DNA of 64,000 nt from an uncultured Eubacteriales bacterium (GTDB taxonomy: Bacteria > Bacillota > Clostridia > Christensenellales > Aristaeellaceae). Below the pieces are notes generated by a model. That model did not search any database. It was not told the DNA's origin and saw only the letters and a program-made list of their open reading frames with translations. How positions within the stretch are numbered: position 1 is the first letter of the stretch; every line of letters starts with the position of its first letter. The stretch is from contig ONJM01000002.1 of the NCBI GenBank assembly GCA_900318145.1, forward strand, positions 274,748-338,747, read 5' to 3'. Below, piece by piece: positions 1-64,000 of this stretch. Both the position numbers and the translations under genes were made by a program.

Positions 1-448
1 AGCCGATCTTATCGGCAACGGCAAAAGGTATTTCATCAAACTTGCCGTCAATATACTGTTCAACCTGGTCCTGCAGCTCGTCATCCATTTTTTCACCGTT
101 GTAGTTCATCAGCTTGATGCCGTTGTCGGTGAAAGGATTATGGCTGGCGGAAATCATGACGCCGCAGTCGAACCCTTCTGTCCGGGTAATATAGCTGACG
201 CAGGGTGTTGTGGTTACATGAAGCAGGTAAACATCCGCGCCGGAGGAAGTGATACCGGCGGCCAGTGCGTTTTCATACATGTAGGAAGATCTGCGGGTAT
301 CCTTGCCGATAACGATCTTCGCTTTGTCGTCAAGGTGCTTTTTGCTGTAGTACCAGCCGAGGAAGCGGCCGATTTTGAACGCGTGTTCTGCTGTCAGGTC
401 CGTGCCGGCTTTGCCGCGGAAACCGTCTGTTCCGAAATATTTACCCAT
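1..448 (-). CDS. glmM: Phosphoglucosamine mutase, N-terminal part (runs off the window)
   Basis: GlmM converts glucosamine-6-phosphate to glucosamine-1-phosphate, feeding UDP-GlcNAc for peptidoglycan. About 149 residues are present; the rest lies beyond base 1. The N-terminus reads MGKYFGTDGFRG, the usual GlmM opening, and the phosphoserine loop ISASHNPFTDNG follows near residues 99-110 with Ser102 as the expected phosphorylated residue. Start chosen at the ATG behind a GGAGGT site 7 bases upstream. A TTGACA-17-TATAAT promoter lies just upstream, so this is probably the first gene of its unit. A phosphomannomutase/phosphoglucomutase relative is possible, but the N-terminus favours GlmM. Confidence 0.88.
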   Translation of the reverse strand, partial: MGKYFGTDGFRGKAGTDLTAEHAFKIGRFLGWYYSKKHLDDKAKIVIGKDTRRSSYMYENALAAGITSSGADVYLLHVTTTPCVSYITRTEGFDCGVMISASHNPFTDNGIKLMNYNGEKMDDELQDQVEQYIDGKFDEIPFAVADKIG

Positions 449-504
449 ACTCTACCTCCGGTTAAAGTCTCCGGAATTAATCCGGATATCCCAAAATCAG
501 ATGT

Positions 505-533
505 ATTATAACGTCTTATATTTAGTTTGTCAA
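505..533 (-). promoter_or_regulatory. Promoter for glmM
   Basis: On the minus strand TTGACA (528-533) and TATAAT (505-510) are separated by 17 bases, a full consensus sigma-A promoter about 55 bases ahead of the glmM start. Confidence 0.85.
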
Positions 534-589
534 CATGAACAGGTTCTGTTCTTCTCAGGTTTGAAATTTTCTCACTGTATTGTTATTTG

Positions 590-632
590 AAAAAGAAAAA
601 CGGACTGATTCAGGCCGGCCGCCGTTTTCTTT
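590..632 (-). terminator. Terminator of the flippase-like gene
   Basis: Reading the minus strand, AAAACGG and CCGTTTT flank a GC-rich loop and are followed by TTCTTTTT. The left arm overlaps the last codons of the gene at 610-1650. Confidence 0.55.
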
Positions 633-1650
633 TTTCTCTTCGAAGAATGATTTTTTCCAGCAAAACCATTCCCACACCCACAATCAGGAAGATATAAAAT
701 GTGAAGAACCGCCAGGTCAGCAGCGCCATTCCAATGGTTCCGTTCAGGAATATCTTCCCGAAATACAGCACAAATCCGCCTTCCTGGGCACCGCTGGCGC
801 CGGGCAGCGGTGTATAGCTCGCACTGACATACAGCATGCAGCTCAGTGTAAGCAGCTGGTACCAGTGTGTACCGTGCTGCCCGAATGCGTGATATACGAA
901 AATAACAGTGCCCGTCATAGCAAGCAGGCTGATAAAGCTGCATAGGAACTGAATCGTGATCTGCCCCGGACGCTTCAGCAGGTCGTGCATTGCTTTGTTA
1001 TATGTATCAAGCACTTCCGTCACTTTTTCAATACATGCTTCTTTTTTTCTGATCAGATGAATTCTGTACATCAGGCTGATCAACCAGATTGCGAATTTCT
1101 GAATCCAGTTCCGCTTCCAGGTGGCCAGCATGATCAGGGGAATAACGGAGAAATTAATCAGCCAGCCGACGCGGACCACCCATATAACACCGCCGAGCTG
1201 CTCGTAGGCGAAGGAACGGTTGAAGAGAAACAGCACCAGGCTCATCATGCAGATAATGAACTGATTCGCGAAAAAACGGATGGTCACGGCCATCGTACCG
1301 TAGCCTACCGGAATTCCGGCTTTCCGCAGAGAGTTCACCTGCATGGGCTGCCCGCCTGCGGCGCTGGGCGTAATGTTGCTGTAATAATATCCGATCAGCG
1401 CGACGTTAATTGTTCTTCCAATGCTGATTTTGAATTTTTCCCTCCGAAGGTAGCACCAGTAATTCATTCCGTCGAAAAAAGTGCAGACAACCCAGCACCC
1501 GAATATTCCGGCCACCCACAGCATATCCAGCTGTGCGATTGTTCCCCAGGCGTCCTTCAGCTCCGCGTTGCTGAACGCAATAAAAAGCACAGCGGTTACG
1601 GAAGCAGCTATGAAGAGAAAACTCAGGAACTTTTTGAGTTTCGACGTCAT
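610..1650 (-). CDS. Lysylphosphatidylglycerol synthase transmembrane / flippase-like protein (YbhN type)
   Basis: A 346-residue integral membrane protein with about eight hydrophobic segments, the pattern of the LPG-synthase transmembrane region family (UPF0104/YbhN). These proteins lack the soluble aminoacyl-transferase domain of MprF and are thought to move lipids or lipid-linked molecules across the membrane. The family-typical stretch SNITPSAAGGQPMQ lies near residues 92-105 and TPLPGASGAQEGG near residue 280. The ATG at 1650 is preferred over upstream starts because AAGGAGG sits directly before it. It has its own TTGACA-17-TAAAAT promoter and is a single-gene unit. Substrate is unknown. 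Confidence 0.75.
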   Translation of the reverse strand: MTSKLKKFLSFLFIAASVTAVLFIAFSNAELKDAWGTIAQLDMLWVAGIFGCWVVCTFFDGMNYWCYLRREKFKISIGRTINVALIGYYYSNITPSAAGGQPMQVNSLRKAGIPVGYGTMAVTIRFFANQFIICMMSLVLFLFNRSFAYEQLGGVIWVVRVGWLINFSVIPLIMLATWKRNWIQKFAIWLISLMYRIHLIRKKEACIEKVTEVLDTYNKAMHDLLKRPGQITIQFLCSFISLLAMTGTVIFVYHAFGQHGTHWYQLLTLSCMLYVSASYTPLPGASGAQEGGFVLYFGKIFLNGTIGMALLTWRFFTFYIFLIVGVGMVLLEKIILRREKRKRRPA

Positions 1651-1706
1651 GCTGTCCTCCTTGCAATCCGCTGCTCTGTACGTTGCCGGTTGTTTCCCGG
1701 ATTGAA

Positions 1707-1735
1707 ATTTTATAATAATTAACAATTATTGTCAA
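1707..1735 (-). promoter_or_regulatory. Promoter for the flippase-like gene
   Basis: Minus strand TTGACA (1730-1735), 17-base spacer, TAAAAT (1707-1712). It lies in the short gap behind the glycosidase gene and gives a leader of about 50 bases. Confidence 0.75.
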
Positions 1736-1740
1736 AATAT

Positions 1741-4700
1741 TCACCGGTTCATCCGTACGAACCTGAAGGATTCGAAATCGAAACTGCTTCCGGGAAGAAA
1801 TATGAAGGATACAGTACATTCGCCTCCGGGAACCTGAACGCCAAATACCTGTTCATCCCCGCCGTCTCCGCGGAAATTGGCGATGCTGACTGTTTCCACG
1901 CCGTTTCCGTTCTTTATGCGTACAGTCACGGCGTTGATCTTAAGCTCTGTTCTGCCCCTGAGAAGCAGGCGGTATGATTCGTCTGCCATGAAGTTCATGC
2001 CCCGGAAGATCAGGCTAACGTTATTGCCGATCCTGGTTACGCTGTTTCCGTCAGGCACGAAGGAATCTCCATAAATCTCGTCTGCCTCCCCGGCGTAAAG
2101 GAGCATTTCAGAACGCTCCTGTTTTTCAAAGCGGAAACCTTTCATATGGACTTTCTTTTCCATGCTGAAGCAAAGCGTATGGATTCCCTTCAGCCGGTAC
2201 GGCAGACGGTATGTTTCTTCCTGGTATTGATTCCAGATGCTGGGTTTTTCATAATGCAGCGTCGCGATCTTTCTGCCGCCGTTCCTTGGATCCCCGTCTG
2301 TCAGTTCGATCTCATAGGGTTTTCCGTCCAGTGCGAAAATGGGCAGAATCAGGGTATCGGATCCTGTATCACCGAAATCAACCCTGCTGAAGCCGGCCAT
2401 GCTCAATCCGTCCCGCGCGAAAGCGATTCCTTTTTCATTCCCGGTTCCGATATCGCCTTCATGGAGATCATACAGCCCTGCGCTGATAAATTCATATGGA
2501 TTCAGGGAGGGATTTCCGATCCCCTTCGCTGTGAATTCAATCTGGCTGATGATCTCGTAATGATCCGGTGTGTTTCCTCCCAGCGCTCGCAGGTAAAAAC
2601 TGCCGTCTCCGTTCGCGGTCACACGGACGGCATCCCCCTCCGTTTCAAGGCAGGCAAAGGGCGATATGATCCCCGCTTCGTTTGTAATCTCCCAGGCAAC
2701 AGGCTGGCCCTGCGCGTTCTCCGGAATCTGTTTCCAACGGAAAACGCAGGTCGGATTTTGCTTTGTAAGACAGCGCTCACCTTCCGCGCGTATCTCGATT
2801 TTCCGCACCGGGATCTTTTCATCTCCGCCTTCGCGGGTAACCTGCAGCAGACAGGAACTCCCCTCCGTTTTATTGCACGGAACTACAGGAATTCTTATTT
2901 CTGCATGAAGTCCTGCGGTATTTCGCACGCGGATGAGCGCGTCTTCGGTTTTACCGTTCGATCCGGCGACAATCAGCAGCTTTCCGCCGAAAAGCCTTCT
3001 GCTGCTCTGCTTATATCCGTCCGGATCGGTGGAATCGCCGTTATCGGTTCCCAGCAGTCTGGCGCCGCCTTCTGCGGATACAAAAATGCGGTCCCTGGCG
3101 TTTTCAACCGGATTTCCGTATGCGTCCTCAGCCTGTACCGTGATAAAGGCAAGATCATTCCCGTCTCCCCGAATCACCGGCTCTTCCGGAACAAGCTTCA
3201 GCGAAGCAGTATCCCCGCTGGTCCTGCGCACGTCTTCTGCAAGGATCTGGCCGTCTGACCCGTATGCCCTGGCACGGATTTCTCCGGCTTCATAGGGTAT
3301 TTTCCATACCGGCAGGCATGAATTGACGTCATCCTGCCGGACGTTCTTTTCGCCCAGGGATCTTCCGTTCAGCAGCAATTCAACCCGCGGGTAATTGGTC
3401 ATTACCGGAATGTCAATCAGCTGTCCCGGATTCCAGTCCCAGCTGACACCGATATGCAGCACTTTTTCCCTGCTCCAGAAGCTTTTGAACAGGTAGTAGG
3501 AATCCTTCGGGAAGCATGCTGTATCCGTCTGTCCGAAATAACAGTTTCTGGTATGATACGGTGTGGGCTCGCCGATATAGTCGATGCCGCTCCAGATAAA
3601 CTGGCCCATGCTGTATCCGCACGCCAGATCATTTACTAGGATCTCCTGAAGCTTTTCGGCTCCCCAGCTTGTATTGCTGTTGCCGAGCGCGCTGCACTGC
3701 AGATCCGATTCGCTCATAATGCTCTTTTCTATCGGAAAATGGTATATGCCGCGGCTGCTCAGCACACTTGCCGTTTCGCTGCCGTAAATGACCCAGTCCG
3801 GATGTTTCCGGTGATGTTCCTCGTAGTATTTTTCACCGTAATTGTATCCGGCGATTTTGACGACATCCGCGCACCGCTGACCGCCTTCCCAGGGCATGTA
3901 ATTGCATCCGAAAGTCACGGCAGCATGTCCTTCCGGATCGTGTGACCGCACCTGATTCATCAGCATCGTGCATACTTCCGTGCCGCGCAGATCAGCATGC
4001 ATGTCGTAGATTTCATTGCCGATGGACCACATCACAACGCAGGGATGACGCCGGTCGCGCCGGATCCACAGCGCGACATCCTCTGCTTCGCAGGTCGGGA
4101 AAAAGCGCGCATAATCGAACTCCGTCTTCGGTCTTTCCCACATGTCGAACGCTTCATCCACGACAAGAATCCCCATTACATCGCACAGATCAAGCAATTC
4201 GGAAGCGGGCGGGTTGTGGGAAGTACGCAGCGCGTTTGCTCCCATTTCCTTCATCAGCTGCAGCTGGCGCCGCGCCGCTTTTTCATGAAAAGCAGCCCCG
4301 AGGCACCCAAGATCGTGATGAAGGCAGACACCTTTCAGCTTAAGAGGATTTCCGTTCAACAGAAATCCGCGGTCAGGAGAGAATTCCGTGGTGCGCAGTC
4401 CGAACCGGATTTCATCCGTTTCTTTACCATAAGTATAGCGGAGAATATATACCGTCGGGTGATCCGGTTCCCAGGCTTTTGCGCCGGAAAGACGGATTGA
4501 AAGGGAAATCACCCCATGATCACTTTCTGTTTTTCCCCTTCCGATCGGCACTCCGTCATTGTCCAGAGCCTCACAGAAAAACGGAACCCGGTCTGTTCCG
4601 GACGTTTCCGCGGTAATCCGAAGCGTCCATCCGCCGTCTTCATATTTCTCCGAAAAGTAAAAACTGTCCGGAACGATATGATCTTCCGGAAGTTCAAGCA

Positions 4701-5109
4701 AATGGACATTCCGGAAGATGCCGCTTCCTGAATACCATCTGGAATTGGGGCTTTGATGGCGGATATGAACCAGGATCGTGTTTTCGCCGTTCCGGAGCCG
4801 TTCCGTCAGGTTCACCGTGAAAGCAGTGTATCCGTACGCATGGCTGCATATAATTTCACCGTTCAGAAGCACATCGCAGTCCATATAGACACCGTCAAAG
4901 GAAAGGATTGTGCATCCGTCGTTATTCCCGCATAAAAGCTTTCTCCGGTACCATGCGTCAGCTGTTTCATACAGGTCGCCGTTTTGCCAGATCAGCCAGT
5001 CGTGCGGAAGATCAACCGCCTTCCATCCGTTTGCGCCGTCAGCTTCCGGCAGGGTGCTTCCGGATGGGAGCTTAAGATATTCCCATCCGTCATTCAGCAG
5101 CTTCTTCAT
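1741..5109 (-). CDS. Glycoside hydrolase family 2 protein (beta-galactosidase/beta-glucuronidase-like)
   Basis: A 1122-residue GH2 glycosidase expected to release non-reducing terminal beta-linked sugars. The order is a jelly-roll sugar-binding domain (about 1-165), immunoglobulin-like domain, TIM barrel (about 255-560), then Ig-like modules and C-terminal beta-rich domains. The acid/base Glu is in SIGNEIYD (E366) and the probable nucleophile in YGSETAS (E445). No signal peptide is visible, so it is probably cytoplasmic and acts on imported oligosaccharides. An ATG at 5127 overlaps the gpsA stop, but the ATG at 5109 has AGGAGGGG five bases upstream and is preferred. It is the last gene of a DUF1934-gpsA-GH2 unit. 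Exact sugar specificity cannot be read from the sequence. Confidence 0.88.
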   Translation of the reverse strand: MKKLLNDGWEYLKLPSGSTLPEADGANGWKAVDLPHDWLIWQNGDLYETADAWYRRKLLCGNNDGCTILSFDGVYMDCDVLLNGEIICSHAYGYTAFTVNLTERLRNGENTILVHIRHQSPNSRWYSGSGIFRNVHLLELPEDHIVPDSFYFSEKYEDGGWTLRITAETSGTDRVPFFCEALDNDGVPIGRGKTESDHGVISLSIRLSGAKAWEPDHPTVYILRYTYGKETDEIRFGLRTTEFSPDRGFLLNGNPLKLKGVCLHHDLGCLGAAFHEKAARRQLQLMKEMGANALRTSHNPPASELLDLCDVMGILVVDEAFDMWERPKTEFDYARFFPTCEAEDVALWIRRDRRHPCVVMWSIGNEIYDMHADLRGTEVCTMLMNQVRSHDPEGHAAVTFGCNYMPWEGGQRCADVVKIAGYNYGEKYYEEHHRKHPDWVIYGSETASVLSSRGIYHFPIEKSIMSESDLQCSALGNSNTSWGAEKLQEILVNDLACGYSMGQFIWSGIDYIGEPTPYHTRNCYFGQTDTACFPKDSYYLFKSFWSREKVLHIGVSWDWNPGQLIDIPVMTNYPRVELLLNGRSLGEKNVRQDDVNSCLPVWKIPYEAGEIRARAYGSDGQILAEDVRRTSGDTASLKLVPEEPVIRGDGNDLAFITVQAEDAYGNPVENARDRIFVSAEGGARLLGTDNGDSTDPDGYKQSSRRLFGGKLLIVAGSNGKTEDALIRVRNTAGLHAEIRIPVVPCNKTEGSSCLLQVTREGGDEKIPVRKIEIRAEGERCLTKQNPTCVFRWKQIPENAQGQPVAWEITNEAGIISPFACLETEGDAVRVTANGDGSFYLRALGGNTPDHYEIISQIEFTAKGIGNPSLNPYEFISAGLYDLHEGDIGTGNEKGIAFARDGLSMAGFSRVDFGDTGSDTLILPIFALDGKPYEIELTDGDPRNGGRKIATLHYEKPSIWNQYQEETYRLPYRLKGIHTLCFSMEKKVHMKGFRFEKQERSEMLLYAGEADEIYGDSFVPDGNSVTRIGNNVSLIFRGMNFMADESYRLLLRGRTELKINAVTVRIKNGNGVETVSIANFRGDGGDEQVFGVQVPGGECTVSFIFLPGSSFDFESFRFVRMNR

Positions 5110-5123
5110 GTTCCCCTCCTGTT

Positions 5124-6128
5124 TCATATGTTTTCCTGTTTCAGTTCTCTGCCCATCAGGTTCTGCACGATTCCTTTCGGATCCGCACCTTCCTGGATAA
5201 CTTCACGCACCGCGCTGATTACAGGCATGTCCATCCTGTATTTTTCGCACAGGCGTATCGCTGCAGGCAGCGCGTTGACTCCTTCGACAACCATGCCGAT
5301 CTGCCTGAGAGCGTCCTGAGGTTTCACACCCTGTCCGATGAGGATTCCGGCCCGGTTGTTTCTGCTGTGATTGCTCGTGGCGGTAACAATCAGGTCACCG
5401 ATTCCGGCAAGTCCGAAGAAAGTACGTTCACGGCAGCCCATGGCGAGGCCCAGCCGCCGGATTTCCTCCATCCCGCGCGTAATCAGAGCAGCCCGTGTAT
5501 TGTCCCCATATCCAAGCCCTTTCGCAATGCCTACCGCAAGAGCTTCCACATTTTTCAGCGCGCCGCAGATCTGCACACCCCGCTTATCCGTATTGGTATA
5601 CGGACGGATACAGGATCCTTCAAAAAGCTTCTGTACCGCTGCGGTGATTTCCGGATCATCTCCGGCGACGACGATCAGCGTGGGCATATCCCGCGCCACT
5701 TCCTCAGCATGCGTCGGGCCGCTGATCGCCACGGTAACCGGCATTTCAGCGCCGTTTCGTACGGTTTCGTCCTCAATCACCTCAGTCAGCGTCATCAGCG
5801 TATCACTTTCGATTCCCTTGGATGCGTTGACCCATACGGGTTTATTTTTCAGGTGGGCCGAAAACAGCGCGGCCGTGTCACGGACATATACGGAGGGAAC
5901 CGCATTCAGCAGGAATTCCGCGTTGTCCGCTGCTTCGGCCGGATCGGATGTAAATATGATGCTGTCAGGAATCCGGACACCGGGAAGGTTTGGCGCTTCC
6001 CGCGTTTCCGCGAGCTTTTCTGCTTCTTCCTTAAATTTGCTCCATACGGTTACGGTGCTCCCGTTTTCCGAAAGAACCTTTGCAAGGGCAATCCCCCATG
6101 TACCGGAGCCAAGTACGGTAATATTCAT
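5124..6128 (-). CDS. gpsA: Glycerol-3-phosphate dehydrogenase [NAD(P)+]
   Basis: GpsA reduces dihydroxyacetone phosphate to sn-glycerol-3-phosphate for phospholipid synthesis in the cytoplasm. At 334 residues it matches the family length. The Rossmann motif GSGTWGIALA is at residues 7-16, SGPTHAEEVA near 139-148, and the catalytic lysine stretch CGALKNVEALAVG near 190. The start overlaps the stop of the DUF1934 gene by four bases (ATGA), indicating translational coupling. Confidence 0.96.
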   Translation of the reverse strand: MNITVLGSGTWGIALAKVLSENGSTVTVWSKFKEEAEKLAETREAPNLPGVRIPDSIIFTSDPAEAADNAEFLLNAVPSVYVRDTAALFSAHLKNKPVWVNASKGIESDTLMTLTEVIEDETVRNGAEMPVTVAISGPTHAEEVARDMPTLIVVAGDDPEITAAVQKLFEGSCIRPYTNTDKRGVQICGALKNVEALAVGIAKGLGYGDNTRAALITRGMEEIRRLGLAMGCRERTFFGLAGIGDLIVTATSNHSRNNRAGILIGQGVKPQDALRQIGMVVEGVNALPAAIRLCEKYRMDMPVISAVREVIQEGADPKGIVQNLMGRELKQENI

Positions 6129-6586
6129 TGAACTGTTTCACTCCCGTCCGCTTTGTATTCCAGGTGCAGTTCGTTGGTGGAAGCATATGCCCCCTGAATA
6201 TCCAGCTGATATTTCAGATGTACGGAGCCTTTCGTTTCTCCGATGCTGCAGCGGACACCCCTGGAAAAAACAGCCATATCCATGTTTCCGTAAGGGGTTC
6301 TGTAAACGCCCTCATACCTTTGTTCAGGTACAAAAACCATTGTATTTGAGTAATCACCTTCCCGTGTCATGGTTACCCGATCCTTCTGCATGGACAGTGT
6401 AATCAGGGAGGATGTGATTTCGCCGGTATCTTCATCTTCCTGGGATTCCGTATATTCAAGTACGGCGCTGCCTTCGTCTCCGATCGACAGCCTCCCTTTT
6501 GTCATAAACTGAATCGGAAAATCAGGGGTCTGGTCATACCTTGCGATGGCAAGCAGGTTAATCAGCACAGATTTCTCTCTGGTCAT
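6125..6586 (-). CDS. DUF1934 domain protein (YwiB-like)
   Basis: A 153-residue soluble protein matching the DUF1934 beta-barrel family (B. subtilis YwiB), whose function is not established. Visible are the N-terminal strand MTREKSVLINL and the later SRGVRCSIGETKGSVHLKYQLDI segment typical of the family (shown here in part). It is the first gene of the unit with gpsA and the GH2 enzyme; the start follows GGAAGGAG and a TTGCGA-17-TAGAAT promoter. Confidence 0.8.
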   Translation of the reverse strand: MTREKSVLINLLAIARYDQTPDFPIQFMTKGRLSIGDEGSAVLEYTESQEDEDTGEITSSLITLSMQKDRVTMTREGDYSNTMVFVPEQRYEGVYRTPYGNMDMAVFSRGVRCSIGETKGSVHLKYQLDIQGAYASTNELHLEYKADGSETVQ

Positions 6587-6616
6587 ATTCCGTTCACACT
6601 CCTTCCATCACTTTTT

Positions 6617-6645
6617 ATTCTACAACGATCAATCTTTCTTCGCAA
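6617..6645 (-). promoter_or_regulatory. Promoter for the DUF1934-gpsA-GH2 unit
   Basis: Minus strand TTGCGA (6640-6645) and TAGAAT (6617-6622) with a 17-base spacer, about 30 bases before the start codon. Confidence 0.6.
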
Positions 6646-6722
6646 GAAAAACAGATTTCCTTCCCTTGCCTTTTTCCCTTCCCCGGTATATCATTTCCCC
6701 ATCAATCAATCCGGAGGCTGGC

Positions 6723-7592
6723 ATGAAAATCAGGGCTTATGCGAAAATCAACTGGTCGCTCGATATTACCGGCGTCCGTTCAGACGGATATCATCTGATG
6801 GATATGGTTATGCAGCCTGTTTCCATTTCAGATGAAATCGAACTGATTCCCGCCCCAGGCCTTGAAATCGAGACAGACGGATATCCGCCGTCCCGGGCTG
6901 ATTCTTCCAATCTGGCCTGGCGCGCCGCGGAACTGCTTCGCAGGGAATGCAATGTAGCCTCCGGCGTAAGGATCCGCCTTCATAAAAACATTCCCATGGG
7001 CGCCGGCCTCGGCGGCGGAAGTGCGGATGCCGCAGGCGTGCTTAAAGGTCTGAACACATTCTGGAAACTGAATATTCCGCAGGAAAGGCTGGAATCCATC
7101 GGTCTTTCCCTCGGTGCCGATGTTCCGTTCTGCCTGCGCGGCGGTCTGGTCCGTACCCGCGGAATCGGCGAACTGCTTGAAAACCAGGTATGCGGAATCA
7201 ATTACTGGCTTCTTGTATTTCAGCCCTGCCGGGCACTGAGCACCCGCGAAATCTTCAAAGCATATCACGAGGTGGATTCCGTCCGGCATCCGGATACCGA
7301 AAATGTGCTGAATGCTCTTTCTTCAGGAAATCCCGCTCTGCTTGCTTCTTCGGTTTTCAACGTGCTGGAATCTGTTTCTTCCGCTTCCTGCCCTGAAATA
7401 CCTGAAGCTGTTTCAGAGCTCCTTTCGGCCGGAGCTTTTGCGGCACGGATGACGGGCAGCGGCAGCGCCGTGTTCGGCGTGTTCCGGTCCCGGAAAACCG
7501 CAGAAAGCGCAAAGTTGCTTCTGATGCGTCGTTATCATAACATTCACCTTTGCCATACGCAGTCGGACAGCGTACGGATTATGGAGGAATAA
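6723..7592 (+). CDS. ispE: 4-diphosphocytidyl-2-C-methyl-D-erythritol kinase
   Basis: IspE phosphorylates CDP-methylerythritol in the non-mevalonate isoprenoid pathway. The 289-residue protein starts MKIRAYAKINWSLDI, the family N-terminus with the substrate-binding Lys/Asn, and has the GHMP-kinase ATP loop PMGAGLGGGSADAAG near residues 92-106 and a C-terminal MTGSGSAVFG glycine motif. The frame is open upstream, but the ATG at 6723 follows CCGGAGG and matches the family start. The next gene begins two bases after the stop. Confidence 0.96.
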   Translation: MKIRAYAKINWSLDITGVRSDGYHLMDMVMQPVSISDEIELIPAPGLEIETDGYPPSRADSSNLAWRAAELLRRECNVASGVRIRLHKNIPMGAGLGGGSADAAGVLKGLNTFWKLNIPQERLESIGLSLGADVPFCLRGGLVRTRGIGELLENQVCGINYWLLVFQPCRALSTREIFKAYHEVDSVRHPDTENVLNALSSGNPALLASSVFNVLESVSSASCPEIPEAVSELLSAGAFAARMTGSGSAVFGVFRSRKTAESAKLLLMRRYHNIHLCHTQSDSVRIMEE

Positions 7593-7594
7593 TC

Positions 7595-8314
7595 ATGAAA
7601 AAAACGCTTGGATGTATCCGGAAAGCTGATACGGATTTCCGGATGATAGAAGACGGCGACAGGGTAGCTGTCGGCGTTTCCGGCGGGAAAGATTCTCTTC
7701 TGCTGCTCCATGCTCTTTCCCTCTACCGGAAGTTTTCGCATAAGAACTTTGAAATGTGCGCCGTTACCGTTGATAACGGAATCGGAAACCCGGACTATTC
7801 CTCCATTCAGGCGTTGTGTGATTCACTCTCCATTTCCTATTCGGTACAGAAAACGCAGATCGGGGAAATAATCTTCGGTTACCGGAAGGAAAAAAACCCC
7901 TGCGCCCTTTGCGCAAAAATGCGCCGCGCTGTACTGGCCAAGGCCTGTATTGACGCCGGATACAACAAGCTGGCCCTCGGCCATCATCGGGAGGATGCTA
8001 TTGAGACGCTGCTGCTGTCACTTTTTCATGAAGGACGTTTCCGCACTTTTCACCCTGTCACCAGAATGAGCCGCACAGGAGTCACTGTAATCCGTCCCCT
8101 CGTTTACCTTCCGGAAAGCCATGTTAAGCATATGCAGAAGGTACTGGATCTTCCGGTGCTGAAATCCTGCTGCCCGGTGGACGGAAAAACGGAGCGTGCC
8201 GAGATGAGCCGTTTTCTTTCGGAACTGAAAAAATCCTTCCCTGATGCACCGGACCGTCTCCTGCACGCTCTCCAGCATGAACCATATGAACTGTGGCAAA
8301 AGGAAGAACCCTGA
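7595..8314 (+). CDS. TtcA-like tRNA thiolation PP-loop ATPase
   Basis: A 239-residue adenine-nucleotide alpha-hydrolase with the PP-loop SGGKDSLLLLH near residue 29. A CxxC pair (CALC) follows in the middle and a further CC pair in LKSCCPVDG, the arrangement of the TtcA/TtuA family that thiolates tRNA bases using an Fe-S cluster. LGHHREDAIETLL is the family's conserved His/Asp block. The preferred ATG sits two bases after the ispE stop with GGAGGA inside ispE, so the two are co-translated. The exact modified position (C32 or another) is inferred from the family. Confidence 0.8.
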   Translation: MKKTLGCIRKADTDFRMIEDGDRVAVGVSGGKDSLLLLHALSLYRKFSHKNFEMCAVTVDNGIGNPDYSSIQALCDSLSISYSVQKTQIGEIIFGYRKEKNPCALCAKMRRAVLAKACIDAGYNKLALGHHREDAIETLLLSLFHEGRFRTFHPVTRMSRTGVTVIRPLVYLPESHVKHMQKVLDLPVLKSCCPVDGKTERAEMSRFLSELKKSFPDAPDRLLHALQHEPYELWQKEEP

Positions 8315-8358
8315 AAAACACCCTGAAGACGAGCGTATTTCTCTGAAACAGTATGATT

Positions 8359-8404
8359 AACCCTTTCTAATTTTTCTTGTTTGAAGGGTTTTTCTCTTTT
8401 TTTT
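8359..8404 (+). terminator. Terminator after the TtcA-like gene
   Basis: AACCCTT (8359-8365) pairs with AAGGGTT (8384-8390), followed by TTTCTCTTTTTTTT. The loop is long (18 bases). Confidence 0.6.
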
Positions 8405-8457
8405 CCATCGTTCACGTGATATAATAACTTGATTTGTGTTTCAAGGAGATTTTTGCT

Positions 8458-9318
8458 GTGGCTGGAAAGAAATCGAATTACAACAAGAAGTCCGGCGGCA
8501 CAGGCTTCCTGATTACCGCGGGTATCATTTTTCTCTCTTTAAAGGGTCTTCCCGGTCTTCTGCTCGGCGTCGTCATCGGTGCCGGCGTCGGAGCCATTGC
8601 GAGTATTATGGGCAGTAAGCTCGATACAACGACCCATAATAAACGTGATCTTGAGAGGCAGCGGCAGGAAGAGATTGCCCGCAAGGAAGAGGAAGAACGC
8701 CGCCGCAGGGAAGAAGCTTCCAGAATTCCGCTTACAGGGAATGAACTGGCCGATTCCGTGATTCTCAAGGGTCAGGAAATGCTCAATACGATCCGTGAAG
8801 AAAACATCGTCATTACGGACGAAACCCTTTCCGCTCAGATGGACACCCTTTGCGACAAATGTCAGCAGATTTTCCGCACGGTATCGGAAGAGCCCTCCAA
8901 AGCTCCGCATGTGCGTAAATTCATGAACTATTATCTGCCCACTACGCTGAAGGTCCTCGCAAATTACCGTACAATGCAGGAGCGCGGTGTCTCCTACTAC
9001 GAAATGCAGCAGGCGCGGGAATCCGCCGTCCGCTGCATGGATATGGTGCTGACTGCCTGTCAGAAGCAGATTGACGCGCTGCATAAGGAAAACATGCTCG
9101 ATATTTCCACCGATATTGACGTCATGGAACAGATGCTCAAACGGGACGGGTATACCGAGAATGAAATCCTCGCTAACCGGCGCGTTTCCGGAGCCCGCAC
9201 CGCTGCGGAAGCCCAGATGAGGTCTTCATCCGTTCCGATTCTGAATTTCACGGAAGACAGCCGCAGTGATGATCCCTCGGCTTCTTCTGCCGCCGGTTCA
9301 GTCCGGCAGAATAATTAA
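8458..9318 (+). CDS. XpaC-like 5-bromo-4-chloroindolyl phosphate hydrolysis family protein
   Basis: A 286-residue protein with two hydrophobic segments near the N-terminus (about 16-50), a charged Arg/Glu-rich helix (about 65-90), and a helical C-terminal domain. This is the XpaC family layout (PF10112), often encoded next to a TelA/YaaN protein as here. The family name comes from an X-phos phenotype; no hydrolase active site is visible and the true role is unknown, perhaps envelope stress. The start is a GTG behind AAGGAG; a TTG further upstream lacks a good site. A TATAAT at 8420-8425 may be its -10 box. Confidence 0.75.
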   Translation: MAGKKSNYNKKSGGTGFLITAGIIFLSLKGLPGLLLGVVIGAGVGAIASIMGSKLDTTTHNKRDLERQRQEEIARKEEEERRRREEASRIPLTGNELADSVILKGQEMLNTIREENIVITDETLSAQMDTLCDKCQQIFRTVSEEPSKAPHVRKFMNYYLPTTLKVLANYRTMQERGVSYYEMQQARESAVRCMDMVLTACQKQIDALHKENMLDISTDIDVMEQMLKRDGYTENEILANRRVSGARTAAEAQMRSSSVPILNFTEDSRSDDPSASSAAGSVRQNN

Positions 9319-9333
9319 AAGGAGGATCCTACA

Positions 9334-10500
9334 ATGTCAGAATCCAATCCGATGCTTCAGCTTTCTCTCGCTCCCTCCGCTCCGGAACCTGAGGCCCCGG
9401 CTGCACCTGCGGAAAGCATTCAGCAGGCTCCTGCCGCGGAAGCGCCCGTGAACGCGGCCCCGAAGCTGGATGAAAGCCAGCTGACTGAAGCCGAAAAGAA
9501 AGCTATTGACGATTTTATTCAGAAAGTGGATGTAACAAATCCCGATCACGTACTTCTCTTCGGTGCGGATGCGCAGAAACGCATCGCGGATTTCTCAGAA
9601 ACCGCTCTGGAAGCCGTAAAAACGCAGGAAACCGGCGAAGTCGGCAACATGCTTGTGAATCTTGTCTCCGAGCTCAAGGGGTTCCAGAAGGATTCAGAGG
9701 AGCCGAAAGGGCTCGCCAGGCTGTTCGCGAAGGGCGAGGATAAAATAACCAGGATGAAAGCCCGGTACAGCAAGGTCTCCGCCAATGTGGAAAATATCGC
9801 TACTTCCCTCGAGGGATATCAGACCCAACTGCTTAAGGATGTCGCGATGTTCGACCGGCTGTATGACCAGAACAGTGACTATTTCCATCAGCTGACGCTT
9901 TATATTATAGCCGGCGACAAGAAGCTTGCTCAGGTCCGTGAAAACGATCTGAAAGAACTGCGGGAAAAAGCCGCCCTCTCCGGCGACGCTATGGATGCCC
10001 AGAAAGCCAACGACCTTGCCGCTCAGTGCGACCGTTTTGAAAAGAAGCTGCATGATCTGAAGCTTACCCGTCAGGTTTCCATTCAGATGGCTCCGCAGAT
10101 CCGTCTGCTTCAGAACAATGACAGCCTGCTGGTGGAAAGGATCCAGTCCACGCTTTCCAATACCCTTCCTCTCTGGAAAAGCCAGATGGTTCTTGCGCTC
10201 GGATTGCATCATTCCCAGCAGGCGCTGCAGGCGCAGACCGCGGTTACCGATATGACGAACGAGCTGCTTCGCAAGAACGCGGAAGCCCTGAAAATCGGCA
10301 CGATCCAGACCGCGAAAGAAGCGGAGCGCGGTATTATCGATATAGAAACCCTTGTACAGACCAACCAGGATCTGATCGATACCATCAATGAGGTTATGAC
10401 GATTCAGTCTGAAGGCCGTGCGAAGCGTATCGAAGCGGAAAAAACGCTTTACAATATGGAAGCCGAACTCAAGAAAAAGCTTCTGTCCACAAACCTTTAA
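9334..10500 (+). CDS. TelA/YaaN family protein (toxic anion resistance)
   Basis: A 388-residue, almost wholly alpha-helical protein of the TelA family (PF05816). It has a Pro/Ala-rich N-terminal tail (about 1-50), then long helices carrying the family blocks (LLVERIQSTLSNTLPLWKSQ near 265-285 and the later LLRKNAEALKIG). It is linked to tellurite, nisin or other envelope stress resistance in several Firmicutes, but its biochemical role is unknown. It lies 15 bases behind the XpaC-like gene with AGGAGGA before its ATG, a conserved pairing that suggests they act together. Confidence 0.85.
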   Translation: MSESNPMLQLSLAPSAPEPEAPAAPAESIQQAPAAEAPVNAAPKLDESQLTEAEKKAIDDFIQKVDVTNPDHVLLFGADAQKRIADFSETALEAVKTQETGEVGNMLVNLVSELKGFQKDSEEPKGLARLFAKGEDKITRMKARYSKVSANVENIATSLEGYQTQLLKDVAMFDRLYDQNSDYFHQLTLYIIAGDKKLAQVRENDLKELREKAALSGDAMDAQKANDLAAQCDRFEKKLHDLKLTRQVSIQMAPQIRLLQNNDSLLVERIQSTLSNTLPLWKSQMVLALGLHHSQQALQAQTAVTDMTNELLRKNAEALKIGTIQTAKEAERGIIDIETLVQTNQDLIDTINEVMTIQSEGRAKRIEAEKTLYNMEAELKKKLLSTNL

Positions 10501-10517
10501 TCAATTGTATCATTCCG

Positions 10518-10545
10518 GCCCGGCCTTCCAGCGCCGGGCTTGTTC
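10518..10545 (+). terminator. Possible weak terminator or attenuator between telA-like and coaE
   Basis: GCCCGGC (10518-10524) pairs with GCCGGGC (10533-10539), followed by only a short T-rich stretch (TTGTTCT). It may allow partial readthrough into the next gene. Confidence 0.4.
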
Positions 10546-10573
10546 TCAATAAAGCTGAAGGACAGGTCAGATC

Positions 10574-12106
10574 ATGCGGATTATCGGATTGACGGGAAGC
10601 ATCGCCTGCGGAAAAACCACTGTCAGCGCGTATCTGCTTTCAAAAGGATTTCCGGTTGTGGACGGCGACAGAATTTCCCGGGAGCTTACCGCCCCCGGCG
10701 GTGCCGCGCTTCCGGAAATCCGGAATGTCTTTGGTTCCGGCTTCTTTTATGAAGACGGAACGCTGAACCGTCGCCGCCTCGGCCAGCTTGTTTTCAGCGA
10801 CGCGGCAGCGCGTGCAGCGCTCGACGATCTGATGGCGCCTTTTCTCCTCTCTGCTGTCCGGCAGCGAATCGAAGAAATACGCGTTTCAGGTACTGCGCTT
10901 TGTTTTCTGGATATGCCGCTGTTATTTGAGAAGGGTTATGACCGCCTGTGTGATACGGTCTGGACAGTCTGGCTGCCCCGGAATATCCAGCTGTCCAGGC
11001 TGATGGAACGGGATGGTTTTTCAAAGGAAGAAGCAATGAACCGCATCCTTTCTGTTCTCTCTTCCGATGAAAAAGCTGCCCTGGCCAACCGTGTTATCGA
11101 TAACTCCGGAACGCCCGCGAATACGCGTTCGATCGTCGACAGCCTGCTGTCTGAAGAAATGTCTCGCGGCGAAAGCACCCGTCCGCGCCGGTCCCGCGCT
11201 TATGATGATTATATCAGCACGACGGAAGTTCCCGCAGCTCCGGCTGGAGAATTCCGTGCAGTTCCGGCACCGTCCCCCGCTCAGGCCGGACAGGATCTTC
11301 CTCCGGTTATGGAACGGCCTGCCGCGGCTCAGAAAAAAGAACGGGTGCGCCGTGCCGACTGGATTATGCCGGTTTGGCTGAAATCGTCGCTGATTGCGGC
11401 CGTATCCGTTCTGCTGATTTGCTCAACCGCTTTTTTTCTGATGAAGGGATTCCTTCGGGAATGCGAAGACAGACATCTGCAGGAGCAGCGGAATATAGAC
11501 AATCATTATCCGCTGCTGTACCGGGACCTGATTGAAAAATACGCGGAGGATTATAATCTTGCTCCGGCGTTTGTCACAGCAGTCATTCTCAATGAAAGCT
11601 CTTTCGATCACCGGGCCCAGTCCGGCGTCGGAGCCCGCGGACTGATGCAGCTGATGCCTGACACGGCTGAATGGATTGCCGGAAAGCTGCGCGTGGAGGG
11701 GTACGCTTTCGAGCGTATGTACGATCCCGAATCCAATATCCGTTTCGGCTGCTGGTATCTGAATTACCTCAGCAAGCTGTTTCTCGGAAATCCTGCCTCG
11801 GTTACGGCGGCCTATCATGCCGGCCAGGGTCAGGTAAAAACATGGCTGTCCGATCCGTCCTTCAGTGAGGATGGATATACCCTGTCGGTGGATACAATGC
11901 CGGATGGCCCGACAAAGAATTATACAGGGAGGGTACTGAGGGATTATGGTATCTATCAGACCAAGTATTTTACGATGGATTTGCTGCCTGCTGACGCTTT
12001 CGATACTGCTGCCGTTCACCTGCGCCATGGCCTCCTCAGCGGAAATCGGAAACAGTATCGTGATCGGAATTCAGTCGACAAAGACGCTTCTGATCCGTCC
12101 TTTTGA
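10574..12106 (+). CDS. coaE: Fusion: dephospho-CoA kinase, transmembrane segment, lytic transglycosylase
   Basis: One open frame of 510 residues joins two enzymes. Residues 1-195 are CoaE, the last step of CoA synthesis, with P-loop GLTGSIACGKTT (5-16), DGDRISREL near 35 and DMPLLFEKGYD near 117. A Pro/Ala/Arg-rich linker (about 195-260) leads to one hydrophobic segment (about 268-290). Residues from about 310 form a Slt-type transglycosylase with catalytic Glu in ILNESSFD (about 340), GARGLMQLMP and AYHAGQGQV. By topology the kinase would be cytoplasmic and the transglycosylase outside. In other Firmicutes coaE and a transglycosylase gene can be neighbours, so a gene merger is likely. The frame extends about 40 residues past the domain, overlapping the next gene by 161 bases. 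Confidence 0.85.
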   Translation: MRIIGLTGSIACGKTTVSAYLLSKGFPVVDGDRISRELTAPGGAALPEIRNVFGSGFFYEDGTLNRRRLGQLVFSDAAARAALDDLMAPFLLSAVRQRIEEIRVSGTALCFLDMPLLFEKGYDRLCDTVWTVWLPRNIQLSRLMERDGFSKEEAMNRILSVLSSDEKAALANRVIDNSGTPANTRSIVDSLLSEEMSRGESTRPRRSRAYDDYISTTEVPAAPAGEFRAVPAPSPAQAGQDLPPVMERPAAAQKKERVRRADWIMPVWLKSSLIAAVSVLLICSTAFFLMKGFLRECEDRHLQEQRNIDNHYPLLYRDLIEKYAEDYNLAPAFVTAVILNESSFDHRAQSGVGARGLMQLMPDTAEWIAGKLRVEGYAFERMYDPESNIRFGCWYLNYLSKLFLGNPASVTAAYHAGQGQVKTWLSDPSFSEDGYTLSVDTMPDGPTKNYTGRVLRDYGIYQTKYFTMDLLPADAFDTAAVHLRHGLLSGNRKQYRDRNSVDKDASDPSF

Positions 12107-13532
12107 GCCGAAAGAAGCGGATATTCTTTCCGTATACAACGCAGTCTATGAATCGCTGGTGTATCTGGACGACAGCTATCTGCCGCAGCCTTGCCTTGCG
12201 GAAAGCTGGGAAGTTTCTGCCACCGGCAAAACATGGACATTTTACCTCAGGCAGGATGTGCGCTTTTCGAACGGTCTGCCTTTCTCCGCAAAGGATGTCG
12301 TAGCTTCAGCGAACTATATAATTGATAAGGCAAAAGATGAAAATATCACCGACCATGGATTTTACCAGAACCTGAACCGTTATGTGGATTCCATCTCCGC
12401 AAAGGACGACTATACTGTTGTCATAACGACCAAACGTCCCTGTTACGGCCTTCTTTTCCAGATGACGTTCCCGGTCGTTCCGGAGGGATATGTCCATGCG
12501 GACAATCCTCCCGGAACCGGTCCCTATGTCATCACTGAATTCCATGCCGGGGAAAGAATGTGGCTTTCAGCCAATACCAACTGGTGGAAAGCGCAGCCCC
12601 AGGTGCGCGAAATTCTTTTTATGCTTCAGAACACTTCCTCCGACGTTGTGGAAAGTTATGAATTTGCGCAGGTTCAGGCGGTTTTCACCCGTTCTGTCGC
12701 AGGCGCGCAGCATAAGACCGGAGCCAATTCCCTGACAATGAGCTACCGGACGAACCAGCTGGAATGCCTCTATATGAACAACAGCAGCCGCGAACTGAGC
12801 GTCGAGGTACGCCAGGCGATCCGGGCGCTTATCGATAAAAGCAAAATTATTTCCACCGCATATATGGGCCTTGCTGTTCCCTCCAATTTTCCTTTCTATC
12901 CCGGTACCTGGATGTACAACGACAGTCTGGATGCTTCCATCACACATGACGTTGCGGAAGCGAAGCGGCTTCTTGCGGAAGCCGGCTGGGAGGATTCAGA
13001 TGAAAACGGTGTGCTGGATCGGCTGAACAGCGAGGGTGAGCCTGAAAACCTCCACCTGCGGTTTTTCTATTATGAAGAACCGGACAACGACGTCCGGGAG
13101 GAAACAGCGAATATTATTGCCGCCGCACTGGCGGAAGTCGGTATTTCAACAAAGATCACTGCGATGACTATGACCGATGTGCAGAATCGCATGAAAAACG
13201 GAACTTATGATCTGGCGCTCGTCGGTTTCGCCATGGATGTAACGCCGGATCCGGGTTTTATGCTCATGTCGGACAATATCAGGAGCGGCAATTATAACAA
13301 ATACAAAAGCAGTAAAATGGATGAGCTTTTCAAAAGCCTGCGGAAACAGGTCACACAGGAGGAATACCGTCAGAAGCTGATGGAAATCCAGTATCAGTTT
13401 CTGCAGGACTGTCCTTTTGTCTGCCTTTACTGGCGTACCGGCAACGTAATCTCCCGTTACATGTACACGACCTGCCGGGATGTGCGTGAATATGAGCTGC
13501 TCAGGGGAATAGAGTCTTTCACGACGCGATAA
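11946..13532 (+). CDS. Extracellular solute-binding protein, family 5 (peptide/nickel ABC type)
   Basis: A 528-residue binding protein of the OppA/DppA class: ILSVYNAVYESLVYLDDSY near 50-70, TFYLRQDVRFSNGLPFSAKDV (partly quoted) near 105-125, and the GTGPYVITEF motif. The first 30 residues form a signal peptide ending around CAMASSAE, without a clear lipobox. The ATG at 11946 is supported by GGGAGG about 14 bases upstream and by the signal peptide, so the gene really overlaps the previous one by 161 bases in another frame. No permease or ATPase genes follow, so transport partners must be elsewhere or the protein has a sensory role. Confidence 0.85.
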   Translation: MVSIRPSILRWICCLLTLSILLPFTCAMASSAEIGNSIVIGIQSTKTLLIRPFEPKEADILSVYNAVYESLVYLDDSYLPQPCLAESWEVSATGKTWTFYLRQDVRFSNGLPFSAKDVVASANYIIDKAKDENITDHGFYQNLNRYVDSISAKDDYTVVITTKRPCYGLLFQMTFPVVPEGYVHADNPPGTGPYVITEFHAGERMWLSANTNWWKAQPQVREILFMLQNTSSDVVESYEFAQVQAVFTRSVAGAQHKTGANSLTMSYRTNQLECLYMNNSSRELSVEVRQAIRALIDKSKIISTAYMGLAVPSNFPFYPGTWMYNDSLDASITHDVAEAKRLLAEAGWEDSDENGVLDRLNSEGEPENLHLRFFYYEEPDNDVREETANIIAAALAEVGISTKITAMTMTDVQNRMKNGTYDLALVGFAMDVTPDPGFMLMSDNIRSGNYNKYKSSKMDELFKSLRKQVTQEEYRQKLMEIQYQFLQDCPFVCLYWRTGNVISRYMYTTCRDVREYELLRGIESFTTR

Positions 13533-13562
13533 ATCCACAAAACATCTGAAGGGAGTTTTCGC

Positions 13563-14504
13563 ATGGACTGGATGGAACTGATCGTACACACAACAACTTT
13601 GGGTTCGGAATGGGTTTCCGATTTCCTGATGGAGCTCGGCGCTTCCGGCACGATGATTGAGGATAAAGCGGACCTGCCGGATCCTTCCAGGCCGCACGGT
13701 ATCTGGGAGATTATTGATCCGAAACTGCTGGAAAGCATGCCTGAAGATGTGCTTGTACACGTCTGGTTCGCGCAGGATGCTTCTCTTCCCGGAATTCTTT
13801 CCAGGATGCGTGACGGTCTGGACCGGATGCGGAATAAAAGACCGGAATACGGTTCACTGCAGCCGGAACTTCATTCTGTTTCTGAATCTTCCTGGGCTGA
13901 AGTGTGGAAAAAGTATTATAAGCCGTTTTATGCCTGTGAACACCTTGTGATCAAGCCTACCTGGGAACCTTTTACACCGAAGGATGGCGACCGGATCATC
14001 GAAATCGATCCCGGCATGGCCTTTGGAAGCGGCACCCATGAAACCACCGGTATGTGCATTTCCCTGCTGGAGGAAAACATCCGCGGGGGAGAAAGTGTGA
14101 TAGATGTAGGAACCGGCAGCGGCATACTCGCCATCGCAGCCGCACTGTTCGGAGCAGGACGTGTTCTCGCCGTTGATATTGATCCGGACGCTGTTCGGGT
14201 TGCTTCCGAAAACGTCTCTCATAATCATGTGGAGCACATCGTAACCGTACAGGAACGCGATCTTCTGAAAAACGCTGCAGATACCTGCAGCGTCTGCGTA
14301 ATGAATATCATTTCGGACGTAATCATCGCTTTCGCCGCTTCCCTGAAGGAGCATATACTGCCAGGCGGGCTCCTCATCTGCTCCGGCGTCGTAAAGGAAA
14401 GAACTGAAGAAGTCCGCAAGGCATTGCTGGACGCAGGTTATGAAATCCTTAAAACGGAGTTCCGCGGTGAATGGACTGCATTTCTTTCCCGGAGGAACGA
14501 CTGA
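13563..14504 (+). CDS. prmA: Ribosomal protein L11 methyltransferase
   Basis: PrmA is the SAM-dependent enzyme that methylates ribosomal protein L11. At 313 residues it has the N-terminal substrate-recognition domain (MDWMELIVHTTTLGSEWVS), the family block DPGMAFGSGTHETT near 145-158, the SAM loop DVGTGSGILAIAAALFGAG near 181-199, and NIISDVI near the catalytic region. Its stop overlaps the rsmE start by one base (TGATG). Confidence 0.95.
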   Translation: MDWMELIVHTTTLGSEWVSDFLMELGASGTMIEDKADLPDPSRPHGIWEIIDPKLLESMPEDVLVHVWFAQDASLPGILSRMRDGLDRMRNKRPEYGSLQPELHSVSESSWAEVWKKYYKPFYACEHLVIKPTWEPFTPKDGDRIIEIDPGMAFGSGTHETTGMCISLLEENIRGGESVIDVGTGSGILAIAAALFGAGRVLAVDIDPDAVRVASENVSHNHVEHIVTVQERDLLKNAADTCSVCVMNIISDVIIAFAASLKEHILPGGLLICSGVVKERTEEVRKALLDAGYEILKTEFRGEWTAFLSRRND

Positions 14505-15238
14505 TGCACCGATTCTTTGCAGATCCTGAAACTTCAGATGAAAACCTGTTCCGTCTCAGCGACGCGGAAGCACATCACGCGCTGAAAGTGCTGCGGCTGC
14601 GCGCCGGCGATGCGGCGGAAGCGATTTATCGCGGAGCGCGTTATCTTGTCCGTCTGGAGATTCTTTCTTCCGGAGAACCCGTGCTTATTCCGCTCGAAAA
14701 CCTGCCTTCGACAGAGCCGCGTCTTTCTGTTACGCTGTTTCAGGGCCTTCCCAAAGGCGACAAAATGGACCTTATTGTTCAGAAATCCGTTGAAATAGGA
14801 ATCGGAAGGATTGTGCCTGTCCTTTTTTCCAGATGTGTTGCCCGACCGGACGAAAAGGAATCCATGAAGAAAACGCAGCGCTGGCAAAGAATTTCCCTGG
14901 AAGCGGCAAAACAGTCCGGACGATGCGTAATACCCGAAGTAATTCCGCCTGTGTCCCTTTCCTCGCTGCCGGAACACATTTCCGGCTGCGAAGCGGTCGC
15001 GGTACCCTGGGAAGAATGTGAACATGGCGGACCGCAGGCTTTTGTCCGCAGCCATCCTTCCCTTTCGGCTCTCGGAATCGTGATAGGGCCGGAAGGCGGT
15101 ATCAGCGGGGATGAAGCTGATATGCTCCGTTCCATCGGCTGTGAAACTGTAACCCTCGGAAAAAGGATCCTGCGTACAGAAACGGCAGGAATTGCCGCGC
15201 TGAGCGTTTTTTTCGGACTATACGGAGAAATGGAGTAA
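14504..15238 (+). CDS. rsmE: 16S rRNA (uracil1498-N3)-methyltransferase
   Basis: RsmE is a SPOUT-fold methyltransferase acting on U1498 of 16S rRNA. The 244-residue protein begins MHRFFADPE and shows AEAHHALKVLRLRAGD (PUA-like N-domain, about 24-39) and the knot motifs GIVIGPEGGISGDEAD (about 190-205) and LGKRILRTETAGIAAL (about 218-233). The start overlaps the prmA stop, the usual prmA-rsmE coupling; mtaB follows seven bases later. Confidence 0.95.
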   Translation: MHRFFADPETSDENLFRLSDAEAHHALKVLRLRAGDAAEAIYRGARYLVRLEILSSGEPVLIPLENLPSTEPRLSVTLFQGLPKGDKMDLIVQKSVEIGIGRIVPVLFSRCVARPDEKESMKKTQRWQRISLEAAKQSGRCVIPEVIPPVSLSSLPEHISGCEAVAVPWEECEHGGPQAFVRSHPSLSALGIVIGPEGGISGDEADMLRSIGCETVTLGKRILRTETAGIAALSVFFGLYGEME

Positions 15239-15245
15239 TCGGAAA

Positions 15246-16541
15246 ATGCCGACGATTGCCTATCATACGCTGGGCTGCAAGGTCAACCAGTACGACACCC
15301 AGGCGATGGAGGAACTGCTCTCCGCGGACGGTTTCCGTACAGTTCCGTTCCCTGAACAGGCAGATGTCTATCTGATCAATACTTGTACGGTCACGGGCAC
15401 CGGCGACCGCAAAAGTCTGCAGCTTGCCCGCAGACTTAAACGGGATCATCCTGACAGCAAGCTGGTCCTCTGTGGCTGTCTCGCGCAGCTGAAAGGCGAA
15501 AAACTGATTTCCGCAGGTGCCGATCTTGTAATAGGAACCCAGTACCGTGGAAATGTCGTTTCGCTGCTTCGCGGCGTAATTGCTTCCGGCAGCCCTGTCT
15601 GTGCCGTACAGCCTCTGCCGGAATCCATGCCATATGAACCGCTGCATGTGACCCGTCACGAAGGCCATACCCGCGCTGTCCTGAAAATACAGGAGGGTTG
15701 CCGGAACCACTGCTCTTACTGCATTATTCCTGCGGTGCGCGGACCGATCCGCTCCAGGCTTCCTGAGGATATCCGCAGGGAAGCGGCGGATATTGCAGCC
15801 GCAGGTTATAAGGAAGCAGTTCTTACAGGAATCCATATTTCTTCCTACGGAAAGGATTTCTGCCCCACCGCTTCTCTGCTGGATGTGCTTTCAGTCCTTG
15901 AAAAAACGGAAGGAATTCTCCGCGTCCGTCTCGGTTCTCTGGAACCACGCATCGCCGATACGCGGTTTTCGGAAGCCCTGAAGAATTTCCGGAAACTATG
16001 CCCGCAGTTCCATCTTGCGCTCCAGTCCGGCAGTGACAGCGTCCTGCGCCGCATGCGAAGGCAATATAACGTCTCGGATTACCTGAAGTCTGTACAGTGT
16101 CTTCGCGACGTCTTTCCGCTCGCTGCTTTTACGACGGATATTCTCACGGGTTTTCCCGGAGAAACCGAACAGGAATTTATGGAAACGCAGGAAATAATCC
16201 GTAAGGTTGGTTTTGCCAGGATCCATGTTTTTCCATTTTCACCGCGTCCAGGCACACCCGCGGCAGATATGCCCGGCCAGCTTTCGGATGCTGTCAAACA
16301 GAAGCGTTCACGTGAACTGATTGCCCTGGGCAGGCAGGTATCCGCCTGCTACTGTCGGCAGTGGGTAGGCCGAAGTACGGAAATCCTTCCGGAAGAAAAA
16401 GTGGACGGATGCTGGGAAGGTTATTCTCCCGAATACCTTCGGATCCGTCTGAATCCGGAAGCTGAATGCAGTCCAGGAATCCCGGTTCGCGTAATGATTA
16501 AGGATTTTTCTCCCCGTACGCTCGGCGGAGAGATCATATAA
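15246..16541 (+). CDS. mtaB: tRNA (N6-threonylcarbamoyladenosine-C2)-methylthiotransferase
   Basis: MtaB is a radical-SAM enzyme converting t6A37 to ms2t6A37 in tRNA. The 431 residues carry the UPF0004 domain with cluster cysteines (LGCKVNQYD, NTCTVTGTGD, LCGCLAQ), the radical-SAM CxxxCxxC in GCRNHCSYCIIP (about 152-163), and a C-terminal TRAM-like domain. LGCKVNQYDT is diagnostic of MtaB rather than MiaB. The prmA-rsmE-mtaB order is a common Firmicutes arrangement. The ywlC gene in this window supplies an enzyme for the t6A precursor. Confidence 0.93.
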   Translation: MPTIAYHTLGCKVNQYDTQAMEELLSADGFRTVPFPEQADVYLINTCTVTGTGDRKSLQLARRLKRDHPDSKLVLCGCLAQLKGEKLISAGADLVIGTQYRGNVVSLLRGVIASGSPVCAVQPLPESMPYEPLHVTRHEGHTRAVLKIQEGCRNHCSYCIIPAVRGPIRSRLPEDIRREAADIAAAGYKEAVLTGIHISSYGKDFCPTASLLDVLSVLEKTEGILRVRLGSLEPRIADTRFSEALKNFRKLCPQFHLALQSGSDSVLRRMRRQYNVSDYLKSVQCLRDVFPLAAFTTDILTGFPGETEQEFMETQEIIRKVGFARIHVFPFSPRPGTPAADMPGQLSDAVKQKRSRELIALGRQVSACYCRQWVGRSTEILPEEKVDGCWEGYSPEYLRIRLNPEAECSPGIPVRVMIKDFSPRTLGGEII

Positions 16542-16562
16542 TTTTTTTCGGAGGTGCTGATT

Positions 16563-16904
16563 ATGGAAAACTGTATTTTCTGTAAAATCATCAATGGTGA
16601 AATTCCATCCACTAAAGTCTATGAAAATGATCAGGTATACGCTTTCAGGGATATTAATCCGCAGACGCCCTTCCATGTGCTGGTTATTCCCAAAAAACAT
16701 GTTTCTTCCCTTTCGGAAACCGATCAGTTGAATGATGCGGAGATCGCCGCCTGCCTTCGCGCCGTATCCCGGGTTGCCGCGGAAGCGGGCCTTTCCGGTG
16801 GATACAGGGTAATTTCCAATTGCGGTCCGGATGCCTGCCAGTCTGTTCCCCATCTTCATTTCCATGTCCTGGGCGGGCGACAGATGGCGCTTCGTATGGC
16901 CTGA
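16563..16904 (+). CDS. HIT family protein (purine nucleoside phosphoramidase-like)
   Basis: A 113-residue HIT-domain protein of the HinT branch. It starts MENCIFCKIINGEIPS, with the Cys-x-x-Cys zinc pair of bacterial Hint proteins, and ends with the histidine triad HLHFHVLGG near residues 98-106. Likely hydrolyses adenosine 5'-phosphoramidates in the cytoplasm. The ATG at 16563 follows GGAGGTG and is preferred to an upstream start. It is the last gene of the prmA-rsmE-mtaB-hit unit. Confidence 0.93.
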   Translation: MENCIFCKIINGEIPSTKVYENDQVYAFRDINPQTPFHVLVIPKKHVSSLSETDQLNDAEIAACLRAVSRVAAEAGLSGGYRVISNCGPDACQSVPHLHFHVLGGRQMALRMA

Positions 16905-16958
16905 TATCGTGCCTCATCCGGGCTTTGAAAACGTTTTCTTCCGGAATTCAGAAAAAAG

Positions 16959-16987
16959 TTGACTGACGGACATATTCGCTGTATAAT
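16959..16987 (+). promoter_or_regulatory. Promoter for rpsU
   Basis: TTGACT (16959-16964), 17-base spacer, TATAAT (16982-16987); leader of about 70 bases before the GTG start. Confidence 0.85.
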
Positions 16988-17063
16988 CAATTTACGGTTT
17001 TGCCGTATGTCCGTGTATGCCGGCTGCCGGCAAGGCGTTGAATGAGCGAGGGGAGGGATAAAA

Positions 17064-17237
17064 GTGTCAGAGGTTCGGATCCGCGAGAATGAGTCCCTGG
17101 AAAGTGCGCTCAAACGGTTTAAGCGGCAGTGTGCCCGTAGTGGCGTCCTTCAGGAAGTTCGTAAGCGCGAGCATTATGAAAAACCCAGTGTCAAGCGCAA
17201 GAAGAAGGCCGAAGCCGCTCGTAAGCGCAAGTGGTAA
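17064..17237 (+). CDS. rpsU: 30S ribosomal protein S21 (bS21)
   Basis: A 57-residue basic protein, initiated at GTG behind GGGAGGG. The translation begins [20 protein letters not shown], has [19 protein letters not shown] in its second half and ends AARKRKW, matching bS21 throughout. S21 joins the 30S subunit near the mRNA exit region. It is flanked by its own promoter and a strong terminator, so it is a single-gene unit. Confidence 0.97.
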
Positions 17238-17250
17238 TTTTCGCTGTATT

Positions 17251-17278
17251 CCCTTCCCTTCCGGGAAGGGTTTTTTCT
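17251..17278 (+). terminator. Terminator of rpsU
   Basis: CCCTTCC (17251-17257) and GGAAGGG (17264-17270) form a stem with a six-base loop, followed by TTTTTT. Confidence 0.9.
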
Positions 17279-17312
17279 TACTGTCCTTCCGTTTCAGTCT
17301 TTTGGAAAACTA

Positions 17313-17341
17313 TTGAAAATACGGCTGATTTTTGCTATAAT
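17313..17341 (+). promoter_or_regulatory. Promoter for the methylase-rho unit
   Basis: TTGAAA (17313-17318), 17-base spacer, TATAAT (17336-17341), about 35 bases before the start codon. Confidence 0.8.
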
Positions 17342-17376
17342 TTTTTTAATTCAAGATCTGGCGAAAAGAGGAAGTC

Positions 17377-18390
17377 ATGGTTTATACATTCGGGTTAGTA
17401 AAGCACACGAATATACGTTATCGTGATTCGGTGTACAGGCTTGCACGATATGAACTTCTTGCCATGCTGCAGGCTCTTTCCGTTGATTGCGAAGTTGTGA
17501 GGGAATCCTTCGGCGGAGCGGATTTCCTTTCTTTTGAATGCCGTCCCCTTTCTGAAGAAGAGATCGGGTACCTCTCGTATCATTCTCTTGTTGCTTTTCT
17601 TTGCGAAAAAGATGGGGAACTTCTCCGTCCGCTTTTGTTTACCCGGAAATTCTACCTGGAGGAGGATCTTCCTGAGATCCTGAAGTATAAAGGGAAAACC
17701 TCGGTCTCCTTCGTACGCATGGCTGTCAATATGGCACTGACGCTGACCCCTTTTCTTTTTTCCGGCAGGCAGCTGACACTGCTGGATCCGCTCTGCGGCA
17801 AAGGTACGGCATGTTTCTGCGCGCTGCAATACGGTATGAACGCCGTCGGGATAGACCTGGACCGTAAAGCAGTGCATGAAGCTTCCGAATACTTCTCGAG
17901 GTATCTGAAGATTCACATGCTGAAACACTCTTTACGGACTGCGTCCGAAACAGCCGGAAGCAGGTCTCTGCCGGTTTCCGAATTCACCTTCGCGGATACT
18001 CACGATCATTACCGCCGGAAGGATACGCGCTATCTTCGCCTGGGTGTCGGAGATACGTCGGATGCTCCCGTGCTCTGCCGCCGTAATCCTGCGCACCTGA
18101 TCGTGACAGATCTTCCCTACGGTGTCCAGCACGCGCCGCGTTCAGGGACAAAACCGGAATCTTTCACCGGACTTCTTCGCAGGTCCCTTCCCTGCTGGAA
18201 AGACGCGCTTCTTCCCGGAGGCGTGATTGCCCTCAGTTTCAATACGCTGACTCTTCCCGCTCAGCAGGTTCATGAACTTGCCGTGACTGCCGGACTTGTT
18301 CCATGTGAAGATGAAAACTTTCTGCATCTTCGCCACGAAGTGGAACAGGCGGTAATTCGGGATGTTGTATTTTTGAAAAAAGCCCTTTAA
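17377..18390 (+). CDS. Putative RNA methylase (UPF0020/Trm11-like SAM-dependent)
   Basis: A 337-residue protein with an N-terminal domain of unclear fold (about 1-110) and a Rossmann methyltransferase: SAM loop LLDPLCGKGTACFCALQYG near 146-164, acidic motif GIDLDRKA, and the catalytic TDLPYG (a [N/D]PPY-type motif) near 249. This is the arrangement of the UPF0020/Trm11 RNA guanine-N2 methylases, but a complete THUMP domain is not evident. It precedes rho by 16 bases in the same unit. The substrate is unknown. Confidence 0.75.
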   Translation: MVYTFGLVKHTNIRYRDSVYRLARYELLAMLQALSVDCEVVRESFGGADFLSFECRPLSEEEIGYLSYHSLVAFLCEKDGELLRPLLFTRKFYLEEDLPEILKYKGKTSVSFVRMAVNMALTLTPFLFSGRQLTLLDPLCGKGTACFCALQYGMNAVGIDLDRKAVHEASEYFSRYLKIHMLKHSLRTASETAGSRSLPVSEFTFADTHDHYRRKDTRYLRLGVGDTSDAPVLCRRNPAHLIVTDLPYGVQHAPRSGTKPESFTGLLRRSLPCWKDALLPGGVIALSFNTLTLPAQQVHELAVTAGLVPCEDENFLHLRHEVEQAVIRDVVFLKKAL

Positions 18391-18406
18391 AGGAGGTACT
18401 GAATCC

Positions 18407-20185
18407 ATGACGGAACAAGAACTATCCGCAATGACCGTCATGCAGCTTCGCAAGCTTGCAAAAGAAAACAATATTACACTCGGCGCGGGAATTGACAAAG
18501 CCGGGATTGTCCGGAAAATCCTGGATAATGATGTACATGCGCCGGCTGAATCATCTACGGTGCCCGAAGAGGTAACTTCTGCGGCAGAAGCGCAGGCTGA
18601 ATCTGCGGAATCAGCGGATAATGAACCGCGTTTCCAGGCGGCCTGGCATAATACCGATGCCCCACGCTTCAACGCACGGCCTTCTTATCAGGCGCCCGGA
18701 CAGGCTGCAAGGCCTGCCTGGCAGAACACCACGCCTTCCGGGCATCAGTATCCTCCGCAGCAGAGGGTGCAGCCGGTCCGCTCCGGCGGTTTTACGCCCC
18801 GCTTCGGCCCAGCGGCAGCTCCCGCGCAGGCTCCTGCGGAAACTTCCGCGCCTCATCGCGAATCCACGGCACCGGTAACAAATCCGCTGCCGGAGCACCG
18901 CTTCGGCGAATCACAGTCTTATTCCCACAGGATTACCGCCAGCTATACACCCGCTTATACGCCTCCTGCCCGAAATCCTGAGCCTTTCTCTCCGATTGTA
19001 TCCCAGGATACGGGTATTTCCGCGCCGACGCTGGAAGAGCTTCTTGCATCCGGCAATTATGAGGAAGGCAGCGGCATCCTTGAGCTGCATCCCGACGGAT
19101 ATGGTTTTCTTCGCGCTCCTTCTTTTCTTCCTTCCACAAAGGATATATATGTATCCATGGCGCAGATCCGGCGTTTCGGCCTCCGAACAGGCGACTTTAT
19201 CGAAGGAAAAATCCGTCCTCAGCGCGAGGGAGATAAATATTCTGCCCTTCTGTATATATCAGCTGTTAACGGTGTTGCGGAGGAAGAAGCATTTTCACGT
19301 CCCGCTTTTGATGAGCTGACACCCGTTTATCCGGACCGGAGAATTTCCCTTGAATCCGCTGACGGTAAATCTCTGCCGGATATGCGGCTGATCGACCTGA
19401 TCGCTCCGATCGGTTTCGGTCAGCGCGGCCTGGTACTCTGTCCGCCCGATACAGGAAAGACGGATCTCATGCGCAATTTTTCCCGTGTTATCTGCCAGAA
19501 CTATCCTGAAGCTGAAGTGCTGATGCTCCTGATTGATGTCACGCCGGAAGATGCCACTTATATGCGCGAATCCGTTCCATGCCAGGTGCTTTCCTCCAGC
19601 TTTGACCAGGCACCCGAATCCCATTTGCGTCTGGCTGAAATTGTACTTGAACGCGCCATGCGGCTGGTTGAGCAAAAGAAGGATGTCATTCTCCTTGTGG
19701 ACAGCCTTACAAGGCTGGCAAAAATCTATACAACTGCCGCCGTACAGCAGGGCCGCAGCCTGCCGGGCATGGTGAATCCAGCCAGTCTCTTCCGCGCCAA
19801 GCGTATGTTCGGCGCCGCGCGTTCCTGTAAGGAAGGCGGGAGCCTTACAGTTATTGCCACAATGGATATCTCCACCGGTTCAAAGGTGGATGATTCCGTC
19901 GTCGAGGAGTTCAAGGGAACAGCCAACATGGAACTGACCCTGGATCTCGCGGTCGCCCGCGCGGGAGTCGTGCCGGCACTGAATCTGCAGCACAGTTTTA
20001 CGAAAAACGCGGATATTCTCCTGAATGACCGCCAGAAGGAAGGCCTTACCCTGATTCGCACAATGCTGGGTTCCACAACGTCCGCTGTTGCAATTCCCCA
20101 GCTTCTTTCCATGATGGATAAGGCGGAAACCAATGAGGATCTTCTTCTGAAAATGAAAGATTGGTTTGCGCTGATGAACCGGTAA
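18407..20185 (+). CDS. rho: Transcription termination factor Rho
   Basis: Rho is the hexameric RNA-dependent ATPase that terminates transcription. The 592-residue chain is much longer than the usual 420-430. It has a Rho N-terminal helical domain (about 3-45), a roughly 150-residue low-complexity Ala/Pro/Gln/Arg-rich linker (about 50-200), a cold-shock RNA-binding domain (LELHPDGYGFLRAP near 225-238), and the ATPase with Walker A PPDTGKTD near 346-353 (the usual PPKAGKT has K-A replaced by D-T), Walker B LMLLIDVTPED and LLVDSLTRLAK. The start follows AAAGGAGG. Confidence 0.96.
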   Translation: MTEQELSAMTVMQLRKLAKENNITLGAGIDKAGIVRKILDNDVHAPAESSTVPEEVTSAAEAQAESAESADNEPRFQAAWHNTDAPRFNARPSYQAPGQAARPAWQNTTPSGHQYPPQQRVQPVRSGGFTPRFGPAAAPAQAPAETSAPHRESTAPVTNPLPEHRFGESQSYSHRITASYTPAYTPPARNPEPFSPIVSQDTGISAPTLEELLASGNYEEGSGILELHPDGYGFLRAPSFLPSTKDIYVSMAQIRRFGLRTGDFIEGKIRPQREGDKYSALLYISAVNGVAEEEAFSRPAFDELTPVYPDRRISLESADGKSLPDMRLIDLIAPIGFGQRGLVLCPPDTGKTDLMRNFSRVICQNYPEAEVLMLLIDVTPEDATYMRESVPCQVLSSSFDQAPESHLRLAEIVLERAMRLVEQKKDVILLVDSLTRLAKIYTTAAVQQGRSLPGMVNPASLFRAKRMFGAARSCKEGGSLTVIATMDISTGSKVDDSVVEEFKGTANMELTLDLAVARAGVVPALNLQHSFTKNADILLNDRQKEGLTLIRTMLGSTTSAVAIPQLLSMMDKAETNEDLLLKMKDWFALMNR

Positions 20186-20197
20186 TATTCACATACA

Positions 20198-20230
20198 TCA
20201 AAGGCGCTGCGAAAACCGCAGCGCCTTTGA
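20198..20230. terminator. Hairpin terminator between rho and the SH3 gene
   Basis: A 14-bp perfect stem, 20198-20211 with 20217-20230 around a five-base loop. It sits between convergent genes and may stop both; the plus-strand T-run is weak (TTTGATCTGTT). Confidence 0.7.
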
Positions 20231-20248
20231 TCTGTTGCTGTAAACCGT

Positions 20249-21226
20249 TCATTCCTCGGTCTGTTCTTCTTTCTGCGGTTTTTCAACCGGCTGCCCGTCT
20301 ATGGAAATAACGTCTCCTTCATCGTCAATTACGACGGTCCTGGTTTCGTCTGTCTTTCCGCATGCGTATTCCACCGTAACGCAGCCGTCCTCTGCCGTGA
20401 TGCTGCTGGGGCCGTAGATTTCCGGATCGCTGATTTCAGCTTTCCAGAGCACCTGTCCGTCCGCGGAGACTGCCACGGGATGCGGCCCGTCCGTTCCAGC
20501 GATATATACCGTCCCTTCTTCGTCAACGCACACCGCTGCCGCGTCCCCCAGCGGGCACTCCGCGGATGAAACAGTCCATCTGTCCTTTCCGCTCAGCAGA
20601 TCCAGCATGGTCAGTCCGTATCCGCTGTCATACAGCATAACTTTCCAGTCATCCTCCATACCGCCGATAAACACCTTCAGCATGTCGTACTGGCCTTTTT
20701 TGTTTTCAACCTTCTCCTCATGCCCCCATACCGGGCTGTCGTCGATAAAACATCCGATGCGCAGAATTTCCCAGTTCTTCTTTCCTTCCTTGACATATTC
20801 ATGCGCTGCTGTAATGGACATATTGTAGTCCTTCCAGTCCATGACTACCGTGCCGGATCCGGTCAGCTCCTCCATCGTCATTTTTTTCTTTTTTGCGGAG
20901 GAAAGCGGCGGCTCATATTTCGGAGCACGCTTCAGGTAACCGACCAGAACGTATCCGGTCAGCCCTTCATACTCGCATTTTACAAACATGGGATTTTTTG
21001 TTTCCCTGCAGGAATACACGATGGCGCCGAGGGGAATTTCCGCAAGCCTTGCGGAAGTTTTGCTCGGCTTTTCGCGGAGGGAAACCCATTCCTTGCAGTA
21101 AACCACCTCCATGGCGCCGATATATCCGTATCCTTTTTCCTGCATCTCCCGGTCTGCCAGGGCTGAAAATGTAATCAAAAGCATCAGGACTGCCACGAGA
21201 AAAGCTGCTGCCTTCTTCAGTTTCAT
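20249..21226 (-). CDS. Secreted SH3-domain protein
   Basis: A 325-residue exported protein: signal peptide in the first 25 residues (hydrophobic LVAVLMLLITFSALA), then a bacterial SH3 domain (about 30-100, with WVSLREKPSKTSARLAEIP and GYVLVGYL), which in this family usually binds cell wall, and a C-terminal region (about 130-310) of unknown fold with repeated beta-strand patterns. The last residues are acidic (KEEQTEE). It is alone between rho and rpmE, both of which normally belong to a conserved translation block. Function unknown beyond probable wall association. Confidence 0.65.
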   Translation of the reverse strand: MKLKKAAAFLVAVLMLLITFSALADREMQEKGYGYIGAMEVVYCKEWVSLREKPSKTSARLAEIPLGAIVYSCRETKNPMFVKCEYEGLTGYVLVGYLKRAPKYEPPLSSAKKKKMTMEELTGSGTVVMDWKDYNMSITAAHEYVKEGKKNWEILRIGCFIDDSPVWGHEEKVENKKGQYDMLKVFIGGMEDDWKVMLYDSGYGLTMLDLLSGKDRWTVSSAECPLGDAAAVCVDEEGTVYIAGTDGPHPVAVSADGQVLWKAEISDPEIYGPSSITAEDGCVTVEYACGKTDETRTVVIDDEGDVISIDGQPVEKPQKEEQTEE

Positions 21227-21321
21227 TCGTACATCCTTCCCTGTTTCTCTTTTTTACAAAATTATACTTCTGTGTGTGCTTTTCCGCAAGCGCGCGTCTG
21301 TTTTTTTTGCTTTTTTCGATA

Positions 21322-21361
21322 AAAAAGAAGGCCGTACATTCCGTACGTGCCCTTCTTTTTT
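21322..21361 (-). terminator. Terminator of rpmE
   Basis: Reading the minus strand, AAAAAAGAAGG and CCTTCTTTTTT enclose the inner complementary CGTACG...CGTACG pair, ending in a T-run just after the rpmE stop. Confidence 0.85.
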
Positions 21362-21560
21362 ATTCCATATTGAAGCGCTTCTTGAAGCGATCAACACGTC
21401 CGCCAGTGTCAACCAGCTTTTGCTTGCCGGTATAGAAAGGATGGCATTTGGAACAAATATCAACCTTCATCTCTTTCTTGGTAGAACCGGTTTCAAATGT
21501 TTCACCGCACACGCAGCGAACGATGCATTTGCCGTACTGGGGATGAATGTTTTCCTTCAT
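21360..21560 (-). CDS. rpmE: 50S ribosomal protein L31 (bL31)
   Basis: A 66-residue bL31 beginning [19 protein letters not shown] with the second zinc-ligand pair in [14 protein letters not shown]. The four cysteines mark the zinc-binding form, not the zinc-free RpmE2 form. It has its own promoter and terminator and points away from DUF1385-prmC-prfA. Confidence 0.97.
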
Positions 21561-21608
21561 TGCTTTTTCACCTCTTTCGCGTATGCAATGGCGCTAAACG
21601 CAAAAATG

Positions 21609-21637
21609 ATAATATCATATTCTGCAGCGTTTTGCAA
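21609..21637 (-). promoter_or_regulatory. Promoter for rpmE
   Basis: Minus strand TTGCAA (21632-21637), 17-base spacer, TATTAT (21609-21614). Confidence 0.7.
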
Positions 21638-21715
21638 CATTTTTTTGCTTCGTTTCCGGAATCTTTTGAAATGGAATTCATATCGTTTTTTCCTTTTGAC
21701 ACATGGTCTGCTTTT

Positions 21716-21745
21716 TTGACATACAGTACCTCTTTGTTGTACAAT
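21716..21745 (+). promoter_or_regulatory. Promoter for DUF1385-prmC-prfA-ywlC
   Basis: TTGACA (21716-21721), 18-base spacer, TACAAT (21740-21745), about 45 bases before the start codon. Confidence 0.75.
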
Positions 21746-21789
21746 TGCAACCGTTGCGAAAGCTATTTTATCATCTTCGGAGGATTCCT

Positions 21790-22860
21790 ATGCATACTGA
21801 AACCCGTCCTTCCCAGGAAGAAAAAAAATTTGATGTCGGCGGCCAGGCTGTAATGGAAGGCGTTATGATGCGTTCTCCCAACGCAACCGCCGTTACCGTG
21901 CGCCGTCCGGACGGAACGATGGTAACGAAGCTGACCCCCTTTGTGCCGGTCAAGGAAAAGCATCCCTGGATGGGAAAGCCTTTTATCCGGGGCGTCGTCA
22001 ATATGTGCACAATGCTCTATTACGGAATGAACACCCTGAGTGATTCGACGAAAATGCTCGGTATCCTGGACGAGGAACCTTCCCGCTTCGAAAAGTGGCT
22101 GGCAAAGAAGCTTGGCAAAGGGATCGATAAAATCGTCATGGGTTTAGCGGTCATTCTGGCGGTTGCCCTTTCCCTCGGCATCTTTATGGCTCTTCCGGCC
22201 GGTTTTGAATCCGTTCTGAAAAGTGCCGGAATGGGTCCTGTGGGCTACACGCTTCTCGGCGGCCTTCTGAAGGTGGCTTTGCTGATGGGTTATATGTTCC
22301 TGGTTGGTTTCGTGCCTGATATCCGCCGGACCTTCCAGTATCACGGCGCGGAACACAAATCCGTCCACTGCTATGAATCGGGGCAGCCGCTGACTCCTGA
22401 TAACGCACAGACTTTTTCACGTTTGCATCCGCGCTGCGGCACAGCATTTCTTCTGATTGTTTTTATTATCAGTATCCTGCTCTTCCTTGTCCTGAATATT
22501 CTTTTTCCGATCGGCAATTTCTTCCTTCGTTTTCTATTCCATCTGGCCATGCTTCCGATCGTCGCCGGTGTCAGCTATGAAGTCCTCATGGGGCTCGCCC
22601 ATTCGAATTCCCGTACCGCCTGCATTCTGCGCGTTCCCGGTATGCAGATGCAGCGGCTGACGACCCGTGAGCCGGATGAATCCATGCTTGAATGCGCCAT
22701 TGTTTCCGTTAATGTGGTGCTTCACGGATTCCCGGAAGGCACCCCCAAAACCCCGGAAGGCTGGGGCATTTTCACCTCTTTTTCAGAATCCGAACCAGGG
22801 CACGTCCGTCCTGAACCGGCAGCTGATCTGCTTTCTGAAGACGGAGCGGCGGAATCATGA
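21790..22860 (+). CDS. DUF1385 family membrane protein (YqhQ-like)
   Basis: A 356-residue membrane protein of the DUF1385 family. The hallmark GGQAVMEGVMMRSP is near residues 15-28, four hydrophobic segments follow (about 115-140, 155-185, 215-245, 250-270), and YHGAEHKSVHCYE lies in the middle. The family has no established role. The ATG at 21790 follows CGGAGGATT and matches the family start. The stop overlaps the prmC start (ATGA), as in many Clostridia, where DUF1385 heads the prmC-prfA unit. Confidence 0.88.
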   Translation: MHTETRPSQEEKKFDVGGQAVMEGVMMRSPNATAVTVRRPDGTMVTKLTPFVPVKEKHPWMGKPFIRGVVNMCTMLYYGMNTLSDSTKMLGILDEEPSRFEKWLAKKLGKGIDKIVMGLAVILAVALSLGIFMALPAGFESVLKSAGMGPVGYTLLGGLLKVALLMGYMFLVGFVPDIRRTFQYHGAEHKSVHCYESGQPLTPDNAQTFSRLHPRCGTAFLLIVFIISILLFLVLNILFPIGNFFLRFLFHLAMLPIVAGVSYEVLMGLAHSNSRTACILRVPGMQMQRLTTREPDESMLECAIVSVNVVLHGFPEGTPKTPEGWGIFTSFSESEPGHVRPEPAADLLSEDGAAES

Positions 22861-23699
22861 CGCCCTGTTCGCTTCTGCGGCAGACTGCGAAGCGTTTCCG
22901 CGATGCCGGAATTCCTGATCCGGAAACGGACAGTGCCTTGCTTCTCTCTTTTCTGACAGGCGGTTCTCCCTTGTCCCTTCGTCTTGATACGGATACGGAG
23001 CTTACCGTTTCGCAGCTGGAAGAATACGCTTCTCTTGCGGCCCGTCGGCTTTCCCGTGAACCGCTGCAGTATATCACCGGCGAGACGCCTTTTTGCGGCC
23101 GTATATTCACGGTGGACCGCAGCGTGCTGATCCCCCGTCCGGAAACAGAAGAACTGTGCCGCTGGGCGCTGGATGTTCTTCCGCACGGTGCCCGTGTGCT
23201 GGATCTTTGCTGCGGCAGCGGCTGCATCGGACTGACGCTCGCATCGGAACGGCCGGATCTTTCCGTTACGCTTTCCGATCTTTCCGCGGATGCGCTGCAT
23301 ACCGCGGAAATAAACGCATCCAGACTCGGCGTCCGGGTGTCTTTTTCGCAAAGTGATCTTCTCTCTGTATTTCCCGATGCGTCCTTCGGCTGTATCGTTT
23401 CCAATCCGCCTTACATTCCTTCCGGACAATGCGGCAGTTTGCAGTCGGAAGTTCAGTTTGAGCCTCTCCTCGCTCTGGACGGAGGGGCGGACGGCCTGGC
23501 CGTATACCGCCGGATCGTTCCGGATGCTGCGCGCGTTCTGAAAGAAGGAGGCGTGCTTATGATGGAACTCGGTTACGGTGAAGCTGAATCTGTTGCCGCC
23601 CTGCTGGAAAGCAGCGGTTATACGGAGATTGAAATCCGAAAAGATTTATCAGGAATCAGCCGCATGATTTCCGCAGTATGTCCTGCATGGAGGCATTAA
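22857..23699 (+). CDS. prmC: Peptide chain release factor N5-glutamine methyltransferase
   Basis: PrmC methylates the glutamine of the GGQ loop in release factors. The 280-residue protein has the SAM motif VLDLCCGSGCIGLTLA near 112-127 and the catalytic NPPY (VSNPPYIPS) near 181-189. RPETEEL and EPLQYITGE are family blocks. It is translationally coupled to DUF1385 upstream and abuts prfA, its substrate gene. Confidence 0.97.
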   Translation: MTPCSLLRQTAKRFRDAGIPDPETDSALLLSFLTGGSPLSLRLDTDTELTVSQLEEYASLAARRLSREPLQYITGETPFCGRIFTVDRSVLIPRPETEELCRWALDVLPHGARVLDLCCGSGCIGLTLASERPDLSVTLSDLSADALHTAEINASRLGVRVSFSQSDLLSVFPDASFGCIVSNPPYIPSGQCGSLQSEVQFEPLLALDGGADGLAVYRRIVPDAARVLKEGGVLMMELGYGEAESVAALLESSGYTEIEIRKDLSGISRMISAVCPAWRH

Positions 23700-24767
23700 A
23701 TGTTCAACAAGCTTGATTCCGTTCTGAATCGCTGGCAGGAGCTGGAGGAAGCCATTTCCCAGCCTGAGATTATTCAGGATTATGAAAAATACAATGCGCT
23801 TTTGAAGGAGCGCTTTTCCCTGCAGCCTCTGGTGCAGAAGTATCATGAATATCTTTCCGTTTCCCGCCAGATCCGGGATGCCCGTGAGTTGCTTTCGGAT
23901 CCTGATCTTTCCGCGGAAGCCGCTTCGGAAATTGAATCCCTTTCCGTCAGGCAGGACAGCCTGGAAGAAGAACTGAAAATGCTTCTTGTGCCGCCGGATC
24001 CGATGGACTCAAGAAATGTGATCCTTGAAATACGTGCCGGCGTCGGCGGTGACGAAGCAGCGCTGTTTGCGGCAGACCTGCTCAGGATGTATCAGAAATA
24101 TGCCGATCGCGCCGGCCTGTCCGCGGAGATCCTTTCCCTCAGCGATTCAGACCTTGGCGGTGCCAATGAAGCGCTCATGATGGTTTCCGGGCCGGACGCT
24201 TTCGCGCACTTTAAATTCGAAAGCGGCGTGCATTGCGTAAAACGCGTTCCGGTAACGGAAAGCAGCGGAAGGATTCATACTTCCACCGTCACCGTTGCTG
24301 TTTTTCCTGAAGCTGAAGAAATTGAACTGGAAATCAACCCCTCTGATCTTCGTATTGACGTTTTCCATGCGTCCGGCCACGGCGGACAGGGCGTCAATAC
24401 AACGGACAGTGCCGTACGTGTCACTCATATTCCTACGAATACTGTCGTTACCTGCCAGGATGAGCGCAGCCAGCTTGAAAACAAGGCGAAAGCGTTGAAG
24501 GTTCTTCGTTCCCGCCTGCTGGACAGAAAGGTTCAGGAAGAAATGGAATCCCGGGTCTTGGAAAGGCGGAGCCAGATACGCTGGGGTGATCGGAGCGATA
24601 AAATTCGCACCTATTATTTCAACCACGATTATGTTGTCGATCATCGTCTGGGCCTGACCGTCAGCCGTGTTTCCGGTGTGATGAACGGAGACCTTTCACC
24701 GTTTGTCGATGCCCTGCGCCTGGCGGAAAAAACGGAATTGCTCGCAAATACTCAGAATCGGAAGTGA
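23700..24767 (+). CDS. prfA: Peptide chain release factor 1
   Basis: RF1 recognises UAA/UAG stop codons and triggers peptide release. The 355 residues include the helical N-terminal domain, REVRAGVGGDEAALF-type block (here EIRAGVGGDEAALFA near 110-124), the anticodon-like region HIPTNTVV near 246-253, and the catalytic GHGGQGVNTTDSAVR near 224-238. The start codon lies immediately behind the prmC stop. Confidence 0.97.
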   Translation: MFNKLDSVLNRWQELEEAISQPEIIQDYEKYNALLKERFSLQPLVQKYHEYLSVSRQIRDARELLSDPDLSAEAASEIESLSVRQDSLEEELKMLLVPPDPMDSRNVILEIRAGVGGDEAALFAADLLRMYQKYADRAGLSAEILSLSDSDLGGANEALMMVSGPDAFAHFKFESGVHCVKRVPVTESSGRIHTSTVTVAVFPEAEEIELEINPSDLRIDVFHASGHGGQGVNTTDSAVRVTHIPTNTVVTCQDERSQLENKAKALKVLRSRLLDRKVQEEMESRVLERRSQIRWGDRSDKIRTYYFNHDYVVDHRLGLTVSRVSGVMNGDLSPFVDALRLAEKTELLANTQNRK

Positions 24768-24771
24768 TGTT

Positions 24772-25815
24772 ATGGAAACGCTTCTGCTGAACGCCGATGA
24801 AAAAAGCCTTGACCTCGCGTCTTCTCTGCTGCATGATGGAAAACTTGTGGCTTTCCCTACGGAAACCGTATACGGACTCGGTGCTGACGCGATGAACCGG
24901 GACGCCGTTTTATCGATTTTCAGCGCGAAGGGACGCCCTGCGGACAATCCGCTGATCGTTCATATTTATGACCGTTCCCAGCTTAAAGAGCTTTGTACTA
25001 TTCCGGAACAGGCTGTTTCTCTGATGGACGCCTTCTGGCCCGGACCGCTCACGCTGCTTTTTGAGAAGCTGCCGGCTGTGCCGGATGAAGTGACAGCCGG
25101 CTTACCTACAGTCGCCGTACGCATGCCTTCCCACCCTGTAGCCGCCGCGCTGCTGCGCTCCTGCAGGCTTCCTGTAGCAGCGCCGTCGGCCAATTCTTCC
25201 GGACGCCCCAGTCCCACCAAAGCCTCCCATGTTTTGGAGGATATGCAGGGCAAAATACCGCTGATTCTCGACGGAGGCTCCTGCGATGTCGGACTGGAAT
25301 CCACCGTCCTGGACATTCTCCACGGAACGCCCACCATTCTCCGTCCCGGCGGCGTGACAAAGGAAATGCTGGAACAGGTGCTTCATACGGAAGTTGCTGT
25401 AGCAGGCAGCGTTCTCCGTCCGCTCCGTCCGGATGAAACAGCTCTTTCTCCGGGTATGCGTTACAAACATTACGCTCCGAAAGCTTCCGTCGTTCTTGTG
25501 GAAGGAAAAGAACCCTCTGTTCTTTCCGCGCTGCGTGAACTGTACCGGAAGGAAGCAGCCGCCGGAAAAAAAACCTGCGTCCTTTGCTTTACCGAGCATC
25601 TGAACCAGCTGCAGGACTGCAGTCCGCATGATATCGGTTCCGCCGCGCATATGGAAGAAATTGCCGGACGCCTGTTCGATATGCTCCGTACCCTGGATCT
25701 TGAAGGAATGGAATGTGTTTTCAGCGAGGTCGTGCCTCCGGAAGGCGTCGGCCTTGCGGTCATGAACCGTCTCGGGCGTGCCGCCGCTTTCAGAACCATA
25801 CATGCTGATGATTGA
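24772..25815 (+). CDS. ywlC: L-threonylcarbamoyladenylate synthase (Sua5/YwlC type)
   Basis: Makes threonylcarbamoyl-AMP for the t6A37 tRNA modification. The 347-residue protein has the YrdC/TsaC domain (FPTETVYGLGADAM near 24-37, KGRPADNPLIVHI near 53-65, PSANSSGRPSPT near 137-148) and the C-terminal Sua5 domain, so it is the long Sua5 form. The ATG at 24772 is four bases after the prfA stop. It closes the DUF1385-prmC-prfA unit. Confidence 0.94.
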   Translation: METLLLNADEKSLDLASSLLHDGKLVAFPTETVYGLGADAMNRDAVLSIFSAKGRPADNPLIVHIYDRSQLKELCTIPEQAVSLMDAFWPGPLTLLFEKLPAVPDEVTAGLPTVAVRMPSHPVAAALLRSCRLPVAAPSANSSGRPSPTKASHVLEDMQGKIPLILDGGSCDVGLESTVLDILHGTPTILRPGGVTKEMLEQVLHTEVAVAGSVLRPLRPDETALSPGMRYKHYAPKASVVLVEGKEPSVLSALRELYRKEAAAGKKTCVLCFTEHLNQLQDCSPHDIGSAAHMEEIAGRLFDMLRTLDLEGMECVFSEVVPPEGVGLAVMNRLGRAAAFRTIHADD

Positions 25816-25820
25816 AAAGA

Positions 25821-25849
25821 CCTTCCGGCTTTTGCCGGAAGGCTTTTTA
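25821..25849 (+). terminator. Terminator of ywlC unit
   Basis: CCTTCCGGC (25821-25829) and GCCGGAAGG (25834-25842) with a four-base loop, followed by CTTTTT. It sits between convergent ywlC and pgi. Confidence 0.9.
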
Positions 25850-25863
25850 ATCGGTCAGAACAA

Positions 25864-27447
25864 TCAGATATTCAGCAGATCACTGTACGCTTTCAGTGCT
25901 CCGTCCGTGTCGTGGGCAAGAACACGTTTAGCCAGTACCTTGCCAAGCTGCACCCCCTCCTGATCAAAACTGTTCAGGTTCCACAGGAATCCCTGGAACA
26001 TAACCTTGTTCTCAAAATGGGAAAGCAGTGCGCCGAGAGCTTCCGGCGTCAGCTGATCGCCTACAATGATGCTGGAAGGACGGTTCCCTGCAAAGAACTT
26101 GTTCCGGTTTTCATCTTCCTTCCCACAGGCAAACGCCATAATCTGTGCCGCTACATTGGCACACAGCTTCTGCTGGCTCGTACTTCCCTGGATGTCCACG
26201 TCTGTTTCAATCTGGCTTTTGCGGAATCCGACAAACTGCAGCGGAACGGTATCCGTCCCCTGGTGCAGCAGCTGATAGAAGGAATGCTGCCCGTTCGTTC
26301 CGGGTTCACCGAAAATAACTGGTCCGGTGGGATATCCGACCGGTTCTCCGAACCGGTTGACACTCTTGCCGTTCGATTCCATATCAACCTGCTGCAGATG
26401 GGCGGGAAAACGGCTCAGTGCCTGGCTGTACGGCAGTACTGCCGTTGCGGGATACCCCAGGATATTCCGTTCGTAAACGCCGATCAGCGCATCCAGCATT
26501 GCGGGATTTTTCATCGGATCGGTTTCGGCAGAAAGCTTGTCCTCAGCGGCGGCACCCTGCAGAAATCGCTCAAAAATTTCCGGTCCGAACGCCAGTGAAA
26601 GCACCGCTCCGCCCACTGCGGACGTGGAGGAATACCGGCCGCCGATGTAATCGTCCATAAAGAAAGCCGCGAGATAATCGCTGCTGCTGGCCAGCGGTGA
26701 CGTTTCGCTGGTAACGGCAATCATATGTTTCGAAGCGTCCAGTCCTTTGTTCTTCAGAGCATCTTTCACGAAAGCTTCGTTTGTCAGTGTCTCCAGTGTT
26801 GTTCCGCTTTTGGAAACAAGAACAAAGATCGCTTTTTCCGGATCTGTTCCGTTCAGTACGCCGGCCGCATCGTCCGGATCAACGTTGCTGATGAACTTTG
26901 CTTCCATTTTGAAGAAATTGTTTTTCTTCGCCCAGTTTTCCAGTGCCAGGTACATTGCGCGCGGACCAAGGTCGCTGCCGCCGATGCCGATCTGAACAAC
27001 GGTCCGGAACTTTTCTCCTTTTTCATTCACGATTTCACCGCTGTGAACTTTCCTGGCAAAATCGGCAATCTTTTTCTGCTGTTCCAGATAGAATGCGCGT
27101 TTGTTTACTCCGTCGCATACTACATCATTTCCCAGCTGGCCGCGGGTCAGCTGATGCAGCACAAGTCTTTTTTCACCGGTGTTGATCACTGCGCCGTTGT
27201 ACAGCTCCTCAAATTTTTCAGCCAGGCAGCATTCCTTTGCCAGCGCGCAGAGCTGTTCAAGCACCTTTCCGTCCACCTGCTTGGCGGCATAGTTATATGC
27301 AAGCCCCGCAGCCATGGGAACCTGGTATTCAGCAACGCGCCGGGCGCCTGCTTCCCCTGCCATCGCTTCCGTCAGATTTACGGAATAATTTTCTTTTTTC
27401 ATTGCCTGATACGCCTGCAAGGTATCCAGATTATTCCATTGTGCCAT
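25864..27447 (-). CDS. pgi: Glucose-6-phosphate isomerase
   Basis: Interconverts glucose-6-phosphate and fructose-6-phosphate in glycolysis. The 527-residue protein carries the phosphosugar-binding SIS motifs VQIGIGGSDLGPRAMYLAL near 145-163 and SKSGTTLETLTNEAF near 208-222, and GGRYSSTSAVGG. The length and MAQWNNLDTLQAYQ start fit the long branch also seen in some Bacteroidota and Clostridia. The ATG at 27447 has GGAGG eight bases upstream; it is monocistronic. Confidence 0.94.
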   Translation of the reverse strand: MAQWNNLDTLQAYQAMKKENYSVNLTEAMAGEAGARRVAEYQVPMAAGLAYNYAAKQVDGKVLEQLCALAKECCLAEKFEELYNGAVINTGEKRLVLHQLTRGQLGNDVVCDGVNKRAFYLEQQKKIADFARKVHSGEIVNEKGEKFRTVVQIGIGGSDLGPRAMYLALENWAKKNNFFKMEAKFISNVDPDDAAGVLNGTDPEKAIFVLVSKSGTTLETLTNEAFVKDALKNKGLDASKHMIAVTSETSPLASSSDYLAAFFMDDYIGGRYSSTSAVGGAVLSLAFGPEIFERFLQGAAAEDKLSAETDPMKNPAMLDALIGVYERNILGYPATAVLPYSQALSRFPAHLQQVDMESNGKSVNRFGEPVGYPTGPVIFGEPGTNGQHSFYQLLHQGTDTVPLQFVGFRKSQIETDVDIQGSTSQQKLCANVAAQIMAFACGKEDENRNKFFAGNRPSSIIVGDQLTPEALGALLSHFENKVMFQGFLWNLNSFDQEGVQLGKVLAKRVLAHDTDGALKAYSDLLNI

Positions 27448-27480
27448 ATTCAAAACCTCCGTATTGGTTTTATTATTTAT

Positions 27481-27510
27481 ATTATAACGTGTAAATCCTT
27501 TTATTTACAA
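27481..27510 (-). promoter_or_regulatory. Promoter for pgi
   Basis: Minus strand TTGTAA (27505-27510), 18-base spacer, TATAAT (27481-27486). Confidence 0.7.
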
Positions 27511-27515
27511 TATAT

Positions 27516-27556
27516 AAAAAACAAAATTCCCGGAAATCGTTTCTGATTTCCGGGAA
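27516..27556 (-). terminator. Terminator of rplM-rpsI
   Basis: Minus strand stem TTCCCGGAAATC / GATTTCCGGGAA with a six-base loop, followed by TTTTGTTTTTT. Confidence 0.85.
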
Positions 27557-27568
27557 TGAAAAACGCTG

Positions 27569-27958
27569 TTAACGTTTGCTGAACTGGGGAGCGCGGCGTG
27601 CAGCTTTGAGGCCATACTTTTTGCGTTCCTTCATTCTGGGATCGCGTGTCAGCAGGCCCGCTTTTTTGAGTGTTCCGCGCAGTTCCGGATCAGCTTTGCA
27701 CAGAGCGCGGCTGATGCCGTGGCGGATAGCTCCGGCCTGGCCTGTAAGTCCGCCGCCGCGAACGTTCACCATTACATCGTAATTACCGACGTTGGTCAGA
27801 TTCATGGGCTGACGAACTGTCATTTTCAGTGTTTCAAGTCCAAAATAATTGTCAATATCGCGCTTGTTGATCACAATTTTGCCATCGCCGGATACCAGAC
27901 GGACGCGGGCAACGGCTTTCTTGCGGCGGCCAACAGCACTGTATTCTCCCTTAGCCAT
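27569..27958 (-). CDS. rpsI: 30S ribosomal protein S9 (uS9)
   Basis: A 129-residue uS9 with [13 protein letters not shown] near the start, [21 protein letters not shown] in the middle (partly quoted) and the conserved C-terminal tail [17 protein letters not shown] that reaches the P-site tRNA. It follows rplM by 23 bases, the universal order. Confidence 0.98.
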
Positions 27959-27981
27959 TCCTGTTTACTCCTTTCCGCGTC

Positions 27982-28413
27982 TTACTTCAGGCTGAGCACT
28001 TCAGGCTTCTGAGCAGCCTGATCGTGTTCCGCTCCGGCATAAATCTTAAGCTTTTTCGCCATCTGGCGTCCCAGCGGACCCTTGGGAAGCATGCCGACAA
28101 CCGCATGACGTACTGCAAACTCGGGTTTTTCAGCCATCAGCTTGCGGTATTTCGTCTCCTTCAGTCCTCCGGCGTAACCGCTGTGATGGTAGTACACCTT
28201 CTGATCCAGCTTTTTCCCGGTCAGCACAGCTTTGGATGCATTGATAATGATTACGTAATCTCCGGTATCCATGTTGGGTGTATAAATGGGCTTGTTCTTG
28301 CCGCGAAGAATATTCGCAACCTGGCTTGCCAGGCGTCCAAGCACCATTCCATCTGCATCAACGACATACCATTTGCGTTCGATGTCTGCAGTTTTCGGAA
28401 TAAAAGTTTTCAA
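27982..28413 (-). CDS. rplM: 50S ribosomal protein L13 (uL13)
   Basis: A 143-residue uL13: [20 protein letters not shown] near 14-33, [11 protein letters not shown], and the [15 protein letters not shown] block near 106-120. It is first in the rplM-rpsI unit, behind a leader of about 100 bases, with AGGAGGAATAACCC before its start. Confidence 0.98.
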
Positions 28414-28513
28414 GGGTTATTCCTCCTGTGAGTAGTGGTCGGTGTCCCTTCATGATGGTCGCATGCGGGACCAGTTTCAAGAGCTACCGGGGCTAGCGGA
28501 GCTTTTGATGCCA
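28414..28513 (-). promoter_or_regulatory. Possible L13-type ribosomal leader
   Basis: About 100 transcribed bases precede rplM. They contain the inverted pairs TGGTC/GACCA and GTCCC/GGGAC, which cannot all form at once. Firmicutes rplM genes often carry an L13-binding leader; whether this one matches that fold is inferred from position only. Confidence 0.35.
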
Positions 28514-28519
28514 ACGAAA

Positions 28520-28548
28520 ATAATACCTCAAACATGTTGTCAAGTCAA
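28520..28548 (-). promoter_or_regulatory. Promoter for rplM-rpsI
   Basis: Minus strand TTGACT (28543-28548), 17-base spacer, TATTAT (28520-28525); a second overlapping TTGACA lies five bases nearer. Confidence 0.8.
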
Positions 28549-28585
28549 GTGTTTTCTTTGTGTTTTCATATGTTGTCACGTGTAT

Positions 28586-29893
28586 TCACAGTTCGGTGGC
28601 AATTCTGTTTTTCCGGAGTCCTTTCGGATAGTGGTTTTTGACGCTGCTGCCGTTTCCTTTTCCCCATCCAAGCCGCAAACCCTTGTACTGCATCAGGGTC
28701 CATCCTTTTATCCGGCCTTCGGATTCAAGCCCCGCGATATATTCCGGAACTTTTTCAGTCGGCAGTTCAGTCACAGGTGCAGTACCGGAGCGCGGGCAAA
28801 GCGCGGCTGCATGATCGGGAATCAGGACATTTCCCCTGCATTCCGCAAGATGCAGTCCTGTCCGCAGAACTCTGATCCCTTTCAGTTCAGGACACTCATC
28901 AATATAAACAAGTGTATTCCCGAATTTACGATTCGGAACGCGCAGGTCCGGAAACAGTTTTCTGAATGTCTGCAGTTCCTCTTTCGAAGGAACAGGTAAA
29001 GTACATTGCATGAAAGATGCTGCAGCGGAACCGCTCTTTCTCAGTTTTGCGGTAAACTGTCCTTCCCCTTTTATCCTGTGCGGAAGACAGAGAAACCGGC
29101 CGTTAAACCCTTCTGCTCCGGAAAGCAGGAACGGTTCCGGACTGAATTCAGGAAATGTACGCAGAAACCATGCTACGTTTTCTTCGTTTTCTTCCGGATT
29201 ATATGTGCATGTTGAATATACAAGTCTCCCGCCGGGTTTTACGAACCTGGCTGCGTTTTTCAGTATTTCCCGCTGTCTCTCGGCACATCCGGATGCTTTT
29301 CCCGGACTCCATTCGTTTCTTGTATCCGGTTCACGGCGGAACATTCCCTCACCCGAACAGGGTGCGTCAACAAGTACACCGTCAAAAAAATTTTCCCATG
29401 TATCAGGTATTTTTTCCGGCATACAACTGATAACAATACTGTTTGCGATTCCGATTCTTTCAATGTTCCGGTTCAGAATCAGGGCGCGTTTCGGAACAGG
29501 ATCGTTGCAGACAATAAGACCTTCACCATGAAGCTTCAGGGCCATCTGCGTTGCTTTTCCGCCGGGTGCCGCGCAAAGATCCAGTATTTTTTCCCCAGGT
29601 CTGACATCCATTGCTTCAGCAGGAATCATCGCTGCGGGTTCCTGCAGATAAAATGCACCGGCCTCATGAAAAACAGTAGAGCCGGCAGCGCTGTCCGCCG
29701 GCAGGAGATATCCGTCTTCCGTCCATGGAATCCGCATTTCCTGTTTAATTGTTTCAGAACCGGGAAAGACTTTTTCCGGGTTCAGCCGGATTCCGCGGAC
29801 CGGCGGCAATTCCAGCGCATGTAAAAAAGCCGGCAGCTCGTTTCCCAGCTGTCGGGACATCCTTTCAGCAAAGGCAGCCGGCAGTGCGGTCAT
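28586..29893 (-). CDS. rsmF: rRNA cytosine-C5 methyltransferase (RsmF/NOL1-NOP2-Sun family)
   Basis: A 435-residue SAM-dependent m5C methyltransferase. KILDLCAAPGGKATQMAL is near 100-117, DVLVDAPCSGEGMFRR-type motif IV (here GVLVDAPCSGEGMFRR) near 165-180, and the catalytic YSTCTYNPEENE motif VI near 225-236; both motif cysteines are present. The C-terminal third matches the RsmF/YebU extension. The ATG at 29893 overlaps the stop of the P-loop gene (ATGA). It ends the c-di-AMP unit; which rRNA base it modifies is not certain. Confidence 0.88.
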   Translation of the reverse strand: MTALPAAFAERMSRQLGNELPAFLHALELPPVRGIRLNPEKVFPGSETIKQEMRIPWTEDGYLLPADSAAGSTVFHEAGAFYLQEPAAMIPAEAMDVRPGEKILDLCAAPGGKATQMALKLHGEGLIVCNDPVPKRALILNRNIERIGIANSIVISCMPEKIPDTWENFFDGVLVDAPCSGEGMFRREPDTRNEWSPGKASGCAERQREILKNAARFVKPGGRLVYSTCTYNPEENEENVAWFLRTFPEFSPEPFLLSGAEGFNGRFLCLPHRIKGEGQFTAKLRKSGSAAASFMQCTLPVPSKEELQTFRKLFPDLRVPNRKFGNTLVYIDECPELKGIRVLRTGLHLAECRGNVLIPDHAAALCPRSGTAPVTELPTEKVPEYIAGLESEGRIKGWTLMQYKGLRLGWGKGNGSSVKNHYPKGLRKNRIATEL

Positions 29894-30579
29894 TCCTGCT
29901 CCACCATCCATTCCGGGACCATATATCTTTCAATGTTGAGCGTGGGAGTATTCAGACGGCATTGACGCAGAACCGCTTCTTTTCCGGATGTGTATATAGT
30001 GCTGATACCCATGCGTTCCGCGCATTCAGCAACGATTTTCTCACCATTTTCAACCATTTCACACGTTGTCTGCTCAGCAAGGTTGGTGTTGTTGATCATC
30101 ATGTCGATCTTCAGTCTTCCCCTGTTTTCGATCCGTTTCGCCAGATCCGCAATATCGTCCACGCTTTGCGTAAGAGGGCGCATGCAGTTTACAACCAGGA
30201 TTGCAGCGGTATCGTTTCTGTAACGCATAAAGGAAGGAAAATATCTCCCGAGCGCGGCAGCACCCGTATCGTCTCCTCCCACATCAAATATAACACGATC
30301 CTGAGGAATCTCAAAGACGCTCTGTATTTCCGCCGGAAGCGCCGGAATATCCACCGTAGTCATGGCATATGTAGGCATCAGCACGCGAACTCCGGCCTGT
30401 CTCAGCGTTTCGGCTTTTTCTCCCGTCCTGAAATAAGGATTGACGATATCAAGATCCACAAGCGTCGTCTTTTCAGTTTCAGCAGCGCGCAGCGCAAGAT
30501 TCAGGGATATTTCCGTTTTGCCGCTTCCATAATTTCCCGTAATAACAAGGAACCGGTGGTTTCTTAAAATATTTGTCAT
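29890..30579 (-). CDS. P-loop NTPase of the CobQ/MinD/ParA-like type
   Basis: A 229-residue cytoplasmic NTPase of unknown role. The N-terminal loop GNYGSGKTEISLNLAL is near residues 14-29, LVDLDIVNPYFR near 41-52 and FDVGGDDTGAAALG near 101-114. These resemble deviant-Walker ATPases such as MinD/ParA, although the signature lysine is not clearly placed. Both its ends overlap neighbours by four bases, so it is tightly coupled to the membrane protein gene upstream and rsmF downstream in the cdaA-cdaR unit. Confidence 0.65.
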   Translation of the reverse strand: MTNILRNHRFLVITGNYGSGKTEISLNLALRAAETEKTTLVDLDIVNPYFRTGEKAETLRQAGVRVLMPTYAMTTVDIPALPAEIQSVFEIPQDRVIFDVGGDDTGAAALGRYFPSFMRYRNDTAAILVVNCMRPLTQSVDDIADLAKRIENRGRLKIDMMINNTNLAEQTTCEMVENGEKIVAECAERMGISTIYTSGKEAVLRQCRLNTPTLNIERYMVPEWMVEQE

Positions 30580-31280
30580 GAATCCTGTTCCCTGCTTTCT
30601 TTCCATTTTTCCGGATATACCGGCGCATGGTATGCTTCCTTCTGATCCATCATTGGCTTCGGAGCGTAATAATGATAATCTTCCTCGTCGTCTGAATCCC
30701 CAAGCAGACTGACAAGGCGGTTCCGGCGCCTTTTGATCCGGCTTCTGTCCGGGTTATCCGGACTGTCCGTTACGGCATCGATGGCTTCAGGCCTCCTGTA
30801 GGGACTGTCTGCCGGAACTGAGTATCCTGCTTTTGTTATTTCAGCCGGAATCTGTTCTTCCTCTTCCGCATATATCTCTTTTCCCCGCCATCTGAACAGA
30901 TCGTCCTGATCCTCCTGAACAGCAGCTTCCTCCGGCTGCTTCTTCGATGTTTCAAAATACCGTTTTTCCTGTTCGGGCCGGCGATTTTCCTCTGTTCCGC
31001 AGTCCGGCGCGGATTCTTCTGATGCTTCGCTTCTGTCCGCCTTCAGCCGTCGGAAAAAAGTCTTCCATACTTTGTAAGGTTCCCAGCGAAACAGATAGAC
31101 GGCAAAATCCACTGCCAGACCGGCAGCGCAAAGAATCACGGCAATCATAATCCAGTTTTTTCCAATGAACTGAAGGAAGGATTCCCCTCCTTTTTCCGTC
31201 AGTGCGGACCAGATAACGGATGTTACCGCCTGGAGCCAGCCGAGCAGAATACTGAAAAGTGTATTAGCAAAGCTTCCCAT
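30576..31280 (-). CDS. Two-transmembrane protein with acidic cytoplasmic tail, unknown function
   Basis: I do not recognise a family. The 234 residues start with a hydrophobic segment (about 3-26) and a second one (about 45-66, NWIMIAVILCAAGLAVDFAVYLF), followed by a long charged, low-complexity tail rich in Glu, Asp, Arg and Pro (about 85-234). It lies 12 bases behind cdaR and overlaps the P-loop gene, so it is made together with c-di-AMP synthesis proteins and may anchor the P-loop partner at the membrane. That last point is inference from gene order. Confidence 0.5.
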   Translation of the reverse strand: MGSFANTLFSILLGWLQAVTSVIWSALTEKGGESFLQFIGKNWIMIAVILCAAGLAVDFAVYLFRWEPYKVWKTFFRRLKADRSEASEESAPDCGTEENRRPEQEKRYFETSKKQPEEAAVQEDQDDLFRWRGKEIYAEEEEQIPAEITKAGYSVPADSPYRRPEAIDAVTDSPDNPDRSRIKRRRNRLVSLLGDSDDEEDYHYYAPKPMMDQKEAYHAPVYPEKWKESREQDS

Positions 31281-31292
31281 ACGTGATTCCTC

Positions 31293-32366
31293 TTATTCTT
31301 CCGCCTTTTCAACCTCAACGGTGACAATCACCGTATCATTCGAAAGAATCGCGTCTTCGGAAGGTTTCTGTACCTTAATGTTGAAAACAGAAGTTCCCTC
31401 TTCAAGATTCTGGAGGTTCACGGTGGTCGGATCAAGCGGAAGTCCGTCCAGCTGTTCCAGCGCTTCCCTTTTTGCTGCAACCCGTATCGTTTCCGGACTG
31501 TATTTTACAGATGCAATTTTGTAGCCTTCACGGACTTCTCCCTGAAAATCCACCTGTTCACTGATCTGGAATGATTTAGTAGGTAGCGGACTGACTTCGA
31601 TCAGCACAGTGTCGATAGCGAGGGACTCTGTTGTAATGCCAAGCAGCGGACTTTCCACCGCCTCGCCTGACCTGTCAAAAAGGACAATTTCCCCTGTAGT
31701 CCAGATCGTCTCTTCCGACCAGTCCAGTGTTTCAGGATCAAGAAAAACCTTTGCTCTGGAAATCGTCTGCGCAAGTGATCTCGGCCCGTTAATGGACACC
31801 AGCGCGGGATCCACGGACGGACTTGGAATATACCAGTCCTTATACCATCCGTTCTGATAATCTCCCGTTACTGATACCGATACGGGAATCCGCTGGCGCA
31901 CAATATACTCTTCAACATCCACATTCAGTACGGAAGGAACCGTATTGGTCACTTTACCGTATGTATTGCTGGCCGTGCTCTGTATTTTCAGTTCCTGAAT
32001 TCCGGTACCGTTGATTCTTGAAAGGTCGACCCGAAGATTGTATACGGATGTGTCCGCAGTTTCATACTGCTTCTGCGGTACTGCGGCTGTGACTGAAACA
32101 TTTGAAAGCATTTCATCCAGATCGCTTACAACGATAAAGCCGTTTCGGCGCAGTGTTTCTGCTCCGTTAACGGAAATGTTCACATTCTGCCATGTTCTGT
32201 CACGTGTCAGCGAGGAATCCTGTGAAATCAGTCCTGCCCAAAGAACGACAGAGATAAGAAGCGCAATCAGCTTTGCCGGACCGTTATGAAAAAGAATATG
32301 ATGCAGCATTTTTTTCATGATGCCGCCGAATTCTTTCGCTCTGGCGGAAAAGGGTTTCTTACTCAT
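31293..32366 (-). CDS. cdaR: YbbR/CdaR-like regulator of diadenylate cyclase
   Basis: A 357-residue membrane-anchored protein with one N-terminal transmembrane segment (about 28-48, AKLIALLISVVLWAGLI) and about four YbbR repeats in the extracytoplasmic part. CdaR proteins bind and modulate CdaA. An upstream ATG at 32384 is possible, but the ATG at 32366 has GGGAGG eight bases upstream. It overlaps the cdaA end by eight bases, matching the conserved cdaA-cdaR pair. Confidence 0.88.
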   Translation of the reverse strand: MSKKPFSARAKEFGGIMKKMLHHILFHNGPAKLIALLISVVLWAGLISQDSSLTRDRTWQNVNISVNGAETLRRNGFIVVSDLDEMLSNVSVTAAVPQKQYETADTSVYNLRVDLSRINGTGIQELKIQSTASNTYGKVTNTVPSVLNVDVEEYIVRQRIPVSVSVTGDYQNGWYKDWYIPSPSVDPALVSINGPRSLAQTISRAKVFLDPETLDWSEETIWTTGEIVLFDRSGEAVESPLLGITTESLAIDTVLIEVSPLPTKSFQISEQVDFQGEVREGYKIASVKYSPETIRVAAKREALEQLDGLPLDPTTVNLQNLEEGTSVFNIKVQKPSEDAILSNDTVIVTVEVEKAEE

Positions 32367-33222
32367 CTTTTTCGCCTCCCGCATTCTCTTTCATAAATTT
32401 AATCCATGAAAGAATGCCGGGATTACCCGTTCTGTAAATTTCACCCAGTATTTCTTCCAGTGCCTTCACAGTAAGCGGGCGGGTAAGCGCCCCGTCTCTC
32501 GCAAGGCTTACAATTCCTGTTTCTTCAGATACAACCAGAACGATGGCATCTGTATTTTCGCTGATGCCGACGGCGGCACGGTGCCTGGTTCCGAGCTCAC
32601 GGCTCACGCCGCTCGCTTCCGCCAGCGGAAGAATACACGCGGCGGCAGCGACTTCCCTGTCGCGGATTACGACGGCGCCGTCATGCAGAGGCGTATTCGG
32701 TTCAAAAATGTTTTCCAGAAGCGGAGCTGAAATAACAGCGTTCAGCCGCGTTCCCGTCTCCACGACATCCTGCAGTCCTGTCTGCTGTTCAAATACGATC
32801 AGTGCACCGACGCGGCGTTTGCTCAGGTCCATAATGGTCTGTATAATTTCGGCAATTATCGTATCTCTGTCTACGTCCAGTCCCTTTCTCGCTCCTTTTC
32901 TGAATACCCGGCTTCTCCCCATGCGTTCAAGCGCTTTCCGGAATTCCGGCTGAAAAAGAACCACAAGAACAATCGCACCGTTCTGCAGAATTGCAGTCAG
33001 CAGCCAGTTCAGACTGATAAAACCGAGGAGGTTGCTTAACAGCGCAATGATAATAAGCAGGAAAAGACCTTTCAGCAGTGCGCTGCCGCGCGTATGCCGT
33101 GTCAGCAGCAAAAGCTCATAAATAATCACCGCCACAATCAGAATATCAATCATGTCGGTGATCCTGATGCGGTGAGTCAGATTCCAGACCATGTTCCGAA
33201 GCGTACTCATGATATCGTTCAT
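32359..33222 (-). CDS. cdaA: Diadenylate cyclase CdaA
   Basis: Makes the second messenger c-di-AMP from two ATP. The 287 residues begin with three transmembrane helices (about 20-100) and carry the DisA_N catalytic domain with the DGA motif (HDGAVVIRD near 180) and RHR motif (GTRHRAAVGIS near 212). A good GGGAGGTGAG site precedes the ATG. It heads a unit with cdaR, a two-TM protein, a P-loop NTPase and rsmF. In other Firmicutes glmM is part of this operon; here glmM is at the far left of the window. Confidence 0.96.
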   Translation of the reverse strand: MNDIMSTLRNMVWNLTHRIRITDMIDILIVAVIIYELLLLTRHTRGSALLKGLFLLIIIALLSNLLGFISLNWLLTAILQNGAIVLVVLFQPEFRKALERMGRSRVFRKGARKGLDVDRDTIIAEIIQTIMDLSKRRVGALIVFEQQTGLQDVVETGTRLNAVISAPLLENIFEPNTPLHDGAVVIRDREVAAAACILPLAEASGVSRELGTRHRAAVGISENTDAIVLVVSEETGIVSLARDGALTRPLTVKALEEILGEIYRTGNPGILSWIKFMKENAGGEKDE

Positions 33223-33251
33223 CTGCTCACCTCCCTTTCCGTTTCCCGTTT

Positions 33252-33280
33252 ATTATACATGAGCCGTCTTTAAAATGAAA
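33252..33280 (-). promoter_or_regulatory. Probable promoter for the cdaA unit
   Basis: Minus strand TATAAT at 33252-33257; at 17 bases upstream the -35 box is poor (TTTCAT, 33275-33280). Confidence 0.5.
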
Positions 33281-33328
33281 GAAGGATTTTCATCTTTTTT
33301 TCATAGTTCTGAAACAAATCATGTTTAT

Positions 33329-34264
33329 CTATTTCGTTCTGATAAACTGGTTCATCATATATCCGTAGGTTCCGTATATTTTTATAAAAGACCATTCTTT
33401 CCCGGGTGTAAGTATAGTAAGAGGAGTTCCGGGAGCGTATGAATTGATAATACCGTAGTTCTTTCCAGGGCCGCTTCGGAGGTATACATTTTTCCCGTTG
33501 TAGCTGATTACGTAACTGGACCCGGTTGGCGGATCAAAAGGATCAGGCTTCGTTTTGCTCAGAAATTCAGTCATCATGTATCCGGTTTTTCCGTCGATGG
33601 AAATCCGGCTCCATACCGGTCCCGGTGTAATCATTCCGGCTTTGGTCCCGACTTCGTAAAACCCGATGACATTGTTGCTTTTCACAGGGCTTGACCGCAG
33701 ATTCACGCCGCGTCCGTTCGTACTGACCACATATACGTTATACAGGACCGGTCCGACAGGAGCAGATCCCGGATCAGTGGCTGTCAGGAATTTCGTCATC
33801 ATGTATCCGGTATATGAACCGATATTGATTTTACAGAATGTACCCAGCTTATCCACAATCGTACATTTCGTTCCCGGCGCGTAGGACGCGATGACACTGT
33901 ACTTCGTGCCGTTTCCTGAACGAAGCCGGACATTTAGGCCGTTCTCACTGGTAACCCAGGCATCTCCGCCGATTACAAGGTCATCGCCGCTGATCTTCAG
34001 ATAAGTGCCCAGCATGTATCCCTGCAGTCCGTCCGGCGCGGTTACTTCATACCAGGCGCCGCTCTGCCCGTTGATTTTGACGACCGTGCCTGTCGGATAA
34101 CTCGCGATCCGCTGCCCGCTGTAGGTAGGAGCGCTGCGCAGATTCAGCCATCCGCCTCGGACTGTCCCGGTTTTCTCCGCAATGGCTGTGCCGCAGAGAA
34201 CAGTATATATCATCACAGCAGACAAAAACAAAACCCGGAGTCTGTGTTTTTTTCTGTGCTCCAT
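33329..34264 (-). CDS. Secreted protein with four SH3 repeats
   Basis: A 311-residue exported protein: signal peptide about 1-28, then four bacterial SH3 (SH3_3) repeats at about 30-90, 98-160, 178-240 and 250-310. Each has an N[VL]R[SL]xP/N-type strand (WLNLRSAPTYSGQRIASYP, VRLRSGNGTKYSVIA, VNLRSSPVKSNNVIG, VYLRSGPGKNYGIIN) and a GYMM/GYML end. No catalytic domain is present, so it is probably a wall-binding or scaffold protein. It has its own TTGCCA-18-TAGAAT promoter. Confidence 0.75.
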   Translation of the reverse strand: MEHRKKHRLRVLFLSAVMIYTVLCGTAIAEKTGTVRGGWLNLRSAPTYSGQRIASYPTGTVVKINGQSGAWYEVTAPDGLQGYMLGTYLKISGDDLVIGGDAWVTSENGLNVRLRSGNGTKYSVIASYAPGTKCTIVDKLGTFCKINIGSYTGYMMTKFLTATDPGSAPVGPVLYNVYVVSTNGRGVNLRSSPVKSNNVIGFYEVGTKAGMITPGPVWSRISIDGKTGYMMTEFLSKTKPDPFDPPTGSSYVISYNGKNVYLRSGPGKNYGIINSYAPGTPLTILTPGKEWSFIKIYGTYGYMMNQFIRTK

Positions 34265-34311
34265 CTCTCTATCATTCTCCTTCTTCCGGAAGCGGCGTCT
34301 TCTATGTTTAT

Positions 34312-34341
34312 ATTCTACATGCTTTTGTTGTTTCTTGGCAA
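34312..34341 (-). promoter_or_regulatory. Promoter for the SH3-repeat gene
   Basis: Minus strand TTGCCA (34336-34341), 18-base spacer, TAGAAT (34312-34317). Confidence 0.55.
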
Positions 34342-34424
34342 TTTCATTTTCGTGAATTTCTGTTTAAGGGGATTCATAAAATTTTTAACGGATTGAATTA
34401 GCACGGATCATTTCACAGGCTCGG

Positions 34425-34464
34425 ACAAAAAGAAAAACCCCTTCCGATCCTGAAAGGAGTTTAT
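34425..34464 (-). terminator. Terminator of rpsT
   Basis: Minus strand CTCCTTTC and GGAAGGGG pair with two G-T steps, followed by TTTTTCTTTTT. Confidence 0.7.
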
Positions 34465-34480
34465 CAAACGCGAAATTCGC

Positions 34481-34747
34481 TCAGACAGCGGCAGCCTTGT
34501 TCAGCTGCTTGGCCAGACGGGCCTTTTTCCTGTTGGCAGCGTTCTTATGAATAACGCCCTTGGATGCGGCCTTGTCGATCACGGCGGAAGTCGCGGACAA
34601 CTGCTCATTGGCGCTGGACGGGTCGGCAGCAACAGCGGCATCAAACTTACGGATGGACGTACGCATACCGCTCTTCACGATGCGATTGCGAAGATTCTTC
34701 TTCTCGCTGACCTTAACGCGTTTCTTGGCGGACTGGATATTCGGCAA
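34481..34747 (-). CDS. rpsT: 30S ribosomal protein S20 (bS20)
   Basis: An 88-residue basic helical protein beginning MPNIQSAKKRVKVSEKKNLR and ending with KGVIHKNAANRKKARLAKQL, both typical of bS20 (which binds 16S rRNA in the 30S body). It is monocistronic, with a TTGCAA-17-TATTAT promoter and GGGAGG site. Confidence 0.97.
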   Translation of the reverse strand: MPNIQSAKKRVKVSEKKNLRNRIVKSGMRTSIRKFDAAVAADPSSANEQLSATSAVIDKAASKGVIHKNAANRKKARLAKQLNKAAAV

Positions 34748-34791
34748 CTCGGTTCACCTCCCTTAGGATCCTTAAAAAACCATCGCATGGC

Positions 34792-34820
34792 ATAATATCA
34801 TGTTTGTCAGCAAATTGCAA
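34792..34820 (-). promoter_or_regulatory. Promoter for rpsT
   Basis: Minus strand TTGCAA (34815-34820), 17-base spacer, TATTAT (34792-34797). Confidence 0.7.
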
Positions 34821-34850
34821 CCCTTTCAGAAAAATATTGTCTGTTTCCTC

Positions 34851-34879
34851 TTCCATTCTTCTCCGGATTGGTTTATAAT
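34851..34879 (+). promoter_or_regulatory. Probable promoter for the NadD/YqeK-rsfS unit
   Basis: TATAAT at 34874-34879 with a weak -35 (TTCCAT, 34851-34856) at 17 bases. It faces away from the rpsT promoter. Confidence 0.5.
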
Positions 34880-34940
34880 CTTTAAAGTATAAGAACTGTC
34901 TGTATATACGCTTCAGGATCTTTTCAGGAGGCTTTTTCAT

Positions 34941-35903
34941 TTGTCCGCTTTCCGCACGGGATTCATGATTGATTTTTTTGACCCGGTTACCCTTGAGCAT
35001 ACCGGGCTGTGCCGTTCCGCGGCAGCGTCCCTCGGGCTGGAACGTGTTTTGCTTGTTCTTCAGGATTCTGTAAAAGGATCTGTCTGCGCTCCCCGCAGGG
35101 ACCGCTGGCGGATGCTGGTCGCCGCCTGCGCCGGCTGTAAGGAACTTGTTCCGGTTGATATGAAAAATGCGTCAGTGGAATCACTCTCCCGCCTGTATCC
35201 AGGAGACGAGCTGATTCCGCTGGATCCTCCCGCTGTTTTTTCGGCTCTCTGCCCGTCCGTACAGGAATACTGCGATCTTCTCGGCCTGTACGGCGTTACG
35301 CCAGTCATTCCTGAATTGCGCAGCCGGGTCGTTAAGTTGTTTAAAGCTCTTAAGCCGCACCGCTTTGCCCATTCTCTTTCCGTTGCCCGTACTGCGCGAA
35401 CCCTTGCGCTGCGGTATGGAATCGACCCGCAGAAAGCGGAGGAAGCAGGCCTGTTTCATGACTGCGCCAAATGCCTTCCCCTTTCCGAAATGCGGAAAAT
35501 TGCTGTAAAGCACCGCATTACGGAGGATCCTGCCTTTCTGGAATCGGGTGCGCTGCTTCATTCCGTCGTCGGATCCTATATTGCCGAAAAGGATTATGGA
35601 ATAACTGACCGTGAAGAGCTGGACGCAATCGCGTATCATAATACCGGTCATGCCGGAATGACTTTGCTGGCTATGTGTGTCTGCCTGGCTGATTTTATCG
35701 AACCTAACCGGGAAAGCTTTCCCCTTCTGGAAGAAACCCGCAGGCTTGCGGAAACTTCGCTGGAATGTGCGCTTCTGCATTCTCTCGAAGCCACAGCGGA
35801 TTATGTACTGTCCGGAGGGAAGTACCTTCACCCGCGAACCGCTGACACGATTGCCTGGCTAAAAACACTCCCGGCCGTTCGCAATTCATCTTTGAATGAC
35901 TGA
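34941..35903 (+). CDS. Fusion of degenerate NadD-like nucleotidyltransferase and YqeK HD-domain hydrolase
   Basis: A 320-residue protein with two parts. Residues 1-125 resemble the start of NadD (FFDPVTLEHTGLCRSA for the usual GGSFDPxHxGH), but the HxGH motif is reduced to TLEH and the C-terminal ISTE-type motif is missing, so adenylyltransferase activity is doubtful. Residues about 130-300 are an HD domain of the YqeK family (HRFAHSLSVARTA, LFHDCAKCLP, HSVVGSYIA, AIAYHNTGHAG), which cleaves Ap4A symmetrically. The start is a TTG nine bases behind GGAGG. It precedes rsfS, the usual nadD-yqeK-rsfS order. Confidence 0.8.
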   Translation: MSAFRTGFMIDFFDPVTLEHTGLCRSAAASLGLERVLLVLQDSVKGSVCAPRRDRWRMLVAACAGCKELVPVDMKNASVESLSRLYPGDELIPLDPPAVFSALCPSVQEYCDLLGLYGVTPVIPELRSRVVKLFKALKPHRFAHSLSVARTARTLALRYGIDPQKAEEAGLFHDCAKCLPLSEMRKIAVKHRITEDPAFLESGALLHSVVGSYIAEKDYGITDREELDAIAYHNTGHAGMTLLAMCVCLADFIEPNRESFPLLEETRRLAETSLECALLHSLEATADYVLSGGKYLHPRTADTIAWLKTLPAVRNSSLND

Positions 35904-35935
35904 TAATTCATCACATTTCAGACAGGAGGAATCTC

Positions 35936-36301
35936 ATGCAGGAACAGGAATTGGTGCTTCAGCTCGCGTCCCTTCTCTATGAAAAGAAAGCCACGGATAT
36001 TACCGTACTCAGGGTTTCCCATCTTACGGTTTTATGTGATTATCTCGTCATCGCAAGCGGAAGGACAGCAGTCCAGGTATCTTCCCTGACAGATTATACC
36101 GAAGAATATATGTCCGGGCGCGGGCAGCTGCTGCGCCGGAGCGAAGGAGCCCGGGAAGGCCGCTGGGCTGTTCTTGATTACGGGAATATCATGGTGCACC
36201 TTTTTCATCGGGAAGAGCGTGCGTATTATGGACTTGATCGTCTCTGGAATGACGGGACCAACGTTCTGGATCTCCCTTTTGACCAGACTGTTCCGGAATA
36301 A
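35936..36301 (+). CDS. rsfS: Ribosome silencing factor RsfS
   Basis: RsfS binds L14 (uL14) and blocks subunit joining when nutrients are scarce. The 121-residue protein has DITVLRVSHLTVLCDYLVIASG near 22-43 (partly quoted), WAVLDYGNIMVHLFHREERAYYGLDRLW near 79-106, both family blocks. It follows the YqeK fusion with AGGAGG before its start, and is closed by a strong hairpin. Confidence 0.95.
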   Translation: MQEQELVLQLASLLYEKKATDITVLRVSHLTVLCDYLVIASGRTAVQVSSLTDYTEEYMSGRGQLLRRSEGAREGRWAVLDYGNIMVHLFHREERAYYGLDRLWNDGTNVLDLPFDQTVPE

Positions 36302-36337
36302 CTGATGCGCGGATCAGGCGAATGCTGCTGCCCCGAT

Positions 36338-36372
36338 TTCAAAAAACCGTTCATTATGAACGGTTTTTTGAA
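36338..36372. terminator. Bidirectional terminator between rsfS and coaBC
   Basis: A 16-bp stem (36338-36353 with 36357-36372) with AAAAAA and TTTTTT flanking ACCG/CGGT, which serves both convergent genes. Confidence 0.9.
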
Positions 36373-36381
36373 TTGCCTCTG

Positions 36382-37584
36382 TCAGCTGTTCCGTATTTCT
36401 GTTATACGGTCCAGGATAATGTCAGCCAACTGCCTTTTGCGCATGATCGGAAGCTCTTCCGCTCCGTTTCCTGTTATCAGCGTAGCGATATTCGTATCCG
36501 TATTGAATCCGGCTCCGGGTTTTGTTACGTCGTTGGCAACAATCATATCAAGATTTTTTGCGGTGAGTTTCTCCGCAGCGTGTTCCAGAACATGGTCTGT
36601 TTCAGCGGCAAACCCTACAAGCGTCTGTCCGTTTTTTTTCATCGTGCCCACAGCCTGGGCAATATCCGGGTTTTCCGCCAGCGTAATCACCAGAGGCTCG
36701 CCCTTTTTTTTCTTGATTTTTGTTGCTGAAGGGTTTTCCACCCGGTAATCAGCTACCGCCGCGGCCTGAATAACAACATCCTGTGTGCAGCACTCTTTTT
36801 TCATCGTGCGCAGCAGATCCGCCGCTGATTCAATTTCAATGATCCGGATCCCGTCCGGAATCTTTGCGGTTGTACTTCCTTTTACAAGCGTTGTTTCTGC
36901 GCCTCTGTCCCTGGCGGCTTCCGCAAGCGCAAAACCCATTTTCCCGCTTGAATCATTTGTAAGAAAGCGTACCGGATCCAGTCTCTCCCGGGTAGCGCCG
37001 GCGGTGACCAGTACCTTCAGGCCTGCAAGATCTTTTTTTCTGTTCAGGATGTCTGAAATTGCTTCCACAATCGTTTCCGGTTCGCTCATTCTTCCGGCGC
37101 CTTTATCGCCGCACGCGAGGATTCCGCTGTCAGGCCCGACAAAATGAACGCCGCGTTTCCGCAAGGTTTCAGTATTCTGCACTGTTGCTTCCGCGGTCCA
37201 CATGCCAGTATTCATCGCCGGAGCCACAAGTACAGGCGCTTTTGTCGCAAGAACTGTGGTACTCAGCATATCATCGGCAATGCCTGTCGCCATTTTTGCG
37301 AGAATATTCGCTGTAGCCGGAGCAATTACAAAAACATCCGCAAGCTGGGCCAGCGCTACATGCTTCACATTCCAGTATTCCGGCGCCGCAAAAGTATCCG
37401 TTATTACCGGATTGGCCGACAGTGTCTGAAATGTCAGCGGAGCGACAAATTTCGTCGCGTTTTCAGTCATGATTACATGAACCTCTGCACCCGCATGACG
37501 CAAACGGGAGACAACTTCAGCGCTTTTATACGCTGCGATGCCTCCCGTAATACCCAGCACAATTTTCTTGCCGGTCAGATTCAT
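36382..37584 (-). CDS. coaBC: Phosphopantothenoylcysteine decarboxylase / phosphopantothenate-cysteine ligase
   Basis: The bifunctional CoaBC makes 4'-phosphopantetheine from phosphopantothenate and cysteine. The 400 residues include the flavin-binding CoaC half (GITGGIAAYKSAEVV near 10-24, HVALAQLADVFVIAPATAN with the catalytic His near 75, PAMNTGMW near 120, and the ILACGDKGAGRM cysteine loop) and the CoaB ligase half from about 185 (VLVTAGATRERLDPVRFLTN). The ATG at 37584 lies just behind the rpoZ stop with GGAGG upstream. It is last in yicC-remA-gmk-rpoZ-coaBC. The window also codes for CoaE. Confidence 0.96.
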   Translation of the reverse strand: MNLTGKKIVLGITGGIAAYKSAEVVSRLRHAGAEVHVIMTENATKFVAPLTFQTLSANPVITDTFAAPEYWNVKHVALAQLADVFVIAPATANILAKMATGIADDMLSTTVLATKAPVLVAPAMNTGMWTAEATVQNTETLRKRGVHFVGPDSGILACGDKGAGRMSEPETIVEAISDILNRKKDLAGLKVLVTAGATRERLDPVRFLTNDSSGKMGFALAEAARDRGAETTLVKGSTTAKIPDGIRIIEIESAADLLRTMKKECCTQDVVIQAAAVADYRVENPSATKIKKKKGEPLVITLAENPDIAQAVGTMKKNGQTLVGFAAETDHVLEHAAEKLTAKNLDMIVANDVTKPGAGFNTDTNIATLITGNGAEELPIMRKRQLADIILDRITEIRNS

Positions 37585-37585
37585 T

Positions 37586-37804
37586 TTATGCCTGTTCCTC
37601 CAGTTCAGCCGGTTTATCATATGTCAGCAGCCCGCGGTTAATTTCTTCAACTGCGGTTTTAAGCGGCTTCATCCCCTCCGCGTCAATCATCGGCAGTGCA
37701 CCGTTCACAATTTCGCGGCCGCGCTTGCTCGCTTCCACCACCAGCGTATAGCGGCTGTCAGCATGGTTCAGCAGTTCAAGTACACTCGGATCAACAATAG
37801 ACAT
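37586..37804 (-). CDS. rpoZ: RNA polymerase omega subunit
   Basis: A 72-residue omega subunit: SVLELLNHADSRYTLVVEASKRGREI near 7-32 (partly quoted), and KPLKTAVEEINRG, the helical segments that hold the beta-prime tail. It follows gmk and precedes coaBC, the conserved Firmicutes order. Confidence 0.93.
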   Translation of the reverse strand: MSIVDPSVLELLNHADSRYTLVVEASKRGREIVNGALPMIDAEGMKPLKTAVEEINRGLLTYDKPAELEEQA

Positions 37805-37822
37805 TTTTCAATTCCTCCTGTC

Positions 37823-38425
37823 TTAGTCTTCAATCTCCGGAAAGTAGCGGACTGAATTCTGTTTTTCCGCCCTGACGATGGCAACCAGCTGATCGAACGC
37901 AAGCTCCAGGTCATCATTCACGATCAGATAGCGATATTTTTCCATCTGGGCAATTTCGCCTCTGGCATTATTCAGCCGCCTCCGGATTTCTTCTTCGTTC
38001 TCCGTATTGCGTGTATGAAGGCGCACCTTCAGATCGTGATAGCTTGGAGGAAGAATGAAAACACTGACACAGTCCTTCTCCTTTTCCATCACAGATCTGG
38101 CGCCCTGAGGATCAATGTCCAGAAGCACATTCTGCCCGCGGCTGATCCTTTCATACACTTCGCTTTTCAGCGTACCGTACCGGTGCGCGTGTACGCTGGC
38201 GTGCTCAAGGAACGCATCCTCGCTGAGCAGTTTATCATATTCCGCATCGGAAATAAAGTGGTAGTGCACATCTTCTATTTCATTTTCACGCCGTGCGCGT
38301 GTGGTAACGCTGACTGAAAAAGCAAAAGTCGGATCTTTGTCAAGCAGCTTTGAGACAAGCGTGCCCTTCCCGGCGCCGGAAGGGCCGGAAATAACCAGAA
38401 GCATTCCGTTGCGTTTCTCTTTCAT
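37823..38425 (-). CDS. gmk: Guanylate kinase
   Basis: Phosphorylates GMP to GDP. The 200-residue protein has the P-loop ISGPSGAGKGTLV near 12-24, the GMP-binding SVTTRARRENEIEDVHYHF stretch near 39-57, and DIDPQGARSV near 101-110. The start overlaps the remA stop by four bases. Confidence 0.97.
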   Translation of the reverse strand: MKEKRNGMLLVISGPSGAGKGTLVSKLLDKDPTFAFSVSVTTRARRENEIEDVHYHFISDAEYDKLLSEDAFLEHASVHAHRYGTLKSEVYERISRGQNVLLDIDPQGARSVMEKEKDCVSVFILPPSYHDLKVRLHTRNTENEEEIRRRLNNARGEIAQMEKYRYLIVNDDLELAFDQLVAIVRAEKQNSVRYFPEIED

Positions 38426-38676
38426 GAATCCTTCTCCTCTGTTTTTCCGTCAATACGCGCTGCAATTGTTTCCGGCATCAGCGGTGAAAGGATCACATGC
38501 TCCGAATCCGTCACAAGCACAGCCCTTGTTTTATGACCGCATGTAGCATCAATCACACGGCCGGCATCCCTCGCGTCCTGAATCAGTCTTCTCACCGGGG
38601 CCGCTTCAGGAGATACGACTGCAATCAGCCTGTGCGCCGCAGCCATATTGCCATACCCGACATTAATAAACTTCAT
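38422..38676 (-). CDS. remA: RemA/DUF370 family regulator
   Basis: An 84-residue DUF370 protein (MKFINVGYGNMAAAHRLIA, SPEAAPVRRLIQDARDAGRV, VIDATCGHKTRAVLV), the family of B. subtilis RemA, a DNA-binding ring-forming activator of matrix genes. In most Clostridia it lies between yicC and gmk as here, so a broader role is likely. Overlaps gmk by four bases. Confidence 0.93.
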   Translation of the reverse strand: MKFINVGYGNMAAAHRLIAVVSPEAAPVRRLIQDARDAGRVIDATCGHKTRAVLVTDSEHVILSPLMPETIAARIDGKTEEKDS

Positions 38677-38679
38677 ACT

Positions 38680-39552
38680 TTACTCCACATTCTGGATTTG
38701 CTCACGCAGCTTTTCGATCTCACTCTTCAAATCAACAACATACTGTGCGATCTCTGTATCCTGGGCTTTTGATCCGATCGTATTGGCTTCGCGGTTCATT
38801 TCCTGAATCAGAAAATCCATCTTTTTCCCAATTTCACCTTCGGCATCCAGATATACGCGCATTTGCCGAAGATGGCTTTCCAGGCGTGAAAGCTCTTCGT
38901 CAATAGCGCACCGGTCTGCCATGATCGCGACTTCCTGCGCCAGTCTCTGTGGATCCGCTCCGTCAGAAAGCAACGTTTTCAGCCTTCCTTCAAGCCTCTC
39001 CCTGTATTCCGACACTACGGACGGCGCCCTTCCGGCAATCCTGTTCCGTAATACCGCGGCAGCGTCCAGATGCGTCCGCAGGTCTTCCTTCAGGTGTTCC
39101 CCTTCTTTTTTCCGCATTTCTGTCAGCTGCATCAGCGCCTGTTTTAGCGCGTCAGCGCACAGTACACTGACAAGCTCCTGATCCATTTCCCTTTCGCCCA
39201 GCGTTGTGACGCCTTCCAGTCTGAGAAGCTTGCTGACACTCAGGTCATATTCAGCGCCCGTTTCCTCGCTCAACGCTTTTCCTGCTTCGCAGTACTGTTT
39301 TGCAAGTTCACGGTCTATGGAAATCTCTGTACCGGACGCTCCGGTTTTTTTTACCGTCAGGAATACTTCCGCATGTCCGCGCTTCAGTACAGATCCGATT
39401 GTGTCCCGTGCGATCTTTTCCAGAAAGGAAATGTTCCTGGGCAGCCGCATGCTTATGTCCAGAAAACGGTGATTTACGGTTTTCAACTCGGCAGTGACTT
39501 CCCATCCATCGTTCAGGACTCTCCCGATTCCGCATCCTGTCATACTCTGCAC
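38680..39552 (-). CDS. yicC: YicC/YloC family endoribonuclease
   Basis: A 290-residue helical protein of the YicC family, now known as an RNase in E. coli. The N-terminus VQSMTGCGIGRV and the C-terminal KMDFLIQEMNREANTIGSKAQD are the two family blocks. The start is taken as GTG at 39552, 11 bases behind AAGGAG, giving (M)QSMTGCG; an ATG three codons later is possible. It heads the yicC-remA-gmk-rpoZ-coaBC unit from a strong promoter. Confidence 0.92.
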   Translation of the reverse strand: MQSMTGCGIGRVLNDGWEVTAELKTVNHRFLDISMRLPRNISFLEKIARDTIGSVLKRGHAEVFLTVKKTGASGTEISIDRELAKQYCEAGKALSEETGAEYDLSVSKLLRLEGVTTLGEREMDQELVSVLCADALKQALMQLTEMRKKEGEHLKEDLRTHLDAAAVLRNRIAGRAPSVVSEYRERLEGRLKTLLSDGADPQRLAQEVAIMADRCAIDEELSRLESHLRQMRVYLDAEGEIGKKMDFLIQEMNREANTIGSKAQDTEIAQYVVDLKSEIEKLREQIQNVE

Positions 39553-39581
39553 TGCGTATACATCTCCTTTCACAGAATGCA

Positions 39582-39610
39582 ATTATACCATCCGGCGCAG
39601 GAAAAGACAA
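39582..39610 (-). promoter_or_regulatory. Promoter for yicC-remA-gmk-rpoZ-coaBC
   Basis: Minus strand TTGTCT (39605-39610), 17-base spacer, TATAAT (39582-39587). Confidence 0.8.
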
Positions 39611-39672
39611 TCAGCGCAGAATGGTACTTCATATCCTTTTCAGTATTGGTTTCAGAAAATCTTACAGCGTGT

Positions 39673-40011
39673 TTATTCCCATTCTGCCCACACTTCCGGA
39701 CAGTATCCCGAAGTTACCTTATTCCCGTTCCGTACAACAGGAGTTCTCAGAAGCCACGGGTTTTCCTGTATAGCCGGAATCAGCAGCTCCGCCCGGTCAT
39801 AATAGCAGGCAGGATGTTCTTTTACTTTACTGTTATCCCGGTCCAGCAGCCTGTCTGTACCTACAGCGTCCAGCATCAGACGGATTTCCCGTTCTCCCAG
39901 CCGGTGTTTTTTCAGATCAAGTCCCTGATACGGAATCCTGCGTTCCTTGAAATAGCGTTCTGCCTTTTGTGTGTCGAAATTCTTTTTACCGAAATAAATC
40001 TGAATGTTCAT
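39673..40011 (-). CDS. ArsC/Spx-like protein lacking the catalytic cysteine
   Basis: A 112-residue thioredoxin-fold protein of the arsenate reductase/Spx family. The N-terminal IYFGKKNFDTQKAERYFKE aligns with the usual YxxxxCxTCxKA pattern, but both cysteines are absent (NFDTQ). RTPVVRNGNKVTSGYCPEVW corresponds to the C-terminal RPhi(V)-type loop. Without the thiol it is unlikely to reduce arsenate and may act by protein binding. It lies five bases behind the dnaC-like gene and is the last gene of that unit. Confidence 0.75.
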   Translation of the reverse strand: MNIQIYFGKKNFDTQKAERYFKERRIPYQGLDLKKHRLGEREIRLMLDAVGTDRLLDRDNSKVKEHPACYYDRAELLIPAIQENPWLLRTPVVRNGNKVTSGYCPEVWAEWE

Positions 40012-40016
40012 CCGTG

Positions 40017-40982
40017 TTACCTTTCAAATTTCCGGAGATCGCGGCCGGCCAGCGTAAGGATCATACAGTTCTTCGGATTGTTCAGTCTGGACGCAACGCG
40101 TTCCGTGTATCTTTCCCTCAGTTCCTGCAGCGTCAGATTTGTACTGATCACCGTGGACATTCCGCGGTTCTGGCGTTCATTGATCAGAAAAAAGAGCTGT
40201 TCCACGGTAATATTCTGCATCAGCGGTTCGCTTCCGAGATCGTCCACCATCAGCACGGGAACTTCCATCAGCTCCTGTACGCCGTTCTCGGATTCATAAT
40301 GGCTTTTCCGCGCCATCTGCAGAAATGTATACGCGCTGACAATCAGTACATTCTGTCCCCGTTCAATCAGTCTCGCGGCCATCGCGCGCATCAGGAACGT
40401 CTTCCCGAGCCCGCTTCCCCCGGTCAGAAGTATATCCCGCTGCTGCACGTCAGGATATCTGTCTGCCCATTTTTCACATTTATCCCTTGCAATCCCCGTC
40501 AGCTGCCTTTGTGTCACGCCGTTGCTCACGGGCTCGTCCGGTATCAGCGAGGAATCATATTTTTCGAAGGTTTCCGATGCATTCTTTCCCAGTCCGATCC
40601 GGTCCCGTATTTTTTGCTGATATGCCTTTTTCAGGCACTCGCAGGGTTCGCGTACCGGTTCACCCGTATATCCTGTGTCTTTGCACACAGCACACCGGTA
40701 AACCGGCGACAGATAATCTGCCGGCAGACCTGATTTCAGCAGTTTCTGCTCAATCAGGCGGTTCAGGTTTTCCATTTTTTCCGGCAGGTTTTCCGCTTCA
40801 GCCGTACCATGCAGTATTTTCTTTATCGTACCGAATACAAGATTTTCCCGTTCCTGCACGAGAGAGGCAATTTCAGGATAATTCCGGTTGATCCTGCTCC
40901 TGCGTTCCGCTTCTTCCTTTTCGTTGGCGGAACGTATTGTCTCGTATTCATCTTTAAGCTCGTTCAGCAGATCTTCACGCAT
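40017..40982 (-). CDS. DnaC/DnaI-type helicase loader ATPase
   Basis: A 321-residue AAA+ protein. A charged coiled-coil start (about 1-65) is followed by a CxxC...CxC zinc-type cluster (CAVCKDTGYTGEPVREPCEC, near 97-116), then Walker A LTGGSGLGKTFLM near 175-187, Walker B VPVLMVDDLGSEP near 234-246, and STNLTLQELRERYTERVASRL near 276-296. This is the layout of loaders that place the replicative helicase at origins. The ATG at 40982 overlaps the dnaD end by eight bases with GGAGG upstream. Confidence 0.88.
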   Translation of the reverse strand: MREDLLNELKDEYETIRSANEKEEAERRSRINRNYPEIASLVQERENLVFGTIKKILHGTAEAENLPEKMENLNRLIEQKLLKSGLPADYLSPVYRCAVCKDTGYTGEPVREPCECLKKAYQQKIRDRIGLGKNASETFEKYDSSLIPDEPVSNGVTQRQLTGIARDKCEKWADRYPDVQQRDILLTGGSGLGKTFLMRAMAARLIERGQNVLIVSAYTFLQMARKSHYESENGVQELMEVPVLMVDDLGSEPLMQNITVEQLFFLINERQNRGMSTVISTNLTLQELRERYTERVASRLNNPKNCMILTLAGRDLRKFER

Positions 40983-42459
40983 TCTCCTGACCTCCGTATT
41001 CGGAAAGCATACGCTGCATGGCTTCTTCCTGTTCTCCCGCGTAATCGCGCTGGACATACTGCTGTGCCGCAACAGCCTTTACGCTGTTTTTTCTTCCTCC
41101 TGCGGAAGCCTTTTCCTGCCGTTCTTTTTTCTCTTTCTCAGCTTCCTCGGTTGTCCGGATTCCTTTTTCAGCCCATTCAGACAGCACTTTATCCATGTAG
41201 CTCAGCGGTTTCCTGGATTCGAAAGCAAGCTCAGCCGCCAGGGTAATCATTTCGCGGCTGAATCCGAGTTCACCTTCCCATTTTTCCAGCATCTGTATTG
41301 CTTTCTGGCTCGTATCCGTACCCTGAACAGAAGACCATTTCTGCCGCAGGAAACGCATATATTCCTCTTTTTCGTGAAACGCGCTGACATGTTCCCGTAT
41401 TTCCTGCTCACTGGTAAATCCGCGGTCCTGCCAGCTTTTCAGCAGTTTGAGTACGGATTCGAGCGGCTGTTTTTTCGCGGCGCATTCCTTCGCGGCTATG
41501 AGTACGATGTCGTTTGGGAACAGCTTTCTGATCTCATCGTATGTTTTTTGCTGCGACGGTGTTGCAATGCTCCGCTGGCCGATTTCAGACAGCACTTTTT
41601 TCAGGTTTTTCCTGTCCGCCTCATATGCGTCCAGATCGCTCCGGTTCAGCTGCTGGTTGTTTCCTCCCCTGCTTCGGAATGTCTGTTCAAGAATCGCGTC
41701 CACAACCGCAAGATTCGGATCCGCGGTCCCGGTCCGGTCACAGGCGTCCAGAACAGCTTCCTGTGTGAAGTTCCATTCCTGGCGCCACTTTTTGTACAGT
41801 GCCAGATTCGCGTCGGAAGGGTTGTATCGTTTTCCCATCTTTCGCAGCACTTCCCGGAACCCGGCGTTCATCATTTCGTCCCGTGCGAGCAGGTGCTCCG
41901 CGTCCTCCGCCGTAAATGCCTTTTCCCTGGAAAGCATTTCTGCGACAATTCCGGCATCCCGGATCCTGAAATTTTTCCCCCGGGTCCGCTCCATGTGTTT
42001 CAGCAGCATCAGTACTGCTTCCTGGGAAAGATGCAGTTGTTCCTTCCACTCATAGCATTCGGCCATTTCAGAACCGTGAAATTCACGGCGGCCTTCAAAG
42101 CAGTTTTCAATTTCCCTGCAGAACTGCACATAGTCAGGTTCCGGCGCGTCAATGCTTGTAAGGTTCAGCTGCTTTATGTTGATATATTGCCAGACAGGCG
42201 GATGATCCTGTATCCGGCGTACGATCCTCCGGCGTTCCCAGTATCGGAATGCCTGCATGATCTGATCTTCTGTCAGACCGAGTTCCCTGCACATGCTCTC
42301 CATGTCCATTTCTTTTCTGGGATGGTAGCAGCAAAGCAGGCCGTACAGGTATACTTTCACATATTCGCCCTTTGCTCCCGGCATGTATTCCAGGATAAAC
42401 TGGTTCTCCACCGGCGTGATATCAAACATGGCAAACTGTTCGTCAAAGGCGAATGTCAT
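40975..42459 (-). CDS. DnaD/DnaB-like primosome protein
   Basis: A 494-residue protein: a winged-helix N-terminal domain (about 1-100, with VKVYLYGLLCCYH and ILEYMPGAKGEYV) and several DnaD_2-type helical repeats (about 210-250, 300-350, 370-420), ending in a Lys/Glu-rich tail. DnaD and DnaB proteins remodel origins and work with the DnaC/DnaI loader, which is encoded directly downstream and overlaps it. Longer than typical DnaD (about 230), it is closer in size to B. subtilis DnaB. The start follows GGAAGGAG. Confidence 0.85.
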   Translation of the reverse strand: MTFAFDEQFAMFDITPVENQFILEYMPGAKGEYVKVYLYGLLCCYHPRKEMDMESMCRELGLTEDQIMQAFRYWERRRIVRRIQDHPPVWQYINIKQLNLTSIDAPEPDYVQFCREIENCFEGRREFHGSEMAECYEWKEQLHLSQEAVLMLLKHMERTRGKNFRIRDAGIVAEMLSREKAFTAEDAEHLLARDEMMNAGFREVLRKMGKRYNPSDANLALYKKWRQEWNFTQEAVLDACDRTGTADPNLAVVDAILEQTFRSRGGNNQQLNRSDLDAYEADRKNLKKVLSEIGQRSIATPSQQKTYDEIRKLFPNDIVLIAAKECAAKKQPLESVLKLLKSWQDRGFTSEQEIREHVSAFHEKEEYMRFLRQKWSSVQGTDTSQKAIQMLEKWEGELGFSREMITLAAELAFESRKPLSYMDKVLSEWAEKGIRTTEEAEKEKKERQEKASAGGRKNSVKAVAAQQYVQRDYAGEQEEAMQRMLSEYGGQENA

Positions 42460-42481
42460 GAATTCTTCCTGCTCCTTCCAG

Positions 42482-43864
42482 TCAGTCCGGGTGGTCTTCC
42501 AGGATCGCGGCGGCAGCTTTCTTCCCGGCTCCCATGGCCAGAATTACCGTTGCTGCGCCTGTCACGGCGTCTCCGCCCGCGTATACGTTCTTCATGCCTG
42601 TTCTTCCCGTATCATCCGCCTGGATTCCTCCCCACTTTTCTGTGGGCAGTTCCGGTGTGGTCTTTTTAATCAGGGGATTCGGACTGTTGCCGATTGCTAC
42701 GATCACTGTTTCAACGGGAAGCTCGAAATCACTGCCGGCAACCGGTACAGGACGCCTGCGGCCCCTTTCATCAGGTTCACCGAGCTGCATTTCGATACAT
42801 TTCATGCTCTTCACAAATCCGGTATCATCTCCGGTAATCTCCGTTGGCGCCGTAAGCATCCGGAAGATGATTCCCTCTTCCTTTGCGTGGTGCACTTCTT
42901 CCGCCCGGGCCGGCATTTCCTTCTCACTCCTGCGGTATACAACAGTGACTTCCGCGCCAAGTCGTTTCGCGCAGCGGGCAGCGTCCATAGCGACATTCCC
43001 GCCGCCGATTACCGCCACACGCGAGCCGATTTTGACAGGTGTGTCATGTTCTGGAAACGTGTAGGCTTTCATCAGATTCAGCCGGGTCAGAAATTCGTTG
43101 GCGGAATAGACGCCGCACAGGTTTTCACCAGGAATCTTTTGGAAATTGGGAAGTCCTGCTCCGCTGCCGATAAATACAGCGTCGTTGCCTTCCTCCAATA
43201 GCTCCTTCACAGTGAATGCCTTTCCAACAACAGCGTTTGTGACAATTTTGACGCCCATATCCTTCAGCGTTTCGATTTCACGCGCAACCAGCGCCTTCGG
43301 CAGACGGAATTCGGGAATACCGTACATCAGAACACCGCCTGCTGTATGCAGCGCTTCATAAATCGTCACATCCCAGCCGGCCTTTGCCAGTTCTCCGGCG
43401 CAGGTAAGCCCAGCAGGACCGCTTCCGATAACCGCCGCTTTCTTTCCGCAGGCCGGTTTCTTTTCGCTCTGTACATTTCCTTCAGACATGGCTGTATCTG
43501 CTGCAAAGCGCTCCAGACGTCCGATTGCGACGGGTTCGCCTTTAATTCCCCGAACGCATTTGCTTTCGCACTGGCTTTCCTGCGGGCATACCCGTCCGCA
43601 GATAGCAGGCAGGGCATTTTGGCTCCGGATCAGATTATACGCACCGATAACGTCTCCTTCTTTAATTTTCGCGATAAAACCGGGAATCGGCACATTCACC
43701 GGGCACCCGCTCACACAGGGACTGTTTTTGCAGTTAAGGCAGCGTTCCGCTTCCTCAACAGCAATTTCCCGTGTATATCCCAGCGCTACTTCCTTGAAAT
43801 TCGCAGCCCGTACAGCCGGCTCCTGTTCAGGCATCGGATGTTTTACCATCGACATATTCGGCAT
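42482..43864 (-). CDS. nfnB: NADPH-dependent oxidoreductase, NfnB/GltD type
   Basis: A 460-residue flavoprotein: an N-terminal region with two Fe-S cysteine clusters (CLNCKNSPCVSGCPVN near 36-51 and CGRVCPQESQCESKC near 88-102) and tandem FAD/NADPH Rossmann domains (AVIGSGPAGLTCAGELAKAG near 140-159, AVIGGGNVAMDAARCAKRLG near 282-301). With nfnA just upstream it should form the electron-bifurcating NADH-dependent reduced ferredoxin:NADP+ oxidoreductase. Alone it could be read as the glutamate synthase small subunit; the partner gene favours Nfn. The ATG at 43864 is used, behind GGGGAGG. Confidence 0.9.
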   Translation of the reverse strand: MPNMSMVKHPMPEQEPAVRAANFKEVALGYTREIAVEEAERCLNCKNSPCVSGCPVNVPIPGFIAKIKEGDVIGAYNLIRSQNALPAICGRVCPQESQCESKCVRGIKGEPVAIGRLERFAADTAMSEGNVQSEKKPACGKKAAVIGSGPAGLTCAGELAKAGWDVTIYEALHTAGGVLMYGIPEFRLPKALVAREIETLKDMGVKIVTNAVVGKAFTVKELLEEGNDAVFIGSGAGLPNFQKIPGENLCGVYSANEFLTRLNLMKAYTFPEHDTPVKIGSRVAVIGGGNVAMDAARCAKRLGAEVTVVYRRSEKEMPARAEEVHHAKEEGIIFRMLTAPTEITGDDTGFVKSMKCIEMQLGEPDERGRRRPVPVAGSDFELPVETVIVAIGNSPNPLIKKTTPELPTEKWGGIQADDTGRTGMKNVYAGGDAVTGAATVILAMGAGKKAAAAILEDHPD

Positions 43865-43866
43865 AT

Positions 43867-44709
43867 TTATCTGGCCTCCCCGGTTAGTCTGCAAATGTGT
43901 TTTTCACGTGCTTTCGCTTCTTCCGGACGGAACATTCTGCCCCTGGCCATCGCTTCGTCGAAGTCAACGAGATGACCGTCAAAATCCGGTCCGTCCACAC
44001 AGGCGAATTTAGTCTCACCGCCCACCGTCAGCCGGCATCCGCCGCACATGCCTGTGCCGTCAATCATGATTGGGTTCATGCTGACAATCGTTTTGATACC
44101 AAGGGGCCGTGTCATCTCACTTACGGCTTTCATCATCGGCAATGGTCCGATGGCAATTACGGTATCATATTCCCGTCCGGCCTGCAGCTGCTTTTCCAGT
44201 GCCTGTGTAACAAATCCTTTGTTGCCGTTACTGCCGTCATCCGTCATGACAATCAGATTCGTACAGGCAGCCTCAAGCTCTTCCTTCAGAATGATCAGAT
44301 GTTCGTTCCGGAAACCGACGATCAGATCAACTTCCGCACCCGCGTCATGCAGCGCTTTCGCCTGCGGATAAGCGATGGCAACTCCCAGACCGCCCCCGAT
44401 TACCGCTGCGCGTCTGATACCTTCAGTTTCGCTGGGTTCGCCCAGCGGTCCGACAAAGTCAAGCAGTGCGTCACCTTCCTCCAGGGTATTCAGCTTCTCT
44501 GTTGTATATCCGACACGCTGAAAAATGATCGTTACTGTCCCCTTTTCCCGGTCATATCCGGCGATCGTCAGCGGAACGCGTTCCCCTTCCTCGTCAATCC
44601 TGAAAATAATAAACTGCCCGGGTTTAGCTTTTCTGGCTACAAGCGGCGCTTCAACAACCATCAGCGTTGTGGTTTCGTTCAGTTCCTGCTTACGTACGAT
44701 GGAGTACAA
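43867..44709 (-). CDS. nfnA: Ferredoxin-NADP+ reductase subunit alpha (NfnA)
   Basis: A 280-residue FAD/[2Fe-2S] reductase of the PyrK/NfnA type: GQFIIFRIDEEGERVPLTIAGYD near 32-54 (partly quoted) binds FAD, VIGGGLGVAIAYPQAKAL near 106-123 the dinucleotide, and MCGGCRLTVGGETKFACVDGP near 220-240 carries the iron-sulfur cysteines. It starts with TTG behind GGGAGGG. It and nfnB form the bifurcating complex found in many anaerobes. Confidence 0.9.
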   Translation of the reverse strand: MYSIVRKQELNETTTLMVVEAPLVARKAKPGQFIIFRIDEEGERVPLTIAGYDREKGTVTIIFQRVGYTTEKLNTLEEGDALLDFVGPLGEPSETEGIRRAAVIGGGLGVAIAYPQAKALHDAGAEVDLIVGFRNEHLIILKEELEAACTNLIVMTDDGSNGNKGFVTQALEKQLQAGREYDTVIAIGPLPMMKAVSEMTRPLGIKTIVSMNPIMIDGTGMCGGCRLTVGGETKFACVDGPDFDGHLVDFDEAMARGRMFRPEEAKAREKHICRLTGEAR

Positions 44710-44743
44710 TTCTTTTCCCTCCCGTTTTCTTCAGATTATATCT

Positions 44744-44772
44744 ATTTTACTCTTTTCGTTTTTTCTGTGCAA
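44744..44772 (-). promoter_or_regulatory. Possible promoter for the nfnA unit
   Basis: Minus strand TTGCAC (44767-44772), 17-base spacer, TAAAAT (44744-44749); a TATAAT lies slightly nearer to the gene but lacks a -35. Confidence 0.5.
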
Positions 44773-44862
44773 CATTGCCGTTGTCTTCCTTCCGTTTTCC
44801 TTTTCTCTCTGCAGTTTCTCTTTTTGTTTGCTGCTGTACTTTTTTTTCGTTATATCCTGTGC

Positions 44863-44868
44863 TATAAT
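44863..44868 (+). promoter_or_regulatory. Probable -10 box for fba
   Basis: TATAAT at 44863-44868, 30 bases before the fba start; no good -35 hexamer is visible (T-rich). Confidence 0.5.
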
Positions 44869-44898
44869 ATATGTATTACGTTGAAGGAGGTTCCTGCC

Positions 44899-45837
44899 AT
44901 GGCACTTGTTACCACAACTGAAATGTTTAAAAAAGCTTATGACGGCGGATACGCAATCGGCGCGTTCAACGTCAACAACATGGAGATCATCCAGGGCATT
45001 ACCGATGCTGCCGGCGAGCTGAAGGCTCCCGTCATTCTGCAGGTTTCCAAGGGGGCCCGCGCCTATGCCAACCACACCTACCTGGTCAAGCTGGTGGAAG
45101 CCGCGGTTGAGCTGAATCCCGAAATCCCGATCGCTCTGCATCTGGACCACGGTGACAGCTTCGAGCTCTGCAAGAGCTGTATTGACGGCGGTTTCACCTC
45201 CGTTATGATCGACGCTTCTTCCAAGCCCTATGAAGAAAATATTGCCCTCACCCGTAAAGTTGTTGAATATGCGCATGATCACGGTGTTGTGGTCGAAGCA
45301 GAACTCGGCACGCTGGCCGGCGTGGAAGATGAAGTTTCCGTTGAAGCCGACAAAGCCATGTATACGCATCCAGAAGAAGTTGTTGATTTCGCAACCCGCA
45401 CCGGCTGCGACTCTCTGGCTATCGCCATCGGCACCAGCCACGGCGCCTACAAATTCAAGCCCGGCACAAAACCTCAGCTCCGGTTTGACGTGCTGGAAGA
45501 ATGCTCCAAGCAGCTGCCCGGTTTCCCGATCGTGCTGCACGGTTCCTCCTCTGTTCCGCAGGAATTCGTAAGCATCATCAACCAGTACGGCGGAAATATG
45601 CCCGGTGCCATCGGCGTTCCGGAAGAGCAGCTTCGCCAGGCTGCCCGCAGCGCCGTCTGCAAGATCAATATCGACTCCGATATCCGCCTTGCCATGACCG
45701 CCGTGATCCGTAAATACTTTGCGGAGCATCCGGATCATTTCGACCCCCGTCAGTATCTGAAGCCTGCCCGCCAGGCCGTGCATGACATGGTCGCGCACAA
45801 GATCGTAAACGTACTCGGCTGCAACGGCAAAGCCTGA
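44899..45837 (+). CDS. fba: Class II fructose-1,6-bisphosphate aldolase
   Basis: Cleaves fructose-1,6-bisphosphate in glycolysis using a divalent metal. The 312-residue protein begins MALVTTTEMFKKAYDGGYAI, with YAIGAFNVNNME near 18-29, the zinc and catalytic HLDHGDSFE near 82-90, EAELGTLAGVED near 140-151 and VLHGSSSVP near 211-219. The ATG at 44899 follows GAAGGAGGTT. The coding sequence shows a cleaner codon pattern (AAG, CTG, GGC) than the neighbours, as expected for a highly expressed gene; it has its own terminator. Confidence 0.97.
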   Translation: MALVTTTEMFKKAYDGGYAIGAFNVNNMEIIQGITDAAGELKAPVILQVSKGARAYANHTYLVKLVEAAVELNPEIPIALHLDHGDSFELCKSCIDGGFTSVMIDASSKPYEENIALTRKVVEYAHDHGVVVEAELGTLAGVEDEVSVEADKAMYTHPEEVVDFATRTGCDSLAIAIGTSHGAYKFKPGTKPQLRFDVLEECSKQLPGFPIVLHGSSSVPQEFVSIINQYGGNMPGAIGVPEEQLRQAARSAVCKINIDSDIRLAMTAVIRKYFAEHPDHFDPRQYLKPARQAVHDMVAHKIVNVLGCNGKA

Positions 45838-45851
45838 TCCGTATGATAAGC

Positions 45852-45890
45852 AACGTGCCGGAGCGTTTCTGCTCCGGCGCGTTTTTTATC
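45852..45890 (+). terminator. Terminator of fba
   Basis: GCCGGAGC and GCTCCGGC pair around a six-base loop, extended by AACG/CGTT, followed by TTTTTTA. Confidence 0.9.
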
Positions 45891-45897
45891 CGTTTTT

Positions 45898-47535
45898 TTA
45901 TTTTGCCATGTAAGGGTCGTATATTTTTTCAGGTTTCGGATTGTATGTGTCCTTGAAAAGAAATTCGCGGTTTGTTTCCATTCCGTCCGTATAAGTTACA
46001 CGATAGCTGTCCACAATGCATCCGTCTTTCGCGGAGGATGCGTTTTCCTTTTCGCTCACATAAACAGGTTCCATCAGAGAAGGCAGCACTTCAATGGTTT
46101 TTGTTTCAAGCCGGTATTCCACGTTTCCCAGATCTGCGCCATAGATGCAAACCTTGGTCATCAGCCGGCTTAAATTGTCAGGATCCGTGACTACATCCGC
46201 TGTAATATATATTGGTTCATCTGTAGTGTTTTTAAACACCAGATCAATCTGTTTGCCGCCCATATACACCGTAGCGTCCTTGCCGTATTCAGCGTATGAA
46301 ACAGAATCCGAATGCGGTCTTCTGCTGACAATTTCCATTCCTGCCCGTACTGCTGCCTGATATACCGTCGTACTGGCCTGACAGGCGCCGCCGCCGATGC
46401 CGATGGTGTGTTCGTCGTTGACGTATTCTATGGCAGGATAGAACCCGTTCATTACACTTCTTTCGCCTACAGTTTTATTGAAACTGAAATTTTTTCCGGG
46501 CTGTACAACCGTACCGGAAATCAGCTGAAAACAGCGTTTGATGTTCAGATTCCGTTCTTCGGTGGAATGTTTGTCGATCGGAGTAGTGGAGGATCCCCGC
46601 AGCGCGAAGTGCTTCTGAAGGTCCGCCACCGTTGTCTGCGGCCGTACCTCTTCCGGGATCAGTTCAACCGTTCCGCTTGTCATCGTGCTCACCATCTGGT
46701 ACAGGTTTTCCTTCAGCGGCTCAGTATTCAGTGAACGTCCGACTTTTTCATCCTTGAAAACAAATGGATAAACCCTTGTTGTATCGAACGCGAGCACCTG
46801 CGCGTCTTCTGCGGGAATATCAATCCGGCTTTTAAGCTGAGAGAGCAGACTGTCAATCCGGCTTGTATCCCCTTCAGGACGTACCGTATAAACGCTGTAC
46901 GGGTTTTTTTCCAGCATTTCCATCTGTGTATAACGGTCTGCCTGACTTCCGTTATGTCCCTGCAGCCATGCGTCGTTCATCAGCGCATTCAGTTCAGCCT
47001 GGTCTGTATTCATATTCAGAAGATCCGTATTGATGTTCGCTACGGTCTGACCTTCAAAAACCAGCTGTACCTGCCATGCGTCGTGCCGCTGGCTGATCTG
47101 GCTCTGTACGGAGTTCATCGCCTGTTCCGGCGTCATTCCGCCCAGGGAAATTCCGTCCACATACACGCCGGGGCAATACAGATTATCGTATGGACTTACT
47201 TTATCGCTGATCCGCTGTTTTTCAGCCATATCCCTGGAAATCGTCATGCCTGCATAAATTGCACCGCCGATTGCCACAAGGGCCAGAACCGTAATGAATA
47301 CTGTCAGAACAACTTTCTTTTTTTTCTTTTTCGGTTTCTGCTGAATTACCGGATTGCTGAACCCGCGCTGGCCGGGGTTGTAACTGTAATTGACCGGCTG
47401 ATTTGCGTTTCTGGTCTGCGTACTCGGGGGAACCGCGTGATATGCCGGCTGCTGGGAACCTGTCTGCTGCGGTACAAACCCCCGGTACGCACCGTATGGA
47501 TTTGTATTTCTCATCTGTTCCGCGGCGTTAGCCAC
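45898..47535 (-). CDS. VanW family membrane protein
   Basis: A 545-residue protein: a Gln/Pro/Asn/Tyr-rich tail (about 1-70), a transmembrane segment (about 75-98, after KPKKKKKK), a peptidoglycan-binding-4-like region, and the VanW domain (NFSFNKTVGERSVMNGFYPA near 350-370, GIGGGACQASTTVYQAAVRAG near 380-400). VanW proteins are linked to envelope functions but the reaction is unknown. The 5' end is uncertain: starts at GTG 47535 or ATG 47514 lack ribosome binding sites, while ATG 47605 has AAAGGGGTG before it but is out of frame by one base. The same frame continues upstream (QQNNTNTRRSDRRTN) with no stop, so a one-base error or shift near 47595 is possible. Confidence 0.8.
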   Translation of the reverse strand: MANAAEQMRNTNPYGAYRGFVPQQTGSQQPAYHAVPPSTQTRNANQPVNYSYNPGQRGFSNPVIQQKPKKKKKKVVLTVFITVLALVAIGGAIYAGMTISRDMAEKQRISDKVSPYDNLYCPGVYVDGISLGGMTPEQAMNSVQSQISQRHDAWQVQLVFEGQTVANINTDLLNMNTDQAELNALMNDAWLQGHNGSQADRYTQMEMLEKNPYSVYTVRPEGDTSRIDSLLSQLKSRIDIPAEDAQVLAFDTTRVYPFVFKDEKVGRSLNTEPLKENLYQMVSTMTSGTVELIPEEVRPQTTVADLQKHFALRGSSTTPIDKHSTEERNLNIKRCFQLISGTVVQPGKNFSFNKTVGERSVMNGFYPAIEYVNDEHTIGIGGGACQASTTVYQAAVRAGMEIVSRRPHSDSVSYAEYGKDATVYMGGKQIDLVFKNTTDEPIYITADVVTDPDNLSRLMTKVCIYGADLGNVEYRLETKTIEVLPSLMEPVYVSEKENASSAKDGCIVDSYRVTYTDGMETNREFLFKDTYNPKPEKIYDPYMAK

Positions 47536-47634
47536 ACGCTGCGGCGGATTGGTACGGCGATCGGAACGCCTGGTATTGGTATTATTCTGCTGATTCGTTC
47601 CGCATCACCCCTTTCGTTGATTTGTGCATATGGC

Positions 47635-49686
47635 TCAATTCAGCAGCTCCGGTCCTCCGTCGCTGCCATCGTTGTTCTCTTCTGCGTCAGCCTGCCGTGC
47701 AGCCTCTTCTCTTTCCTTTTCTTCAGCTGCCAGCACATCCCTGGCTTCCTCCAGGACTTCAGCGGTGGTTCTTGGCTTGTCATTGCCAAGTCCTTCTTCA
47801 ACCGTTCCTTTTTCAAGCACGGACAGGAATTCCGCCCGGTTCAGCGTCTCATACTTCAGCAGCGCGTCCACCAGGGCATCCAGGCGATCCGCTTTGTCGC
47901 GGAGAATTTCTTTCGCCCTTTCATAACATTTGCCCAGAATATCGGCTACTTCCCGGTCAATCTTTGCGGCAATTTCTTCGCTGTACTCACGGCTCTGACC
48001 AAATTCCATGCCTACAAAAACTTCCTGGTCGCTGCCCAGATAAATCGTACCGATATTATCGCTCATGCCGAATTGCGTTACCATCTTTCGGCAAATCTCC
48101 GTTGCCCGTTTCAGATCGCTGGACGAACCGGTATAGATTTCTCCGAGCGCGACTTCTTCAGCAGCATGCCCGCCCAGCATCATGGTAATCTGGTCCAGCA
48201 GCTGGGTCTTGCTCATATTGTCATGTTCTTCAGCAGGCAGTGCAAGGGTATGTCCGGCGGCCTGTCCGCGCGGCACAATTGTGATTAGATGCACTTCATC
48301 GCATCCCTTCAGCATATGGCCGACAATTGCGTGGCCCCCTTCGTGATATGCGACCATCCGTTTGTCCTGTTCGTTCACCTTATGGCTCTTTTTCTCCGGC
48401 CCCATCTGCACCCGCGCAATCGCGTCAATCAGCAGCTGCTGGTCAATCTTCTTTTTGCGGGATCTCGCCGCAAGAATTGCCGCTTCGTTCATCACATTTT
48501 CAAGATCCGCACCTGTTGCAAACGGCATCCGTTTCGCGATATTATTCAGGTCAACATCTTCAGCAAGGTTTTTTCCGCGGCTGTGAACCTTCAGAATTGC
48601 TACGCGGCCGTCCTGATCCGGATAATTCACCGTAACCTGACGGTCAAAACGCCCCGGCCGCATCAGCGCGGGATCCAGAATATCCCTGCGGTTTGTCGCG
48701 GCCATGACGATAATGCCTTCGTTTACTGCAAACCCATCCATTTCTACAAGCAGCTGGTTCAGCGTCTGCTCGCGTTCGTCGTGTCCGCCGCCCAGTCCCG
48801 CGCCGCGGTGCCGTCCTACAGCGTCGATCTCATCGATAAAAACAATTGCGGGAGCAACTTTCTTTGCCTGCTCAAACAGGTCGCGTACACGGCTTGCGCC
48901 GACGCCGACAAACATTTCCACAAAATCGCTGCCGCTGATGGAAAAGAAGGGTACGCCTGCTTCCCCGGCAACAGCCTTCGCGAGCAGCGTCTTACCTGTT
49001 CCGGGAGGTCCTACCAGCAGCACGCCTTTGGGAATTCTTGCGCCGACTTCTGTATAGTTTTTCGGGTTTTTCAGAAAGTCGACCATCTCCTGGAGCTCTT
49101 CCTTTTCTTCGTCCGCTCCGGCAACGTCGGCAAAAGTAACTTTGTTTTTGGACGGATCCTGCATTCTCGCCCTGCTGCGGCCAAAGGACATTACACGTCC
49201 GTTTCCGCCGCCCTGCGCGCGCATCATCAGGAACCAGACAACAGCCATAATTCCAAGCATAATCAGGTACGGAATAAACTCATACCACCATGGAATCATA
49301 ACAGGAGCCCGGTACTGAATCTCAAAATCAAGATCGTATACGCTTATATCGGAAAGACTTTTTCCTTCCTTGTTAGCCTTCATCTGCCGGACAGTCTCAA
49401 GGAAGTCATCACCGATTGTCGTTTCGAAGTCATAGCTTCTTTCCGGAAAATCCACGTCCGCGGTCATTGTCATACGTTTCGTTCCGTCAAAAACGCCGAC
49501 AAGTGAATTGCCGCGGATGGCAACCCGGCCCACTTCGCCCTTTTCCACTGCTTTCAGCAGATCAGGATATTCAATACGTTTGCTTACGGTACGATTCAGT
49601 CCACCGTTCAGCAGGATGGCAATCACAAGCAGCGTACCGATCAGGATAAAGTATCCGAGAATGCCTCTCGATGGTTTCTGTTTCAC
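47635..49686 (-). CDS. ftsH: ATP-dependent zinc metalloprotease FtsH
   Basis: Membrane AAA+ protease degrading damaged membrane and regulatory proteins. The 683 residues have two transmembrane segments (about 10-28, 130-150), Walker [11 protein letters not shown] near 227, Walker [16 protein letters not shown] near 280, the second region of homology and the zinc motif HEGGH near 448. The C-terminal tail is acidic ([10 protein letters not shown]). It starts with GTG behind AGGAGG. It lies in tilS-hpt-ftsH, a conserved Firmicutes order. Confidence 0.97.
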
Positions 49687-49736
49687 CTGGGTTCCTCCTT
49701 AAAATTCAAGATCTTCCGCCCGGCAGCGGGCAAATC

Positions 49737-50297
49737 TCATTTTTCATATATTTTCGGACTGAGAACACCGATATCCGGAAGATTTCGGTATGTCTGGTCA
49801 TAATCCAGTCCATACCCTACAACAAATGCGTCCGGAATATCGAAGCACATATAATCCACGTGCAGATCCTCAACCTTCCTTCTTGCCGGTTTGTCAAGCA
49901 GTGTGGCAATTCTCAGGCTGCGCGCACCCCGCTGAACCAGGATTTTTCGCAGGTAGCTCAGCGTAATGCCCGAGTCGACGATATCCTCAACAATAATAAC
50001 GTCCTTGTCAAGAATGTCATTGTCCAGATCTTTCAGGATCCGGACGACGCCGCTTGTCTTCGTCGCGCTTCCGTAACTCGAGATCGCCATGAAATCGAGG
50101 GTCAGCGGGAGTTCAATTTCACGGATAAGATCCGCGAAAAACACGGAAGCGCCTTTCAGGATACATACGAGCACCGGCTTTTTGCCCTGGTAATCCGCTG
50201 TGATCCGCGCGCCAAGCTCCTGTACCTTCGCTCTGATTTCTTCCCTTGTCAGAAGAATCCGGTCCAGATCTTTGTACAGTTCCGCGTTGTTGTTCAT
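49737..50297 (-). CDS. hpt: Hypoxanthine phosphoribosyltransferase
   Basis: Salvages hypoxanthine and guanine to IMP/GMP. The 186 residues carry the PRPP-binding VIIVEDIVDSGITLSYL near 99-115 (EDIVDSG) and CILKGASVFFADLIREI near 44-60. The ATG overlaps the tilS stop by four bases, the conserved tilS-hpt-ftsH cluster. Confidence 0.95.
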   Translation of the reverse strand: MNNNAELYKDLDRILLTREEIRAKVQELGARITADYQGKKPVLVCILKGASVFFADLIREIELPLTLDFMAISSYGSATKTSGVVRILKDLDNDILDKDVIIVEDIVDSGITLSYLRKILVQRGARSLRIATLLDKPARRKVEDLHVDYMCFDIPDAFVVGYGLDYDQTYRNLPDIGVLSPKIYEK

Positions 50298-51652
50298 CTT
50301 TTGCGCGCCTCCCTTTCATTCCTTCTCCAGGGCATTTCACCCGTCCATTCAATCCTTATATTGTCCGCATCCGCCCGCCACCGCGGGATTGCACCGGCGC
50401 CGACGCCGGCCGCGAGGATAACTTCCTGCCCTCTGCACAGCAGCGGAATACGGTCCCGCCATGGTTCGTCGATTCCGCGGTCTGTCAGGTAATCCTGCAG
50501 CTTCCGTGTTCCTTCCATTCCGAACGGCCGGATTCTGTCTCCGGGTCTCCTGGTGCGGATAACGCATCCCCGGAAATACGCTTCAGGCGCTTCCTGGCAC
50601 ATCACGCCGTCTCCCGGATTTCCAAGGGAAGGAAGCCGTCTGAGCGTAACCGCGCCAAAGCTTACTTCTTCGCTTTCAAACGGTACTTCCTCATTCGTTT
50701 TCCCGGTCAGCCCGGAAATGTAGATTCCGTTCCGACCCTTAACTGCGAAGAGGCCTCCGGGAAGGTTCATTTTGCCCCGGCCTGATCTTGCCAGTGCGAG
50801 AAGCTCTTCCGTCTGCCGGGCGTTCAGCGCGTGTTCCTTCAGCAGCGGTGTGTTTTTTTGCCACCAGGTCCGCAGAATCCGGATTGCAAAAGCGTCCGGC
50901 ATGTTTTGTAGCGCGTCGGTTTCCAGCAGAATGTCCCTGCTGTACGCGGCGAGGTATCGGTCGGTTTCCTCCTGCATTGCCAGGTTTTCCCGGGTCAGCA
51001 CAGCTGCAGCCTGCGCGATGTGCTCCGCGGCGCCCGGCGTCATCTCTTCCATCATCGGGATCAGCTGCTCCCGTACCCTGTTCCGCAGATATTTATCGCT
51101 GCGGTTCAGGGAATCCTCCCGCCACGGAATGCCGGCTTCCCGCAGCGTTCTGCGGATTTCCTCGCGGCCGCAGTGCAGCAGCGGCCTGTAAATTACATAT
51201 CCTTCCCGTTCATCTCTGGGACTCATGCATGCGAGTCCCTGTACCCCGGCACCGCGCATCAGCCGCATCATGAATGTTTCCGTCACATCGTCCCGGTTAT
51301 GTGCCAGTACAAGGCTGTGGATTCCGGTTTCGTCCATTGCTTCCCGGAAGCACAGGAAGCGAGCTTCCCGGCAGGCGTTTTCATCTGTCCTTCCGCCGGT
51401 ATCCGCACGAACGGTACGCAGCGGAATATTCAGCCTCATGCACAGTTCCCGGCAGAACGCTTCGTCCTGTTCCGATTCATTTCCGCGCAGCCCGTGATTG
51501 ACGTGGATCGCTTCCGGTTCAATAAGACCCTCTTCTTTTTCCGCGGCCAGTATCATTATCAGCGCAGTGCTGTCCGCGCCTCCGGAAAAACCGGCAAGGC
51601 ATCTGCCTTTCGGTAACGCGCATGGTTTAAGCCTTTGCTCAACAATACTCAT
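50294..51652 (-). CDS. tilS: tRNA(Ile)-lysidine synthetase
   Basis: TilS makes lysidine at C34 of tRNA-Ile(CAU), converting it to read AUA. The 452-residue protein has the PP-loop FSGGADSTALIMIL near 21-34, HVNHGLRGNESEQDEAFC, AHNRDDVTETFMMRLMRG, and the C-terminal TilS domain (RRPGDRIRPFGMEGTRKLQDYLTDRGI, near 375-400). The ATG at 51652 overlaps the upstream gene's stop by four bases. Confidence 0.94.
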   Translation of the reverse strand: MSIVEQRLKPCALPKGRCLAGFSGGADSTALIMILAAEKEEGLIEPEAIHVNHGLRGNESEQDEAFCRELCMRLNIPLRTVRADTGGRTDENACREARFLCFREAMDETGIHSLVLAHNRDDVTETFMMRLMRGAGVQGLACMSPRDEREGYVIYRPLLHCGREEIRRTLREAGIPWREDSLNRSDKYLRNRVREQLIPMMEEMTPGAAEHIAQAAAVLTRENLAMQEETDRYLAAYSRDILLETDALQNMPDAFAIRILRTWWQKNTPLLKEHALNARQTEELLALARSGRGKMNLPGGLFAVKGRNGIYISGLTGKTNEEVPFESEEVSFGAVTLRRLPSLGNPGDGVMCQEAPEAYFRGCVIRTRRPGDRIRPFGMEGTRKLQDYLTDRGIDEPWRDRIPLLCRGQEVILAAGVGAGAIPRWRADADNIRIEWTGEMPWRRNEREARKR

Positions 51653-53247
51653 GGCCGAAGAGGAGCTCCGCATACATTGCAGGGTTTCAGCTTGCTGTAC
51701 GGTTCGTTGTTGAGTTCCCCGTAAGTAAACGTTGCCATCGGCTTAAATTTCTTGCTAACATTTACGCAGTCCGGATCATAATGATAATATTCGCCGCCTT
51801 TTGAATTGTAATACAGTGTCGTATTGGAATAAATAGCCGGTGTATCAGTCGGCGCAACGGTCGGCGTAATATTGGGATCCGGTGTTTCAAGGGTTTCATA
51901 CGACTGCAGGCTTTGCGGATCGATATACCACTCGTTGTTTTCCTTGGTCATCAGAACGGTCATTCTGAATTTCTCAGGATTCCTCCCGTTGTGCCGGTCG
52001 ATATGGGTGGTTATCGTAACTCTCCGGCTGGTATCAGCTTCTGTTCCGCTGACGCTCTCGATCAGGCAGTCCGTCGGCACCCGGTTCTGTAAAAGATAGA
52101 ACAGCGCGGTGCGCGGATTTTCCTGCTTGCTTTGCCAGCTGGGTGCGCAAAGCGGAAGCATCTCGTCCTGCCTGTTTCCGCTCCAGTAAGTAAAGAAAGT
52201 TACCAGACGTTCACGCAGGTTGCCGTCTTTCGATTCCGGCGCGGGTGTAGTCTCCACCCGGGCATTCAGTCCGGAAGCGTTATCAGGATTGATTTCCTGT
52301 ATTTCGCCCGAGCCCGGCAGATTTTCGCCGGCTGCGGTTTTTCCGCTGCTGTTACCTTTGTCGGAAGTATCCGCTGCCGGTTTCTTCATCAGGAAGCTGA
52401 CAGCGGTCAGCAGGCATAATGCCAGTGCGAGTATGGAATACGTCAGCCGTTTGTTCTCTGCCACAAGCGGTTTAACCCACAGCAGTCCCGCGGTGCCCGC
52501 TGCAAGAATCACTAGCAGAATCTTCATCGGTGTGTTCTTCAGAACCAGGACAGCAAAAACGAAAAGCGCAATCAGCAGGACACCGGCTGCGATCAGATGC
52601 CAGTTTCGCACGGTGAACGGCTGCCGCCTGACAGGAACCTTTTGCGGTACGTAACCGCCTCCGTTCAGGGGGATCGGATTATATGCAGGCTCCTGCGCCG
52701 GGGGCTGGACTCTGCCCATCTGACCGTATGGATTGCTGTATCCTGATTGGTATCCCTGCTGATATCCATGCTGGTATCCGGCCGGAGGATATCCTCCCTG
52801 CTGCGGCGGCTGGTATCCGGGGCTGGTATATCCGGGACTGTAGGGTGTCTGCGGAATAAAGCTTCCCTGCGTGCCTCCCTGCTGCGGCGGTACATTATAA
52901 CCGCCAGGCATGCTGTACGGCGGATTCTGTGCGTTCAGCGAGGAGGTGTAAGGCTGATATGGCTGAACAGGCTGCGGGTTCTCCTGGCTGTATCCCTGGT
53001 TTATACCGGTATTGAACTGAACCTGCGGAGTTGTATATCCTTTCTGAACCTGGCCGGAAGGAGCAGAGTAACCCGGCGCTGCAGTCGGCCGGTATGCATC
53101 ATATCCGTATCCGCCCGGAACCTGCGTTCCCTGCGCGGGTGGATATCCCTGGCTCATTCCGGTTTGCTGGAACTGTGTATTGGGATACTGGGCGTTCGGT
53201 TGTCCGTATCCCTGCATCCCCTGGGGATGATATCCATTCTGGCTCAT
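51649..53247 (-). CDS. Membrane protein with Tyr/Gln/Pro-rich N-terminus and C-terminal Cys cluster, unknown function
   Basis: I do not recognise a family for the whole 532 residues. The first about 205 residues are a Gly/Tyr/Gln/Pro-rich repeat region (YQPPQQGGYPP, GYQHGYQQGYQSGY). Three hydrophobic segments follow (about 222-242, 245-260, 270-290), then a Ser/Gly-rich linker, a region with a nuclear-transport-factor/DUF4878-like look (about 345-440), and a C-terminal HYDPDCVNVSKKFKP...CNVCGAP stretch with three cysteines that may bind metal. It is first in a unit with tilS-hpt-ftsH-vanW and overlaps tilS. The tail resembles the low-complexity N-terminus of the VanW protein. Confidence 0.5.
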   Translation of the reverse strand: MSQNGYHPQGMQGYGQPNAQYPNTQFQQTGMSQGYPPAQGTQVPGGYGYDAYRPTAAPGYSAPSGQVQKGYTTPQVQFNTGINQGYSQENPQPVQPYQPYTSSLNAQNPPYSMPGGYNVPPQQGGTQGSFIPQTPYSPGYTSPGYQPPQQGGYPPAGYQHGYQQGYQSGYSNPYGQMGRVQPPAQEPAYNPIPLNGGGYVPQKVPVRRQPFTVRNWHLIAAGVLLIALFVFAVLVLKNTPMKILLVILAAGTAGLLWVKPLVAENKRLTYSILALALCLLTAVSFLMKKPAADTSDKGNSSGKTAAGENLPGSGEIQEINPDNASGLNARVETTPAPESKDGNLRERLVTFFTYWSGNRQDEMLPLCAPSWQSKQENPRTALFYLLQNRVPTDCLIESVSGTEADTSRRVTITTHIDRHNGRNPEKFRMTVLMTKENNEWYIDPQSLQSYETLETPDPNITPTVAPTDTPAIYSNTTLYYNSKGGEYYHYDPDCVNVSKKFKPMATFTYGELNNEPYSKLKPCNVCGAPLRP

Positions 53248-53314
53248 TCTGTTCCCTTTCCGCCGTTTCCGGCGTAGTCCCTTGCTGTACCATTATGATA
53301 CAGCTTAATAATAA

Positions 53315-53343
53315 ATTTTATCATTCTTATATTAAAAAGTAAA
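53315..53343 (-). promoter_or_regulatory. Probable promoter for the membrane protein-tilS-hpt-ftsH-vanW unit
   Basis: Minus strand TTTACT (53338-53343), 17-base spacer, TAAAAT (53315-53320), about 70 bases before the start. Confidence 0.55.
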
Positions 53344-53377
53344 CCTCTTTGTTCTCTGCTGATCCTTTTTCCATTCG

Positions 53378-53407
53378 TTGACATACGTCTTTGCGCTGTG
53401 GTAAAAT
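53378..53407 (+). promoter_or_regulatory. Promoter for the nucleotidyltransferase gene
   Basis: TTGACA (53378-53383), 18-base spacer, TAAAAT (53402-53407), divergent from the minus-strand promoter 35 bases away. Confidence 0.75.
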
Positions 53408-53442
53408 TTTAGCGGATTTAAGGAATGGAGGAGTTTTCTGGC

Positions 53443-54348
53443 ATGAACACTACACTTCTGATTATGGCTGCCGGCCTCGGTTCAAGATATGGCGGTAATA
53501 AGCAGGTGGACCGTATCGGGCCCAATGGTGAAATCCTGATGGAGTATTCTATTTATGACGCGGTTGAAGCAGGTTTTGACAAGGTTGTTTTCGTTATCCG
53601 CCGCAGCATGGACCAGATGTTCCGTGAATTAATCGGTAACAAAATTGCCAAGAAAGTCAGCGTTTCCTACGCATATCAGGAATATGACTCCCTCCCCGGA
53701 GGGTTTATCCCTCCTGCCGACCGCACAAAGCCTTACGGAACGGTTCATGCCGTCATGTGCGCGAAGGATCTTATTCATGAGCCTTTTGCCGTCATCAACG
53801 CGGACGATTATTACGGGAAAGACGCTTTTGTCGCCATGGCTTCTTCTCTCAGGCGCCTTCGCACAGAAGAGAACAAAGCGTCCATGGTTGCATATTATCT
53901 GAAGAACACGGTTTCAAAAAACGGTCATGTGACCCGCGGCGTCTGCACGACGGACGAAAGTGGCCATCTTGTCAAGGTTACTGAAACATACAGTATCCTT
54001 CCTTTCCCGGATGGAACAATCCGTGATATCCACGATAATCCGGACGGAGTGATTCTCGATCCGGACGCTCTCGTTTCCATGAATATGTGGGGATTCAATC
54101 CTTCCTTTTTTGAAGCGGGCACAAAGTACCTGAGTGATTTCCTGCAGGATCCTTCCGGGGATCCCCTGAAGAAGGAATGTCTGCTGCCGGCGCTTGTGGA
54201 TACGATGATGCACACCACGGGGCTCCAGGTAGAAGTTCTTTCCACGAAAGCAGTATGGTTCGGCGTGACGTACAAAGAGGATAAGGATTATGTTGCCGGC
54301 GAACTGAAAAAACTTCACGAAAACGGAAGCTATCCCGCCGCGCTGTAA
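53443..54348 (+). CDS. Sugar nucleotidyltransferase (NTP_transferase family)
   Basis: A 301-residue Rossmann-type nucleotidyltransferase. The N-terminus LLIMAAGLGSRYGGNKQVDRIG has the GxGxR...K nucleotide-binding signature, followed by PNGEILMEYSIYDAVEAGFD, and AVINADDYYGKDAF near 115-128 contains the metal-binding Asp. It resembles UTP- or dNTP-sugar-1-phosphate transferases; the sugar cannot be told. The ATG at 53443 follows GGAGGAG with a normal gap, unlike the earlier ATG at 53425. Closed by a clear terminator. Confidence 0.8.
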   Translation: MNTTLLIMAAGLGSRYGGNKQVDRIGPNGEILMEYSIYDAVEAGFDKVVFVIRRSMDQMFRELIGNKIAKKVSVSYAYQEYDSLPGGFIPPADRTKPYGTVHAVMCAKDLIHEPFAVINADDYYGKDAFVAMASSLRRLRTEENKASMVAYYLKNTVSKNGHVTRGVCTTDESGHLVKVTETYSILPFPDGTIRDIHDNPDGVILDPDALVSMNMWGFNPSFFEAGTKYLSDFLQDPSGDPLKKECLLPALVDTMMHTTGLQVEVLSTKAVWFGVTYKEDKDYVAGELKKLHENGSYPAAL

Positions 54349-54390
54349 AACGGAAAGCTATCTTCACTGTCTTTCATACCGGCAGGTCTT

Positions 54391-54424
54391 CGAGGGTTAC
54401 CACTCCTGAGCGGTAACCCTTTTA
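54391..54424 (+). terminator. Terminator after the nucleotidyltransferase gene
   Basis: GGGTTACC and GGTAACCC form an eight-base stem around ACTCCTGAGC, followed by TTTTAT. Confidence 0.8.
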
Positions 54425-54445
54425 TCGTCTTGAAGGAGTGATTTC

Positions 54446-57400
54446 ATGTCTTCCTTTCTGCTCAGCATCGGCACTGCCGCCGATAAGCTGCTGCCAGATA
54501 TTGTTACAGCCCTGTCCTGCGGCGCCGCAGAATCTGCCGGGCGTCTGAATATATTCAGCCTTTCATCCTCCGGTGAAAATAACACTCAGACAGCTGAACT
54601 TGTTTCGGATATTGCCTCCTGCCGCCGTATGCTGGATGATTCCGTCAACTGCTGCCTTTTTCCGGTGGATTTTTCTTTTCAGTCATGTTCACCGGTTTTT
54701 CACTCTTTTCATGATCTTTCGGAAAATCCGGACGCGTCCCTGCTGATTTCCGCACTTCGCGGAAAAGGGCTTCCTTTATCCTGCCAGACGGACCGGGAAG
54801 CTGTTGAATGGAGTTTTTCAGATCTTCTGGAGCAAACGCAGGATGAGTCTGTTTCTCCTTTTCTTGCCTGGCTGAATACAATCCGGACAGAACTGGATCA
54901 AAATCATGCTGTCCGGCTTTCCTGCATTGCGGATCTGACCGATCCTTTTGCGGCGGGCATCCTCCTTGTGATGCTTCAGGATTTTCGGAACCGCTTCAAA
55001 AACAGACCGCTGTCTGTTTTTGTCATTGCGCTGGCCGTGTCTGCTTCTCCGGTGCCTTCCGGCTTTTTCAACGGTCTGAAAACCATGCTTGAAGCTGTTG
55101 AAAGCCGGAAACTGCTCCGCATGAATGATACGGATCCTTTGCGCGGGGCGGATTCCGCCTGGCTTTTGTCTCTTCCTTCATCCATGATGGAGTTTCCGGA
55201 TTCTTTCCGGATTCTTGCTGTTTCCGCAGCGCGTGTACTCGGTATAATCCACGGCAGGGAAGAACTTCCTTCTCCCGGATTGCATACACGTGAAACAGAC
55301 GGAACCCTTTCCGTCAGTTCGCTTGGGAATCAGGCTGGTTCTTTCGCGTCGTATATGAATCTGTCCGTATGGCTTCTGGCCGATGTGATTCCTTCCCTTC
55401 GGAATTTCCTTTCACATCCCGCGCGTCTGCGTTCCCTGGCGCTGAATCCGAGAACTTCCCTTTTCCGTCAGTTTTTTTCTGCTGCGGAAAACAAGAATCT
55501 TCTGCCGGTACTGGATCAGATTGAAAAAACGCTGAAAACCGTTCTTTCAGTCTGCCTTCGTTTTCTCCGGTCTGTTCCCTCCGCTCTTCGTTTTTCCTCC
55601 GAAAACGTGTCTCTATGGCAAAAGTCAGTGGATGCATGCGGACGCTATATTACCGTTGCGTCTGAATACGATACGTCTGTTGCGGAAGCGCGTGAATCCG
55701 GTCTGGACGCTGTCCGTCCTGTCCATCGTGTTTCTTTGGATGATACGGAAGAGGAAAAACTGATACGCCGTCTTGAGGATATGAAGCAACAGCTGGAGGA
55801 AGAAGAAAGAGCAAGGAATGAAACGCTTTCCGTTCTCGGGGGATATCGCGCGCTCCAGGTGCGTCAGGATTGCCTTTTTCGATGCAGGACTGCTTTGAAG
55901 GAAGCAGAAATCAAAGCCGCTTCTCCTGATGAAAACGCGGATCATCTGACAAGGTTGAAGCAGGAACGCCGCGTTCGTCTGCTGAAAGCGGCCGTGGAGC
56001 GATGCGAATCCGAACTTTTTCACGATAATATATATTCATCCGTTTCCGCAGTTCCGAAATCAGGGCTTTCCGGTACTGATCCGTACAGCGGTACGCCGCT
56101 TATCGCTGAATCCTGCCATATTCTTGAACAGCTTATTGCCGGTGAAGAATTCAATTCCAGAGTTCCGCTCCTTTTTCCGGATCTGCCTGAACCGGATCCA
56201 AAGACCCGCTGGAAACAGTTGCAGTCTTCCCTGAAAAACTTTGTGACGGAACGTCCGCTTCCGCTGATGCTTGCCAAAGCTTATGAACTTTGCACAGCCG
56301 AACTTTCGTCCTGCAGTTTCATATCCCGAAGCGTAATGCCTGGGCTTCCCCTTCTTCCCGATCTGATTCCGGATACTCCCCTGCTTCGGATCCGCGATGT
56401 AATCTCCCTGCTGCCCGATACCTGTCTTCCGGAATACAGCGTCGCTGAACAGCGCGGAGTTCTTGCAATGCTGCTTCTTCGCCAGTACCGCCGCCGTTTC
56501 CCCGGGGAGGCAGATATTTCCGTCACATGCTGCGAGCCGCAGGCTTCCCCCCTGCTCCGTTACTGGCTGTCCGCCAACCTTTCGGAAAAAGTATACATTA
56601 TTTCTTTTGCAGCAGAGGATAACGTTTACCCTTTTGCTCTGATCCTTCCGGGTAAAGCCTTTCTTCCGGCCCGGCGCACAGCGGCTTACCGCGGCCTGAT
56701 TCCTGCTTTTGCAACCTGGTTTAACCCTGAAAACGCTTCTTTCTCTGATCCGTGTGATTACCTTGGCGAAGGAGACCGCCGGCTGCTTCTGGAATGCCTG
56801 GACGCCTGGCTTCCCGCTCTGCCGGAAGATATGCCGCCTGAATTCCGTGTTTTCCTGCAGAATTTCCGGAATGATATCTCCCGCAGCCGCGCCCCGTTCC
56901 ATGAAGACCGGCATTTTTTTACCCGACTGCGCGCGGTATGTGGTCTGCAGACCCTTCCCGCCTATGCGCCTTCCCTGAAAAAACTCCCCTGCTTCTATGA
57001 GCATTTCCTTGGCGAAGATAGGATTGGTTCCTGTATCACTGGGATTTCCGGTTTTTCGGCGTCTTCCTGTACAGATATTCCGGAAGAAGTCCTTTACCTG
57101 TATCGGGATATCCCGTTTGCCCGAGAGGATTCCTCGCTTTTACTGGACAGCCCGCATGCGGCCGGCGAGGATTATACACTGAAACGTCTTGCTTCGGAAT
57201 GTGAGATTCTTTCCGACTCATCGGACGATTACAGGGATGCCCTTGTTACCGGCCTGCATCATCTTCTTGCACGTTTCCCGGATATTCTTCCTGAAATCCG
57301 CGAGTCAGCGAATACACTCCTTGTGGATGCGGAAAAGCCGGTTATCAGAAAGGAACCTTCCATTGAGTGGCCCTGGGATTCAAAATCTCCTTCCCTGCTC

Positions 57401-59590
57401 ACCGTACTGCGTGAATGCCTCGGAGATACGCTGCCTCAATATGCACTTGATCCTTTCTCAGATCTTCTTGCTGTTTTTCCGGCCCGCGGCGGAGATGTAA
57501 TCGGTGACGCGATGCTTTCCGCCATGTGTACAGTTCTTCCGCGCGAGAAGCCTGCCGGAAATCAGGAAGCGTCCGTTCTTCAGCCGGATGCGGTTCTGCC
57601 GCCTCTTTCCCCGTCTTTCGGGCATGCGCTTTGTACATTGCCGGAAGGACGCACACTGCTCCGTCCCGGACTTCTCTCCTTTTCACCGAATGAAGACGGA
57701 TCTTTCCGTGTAACGCTCACGCTGGACGGCGCGTTCCCGGTCCGGCTGATCCGTTGCTATTCTCCGGAGGAAATCCTGCACCTCTATGCGCATGATATTC
57801 CTACTGTCGCTGTTTGGCCTTCAGTTCCTTTCCCGAGGGATGAATGGAAAGCATATTTCGTATACGCGCATATGACGGCACCGTATGCCTTGTCCGTTCT
57901 TCCGGAAAACGGTATCTTTACTGAAGTTCCGGAAATCTCAGATAAGCGTCTTGCGGCTGTCCTCGAATCCTTCCCGGTTTGTTTCTCCCTCTCACGGGAT
58001 GGGAAAACAGCCGGAATCCTTCCAAATCTTCTTCCGCAGCCTATTCGCGAATCTTCAGATCCGGTAGAGATCTGTGTTGATTTCGGCTCTTCCGGTACTT
58101 CTGTGGTTATTGCCTCCGGCGGACAGCGTAGACCGCTGCACGGACCTGTCATGGTCCGTACGCTGATGAACAATCCTGCGGCTTCACGGGATCTTCTGCG
58201 CAGGGAGTTTATTCCTGCTGTACCCGTATCCGCGCTGCTTCCCACCGTTTCACGCCTTTTCCGCAACGTGCCGGGATCTTCCCCTGTACCTTTCGTGGAC
58301 GGAATCATTCTGATGTCTTCTGATCTGGAAGATCTTCTCTCCACGCCTTCGGATGCTGTTTACACAAGTCTGAAATGGGAGGAGGAAAAAGGACGTTCGG
58401 GCTTTCTCTGCCTGCATCAGGTGCTGCTGATGTCCGCCCTTCAGGCAAGATGTGACGGCGCTTCTTCTGTTTCCATGCGTTTCTCCCTGCCGGATGAAAT
58501 GGCGAAGGAAGGCCGGGAAACCCTCATGAATCTGTTTCTTTCAATCTGCGGAAACGTACTGTTGGAAAGCGGATATTCCGTACCTCCGGATGGTCTTCCC
58601 GTTTCCTTTGCCTCCGAGAGCTCCGCGCTTGGTGCTTATTTCCGCTACTGTTCTCCGGATGATACGCGCGGAGGATTTATGGTCCTGGATCTTGGCGCGT
58701 GTACAGCTGATATTTCCCTTTTCCTCCGCGGTCGCGAACAGGCTGTCCGTACGTGCCAGATACCGCTCGGAATCCATTATATGCTGCTCCCCTCGCTTCT
58801 GCGGGATCCTGATCTTCTGACCCGTGAATTCGGTTTTTATCCGGACGAAACTTTCCGCCGCAATCTATCTCTCCTGACACGCGCGCTTCATGCCGCACGT
58901 ACAGATACCACTGCGCTTCGCAAAGCACGGGTGGCGCTGGATTATTTCATATCAGACCATCTGAGCATTCTGATTTCTCTTGCGCTCAGCCTTGCATCCG
59001 GCGGTACAATTACCCGCTCAGGAGCGTTGCTGCTGCTGTTTTTCTCCTACCTGCTGATGCTCTCCGGTCTGGTACTGCTTCAGCTGGCGGCTGATCCGAA
59101 CAAAAATGATTTTCTTCCCGAACAAATGTCTCTTTGCCTTGCCGGTCGGGGTTCATCTCTGCTCGAAGCGCTTCCTCCGCCGCTGAAGACATCGCTCTGG
59201 CATTTCCTTTCCATGTTCCGGAACAGGCGGGTAGCTTCCATTTCTCTCCTCTTTTCTTCAGAGAAAAAGATGGAGATTCCGGTCGGTCTTTCAATGCTGC
59301 AGGAAGTGTATCATATGCTGCCGCCCGCCTCCGCCGTGCCTGCTTCCATCGCTGTACGTCCGGCTGAACTGCTTCCCGAATTCCTGCTTCGTTTCCACCG
59401 AGAATTCCCGGCTGCCTCGGAACTTCTCTTCCCCGGTTTCTATACCAATGATTACTATCATCCTTTCTCCGCCCTCGGAGAATCGCTGATTTCATCTTCC
59501 ATTGACCAGTCTTTCCCGCCTGCGGATACTCCCCGTCCCTATGATTCCCTCTCCGCATGGATCGGAAATCTTCTGGATCTCATGCCGTGA
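54446..59590 (+). CDS. Giant protein of unknown function with C-terminal actin/Hsp70-type ATPase domain
   Basis: A single 1714-residue frame, ATG behind AAGGAG. No signal peptide, so probably cytoplasmic. Residues 1-300 are predicted alpha/beta; SFLLSIGTAADKLLPDIVTAL followed by LSCIADLTDPFAAGILLVMLQ and a later SVFVIALAVSASPV resembles, weakly, the Rossmann order of tubulin/FtsZ-like proteins, with the GTGSG signature lost. About 434-525 is a charged coiled coil. The middle (about 530-1200) is unrecognised. From about 1207 the actin-fold signals appear: phosphate 1 CVDFGSSGTSVVIA (about 1209-1222), phosphate 2 VLDLGACTADISLFLRG (about 1413-1429), adenosine loop SLCLAGRGSSLLEA (about 1562-1575), separated by a strongly hydrophobic stretch (about 1523-1548). 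It is coupled to an SpoU methylase 11 bases downstream. Confidence 0.7.
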   Translation: MSSFLLSIGTAADKLLPDIVTALSCGAAESAGRLNIFSLSSSGENNTQTAELVSDIASCRRMLDDSVNCCLFPVDFSFQSCSPVFHSFHDLSENPDASLLISALRGKGLPLSCQTDREAVEWSFSDLLEQTQDESVSPFLAWLNTIRTELDQNHAVRLSCIADLTDPFAAGILLVMLQDFRNRFKNRPLSVFVIALAVSASPVPSGFFNGLKTMLEAVESRKLLRMNDTDPLRGADSAWLLSLPSSMMEFPDSFRILAVSAARVLGIIHGREELPSPGLHTRETDGTLSVSSLGNQAGSFASYMNLSVWLLADVIPSLRNFLSHPARLRSLALNPRTSLFRQFFSAAENKNLLPVLDQIEKTLKTVLSVCLRFLRSVPSALRFSSENVSLWQKSVDACGRYITVASEYDTSVAEARESGLDAVRPVHRVSLDDTEEEKLIRRLEDMKQQLEEEERARNETLSVLGGYRALQVRQDCLFRCRTALKEAEIKAASPDENADHLTRLKQERRVRLLKAAVERCESELFHDNIYSSVSAVPKSGLSGTDPYSGTPLIAESCHILEQLIAGEEFNSRVPLLFPDLPEPDPKTRWKQLQSSLKNFVTERPLPLMLAKAYELCTAELSSCSFISRSVMPGLPLLPDLIPDTPLLRIRDVISLLPDTCLPEYSVAEQRGVLAMLLLRQYRRRFPGEADISVTCCEPQASPLLRYWLSANLSEKVYIISFAAEDNVYPFALILPGKAFLPARRTAAYRGLIPAFATWFNPENASFSDPCDYLGEGDRRLLLECLDAWLPALPEDMPPEFRVFLQNFRNDISRSRAPFHEDRHFFTRLRAVCGLQTLPAYAPSLKKLPCFYEHFLGEDRIGSCITGISGFSASSCTDIPEEVLYLYRDIPFAREDSSLLLDSPHAAGEDYTLKRLASECEILSDSSDDYRDALVTGLHHLLARFPDILPEIRESANTLLVDAEKPVIRKEPSIEWPWDSKSPSLLTVLRECLGDTLPQYALDPFSDLLAVFPARGGDVIGDAMLSAMCTVLPREKPAGNQEASVLQPDAVLPPLSPSFGHALCTLPEGRTLLRPGLLSFSPNEDGSFRVTLTLDGAFPVRLIRCYSPEEILHLYAHDIPTVAVWPSVPFPRDEWKAYFVYAHMTAPYALSVLPENGIFTEVPEISDKRLAAVLESFPVCFSLSRDGKTAGILPNLLPQPIRESSDPVEICVDFGSSGTSVVIASGGQRRPLHGPVMVRTLMNNPAASRDLLRREFIPAVPVSALLPTVSRLFRNVPGSSPVPFVDGIILMSSDLEDLLSTPSDAVYTSLKWEEEKGRSGFLCLHQVLLMSALQARCDGASSVSMRFSLPDEMAKEGRETLMNLFLSICGNVLLESGYSVPPDGLPVSFASESSALGAYFRYCSPDDTRGGFMVLDLGACTADISLFLRGREQAVRTCQIPLGIHYMLLPSLLRDPDLLTREFGFYPDETFRRNLSLLTRALHAARTDTTALRKARVALDYFISDHLSILISLALSLASGGTITRSGALLLLFFSYLLMLSGLVLLQLAADPNKNDFLPEQMSLCLAGRGSSLLEALPPPLKTSLWHFLSMFRNRRVASISLLFSSEKKMEIPVGLSMLQEVYHMLPPASAVPASIAVRPAELLPEFLLRFHREFPAASELLFPGFYTNDYYHPFSALGESLISSSIDQSFPPADTPRPYDSLSAWIGNLLDLMP

Positions 59591-59601
59591 AAGGAGCGCC
59601 T

Positions 59602-60348
59602 ATGGAACTGATTACATCTGTCAAAAATCCCCGCGTACAATTCTGGAAATCGCTTGGCAGCCATAAGGGCCGCGCAGAAGCTGACGCGTTTCTTGTTGAA
59701 GGCTCCCGGATGGTGCTGGAAGCGGTTTCTTCTGATTTCATGATCCTTTCCGTACTGATACGTGAAGATTATGCTCCATCCTTCACGCTTCCTGAAAACA
59801 TTCCGGCATTCCGCCTTTCAGCGCATGCCTTTGCCGCTGTAACCGATACCCGCACGCCCCAGGGAATCGCCGCAGTACTCTCACGACGTGTCCTTCCCCT
59901 GGAAGGTACCCGTTTTGTAGCGCTGGACGCTGTACAGGATCCCGGCAACGCAGGTACGATTATCCGCACCGCGGATGCTGCAGGATTTGACGGAATACTC
60001 CTCGGACCGGAATGCGCTGACCTGTTTTCTCCGAAAGTTCTCCGTTCCACCATGGGAAGCATCTTCCGCATGCGTTTCGCTTTTCCTCAGGATCTTCCCG
60101 CAGCACTTTGTGATCTTCGGGAAAAAGGTTTTTCAGTTCTCTCCTCCCAGCTGGACGGCGAACCTTTCTTTGAGCGGAAAAATGTTTCTTCTTCCTTTGT
60201 CCTGATTATTGGAAACGAAGGAAACGGTGTTTCCGAAGCTGTAAAAGCCGAAGCCACGCATCATCTTCGTCTGCCCATGCGTGGAGGAGCCGAATCGCTG
60301 AATGCTGCCATAGCTGCAGGAATCATGATGTATGACCTAATGCGCTGA
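59602..60348 (+). CDS. TrmH/SpoU-type RNA 2'-O-ribose methyltransferase
   Basis: A 248-residue SPOUT methyltransferase: substrate-binding N-domain (SVKNPRVQFWKSLGSHKGRAEADAFLVEG near 5-33, partly quoted), and the knotted domain with ALDAVQDPGNAGTIIRTADAAGFDG near 110-135, VLIIGNEGNGVSEAV near 200-214, and RLPMRGGAESLNAAIAAGI near 222-240. The ATG at 59602 follows AAAGGAG 11 bases behind the giant gene's stop. The rRNA or tRNA target is not known. Confidence 0.9.
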   Translation: MELITSVKNPRVQFWKSLGSHKGRAEADAFLVEGSRMVLEAVSSDFMILSVLIREDYAPSFTLPENIPAFRLSAHAFAAVTDTRTPQGIAAVLSRRVLPLEGTRFVALDAVQDPGNAGTIIRTADAAGFDGILLGPECADLFSPKVLRSTMGSIFRMRFAFPQDLPAALCDLREKGFSVLSSQLDGEPFFERKNVSSSFVLIIGNEGNGVSEAVKAEATHHLRLPMRGGAESLNAAIAAGIMMYDLMR

Positions 60349-60389
60349 TATTTTCTGCTGCGTTTCGTGGTAGTACGCTGAAATACTGC

Positions 60390-60418
60390 TTGACAAAATG
60401 GTATCACATCCGTATAAT
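60390..60418 (+). promoter_or_regulatory. Promoter for tRNA-Trp
   Basis: TTGACA (60390-60395), 17-base spacer, TATAAT (60413-60418), 19 bases before the tRNA. Confidence 0.9.
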
Positions 60419-60436
60419 TTAGTCTGTTGCGGATAC

Positions 60437-60507
60437 AGGGGCATGGTGTAATGGTAACACGTGGGTCTCCAAAACCTTTGTTGAGGGTTCGAATCCTTCT
60501 GCCCCTG
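60437..60507 (+). tRNA. tRNA-Trp (anticodon CCA)
   Basis: Folds into a cloverleaf: acceptor arms AGGGGCA (60437-60443) and TGCCCCT (60500-60506) with discriminator G, D-arm GTG/CAC, anticodon loop CTCCAAA with CCA at 60469-60471, and T-arm GAGGG/CCTTC with loop TTCGAAT. The anticodon stem has a G-T and a T-T step. The 3' CCA is not encoded. It has its own promoter and terminator and marks the edge of the following defence island. Confidence 0.95.
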
Positions 60508-60518
60508 CTGCAAATCAG

Positions 60519-60549
60519 AGCCTTGAAGCCATTGAGTTTCAGGGCTTTT
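60519..60549 (+). terminator. Terminator of tRNA-Trp
   Basis: AGCCTTGAA (60519-60527) pairs with TTCAGGGCT (60538-60546, one G-T step), followed by TTTCTC. The sequence becomes AT-rich beyond it. Confidence 0.65.
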
Positions 60550-60646
60550 CTCATGTTTTTGGAGTGATAGCCAAATACCAGATATGACAAGTTAATGCTG
60601 AAAAATGATCTTTTTTTCTATCTTTTTTCGACTGTTTTTCAAAAAT

Positions 60647-60670
60647 TGACCCTCAAAATGACCCTCAAAA
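60647..60670. repeat. Tandem 12-bp repeat, two exact copies
   Basis: TGACCCTCAAAA occurs at 60647-60658 and again at 60659-60670 without a gap, within a very AT-rich stretch just after tRNA-Trp. Its role is unknown; an integrase-binding site or remnant is one possibility given the island that follows. Confidence 0.6.
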
Positions 60671-60710
60671 CACAAAAAGTGCATACATTGAAAGCAAAGG
60701 GCTGCAGCTA

Positions 60711-61007
60711 TTATTCACAAGCAAAAAAAACGAAAAAAAAAGGAATATCACATGTTATTAACAAAGACTCTTTTTGCCGAATGAGTTCATCTAAAGCGAG
60801 ACATTTTTCATCGAGATAATCAGCTATTTCCTCCTGCTCATCCAAAGGGACATCGTATAGCCTAACCTGTATAAAGTTTGCATACCTCATTGCTTGTCCA
60901 TCTCGAACCATATTCGTGGTACTTTGAATAGCATTGATGTATACGGATGATTTGAGCAGCCAGCGGTAAAACCGAGGATAGACCTTGTCAAGATTTGGGA
61001 TTAGCAT
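60711..61007 (-). pseudogene. Fragment of a type I restriction specificity subunit (HsdS), C-terminal end
   Basis: About 98 residues matching the end of HsdS: NMVRDGQAMRYANFIQVRL, DEQEEIADYLDEKCLALDELIRQKES. This is the second conserved region after the second target-recognition domain. The N-terminal domains are absent upstream and the end runs into unrelated AT-rich sequence (TCDIPFFFVFFACE). No HsdM or HsdR is near. A relic of a shuffled specificity gene. Confidence 0.75.
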
Positions 61008-61081
61008 TACGTAAGCAGAACTAATAGAACCCGTATTGGTGCTTTATTCCAATCCACCTTGGAAGCTTCTCATACTAATAA

Positions 61082-61444
61082 CAAAATCCCCAGCTTATAC
61101 ATGCTTCAGAATAGAAAGTGGCATTCTGATTGTTTAGCACAGGAATACTGCTGAAGGATGTAGGCACCGGTGCGGAGATGGAAAACAAGCTGGCAATGGC
61201 AGAGAGAATCTTTACCCGATTTTCCTCCTTCATTGAGCTTTTATTGAAGAGACCAAAGAAGGTGAAGGGATCAATGTCGACCAGCTAATTATCCTTTTCC
61301 AGCGTGGGTATGTTGATACTGGTGGTTTCCGTAAATCTGTTTGACCTTATCAACGAGATCGGCTCGGCTGGCCTTATACTGAAGCAGCTTTGACGCCAAT
61401 TCCTTATAAAACTCTACCCAGTCAAACTGGTTTTCAGCATTCAT
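61082..61444 (-). pseudogene. Decayed McrB-type restriction ATPase, N-terminal remnant
   Basis: Read on the minus strand from the ATG at 61444 (behind GGAGGG), frame 1 gives MNAENQFDWVEFYKELASKL and continues LLQYKASRADLVDKVKQIY for 38 residues or so, then shifts frame near 61330; the next frame reads INIPTLEKDN, has a TAG, then LVDIDPFTFFGLFNK, SISAPVPT and IPVLNNQNATFYS. Together these match the N-terminus of AAA-type McrB restriction proteins often found beside BREX genes. The ATPase part is missing; a stop follows near 61085. One frameshift and one nonsense codon make it dead. Confidence 0.7.
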
Positions 61445-61478
61445 TGTGATTCCCTCCTATTTCTCAATCCGAATGGCC

Positions 61479-63542
61479 TTACTCGACCCCCAGCGCCTTA
61501 AACACCGCGTCCTCCGCGCTACTGTACGGAATCAACTGAAACGCACCCATAAGATCCGCGGGTACCGTTGTGAAATCAATCATGGAAAGCGATGGGATCA
61601 GTACCTTCTTTGCGCCGCTGTCAAGGCAGCACTGCAGCGTGTTGGCCAGTTCATCCACCTTGATCATCGTACCGCTGATGCTGATCTCGCCGAGCACAGC
61701 CAGGCTGCCCAGGGTAGGCCGCCCCAGGGCGATGGAGCACAGGGCGATCAGGCTGGGCAGGGCCAGCTTGCCGGTCATGCCGATGCCCTGCAGATCCTGA
61801 TAGTTGACGATGTAGTCCTTCGTGGTGGTGCTGATGCTGCCACTGATCCGGTTGCCGTTGGCCTTAAGGAAGTTGAAAGCCGTGTTGGAGGATTCGCGGG
61901 CATCACGGTCTGTGCCGATGCCGGTTCGCTCGAACTTGCCGTTGCCGGGGAGCATCTGGCTCTCCAGCCGGAAGACACCAATCATGCCTGACTTGCCACG
62001 GCTGACGGTATAAATCTGACCGGGATTACACAAGCCCTCCGGGATCAGTTTGCCGCCGCCCTGTTCGGGGACGGAAACATAGTGCTCCTCGAAGGTCTCA
62101 TTGTCGATATAGCTGAAGTTCACATCGTAGAACTCCATGCCGCCCAGCTTCTTCAGCTGTTCTTTCACGCGGCGGCGCATCTCCAGCGCGATCTGCAGGA
62201 CTTCTTCCAGCTCTTCCTTGCTGAACTCGCCATCGGGATAGATCAGCTTCAGCAGGCCATCCACGGTGCGGCGCACGGCAATGGTGTCGCGCTGGTTCAG
62301 ATTCTTGCCAAGGCGGAACCAACGATCCAGCGCATCGCCATACTGCTCCTTGCGCAGTTCGCGGATGAACTCCGCCAGATAGTCCGTGATAAAGCCGTAA
62401 TCATCGGTAAAGTGCTCAGGGCGGAACTTGGGCACTTCCCAGCCGGGTAGGTAACAGTGGATGCGGTCAAGGAAGGCGGTATCCGTGCCCATCTCCGGCG
62501 GGAACGGGTCGAACAGGCTACTGGTTTTCAGCAGTACATCCACGCTCTGGTTGATGTTGCCAACAAAGACCATGGAGGCGGAGGCGGCCTTTTCTTCCTT
62601 GCCACGGGCGAAGGAACCGGATGCCATGTAGTCCTTCATAATCTGCACGCCATCTTTATCCTTGAACTTGATACCAGCCACCTCGTCGAAGGCCACACAA
62701 TCCCACAGACCCACCAAGCCAACCTGCTTGCGGGCCATGTTGTAGAACAGGTTAGCCACCGTGGTCTGGCCGCCGGAGACCAGAATGCTGTTCGGGGAGA
62801 TCTCCTTGAACAGGTGGCTCTTGCCGGTGGAGCGCGGGCCAAGCTCGCACAGGTTATAGTTGTTCTCTACCAGCGGCACCATACGCAGGATCAGCAGCCA
62901 CTTTTCACGGATCGTCAGCTCATCCGGCTCCATGCCGATGGAGCGCAGCAGAACATCCATCCACTCATCCTTTGTGAATGCCTTCCGTCCCGCTTTCAGG
63001 TCGTCGATGTCGATGTGCGGCATCTGGATCGGCGTCAGTTTCCGGATCTGGATGGGATAGCCGTTCTTCTTTTCTTCCTCGACGAACTCATAATCCAGTT
63101 GCACGATGCACCAGATGCCGCCACAGAGCAGCCGGTCAAACTTCTCAGGATACTCATCCTCAATCGGCACCTTCTGCAGACCCAGGTTGGAGAACTCCGC
63201 GAAATAGCGGTTCTTCTGGATATCCAGCTGCACGGTTATCATATCGATAACCGTATGGCTGCCGCGCTTGCGTAGCTGGGAGAGGATCTTCTGGCTCTCA
63301 TCCGGTCGCACGAAGTTGTCCGCCAGGATTCGTTTCACCTGCTGCACGCCAGATTCGATGATGGTGTCATCGTCGGAGGAGCAGTACTGGCCCAGCAGGA
63401 ACTCAAGGACATAGACAGGCACATTGGCCCCTTCCTTGATTTTCTTGGTCAGATCCTTGCGGACAATCCGCCCGTCGAAATGCTCACGCAGCTTTCCCTT
63501 GATGATTTCACGGGTATCCGATGTTGTCTCAAATCCAGACAT
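61479..63542 (-). CDS. brxL: BREX system Lon-related AAA+ protein BrxL
   Basis: A 687-residue protein of the BrxL family, a BREX phage-defence component that assembles into DNA-binding rings. It has a family N-terminal domain (about 1-200, LREHFDGRIVRKDLTKKI), Walker A LGPRSTGKSHLFKEI near 239-253, a Walker B-like CVAFDEVAGIKFKDKDG near 284-300, and a C-terminal Lon-like domain from about 540 (GRPTLGSLAVLGEISISGTM, AGAKKVLIPS-like GAKKVLIPSLSM). The reading frame is intact. It begins 15 bases after the pglX stop with CCGGAGG before its ATG, so the two are co-transcribed. Confidence 0.93.
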   Translation of the reverse strand: MSGFETTSDTREIIKGKLREHFDGRIVRKDLTKKIKEGANVPVYVLEFLLGQYCSSDDDTIIESGVQQVKRILADNFVRPDESQKILSQLRKRGSHTVIDMITVQLDIQKNRYFAEFSNLGLQKVPIEDEYPEKFDRLLCGGIWCIVQLDYEFVEEEKKNGYPIQIRKLTPIQMPHIDIDDLKAGRKAFTKDEWMDVLLRSIGMEPDELTIREKWLLILRMVPLVENNYNLCELGPRSTGKSHLFKEISPNSILVSGGQTTVANLFYNMARKQVGLVGLWDCVAFDEVAGIKFKDKDGVQIMKDYMASGSFARGKEEKAASASMVFVGNINQSVDVLLKTSSLFDPFPPEMGTDTAFLDRIHCYLPGWEVPKFRPEHFTDDYGFITDYLAEFIRELRKEQYGDALDRWFRLGKNLNQRDTIAVRRTVDGLLKLIYPDGEFSKEELEEVLQIALEMRRRVKEQLKKLGGMEFYDVNFSYIDNETFEEHYVSVPEQGGGKLIPEGLCNPGQIYTVSRGKSGMIGVFRLESQMLPGNGKFERTGIGTDRDARESSNTAFNFLKANGNRISGSISTTTKDYIVNYQDLQGIGMTGKLALPSLIALCSIALGRPTLGSLAVLGEISISGTMIKVDELANTLQCCLDSGAKKVLIPSLSMIDFTTVPADLMGAFQLIPYSSAEDAVFKALGVE

Positions 63543-63557
63543 ACACTTATCCTCCGG

Positions 63558-64000
63558 TTACTTTATCGGTGCCAGCACGTCAGCAAACTTAGCATAATTG
63601 ACCTTCACACCGTCATCCAGGTCAATGCCGATCATCTGATCGGCCAGGTGGTGCACCTTTTCCTCATACTTCCGCAGTTCTTCTGCCTGCGCTTGAAGGG
63701 CAGACAGACGTTTGGTCAGCTTCACGGCTCTGTATCTCATGCACGTAATCTGTGCGGACACGCGCGATGGTGTCCGGCTGCCAGCGGTGCATGTACACCA
63801 GCGCTTTGAAGCCGTTCTTCTTGCCGCTGTCAAACAGCCAGTAGATGGGACGCTTCTGGTAGATCTTCAGGTGATCCTTGTAGAAGTCGTTCAGGAAGTA
63901 GTCCCGGATGACCTCTCGAGGAGAGCCCTTACCACCCAGCGCATTGGCGATAAAGGTCAGGTTCTCTTCCAGCGTGGCTGCACCGTAGACCGTCTTCACC
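63558..64000 (-). pseudogene. pglX: BREX adenine methyltransferase PglX (BrxX), C-terminal end, frame-disrupted
   Basis: The 3' end of a long methyltransferase gene that begins beyond the window. One frame reads [40 protein letters not shown] and then runs to a stop at 63664; a second frame continues the family's end, [20 protein letters not shown] and HHLADQMIGIDLDDGVKVNY. The switch falls at about 63715-63735. Compared with other PglX proteins, roughly 20-25 residues of the connecting coiled coil are also missing, so a deletion changed the frame. The protein made would lose its last 55 residues or so. The catalytic part cannot be judged here. Confidence 0.8.

Follow-up and report, generated by a model that had tools for sequence, protein, structure and literature searches.

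The window analysed here (the whole stretch of 64,000 nucleotides) encodes a protein of 1714 aa at positions 54446-59590 of the forward strand. The first-pass annotation had reported this open reading frame, and it was found exactly as claimed, with an ATG start and a ribosome-binding site; that it is real and more than chance is confirmed. The gene, its parts and its neighbours are listed here.

53425..54348, + strand: nucleotidyltransferase-like gene, upstream (function named from the appearance of the sequence)
54433..54438, + strand: ribosome-binding site AAGGAG of the fusion gene (read directly)
54446..59590, + strand: whole fusion gene, 1714 aa, ATG start (read from the sequence and homologue searches)
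54446..55480, + strand: residues 1-345, degenerate tubulin-like (pseudo-GTPase) domain
54455..54487, + strand: residues 4-14, former first glycine loop (alignment)
54911..54961, + strand: residues 156-172, strand-loop-helix, site of the former GGTG loop (alignment, structure prediction)
55481..56335, + strand: residues 346-630, helical/coiled-coil tail (hhalign, structure prediction)
56336..58015, + strand: residues 631-1190, middle region, corresponding to the N-terminal part of the actin-like partner gene (hhalign)
58016..59587, + strand: residues 1191-1714, actin/Hsp70-superfamily ATPase-type domain (profiles, motifs)
58073..58105, + strand: phosphate-1 motif, residues 1210-1220, CVDFGSSGTSV (alignment)
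58682..58717, + strand: phosphate-2 motif, residues 1413-1424, VLDLGACTADIS (alignment)
59138..59161, + strand: adenosine motif, residues 1565-1572, LAGRGSSL (alignment)
59602..60348, + strand: SpoU-family RNA methylase gene, downstream

The layout had been described as one without a named family, and the whole 1714-aa protein indeed matched none in Pfam or NCBIfam. Pfam gave nothing above noise (one match with E 0.16, under its cut-off), and the same was true of NCBIfam and PDB-sequence searches with the fusion protein alone. Searches of PADLOC and PHROGs with the whole protein returned nothing useful, PADLOC giving no match at E ≤ 0.1. About 10 bases 5' of the ribosome-binding site lies a hairpin followed by a T run (54394-54423), and comparable elements were seen by eye in L026 and L027. 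The hairpin could act either as an attenuator or as a terminator for the upstream gene that allows read-through.

The gene had also been described as kept with housekeeping genes and coupled to the SpoU gene. The SpoU gene adjoins the fusion in 31 of 33 same-genus loci (exceptions: L016 and the contig-edge locus L045), and this part of the claim stood. The supposed overlap did not: the SpoU start is more likely at 59602, behind a ribosome-binding site of its own, close to the fusion gene. The nucleotidyltransferase-like gene is present beside the fusion in 22 of the 33 loci. Of the 11 in which it was not found, several include 6-9 kb of upstream sequence, which shows this flank to be less constant than had been suggested. 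Further downstream, a tRNA-Trp gene (60437-60508) separates the fusion/SpoU side from BREX genes, namely a BrxL gene (61479-63542, reverse strand; PF13337, E 1.4e-145) and a reading frame at 63664-63999 (reverse strand; no Pfam match above noise) that, by its appearance, is perhaps the end of a PglX-type methylase gene. These genes possibly form a BREX island at the tRNA gene. A defence role of the fusion gene read from them was rejected, as they lie beyond the tRNA gene and BrxL was found in none of the 33 same-genus loci, many of which had flanks of only 1.5 kb.

Distribution and sequence constraint

The fusion protein was detected in 33 of 61 genomes (the window genome and 60 relatives). 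These comprise 32 of the 37 genomes of the same genus (the window's own among them) and a genome of another family whose match was weak (E 8.9e-6). The five same-genus negatives are 60-79% complete, and all ten genomes that are at least 90% complete were positive. Full-length matches showed 36-65% identity; in G014, G024 and G031 only pieces were found, on short or separate contigs. A collection of assembled contigs yielded 13 loci, whose titles read Clostridia, Clostridiales or Lachnospiraceae; three titles name a source (goat reticulum, sheep rumen and goat omasum).

For comparisons within the family, we used an alignment of 30 full-length fused sequences (A1), from which copies of one genome held in two collections, the near-copies L031/L048 and the contig-edge partial sequences L023/L025/L045 were omitted. 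Mean pairwise identity (435 pairs) was 37.8% in the tubulin core, 38.3% in the helical tail, 43.5% in the middle region and 57.2% in the actin part. The dN/dS ratio was between 0.03 and 0.45 in 24 of 24 pair-by-domain comparisons (six pairs, with dS above 1 in two of them), ranging from 0.12 to 0.35 for the tubulin core and from 0.03 to 0.24 for the actin domain. Ratios below 0.46 throughout, together with the identities, indicate that both halves are maintained, the actin half most strictly. With its presence in most genomes of the genus, this bears out the earlier view that the gene is a maintained one.

The tubulin-like and actin-like halves

The N-terminus had been read as a possible degenerate tubulin-like region with two strand-loop-helices that have lost their glycines. 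Structure prediction placed these elements at residues 2-24 (strand 2-8, helix 10-24) and 156-183 (strand 156-163, helix 167-183), and the coiled coil was recovered as long helices between residues 385 and 523. The glycines are indeed lost: the GGTG loop of active tubulin/FtsZ GTPases is kept in six of six separate tubulin-like proteins (described below) but occurs in the tubulin core of none of the 30 fused rows. In the first loop (residues 4-14, FLLSIGTAADK in the window protein), G9 alone is invariant, and the equivalent loop reads GGTGNK in the separate proteins of L076 and L077. At residues 156-172, the commonest form in the fused family is DPF[SA]AG.

When the N-terminal half was compared with the separate tubulin-like proteins by hhalign, a probability of 99.3% was obtained (controls were run). 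Residues 380-640 alone gave 74.8% against the separate tubulin-like protein, to whose C-terminal tail residues 346-630 are related. The separate homologues themselves match PF13809 with E-values from 4.5e-7 (L077, over the cut-off) to 0.0034, and the N-terminal half is in this way related in sequence to bona fide members of the tubulin/FtsZ superfamily. Its predicted structure is of the tubulin type, with every Foldseek E-value of the model above 0.001. Plain HMMER searches gave no match: none of 18 fused N-termini matched PF13809 or PF00091 at E ≤ 1, and the window protein reaches the curated score of neither family (PF13809, Tubulin_2; PF00091), so that the profile check proposed earlier came out negative. 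The tubulin-like profile A2, in which row L039 includes residues upstream of the likely start, failed to detect the window N-half with HMMER, and a PDB search with the tubulin-like profile returned nothing at E ≤ 1. The hhalign match to PF13809-matching proteins, the predicted fold and the loss of GGTG identify the N-terminal half as a tubulin relative without the GTP-binding glycine loop.

The C-terminal part had been assigned to the actin/Hsp70 type. The three nucleotide signals occur in the expected order (residues 1210-1220, 1413-1424 and 1565-1572) and are conserved in the 30 aligned sequences, window included: no substitution occurs at D1212, G1214, D1415, G1417, G1567, R1568 or G1569, and D1422 and T1420 are retained in 29 and 27 sequences, respectively. 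The phosphate-2 glycines are altered, GGG having become G[AS] followed mostly by C or D; the second glycine is lost and the third mostly lost, which makes the ATPase activity (catalysis) of the actin half uncertain. The stretch of about 650 residues that had gone unrecognised is now accounted for, mostly as the N-terminal part of the actin-like gene, because six separate actin-like proteins could be aligned with residues 630-1714 across 965 columns (hhalign, 100%, E 5.7e-85; four controls, 0.1-1.4%).

A8, a profile built from the ATPase region of nine fused and nine separate sequences, matched solved members of the actin/Hsp70 superfamily in the PDB. The best match was Hsp70/BiP (E 4.9e-4), and 36 of the 37 matches at E ≤ 1 were Hsp70, actin-like, ParM or FtsA proteins, the remaining one being a BCL-2 relative. 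The fused-only profile A1 gave noise in the PDB, with no meaningful actin match. By hhalign, 15 MreB sequences (of 19 fetched loci, 15 passed a motif filter) were matched at 88% over 85 columns round one motif, with five controls at 0.0-0.5%; the fused family alone gave 70% against MreB in a run without controls, and four FtsA sequences gave 6.2%. The best Pfam match among 18 fused rows was FtsA (3.3e-5), in a row other than the window's, which itself matches no actin/Hsp70-type Pfam family. SrfB (PF07520) gave no Pfam match for the window protein or the 18 fused rows; of the profile comparisons suggested for the C-terminus, Hsp70 was thus positive through A8 and SrfB negative. The model of residues 601-1714 was poor (mean pLDDT 60), and fold searches with it returned immunoglobulin-like and RNase-H-like fragments and no clear actin fold. 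The assignment of the C-terminus is therefore upheld by motifs and profiles, on which the actin fold rests, and not by the model.

Separate homologues of the two halves

The weak match in another family (G058, locus L039) is a 1268-aa actin-like protein that adjoins a separate 596-aa protein with a GGTG loop. A search of 297 genomes of the order showed that the halves also exist as individual genes within the window's own family, in G176, G255 and G266. Of the 17 genomes listed that belong to this family but to other genera, these three gave a match, and in each of them the halves are unfused. In L076, L077 and L078, the end of the tubulin-like gene and the start of the actin-like gene overlap by four bases (ATGA, GTGA and ATGA, respectively); the A7 rows of these loci start 2, 1 and 16 codons before the likely start. 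The L078 pair sits, like the fusion, between nucleotidyltransferase-like and SpoU genes, with other genes intervening.

In total, both genes were found separately at 13 loci (L039, L076, L077, L078, L079, L080, L091, L092, L094 and L151-L154), and in 13 of 13 the actin-like gene follows the tubulin-like gene directly, in the same orientation. The survey of homologue neighbourhoods that had been proposed thus revealed adjacent pairs throughout. Nine of the loci come from the window's phylum, three from cyanobacterial plasmids (hosts Synechococcus NIES-970, Gloeothece PCC 7822 and Picosynechococcus PCC 7003) and one from a Prevotella record, so that three phyla are represented. Five plasmids, all cyanobacterial, carry an actin-like protein, and all five also carry a tubulin-like one. 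Likewise, among 391 genomes sampled across the class, the actin-like profile was found in two besides the window's and the tubulin-like profile in the same two only. A phylum survey listed 18 of 398 genomes, G000 and G942 with substantial matches and the other 16 with short matches in frames of 303-786 aa, which are perhaps ordinary actin-like proteins. PF13809 at E ≤ 0.001 was found in one of the 61 relatives, as a G023 piece under the cut-off with two stops in frame, and over the cut-off in none, in a search insensitive enough to miss the tubulin-like gene of G058. A search of phages with the tubulin-like protein of L077 gave no match.

In 12 of the 13 split loci, the pair is joined by a protein that has a signal sequence and a metal-site motif of the vWA-like kind, and small membrane-like proteins sit in between in the translated split operons; the vWA, lipoprotein, secreted and membrane labels were assigned by eye. 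The vWA-like gene of L152 is on the opposite strand. A vWA-like profile (A9) was built from eight of the 12 loci, so its three positives in the genome search are so by construction; on independent vWA-like loci it gave 9.7e-86, 7.7e-32, 9e-24 and 1.8e-5. This divergent profile found no vWA-like protein in six same-genus genomes or in G266, and nothing in the PDB.

Several split loci have features of their own. In L092 (10248-11695, reverse strand) the tubulin-like gene is spread over two frames, through an assembly error or a real break. The operon of L091 (6262-19999) encodes vWA-like, small membrane-like, tubulin-like, actin-like, coiled-coil, ZorA-like (E 2.9e-11) and ZorB-like (E 4.9e-19) proteins as well as a 1010-aa unknown protein cut by the end of the stretch, and is possibly a new Zorya-related or motor-linked system. 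L154 (8002-15052) holds an unannotated set of vWA-like, tubulin-like and actin-like genes in Prevotella sp. oral taxon 299 (Bacteroidota); its record, NC_022111.1, is labelled a plasmid in the collection though 1.77 Mb long. The Gloeothece plasmid Cy782204 (47.5 kb, circular, mobilizable) has two actin-like matches. The one in L152 (11249-14644) is directly behind the tubulin-like gene. The other (L093, 747-3239; E 7e-10) lies about 3.7 kb beyond this pair, with no tubulin-like gene directly before it and no PF13809 match in the gene that follows; it does not fit the pairing and is outside the 13 loci.

Origin, proposed function and alternatives

Actin-type and tubulin-type proteins represent the two major superfamilies of the cytoskeleton, and work on them is mostly separate. 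As their genes lie side by side in 13 split loci of three phyla and are joined in a single genus, the two proteins are predicted to be direct physical partners. Each half is related to separate proteins whose genes are adjacent elsewhere, and all fused sequences, which have lost the GTP-binding loop and conserved the ATP-binding motifs, group together: in a tree of 28 ATPase-region sequences (midpoint root; long branches for L078, L091, L092, L094 and L043), the 19 fused rows formed one group (99/98), and the split sequence closest to it was that of L078 (98/95). Among the genomes sampled, the fusion was found in one genus, and elsewhere the pair is separate.

We consider it probable (about 0.6) that a tubulin-like gene (residues 1 to about 630) and a neighbouring actin/Hsp70-type gene (about 631 to 1714) fused, and that the product is an ATP-controlled scaffold or filament. 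Overall, the interpretation given in the first-pass annotation was supported. The fusion could have arisen when the stop codon in the four-base overlap was lost through a small shift. Most split relatives have a vWA-like protein with a signal sequence and small membrane-like proteins as neighbours, which makes it probable that the tubulin-actin machine was originally linked to the membrane; on the simplest reading, the window lineage kept only the tubulin-actin pair, then fused it, and so retains the cytoplasmic core in one polypeptide. The tubulin half would neither bind nor hydrolyse GTP and would offer a fixed, nucleotide-free interaction surface, while the actin half would be an ATP-binding switch that changes conformation. 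Both halves together would form an intracellular scaffold or filament in which ATP alone controls an assembly that once used GTP and ATP. A stand-alone cytoplasmic role is suggested by the constant 1:1 stoichiometry, the absence of the membrane partners and the core status of the gene. A bolder version is more doubtful, and we offer it tentatively: this may be the first natural tubulin-actin fusion, a pseudo-tubulin that co-assembles 1:1 with an actin-like ATPase into a hybrid ATP-driven filament. Its ancestor would be an operon, widespread and so far undescribed, whose tubulin-like GTPase and actin-like ATPase, encoded together with a vWA-like secreted protein and a membrane protein, operate as a single machine.

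The leading PDB matches of the ATPase profile, Hsp70/BiP, would also suit a chaperone in which the C-terminal half acts as an Hsp70 nucleotide-binding domain, the middle region binds clients and the pseudo-tubulin is a mere adaptor. We think this unlikely, as actin-like ATPase, FtsA and MreB matches are present too and the ancestral gene partner is a tubulin-like protein. The Zor-like genes of L091 and the split copies on five cyanobacterial plasmids could mean that the protein is left over from a defence or conflict system linked to the envelope and still serves immunity. Near-universality in the genus, the SpoU neighbour in 31 of 33 loci, the lack of a PADLOC match for the protein itself and the position of the BREX genes beyond the tRNA gene, with BrxL unmatched in the 33 same-genus loci (many with flanks of only 1.5 kb), make such a role quite improbable. 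That same SpoU neighbour, found also near the split pair L078, might instead indicate joint action with the methylase in RNA or ribosome biology; the analysed stretches of the split relatives L076, L077 and L039 contain no SpoU match and Pfam shows no RNA-binding domain, and we give this little credence. Finally, the tubulin resemblance of the N-terminal half could be fortuitous and the region an ordinary Rossmann-like or helical one, in keeping with the silence of this half towards PF13809, PF00091 and A2 in HMMER searches; the 99.3% hhalign result, the predicted structure and the fold comparison render this hardly credible.

A literature search, with most subscription journals outside its reach, found no report of such a fusion or of a tubulin-actin operon, and the fusion is unprecedented as far as we have seen. 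The accessible parts of Makarova and Koonin (2010; PMC2875224) describe FtsZl1 with vWA, GTPase and OmpA-type neighbours and operons of FtsZl1/Tubulin_2 (PF13809) that mostly include a vWA-protein gene, and name no actin-like partner in them; the accessible text of PMC9871819 sets Tubulin_2 proteins aside as divergent. The separate N-half homologues resemble these systems in matching PF13809 and in the vWA-like gene beside 12 of 13 pairs (by motif), whereas the window protein lacks the glycine loop, is fused to an actin-like domain and has no vWA-like gene detected in its genome or in any of the six same-genus genomes. Our finding supplies an actin-type partner for the poorly understood Tubulin_2/FtsZl1 systems, and the partnership can be tested in cultivable hosts, as Picosynechococcus plasmids carry the split pair.

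Compared with Hsp70, FtsA, MreB and ParM, the fusion protein shares the three ordered motifs and profile matches, but differs in its phosphate-2 glycines and in a preceding stretch of about 560 additional residues. A resemblance to Zorya lies in the ZorA-like and ZorB-like genes of the split operon L091, found in a scan that covered the genes of this locus. The best-known bacterial pair of actin-superfamily and tubulin-superfamily proteins encoded side by side is FtsA-FtsZ. The split loci share this adjacency, but the order is tubulin-then-actin and the proteins, split or fused, are much larger. A replacement of the divisome was rejected, since separate matches of the FtsA type and to FtsZ occur near each other on a different contig of the window genome (C61).
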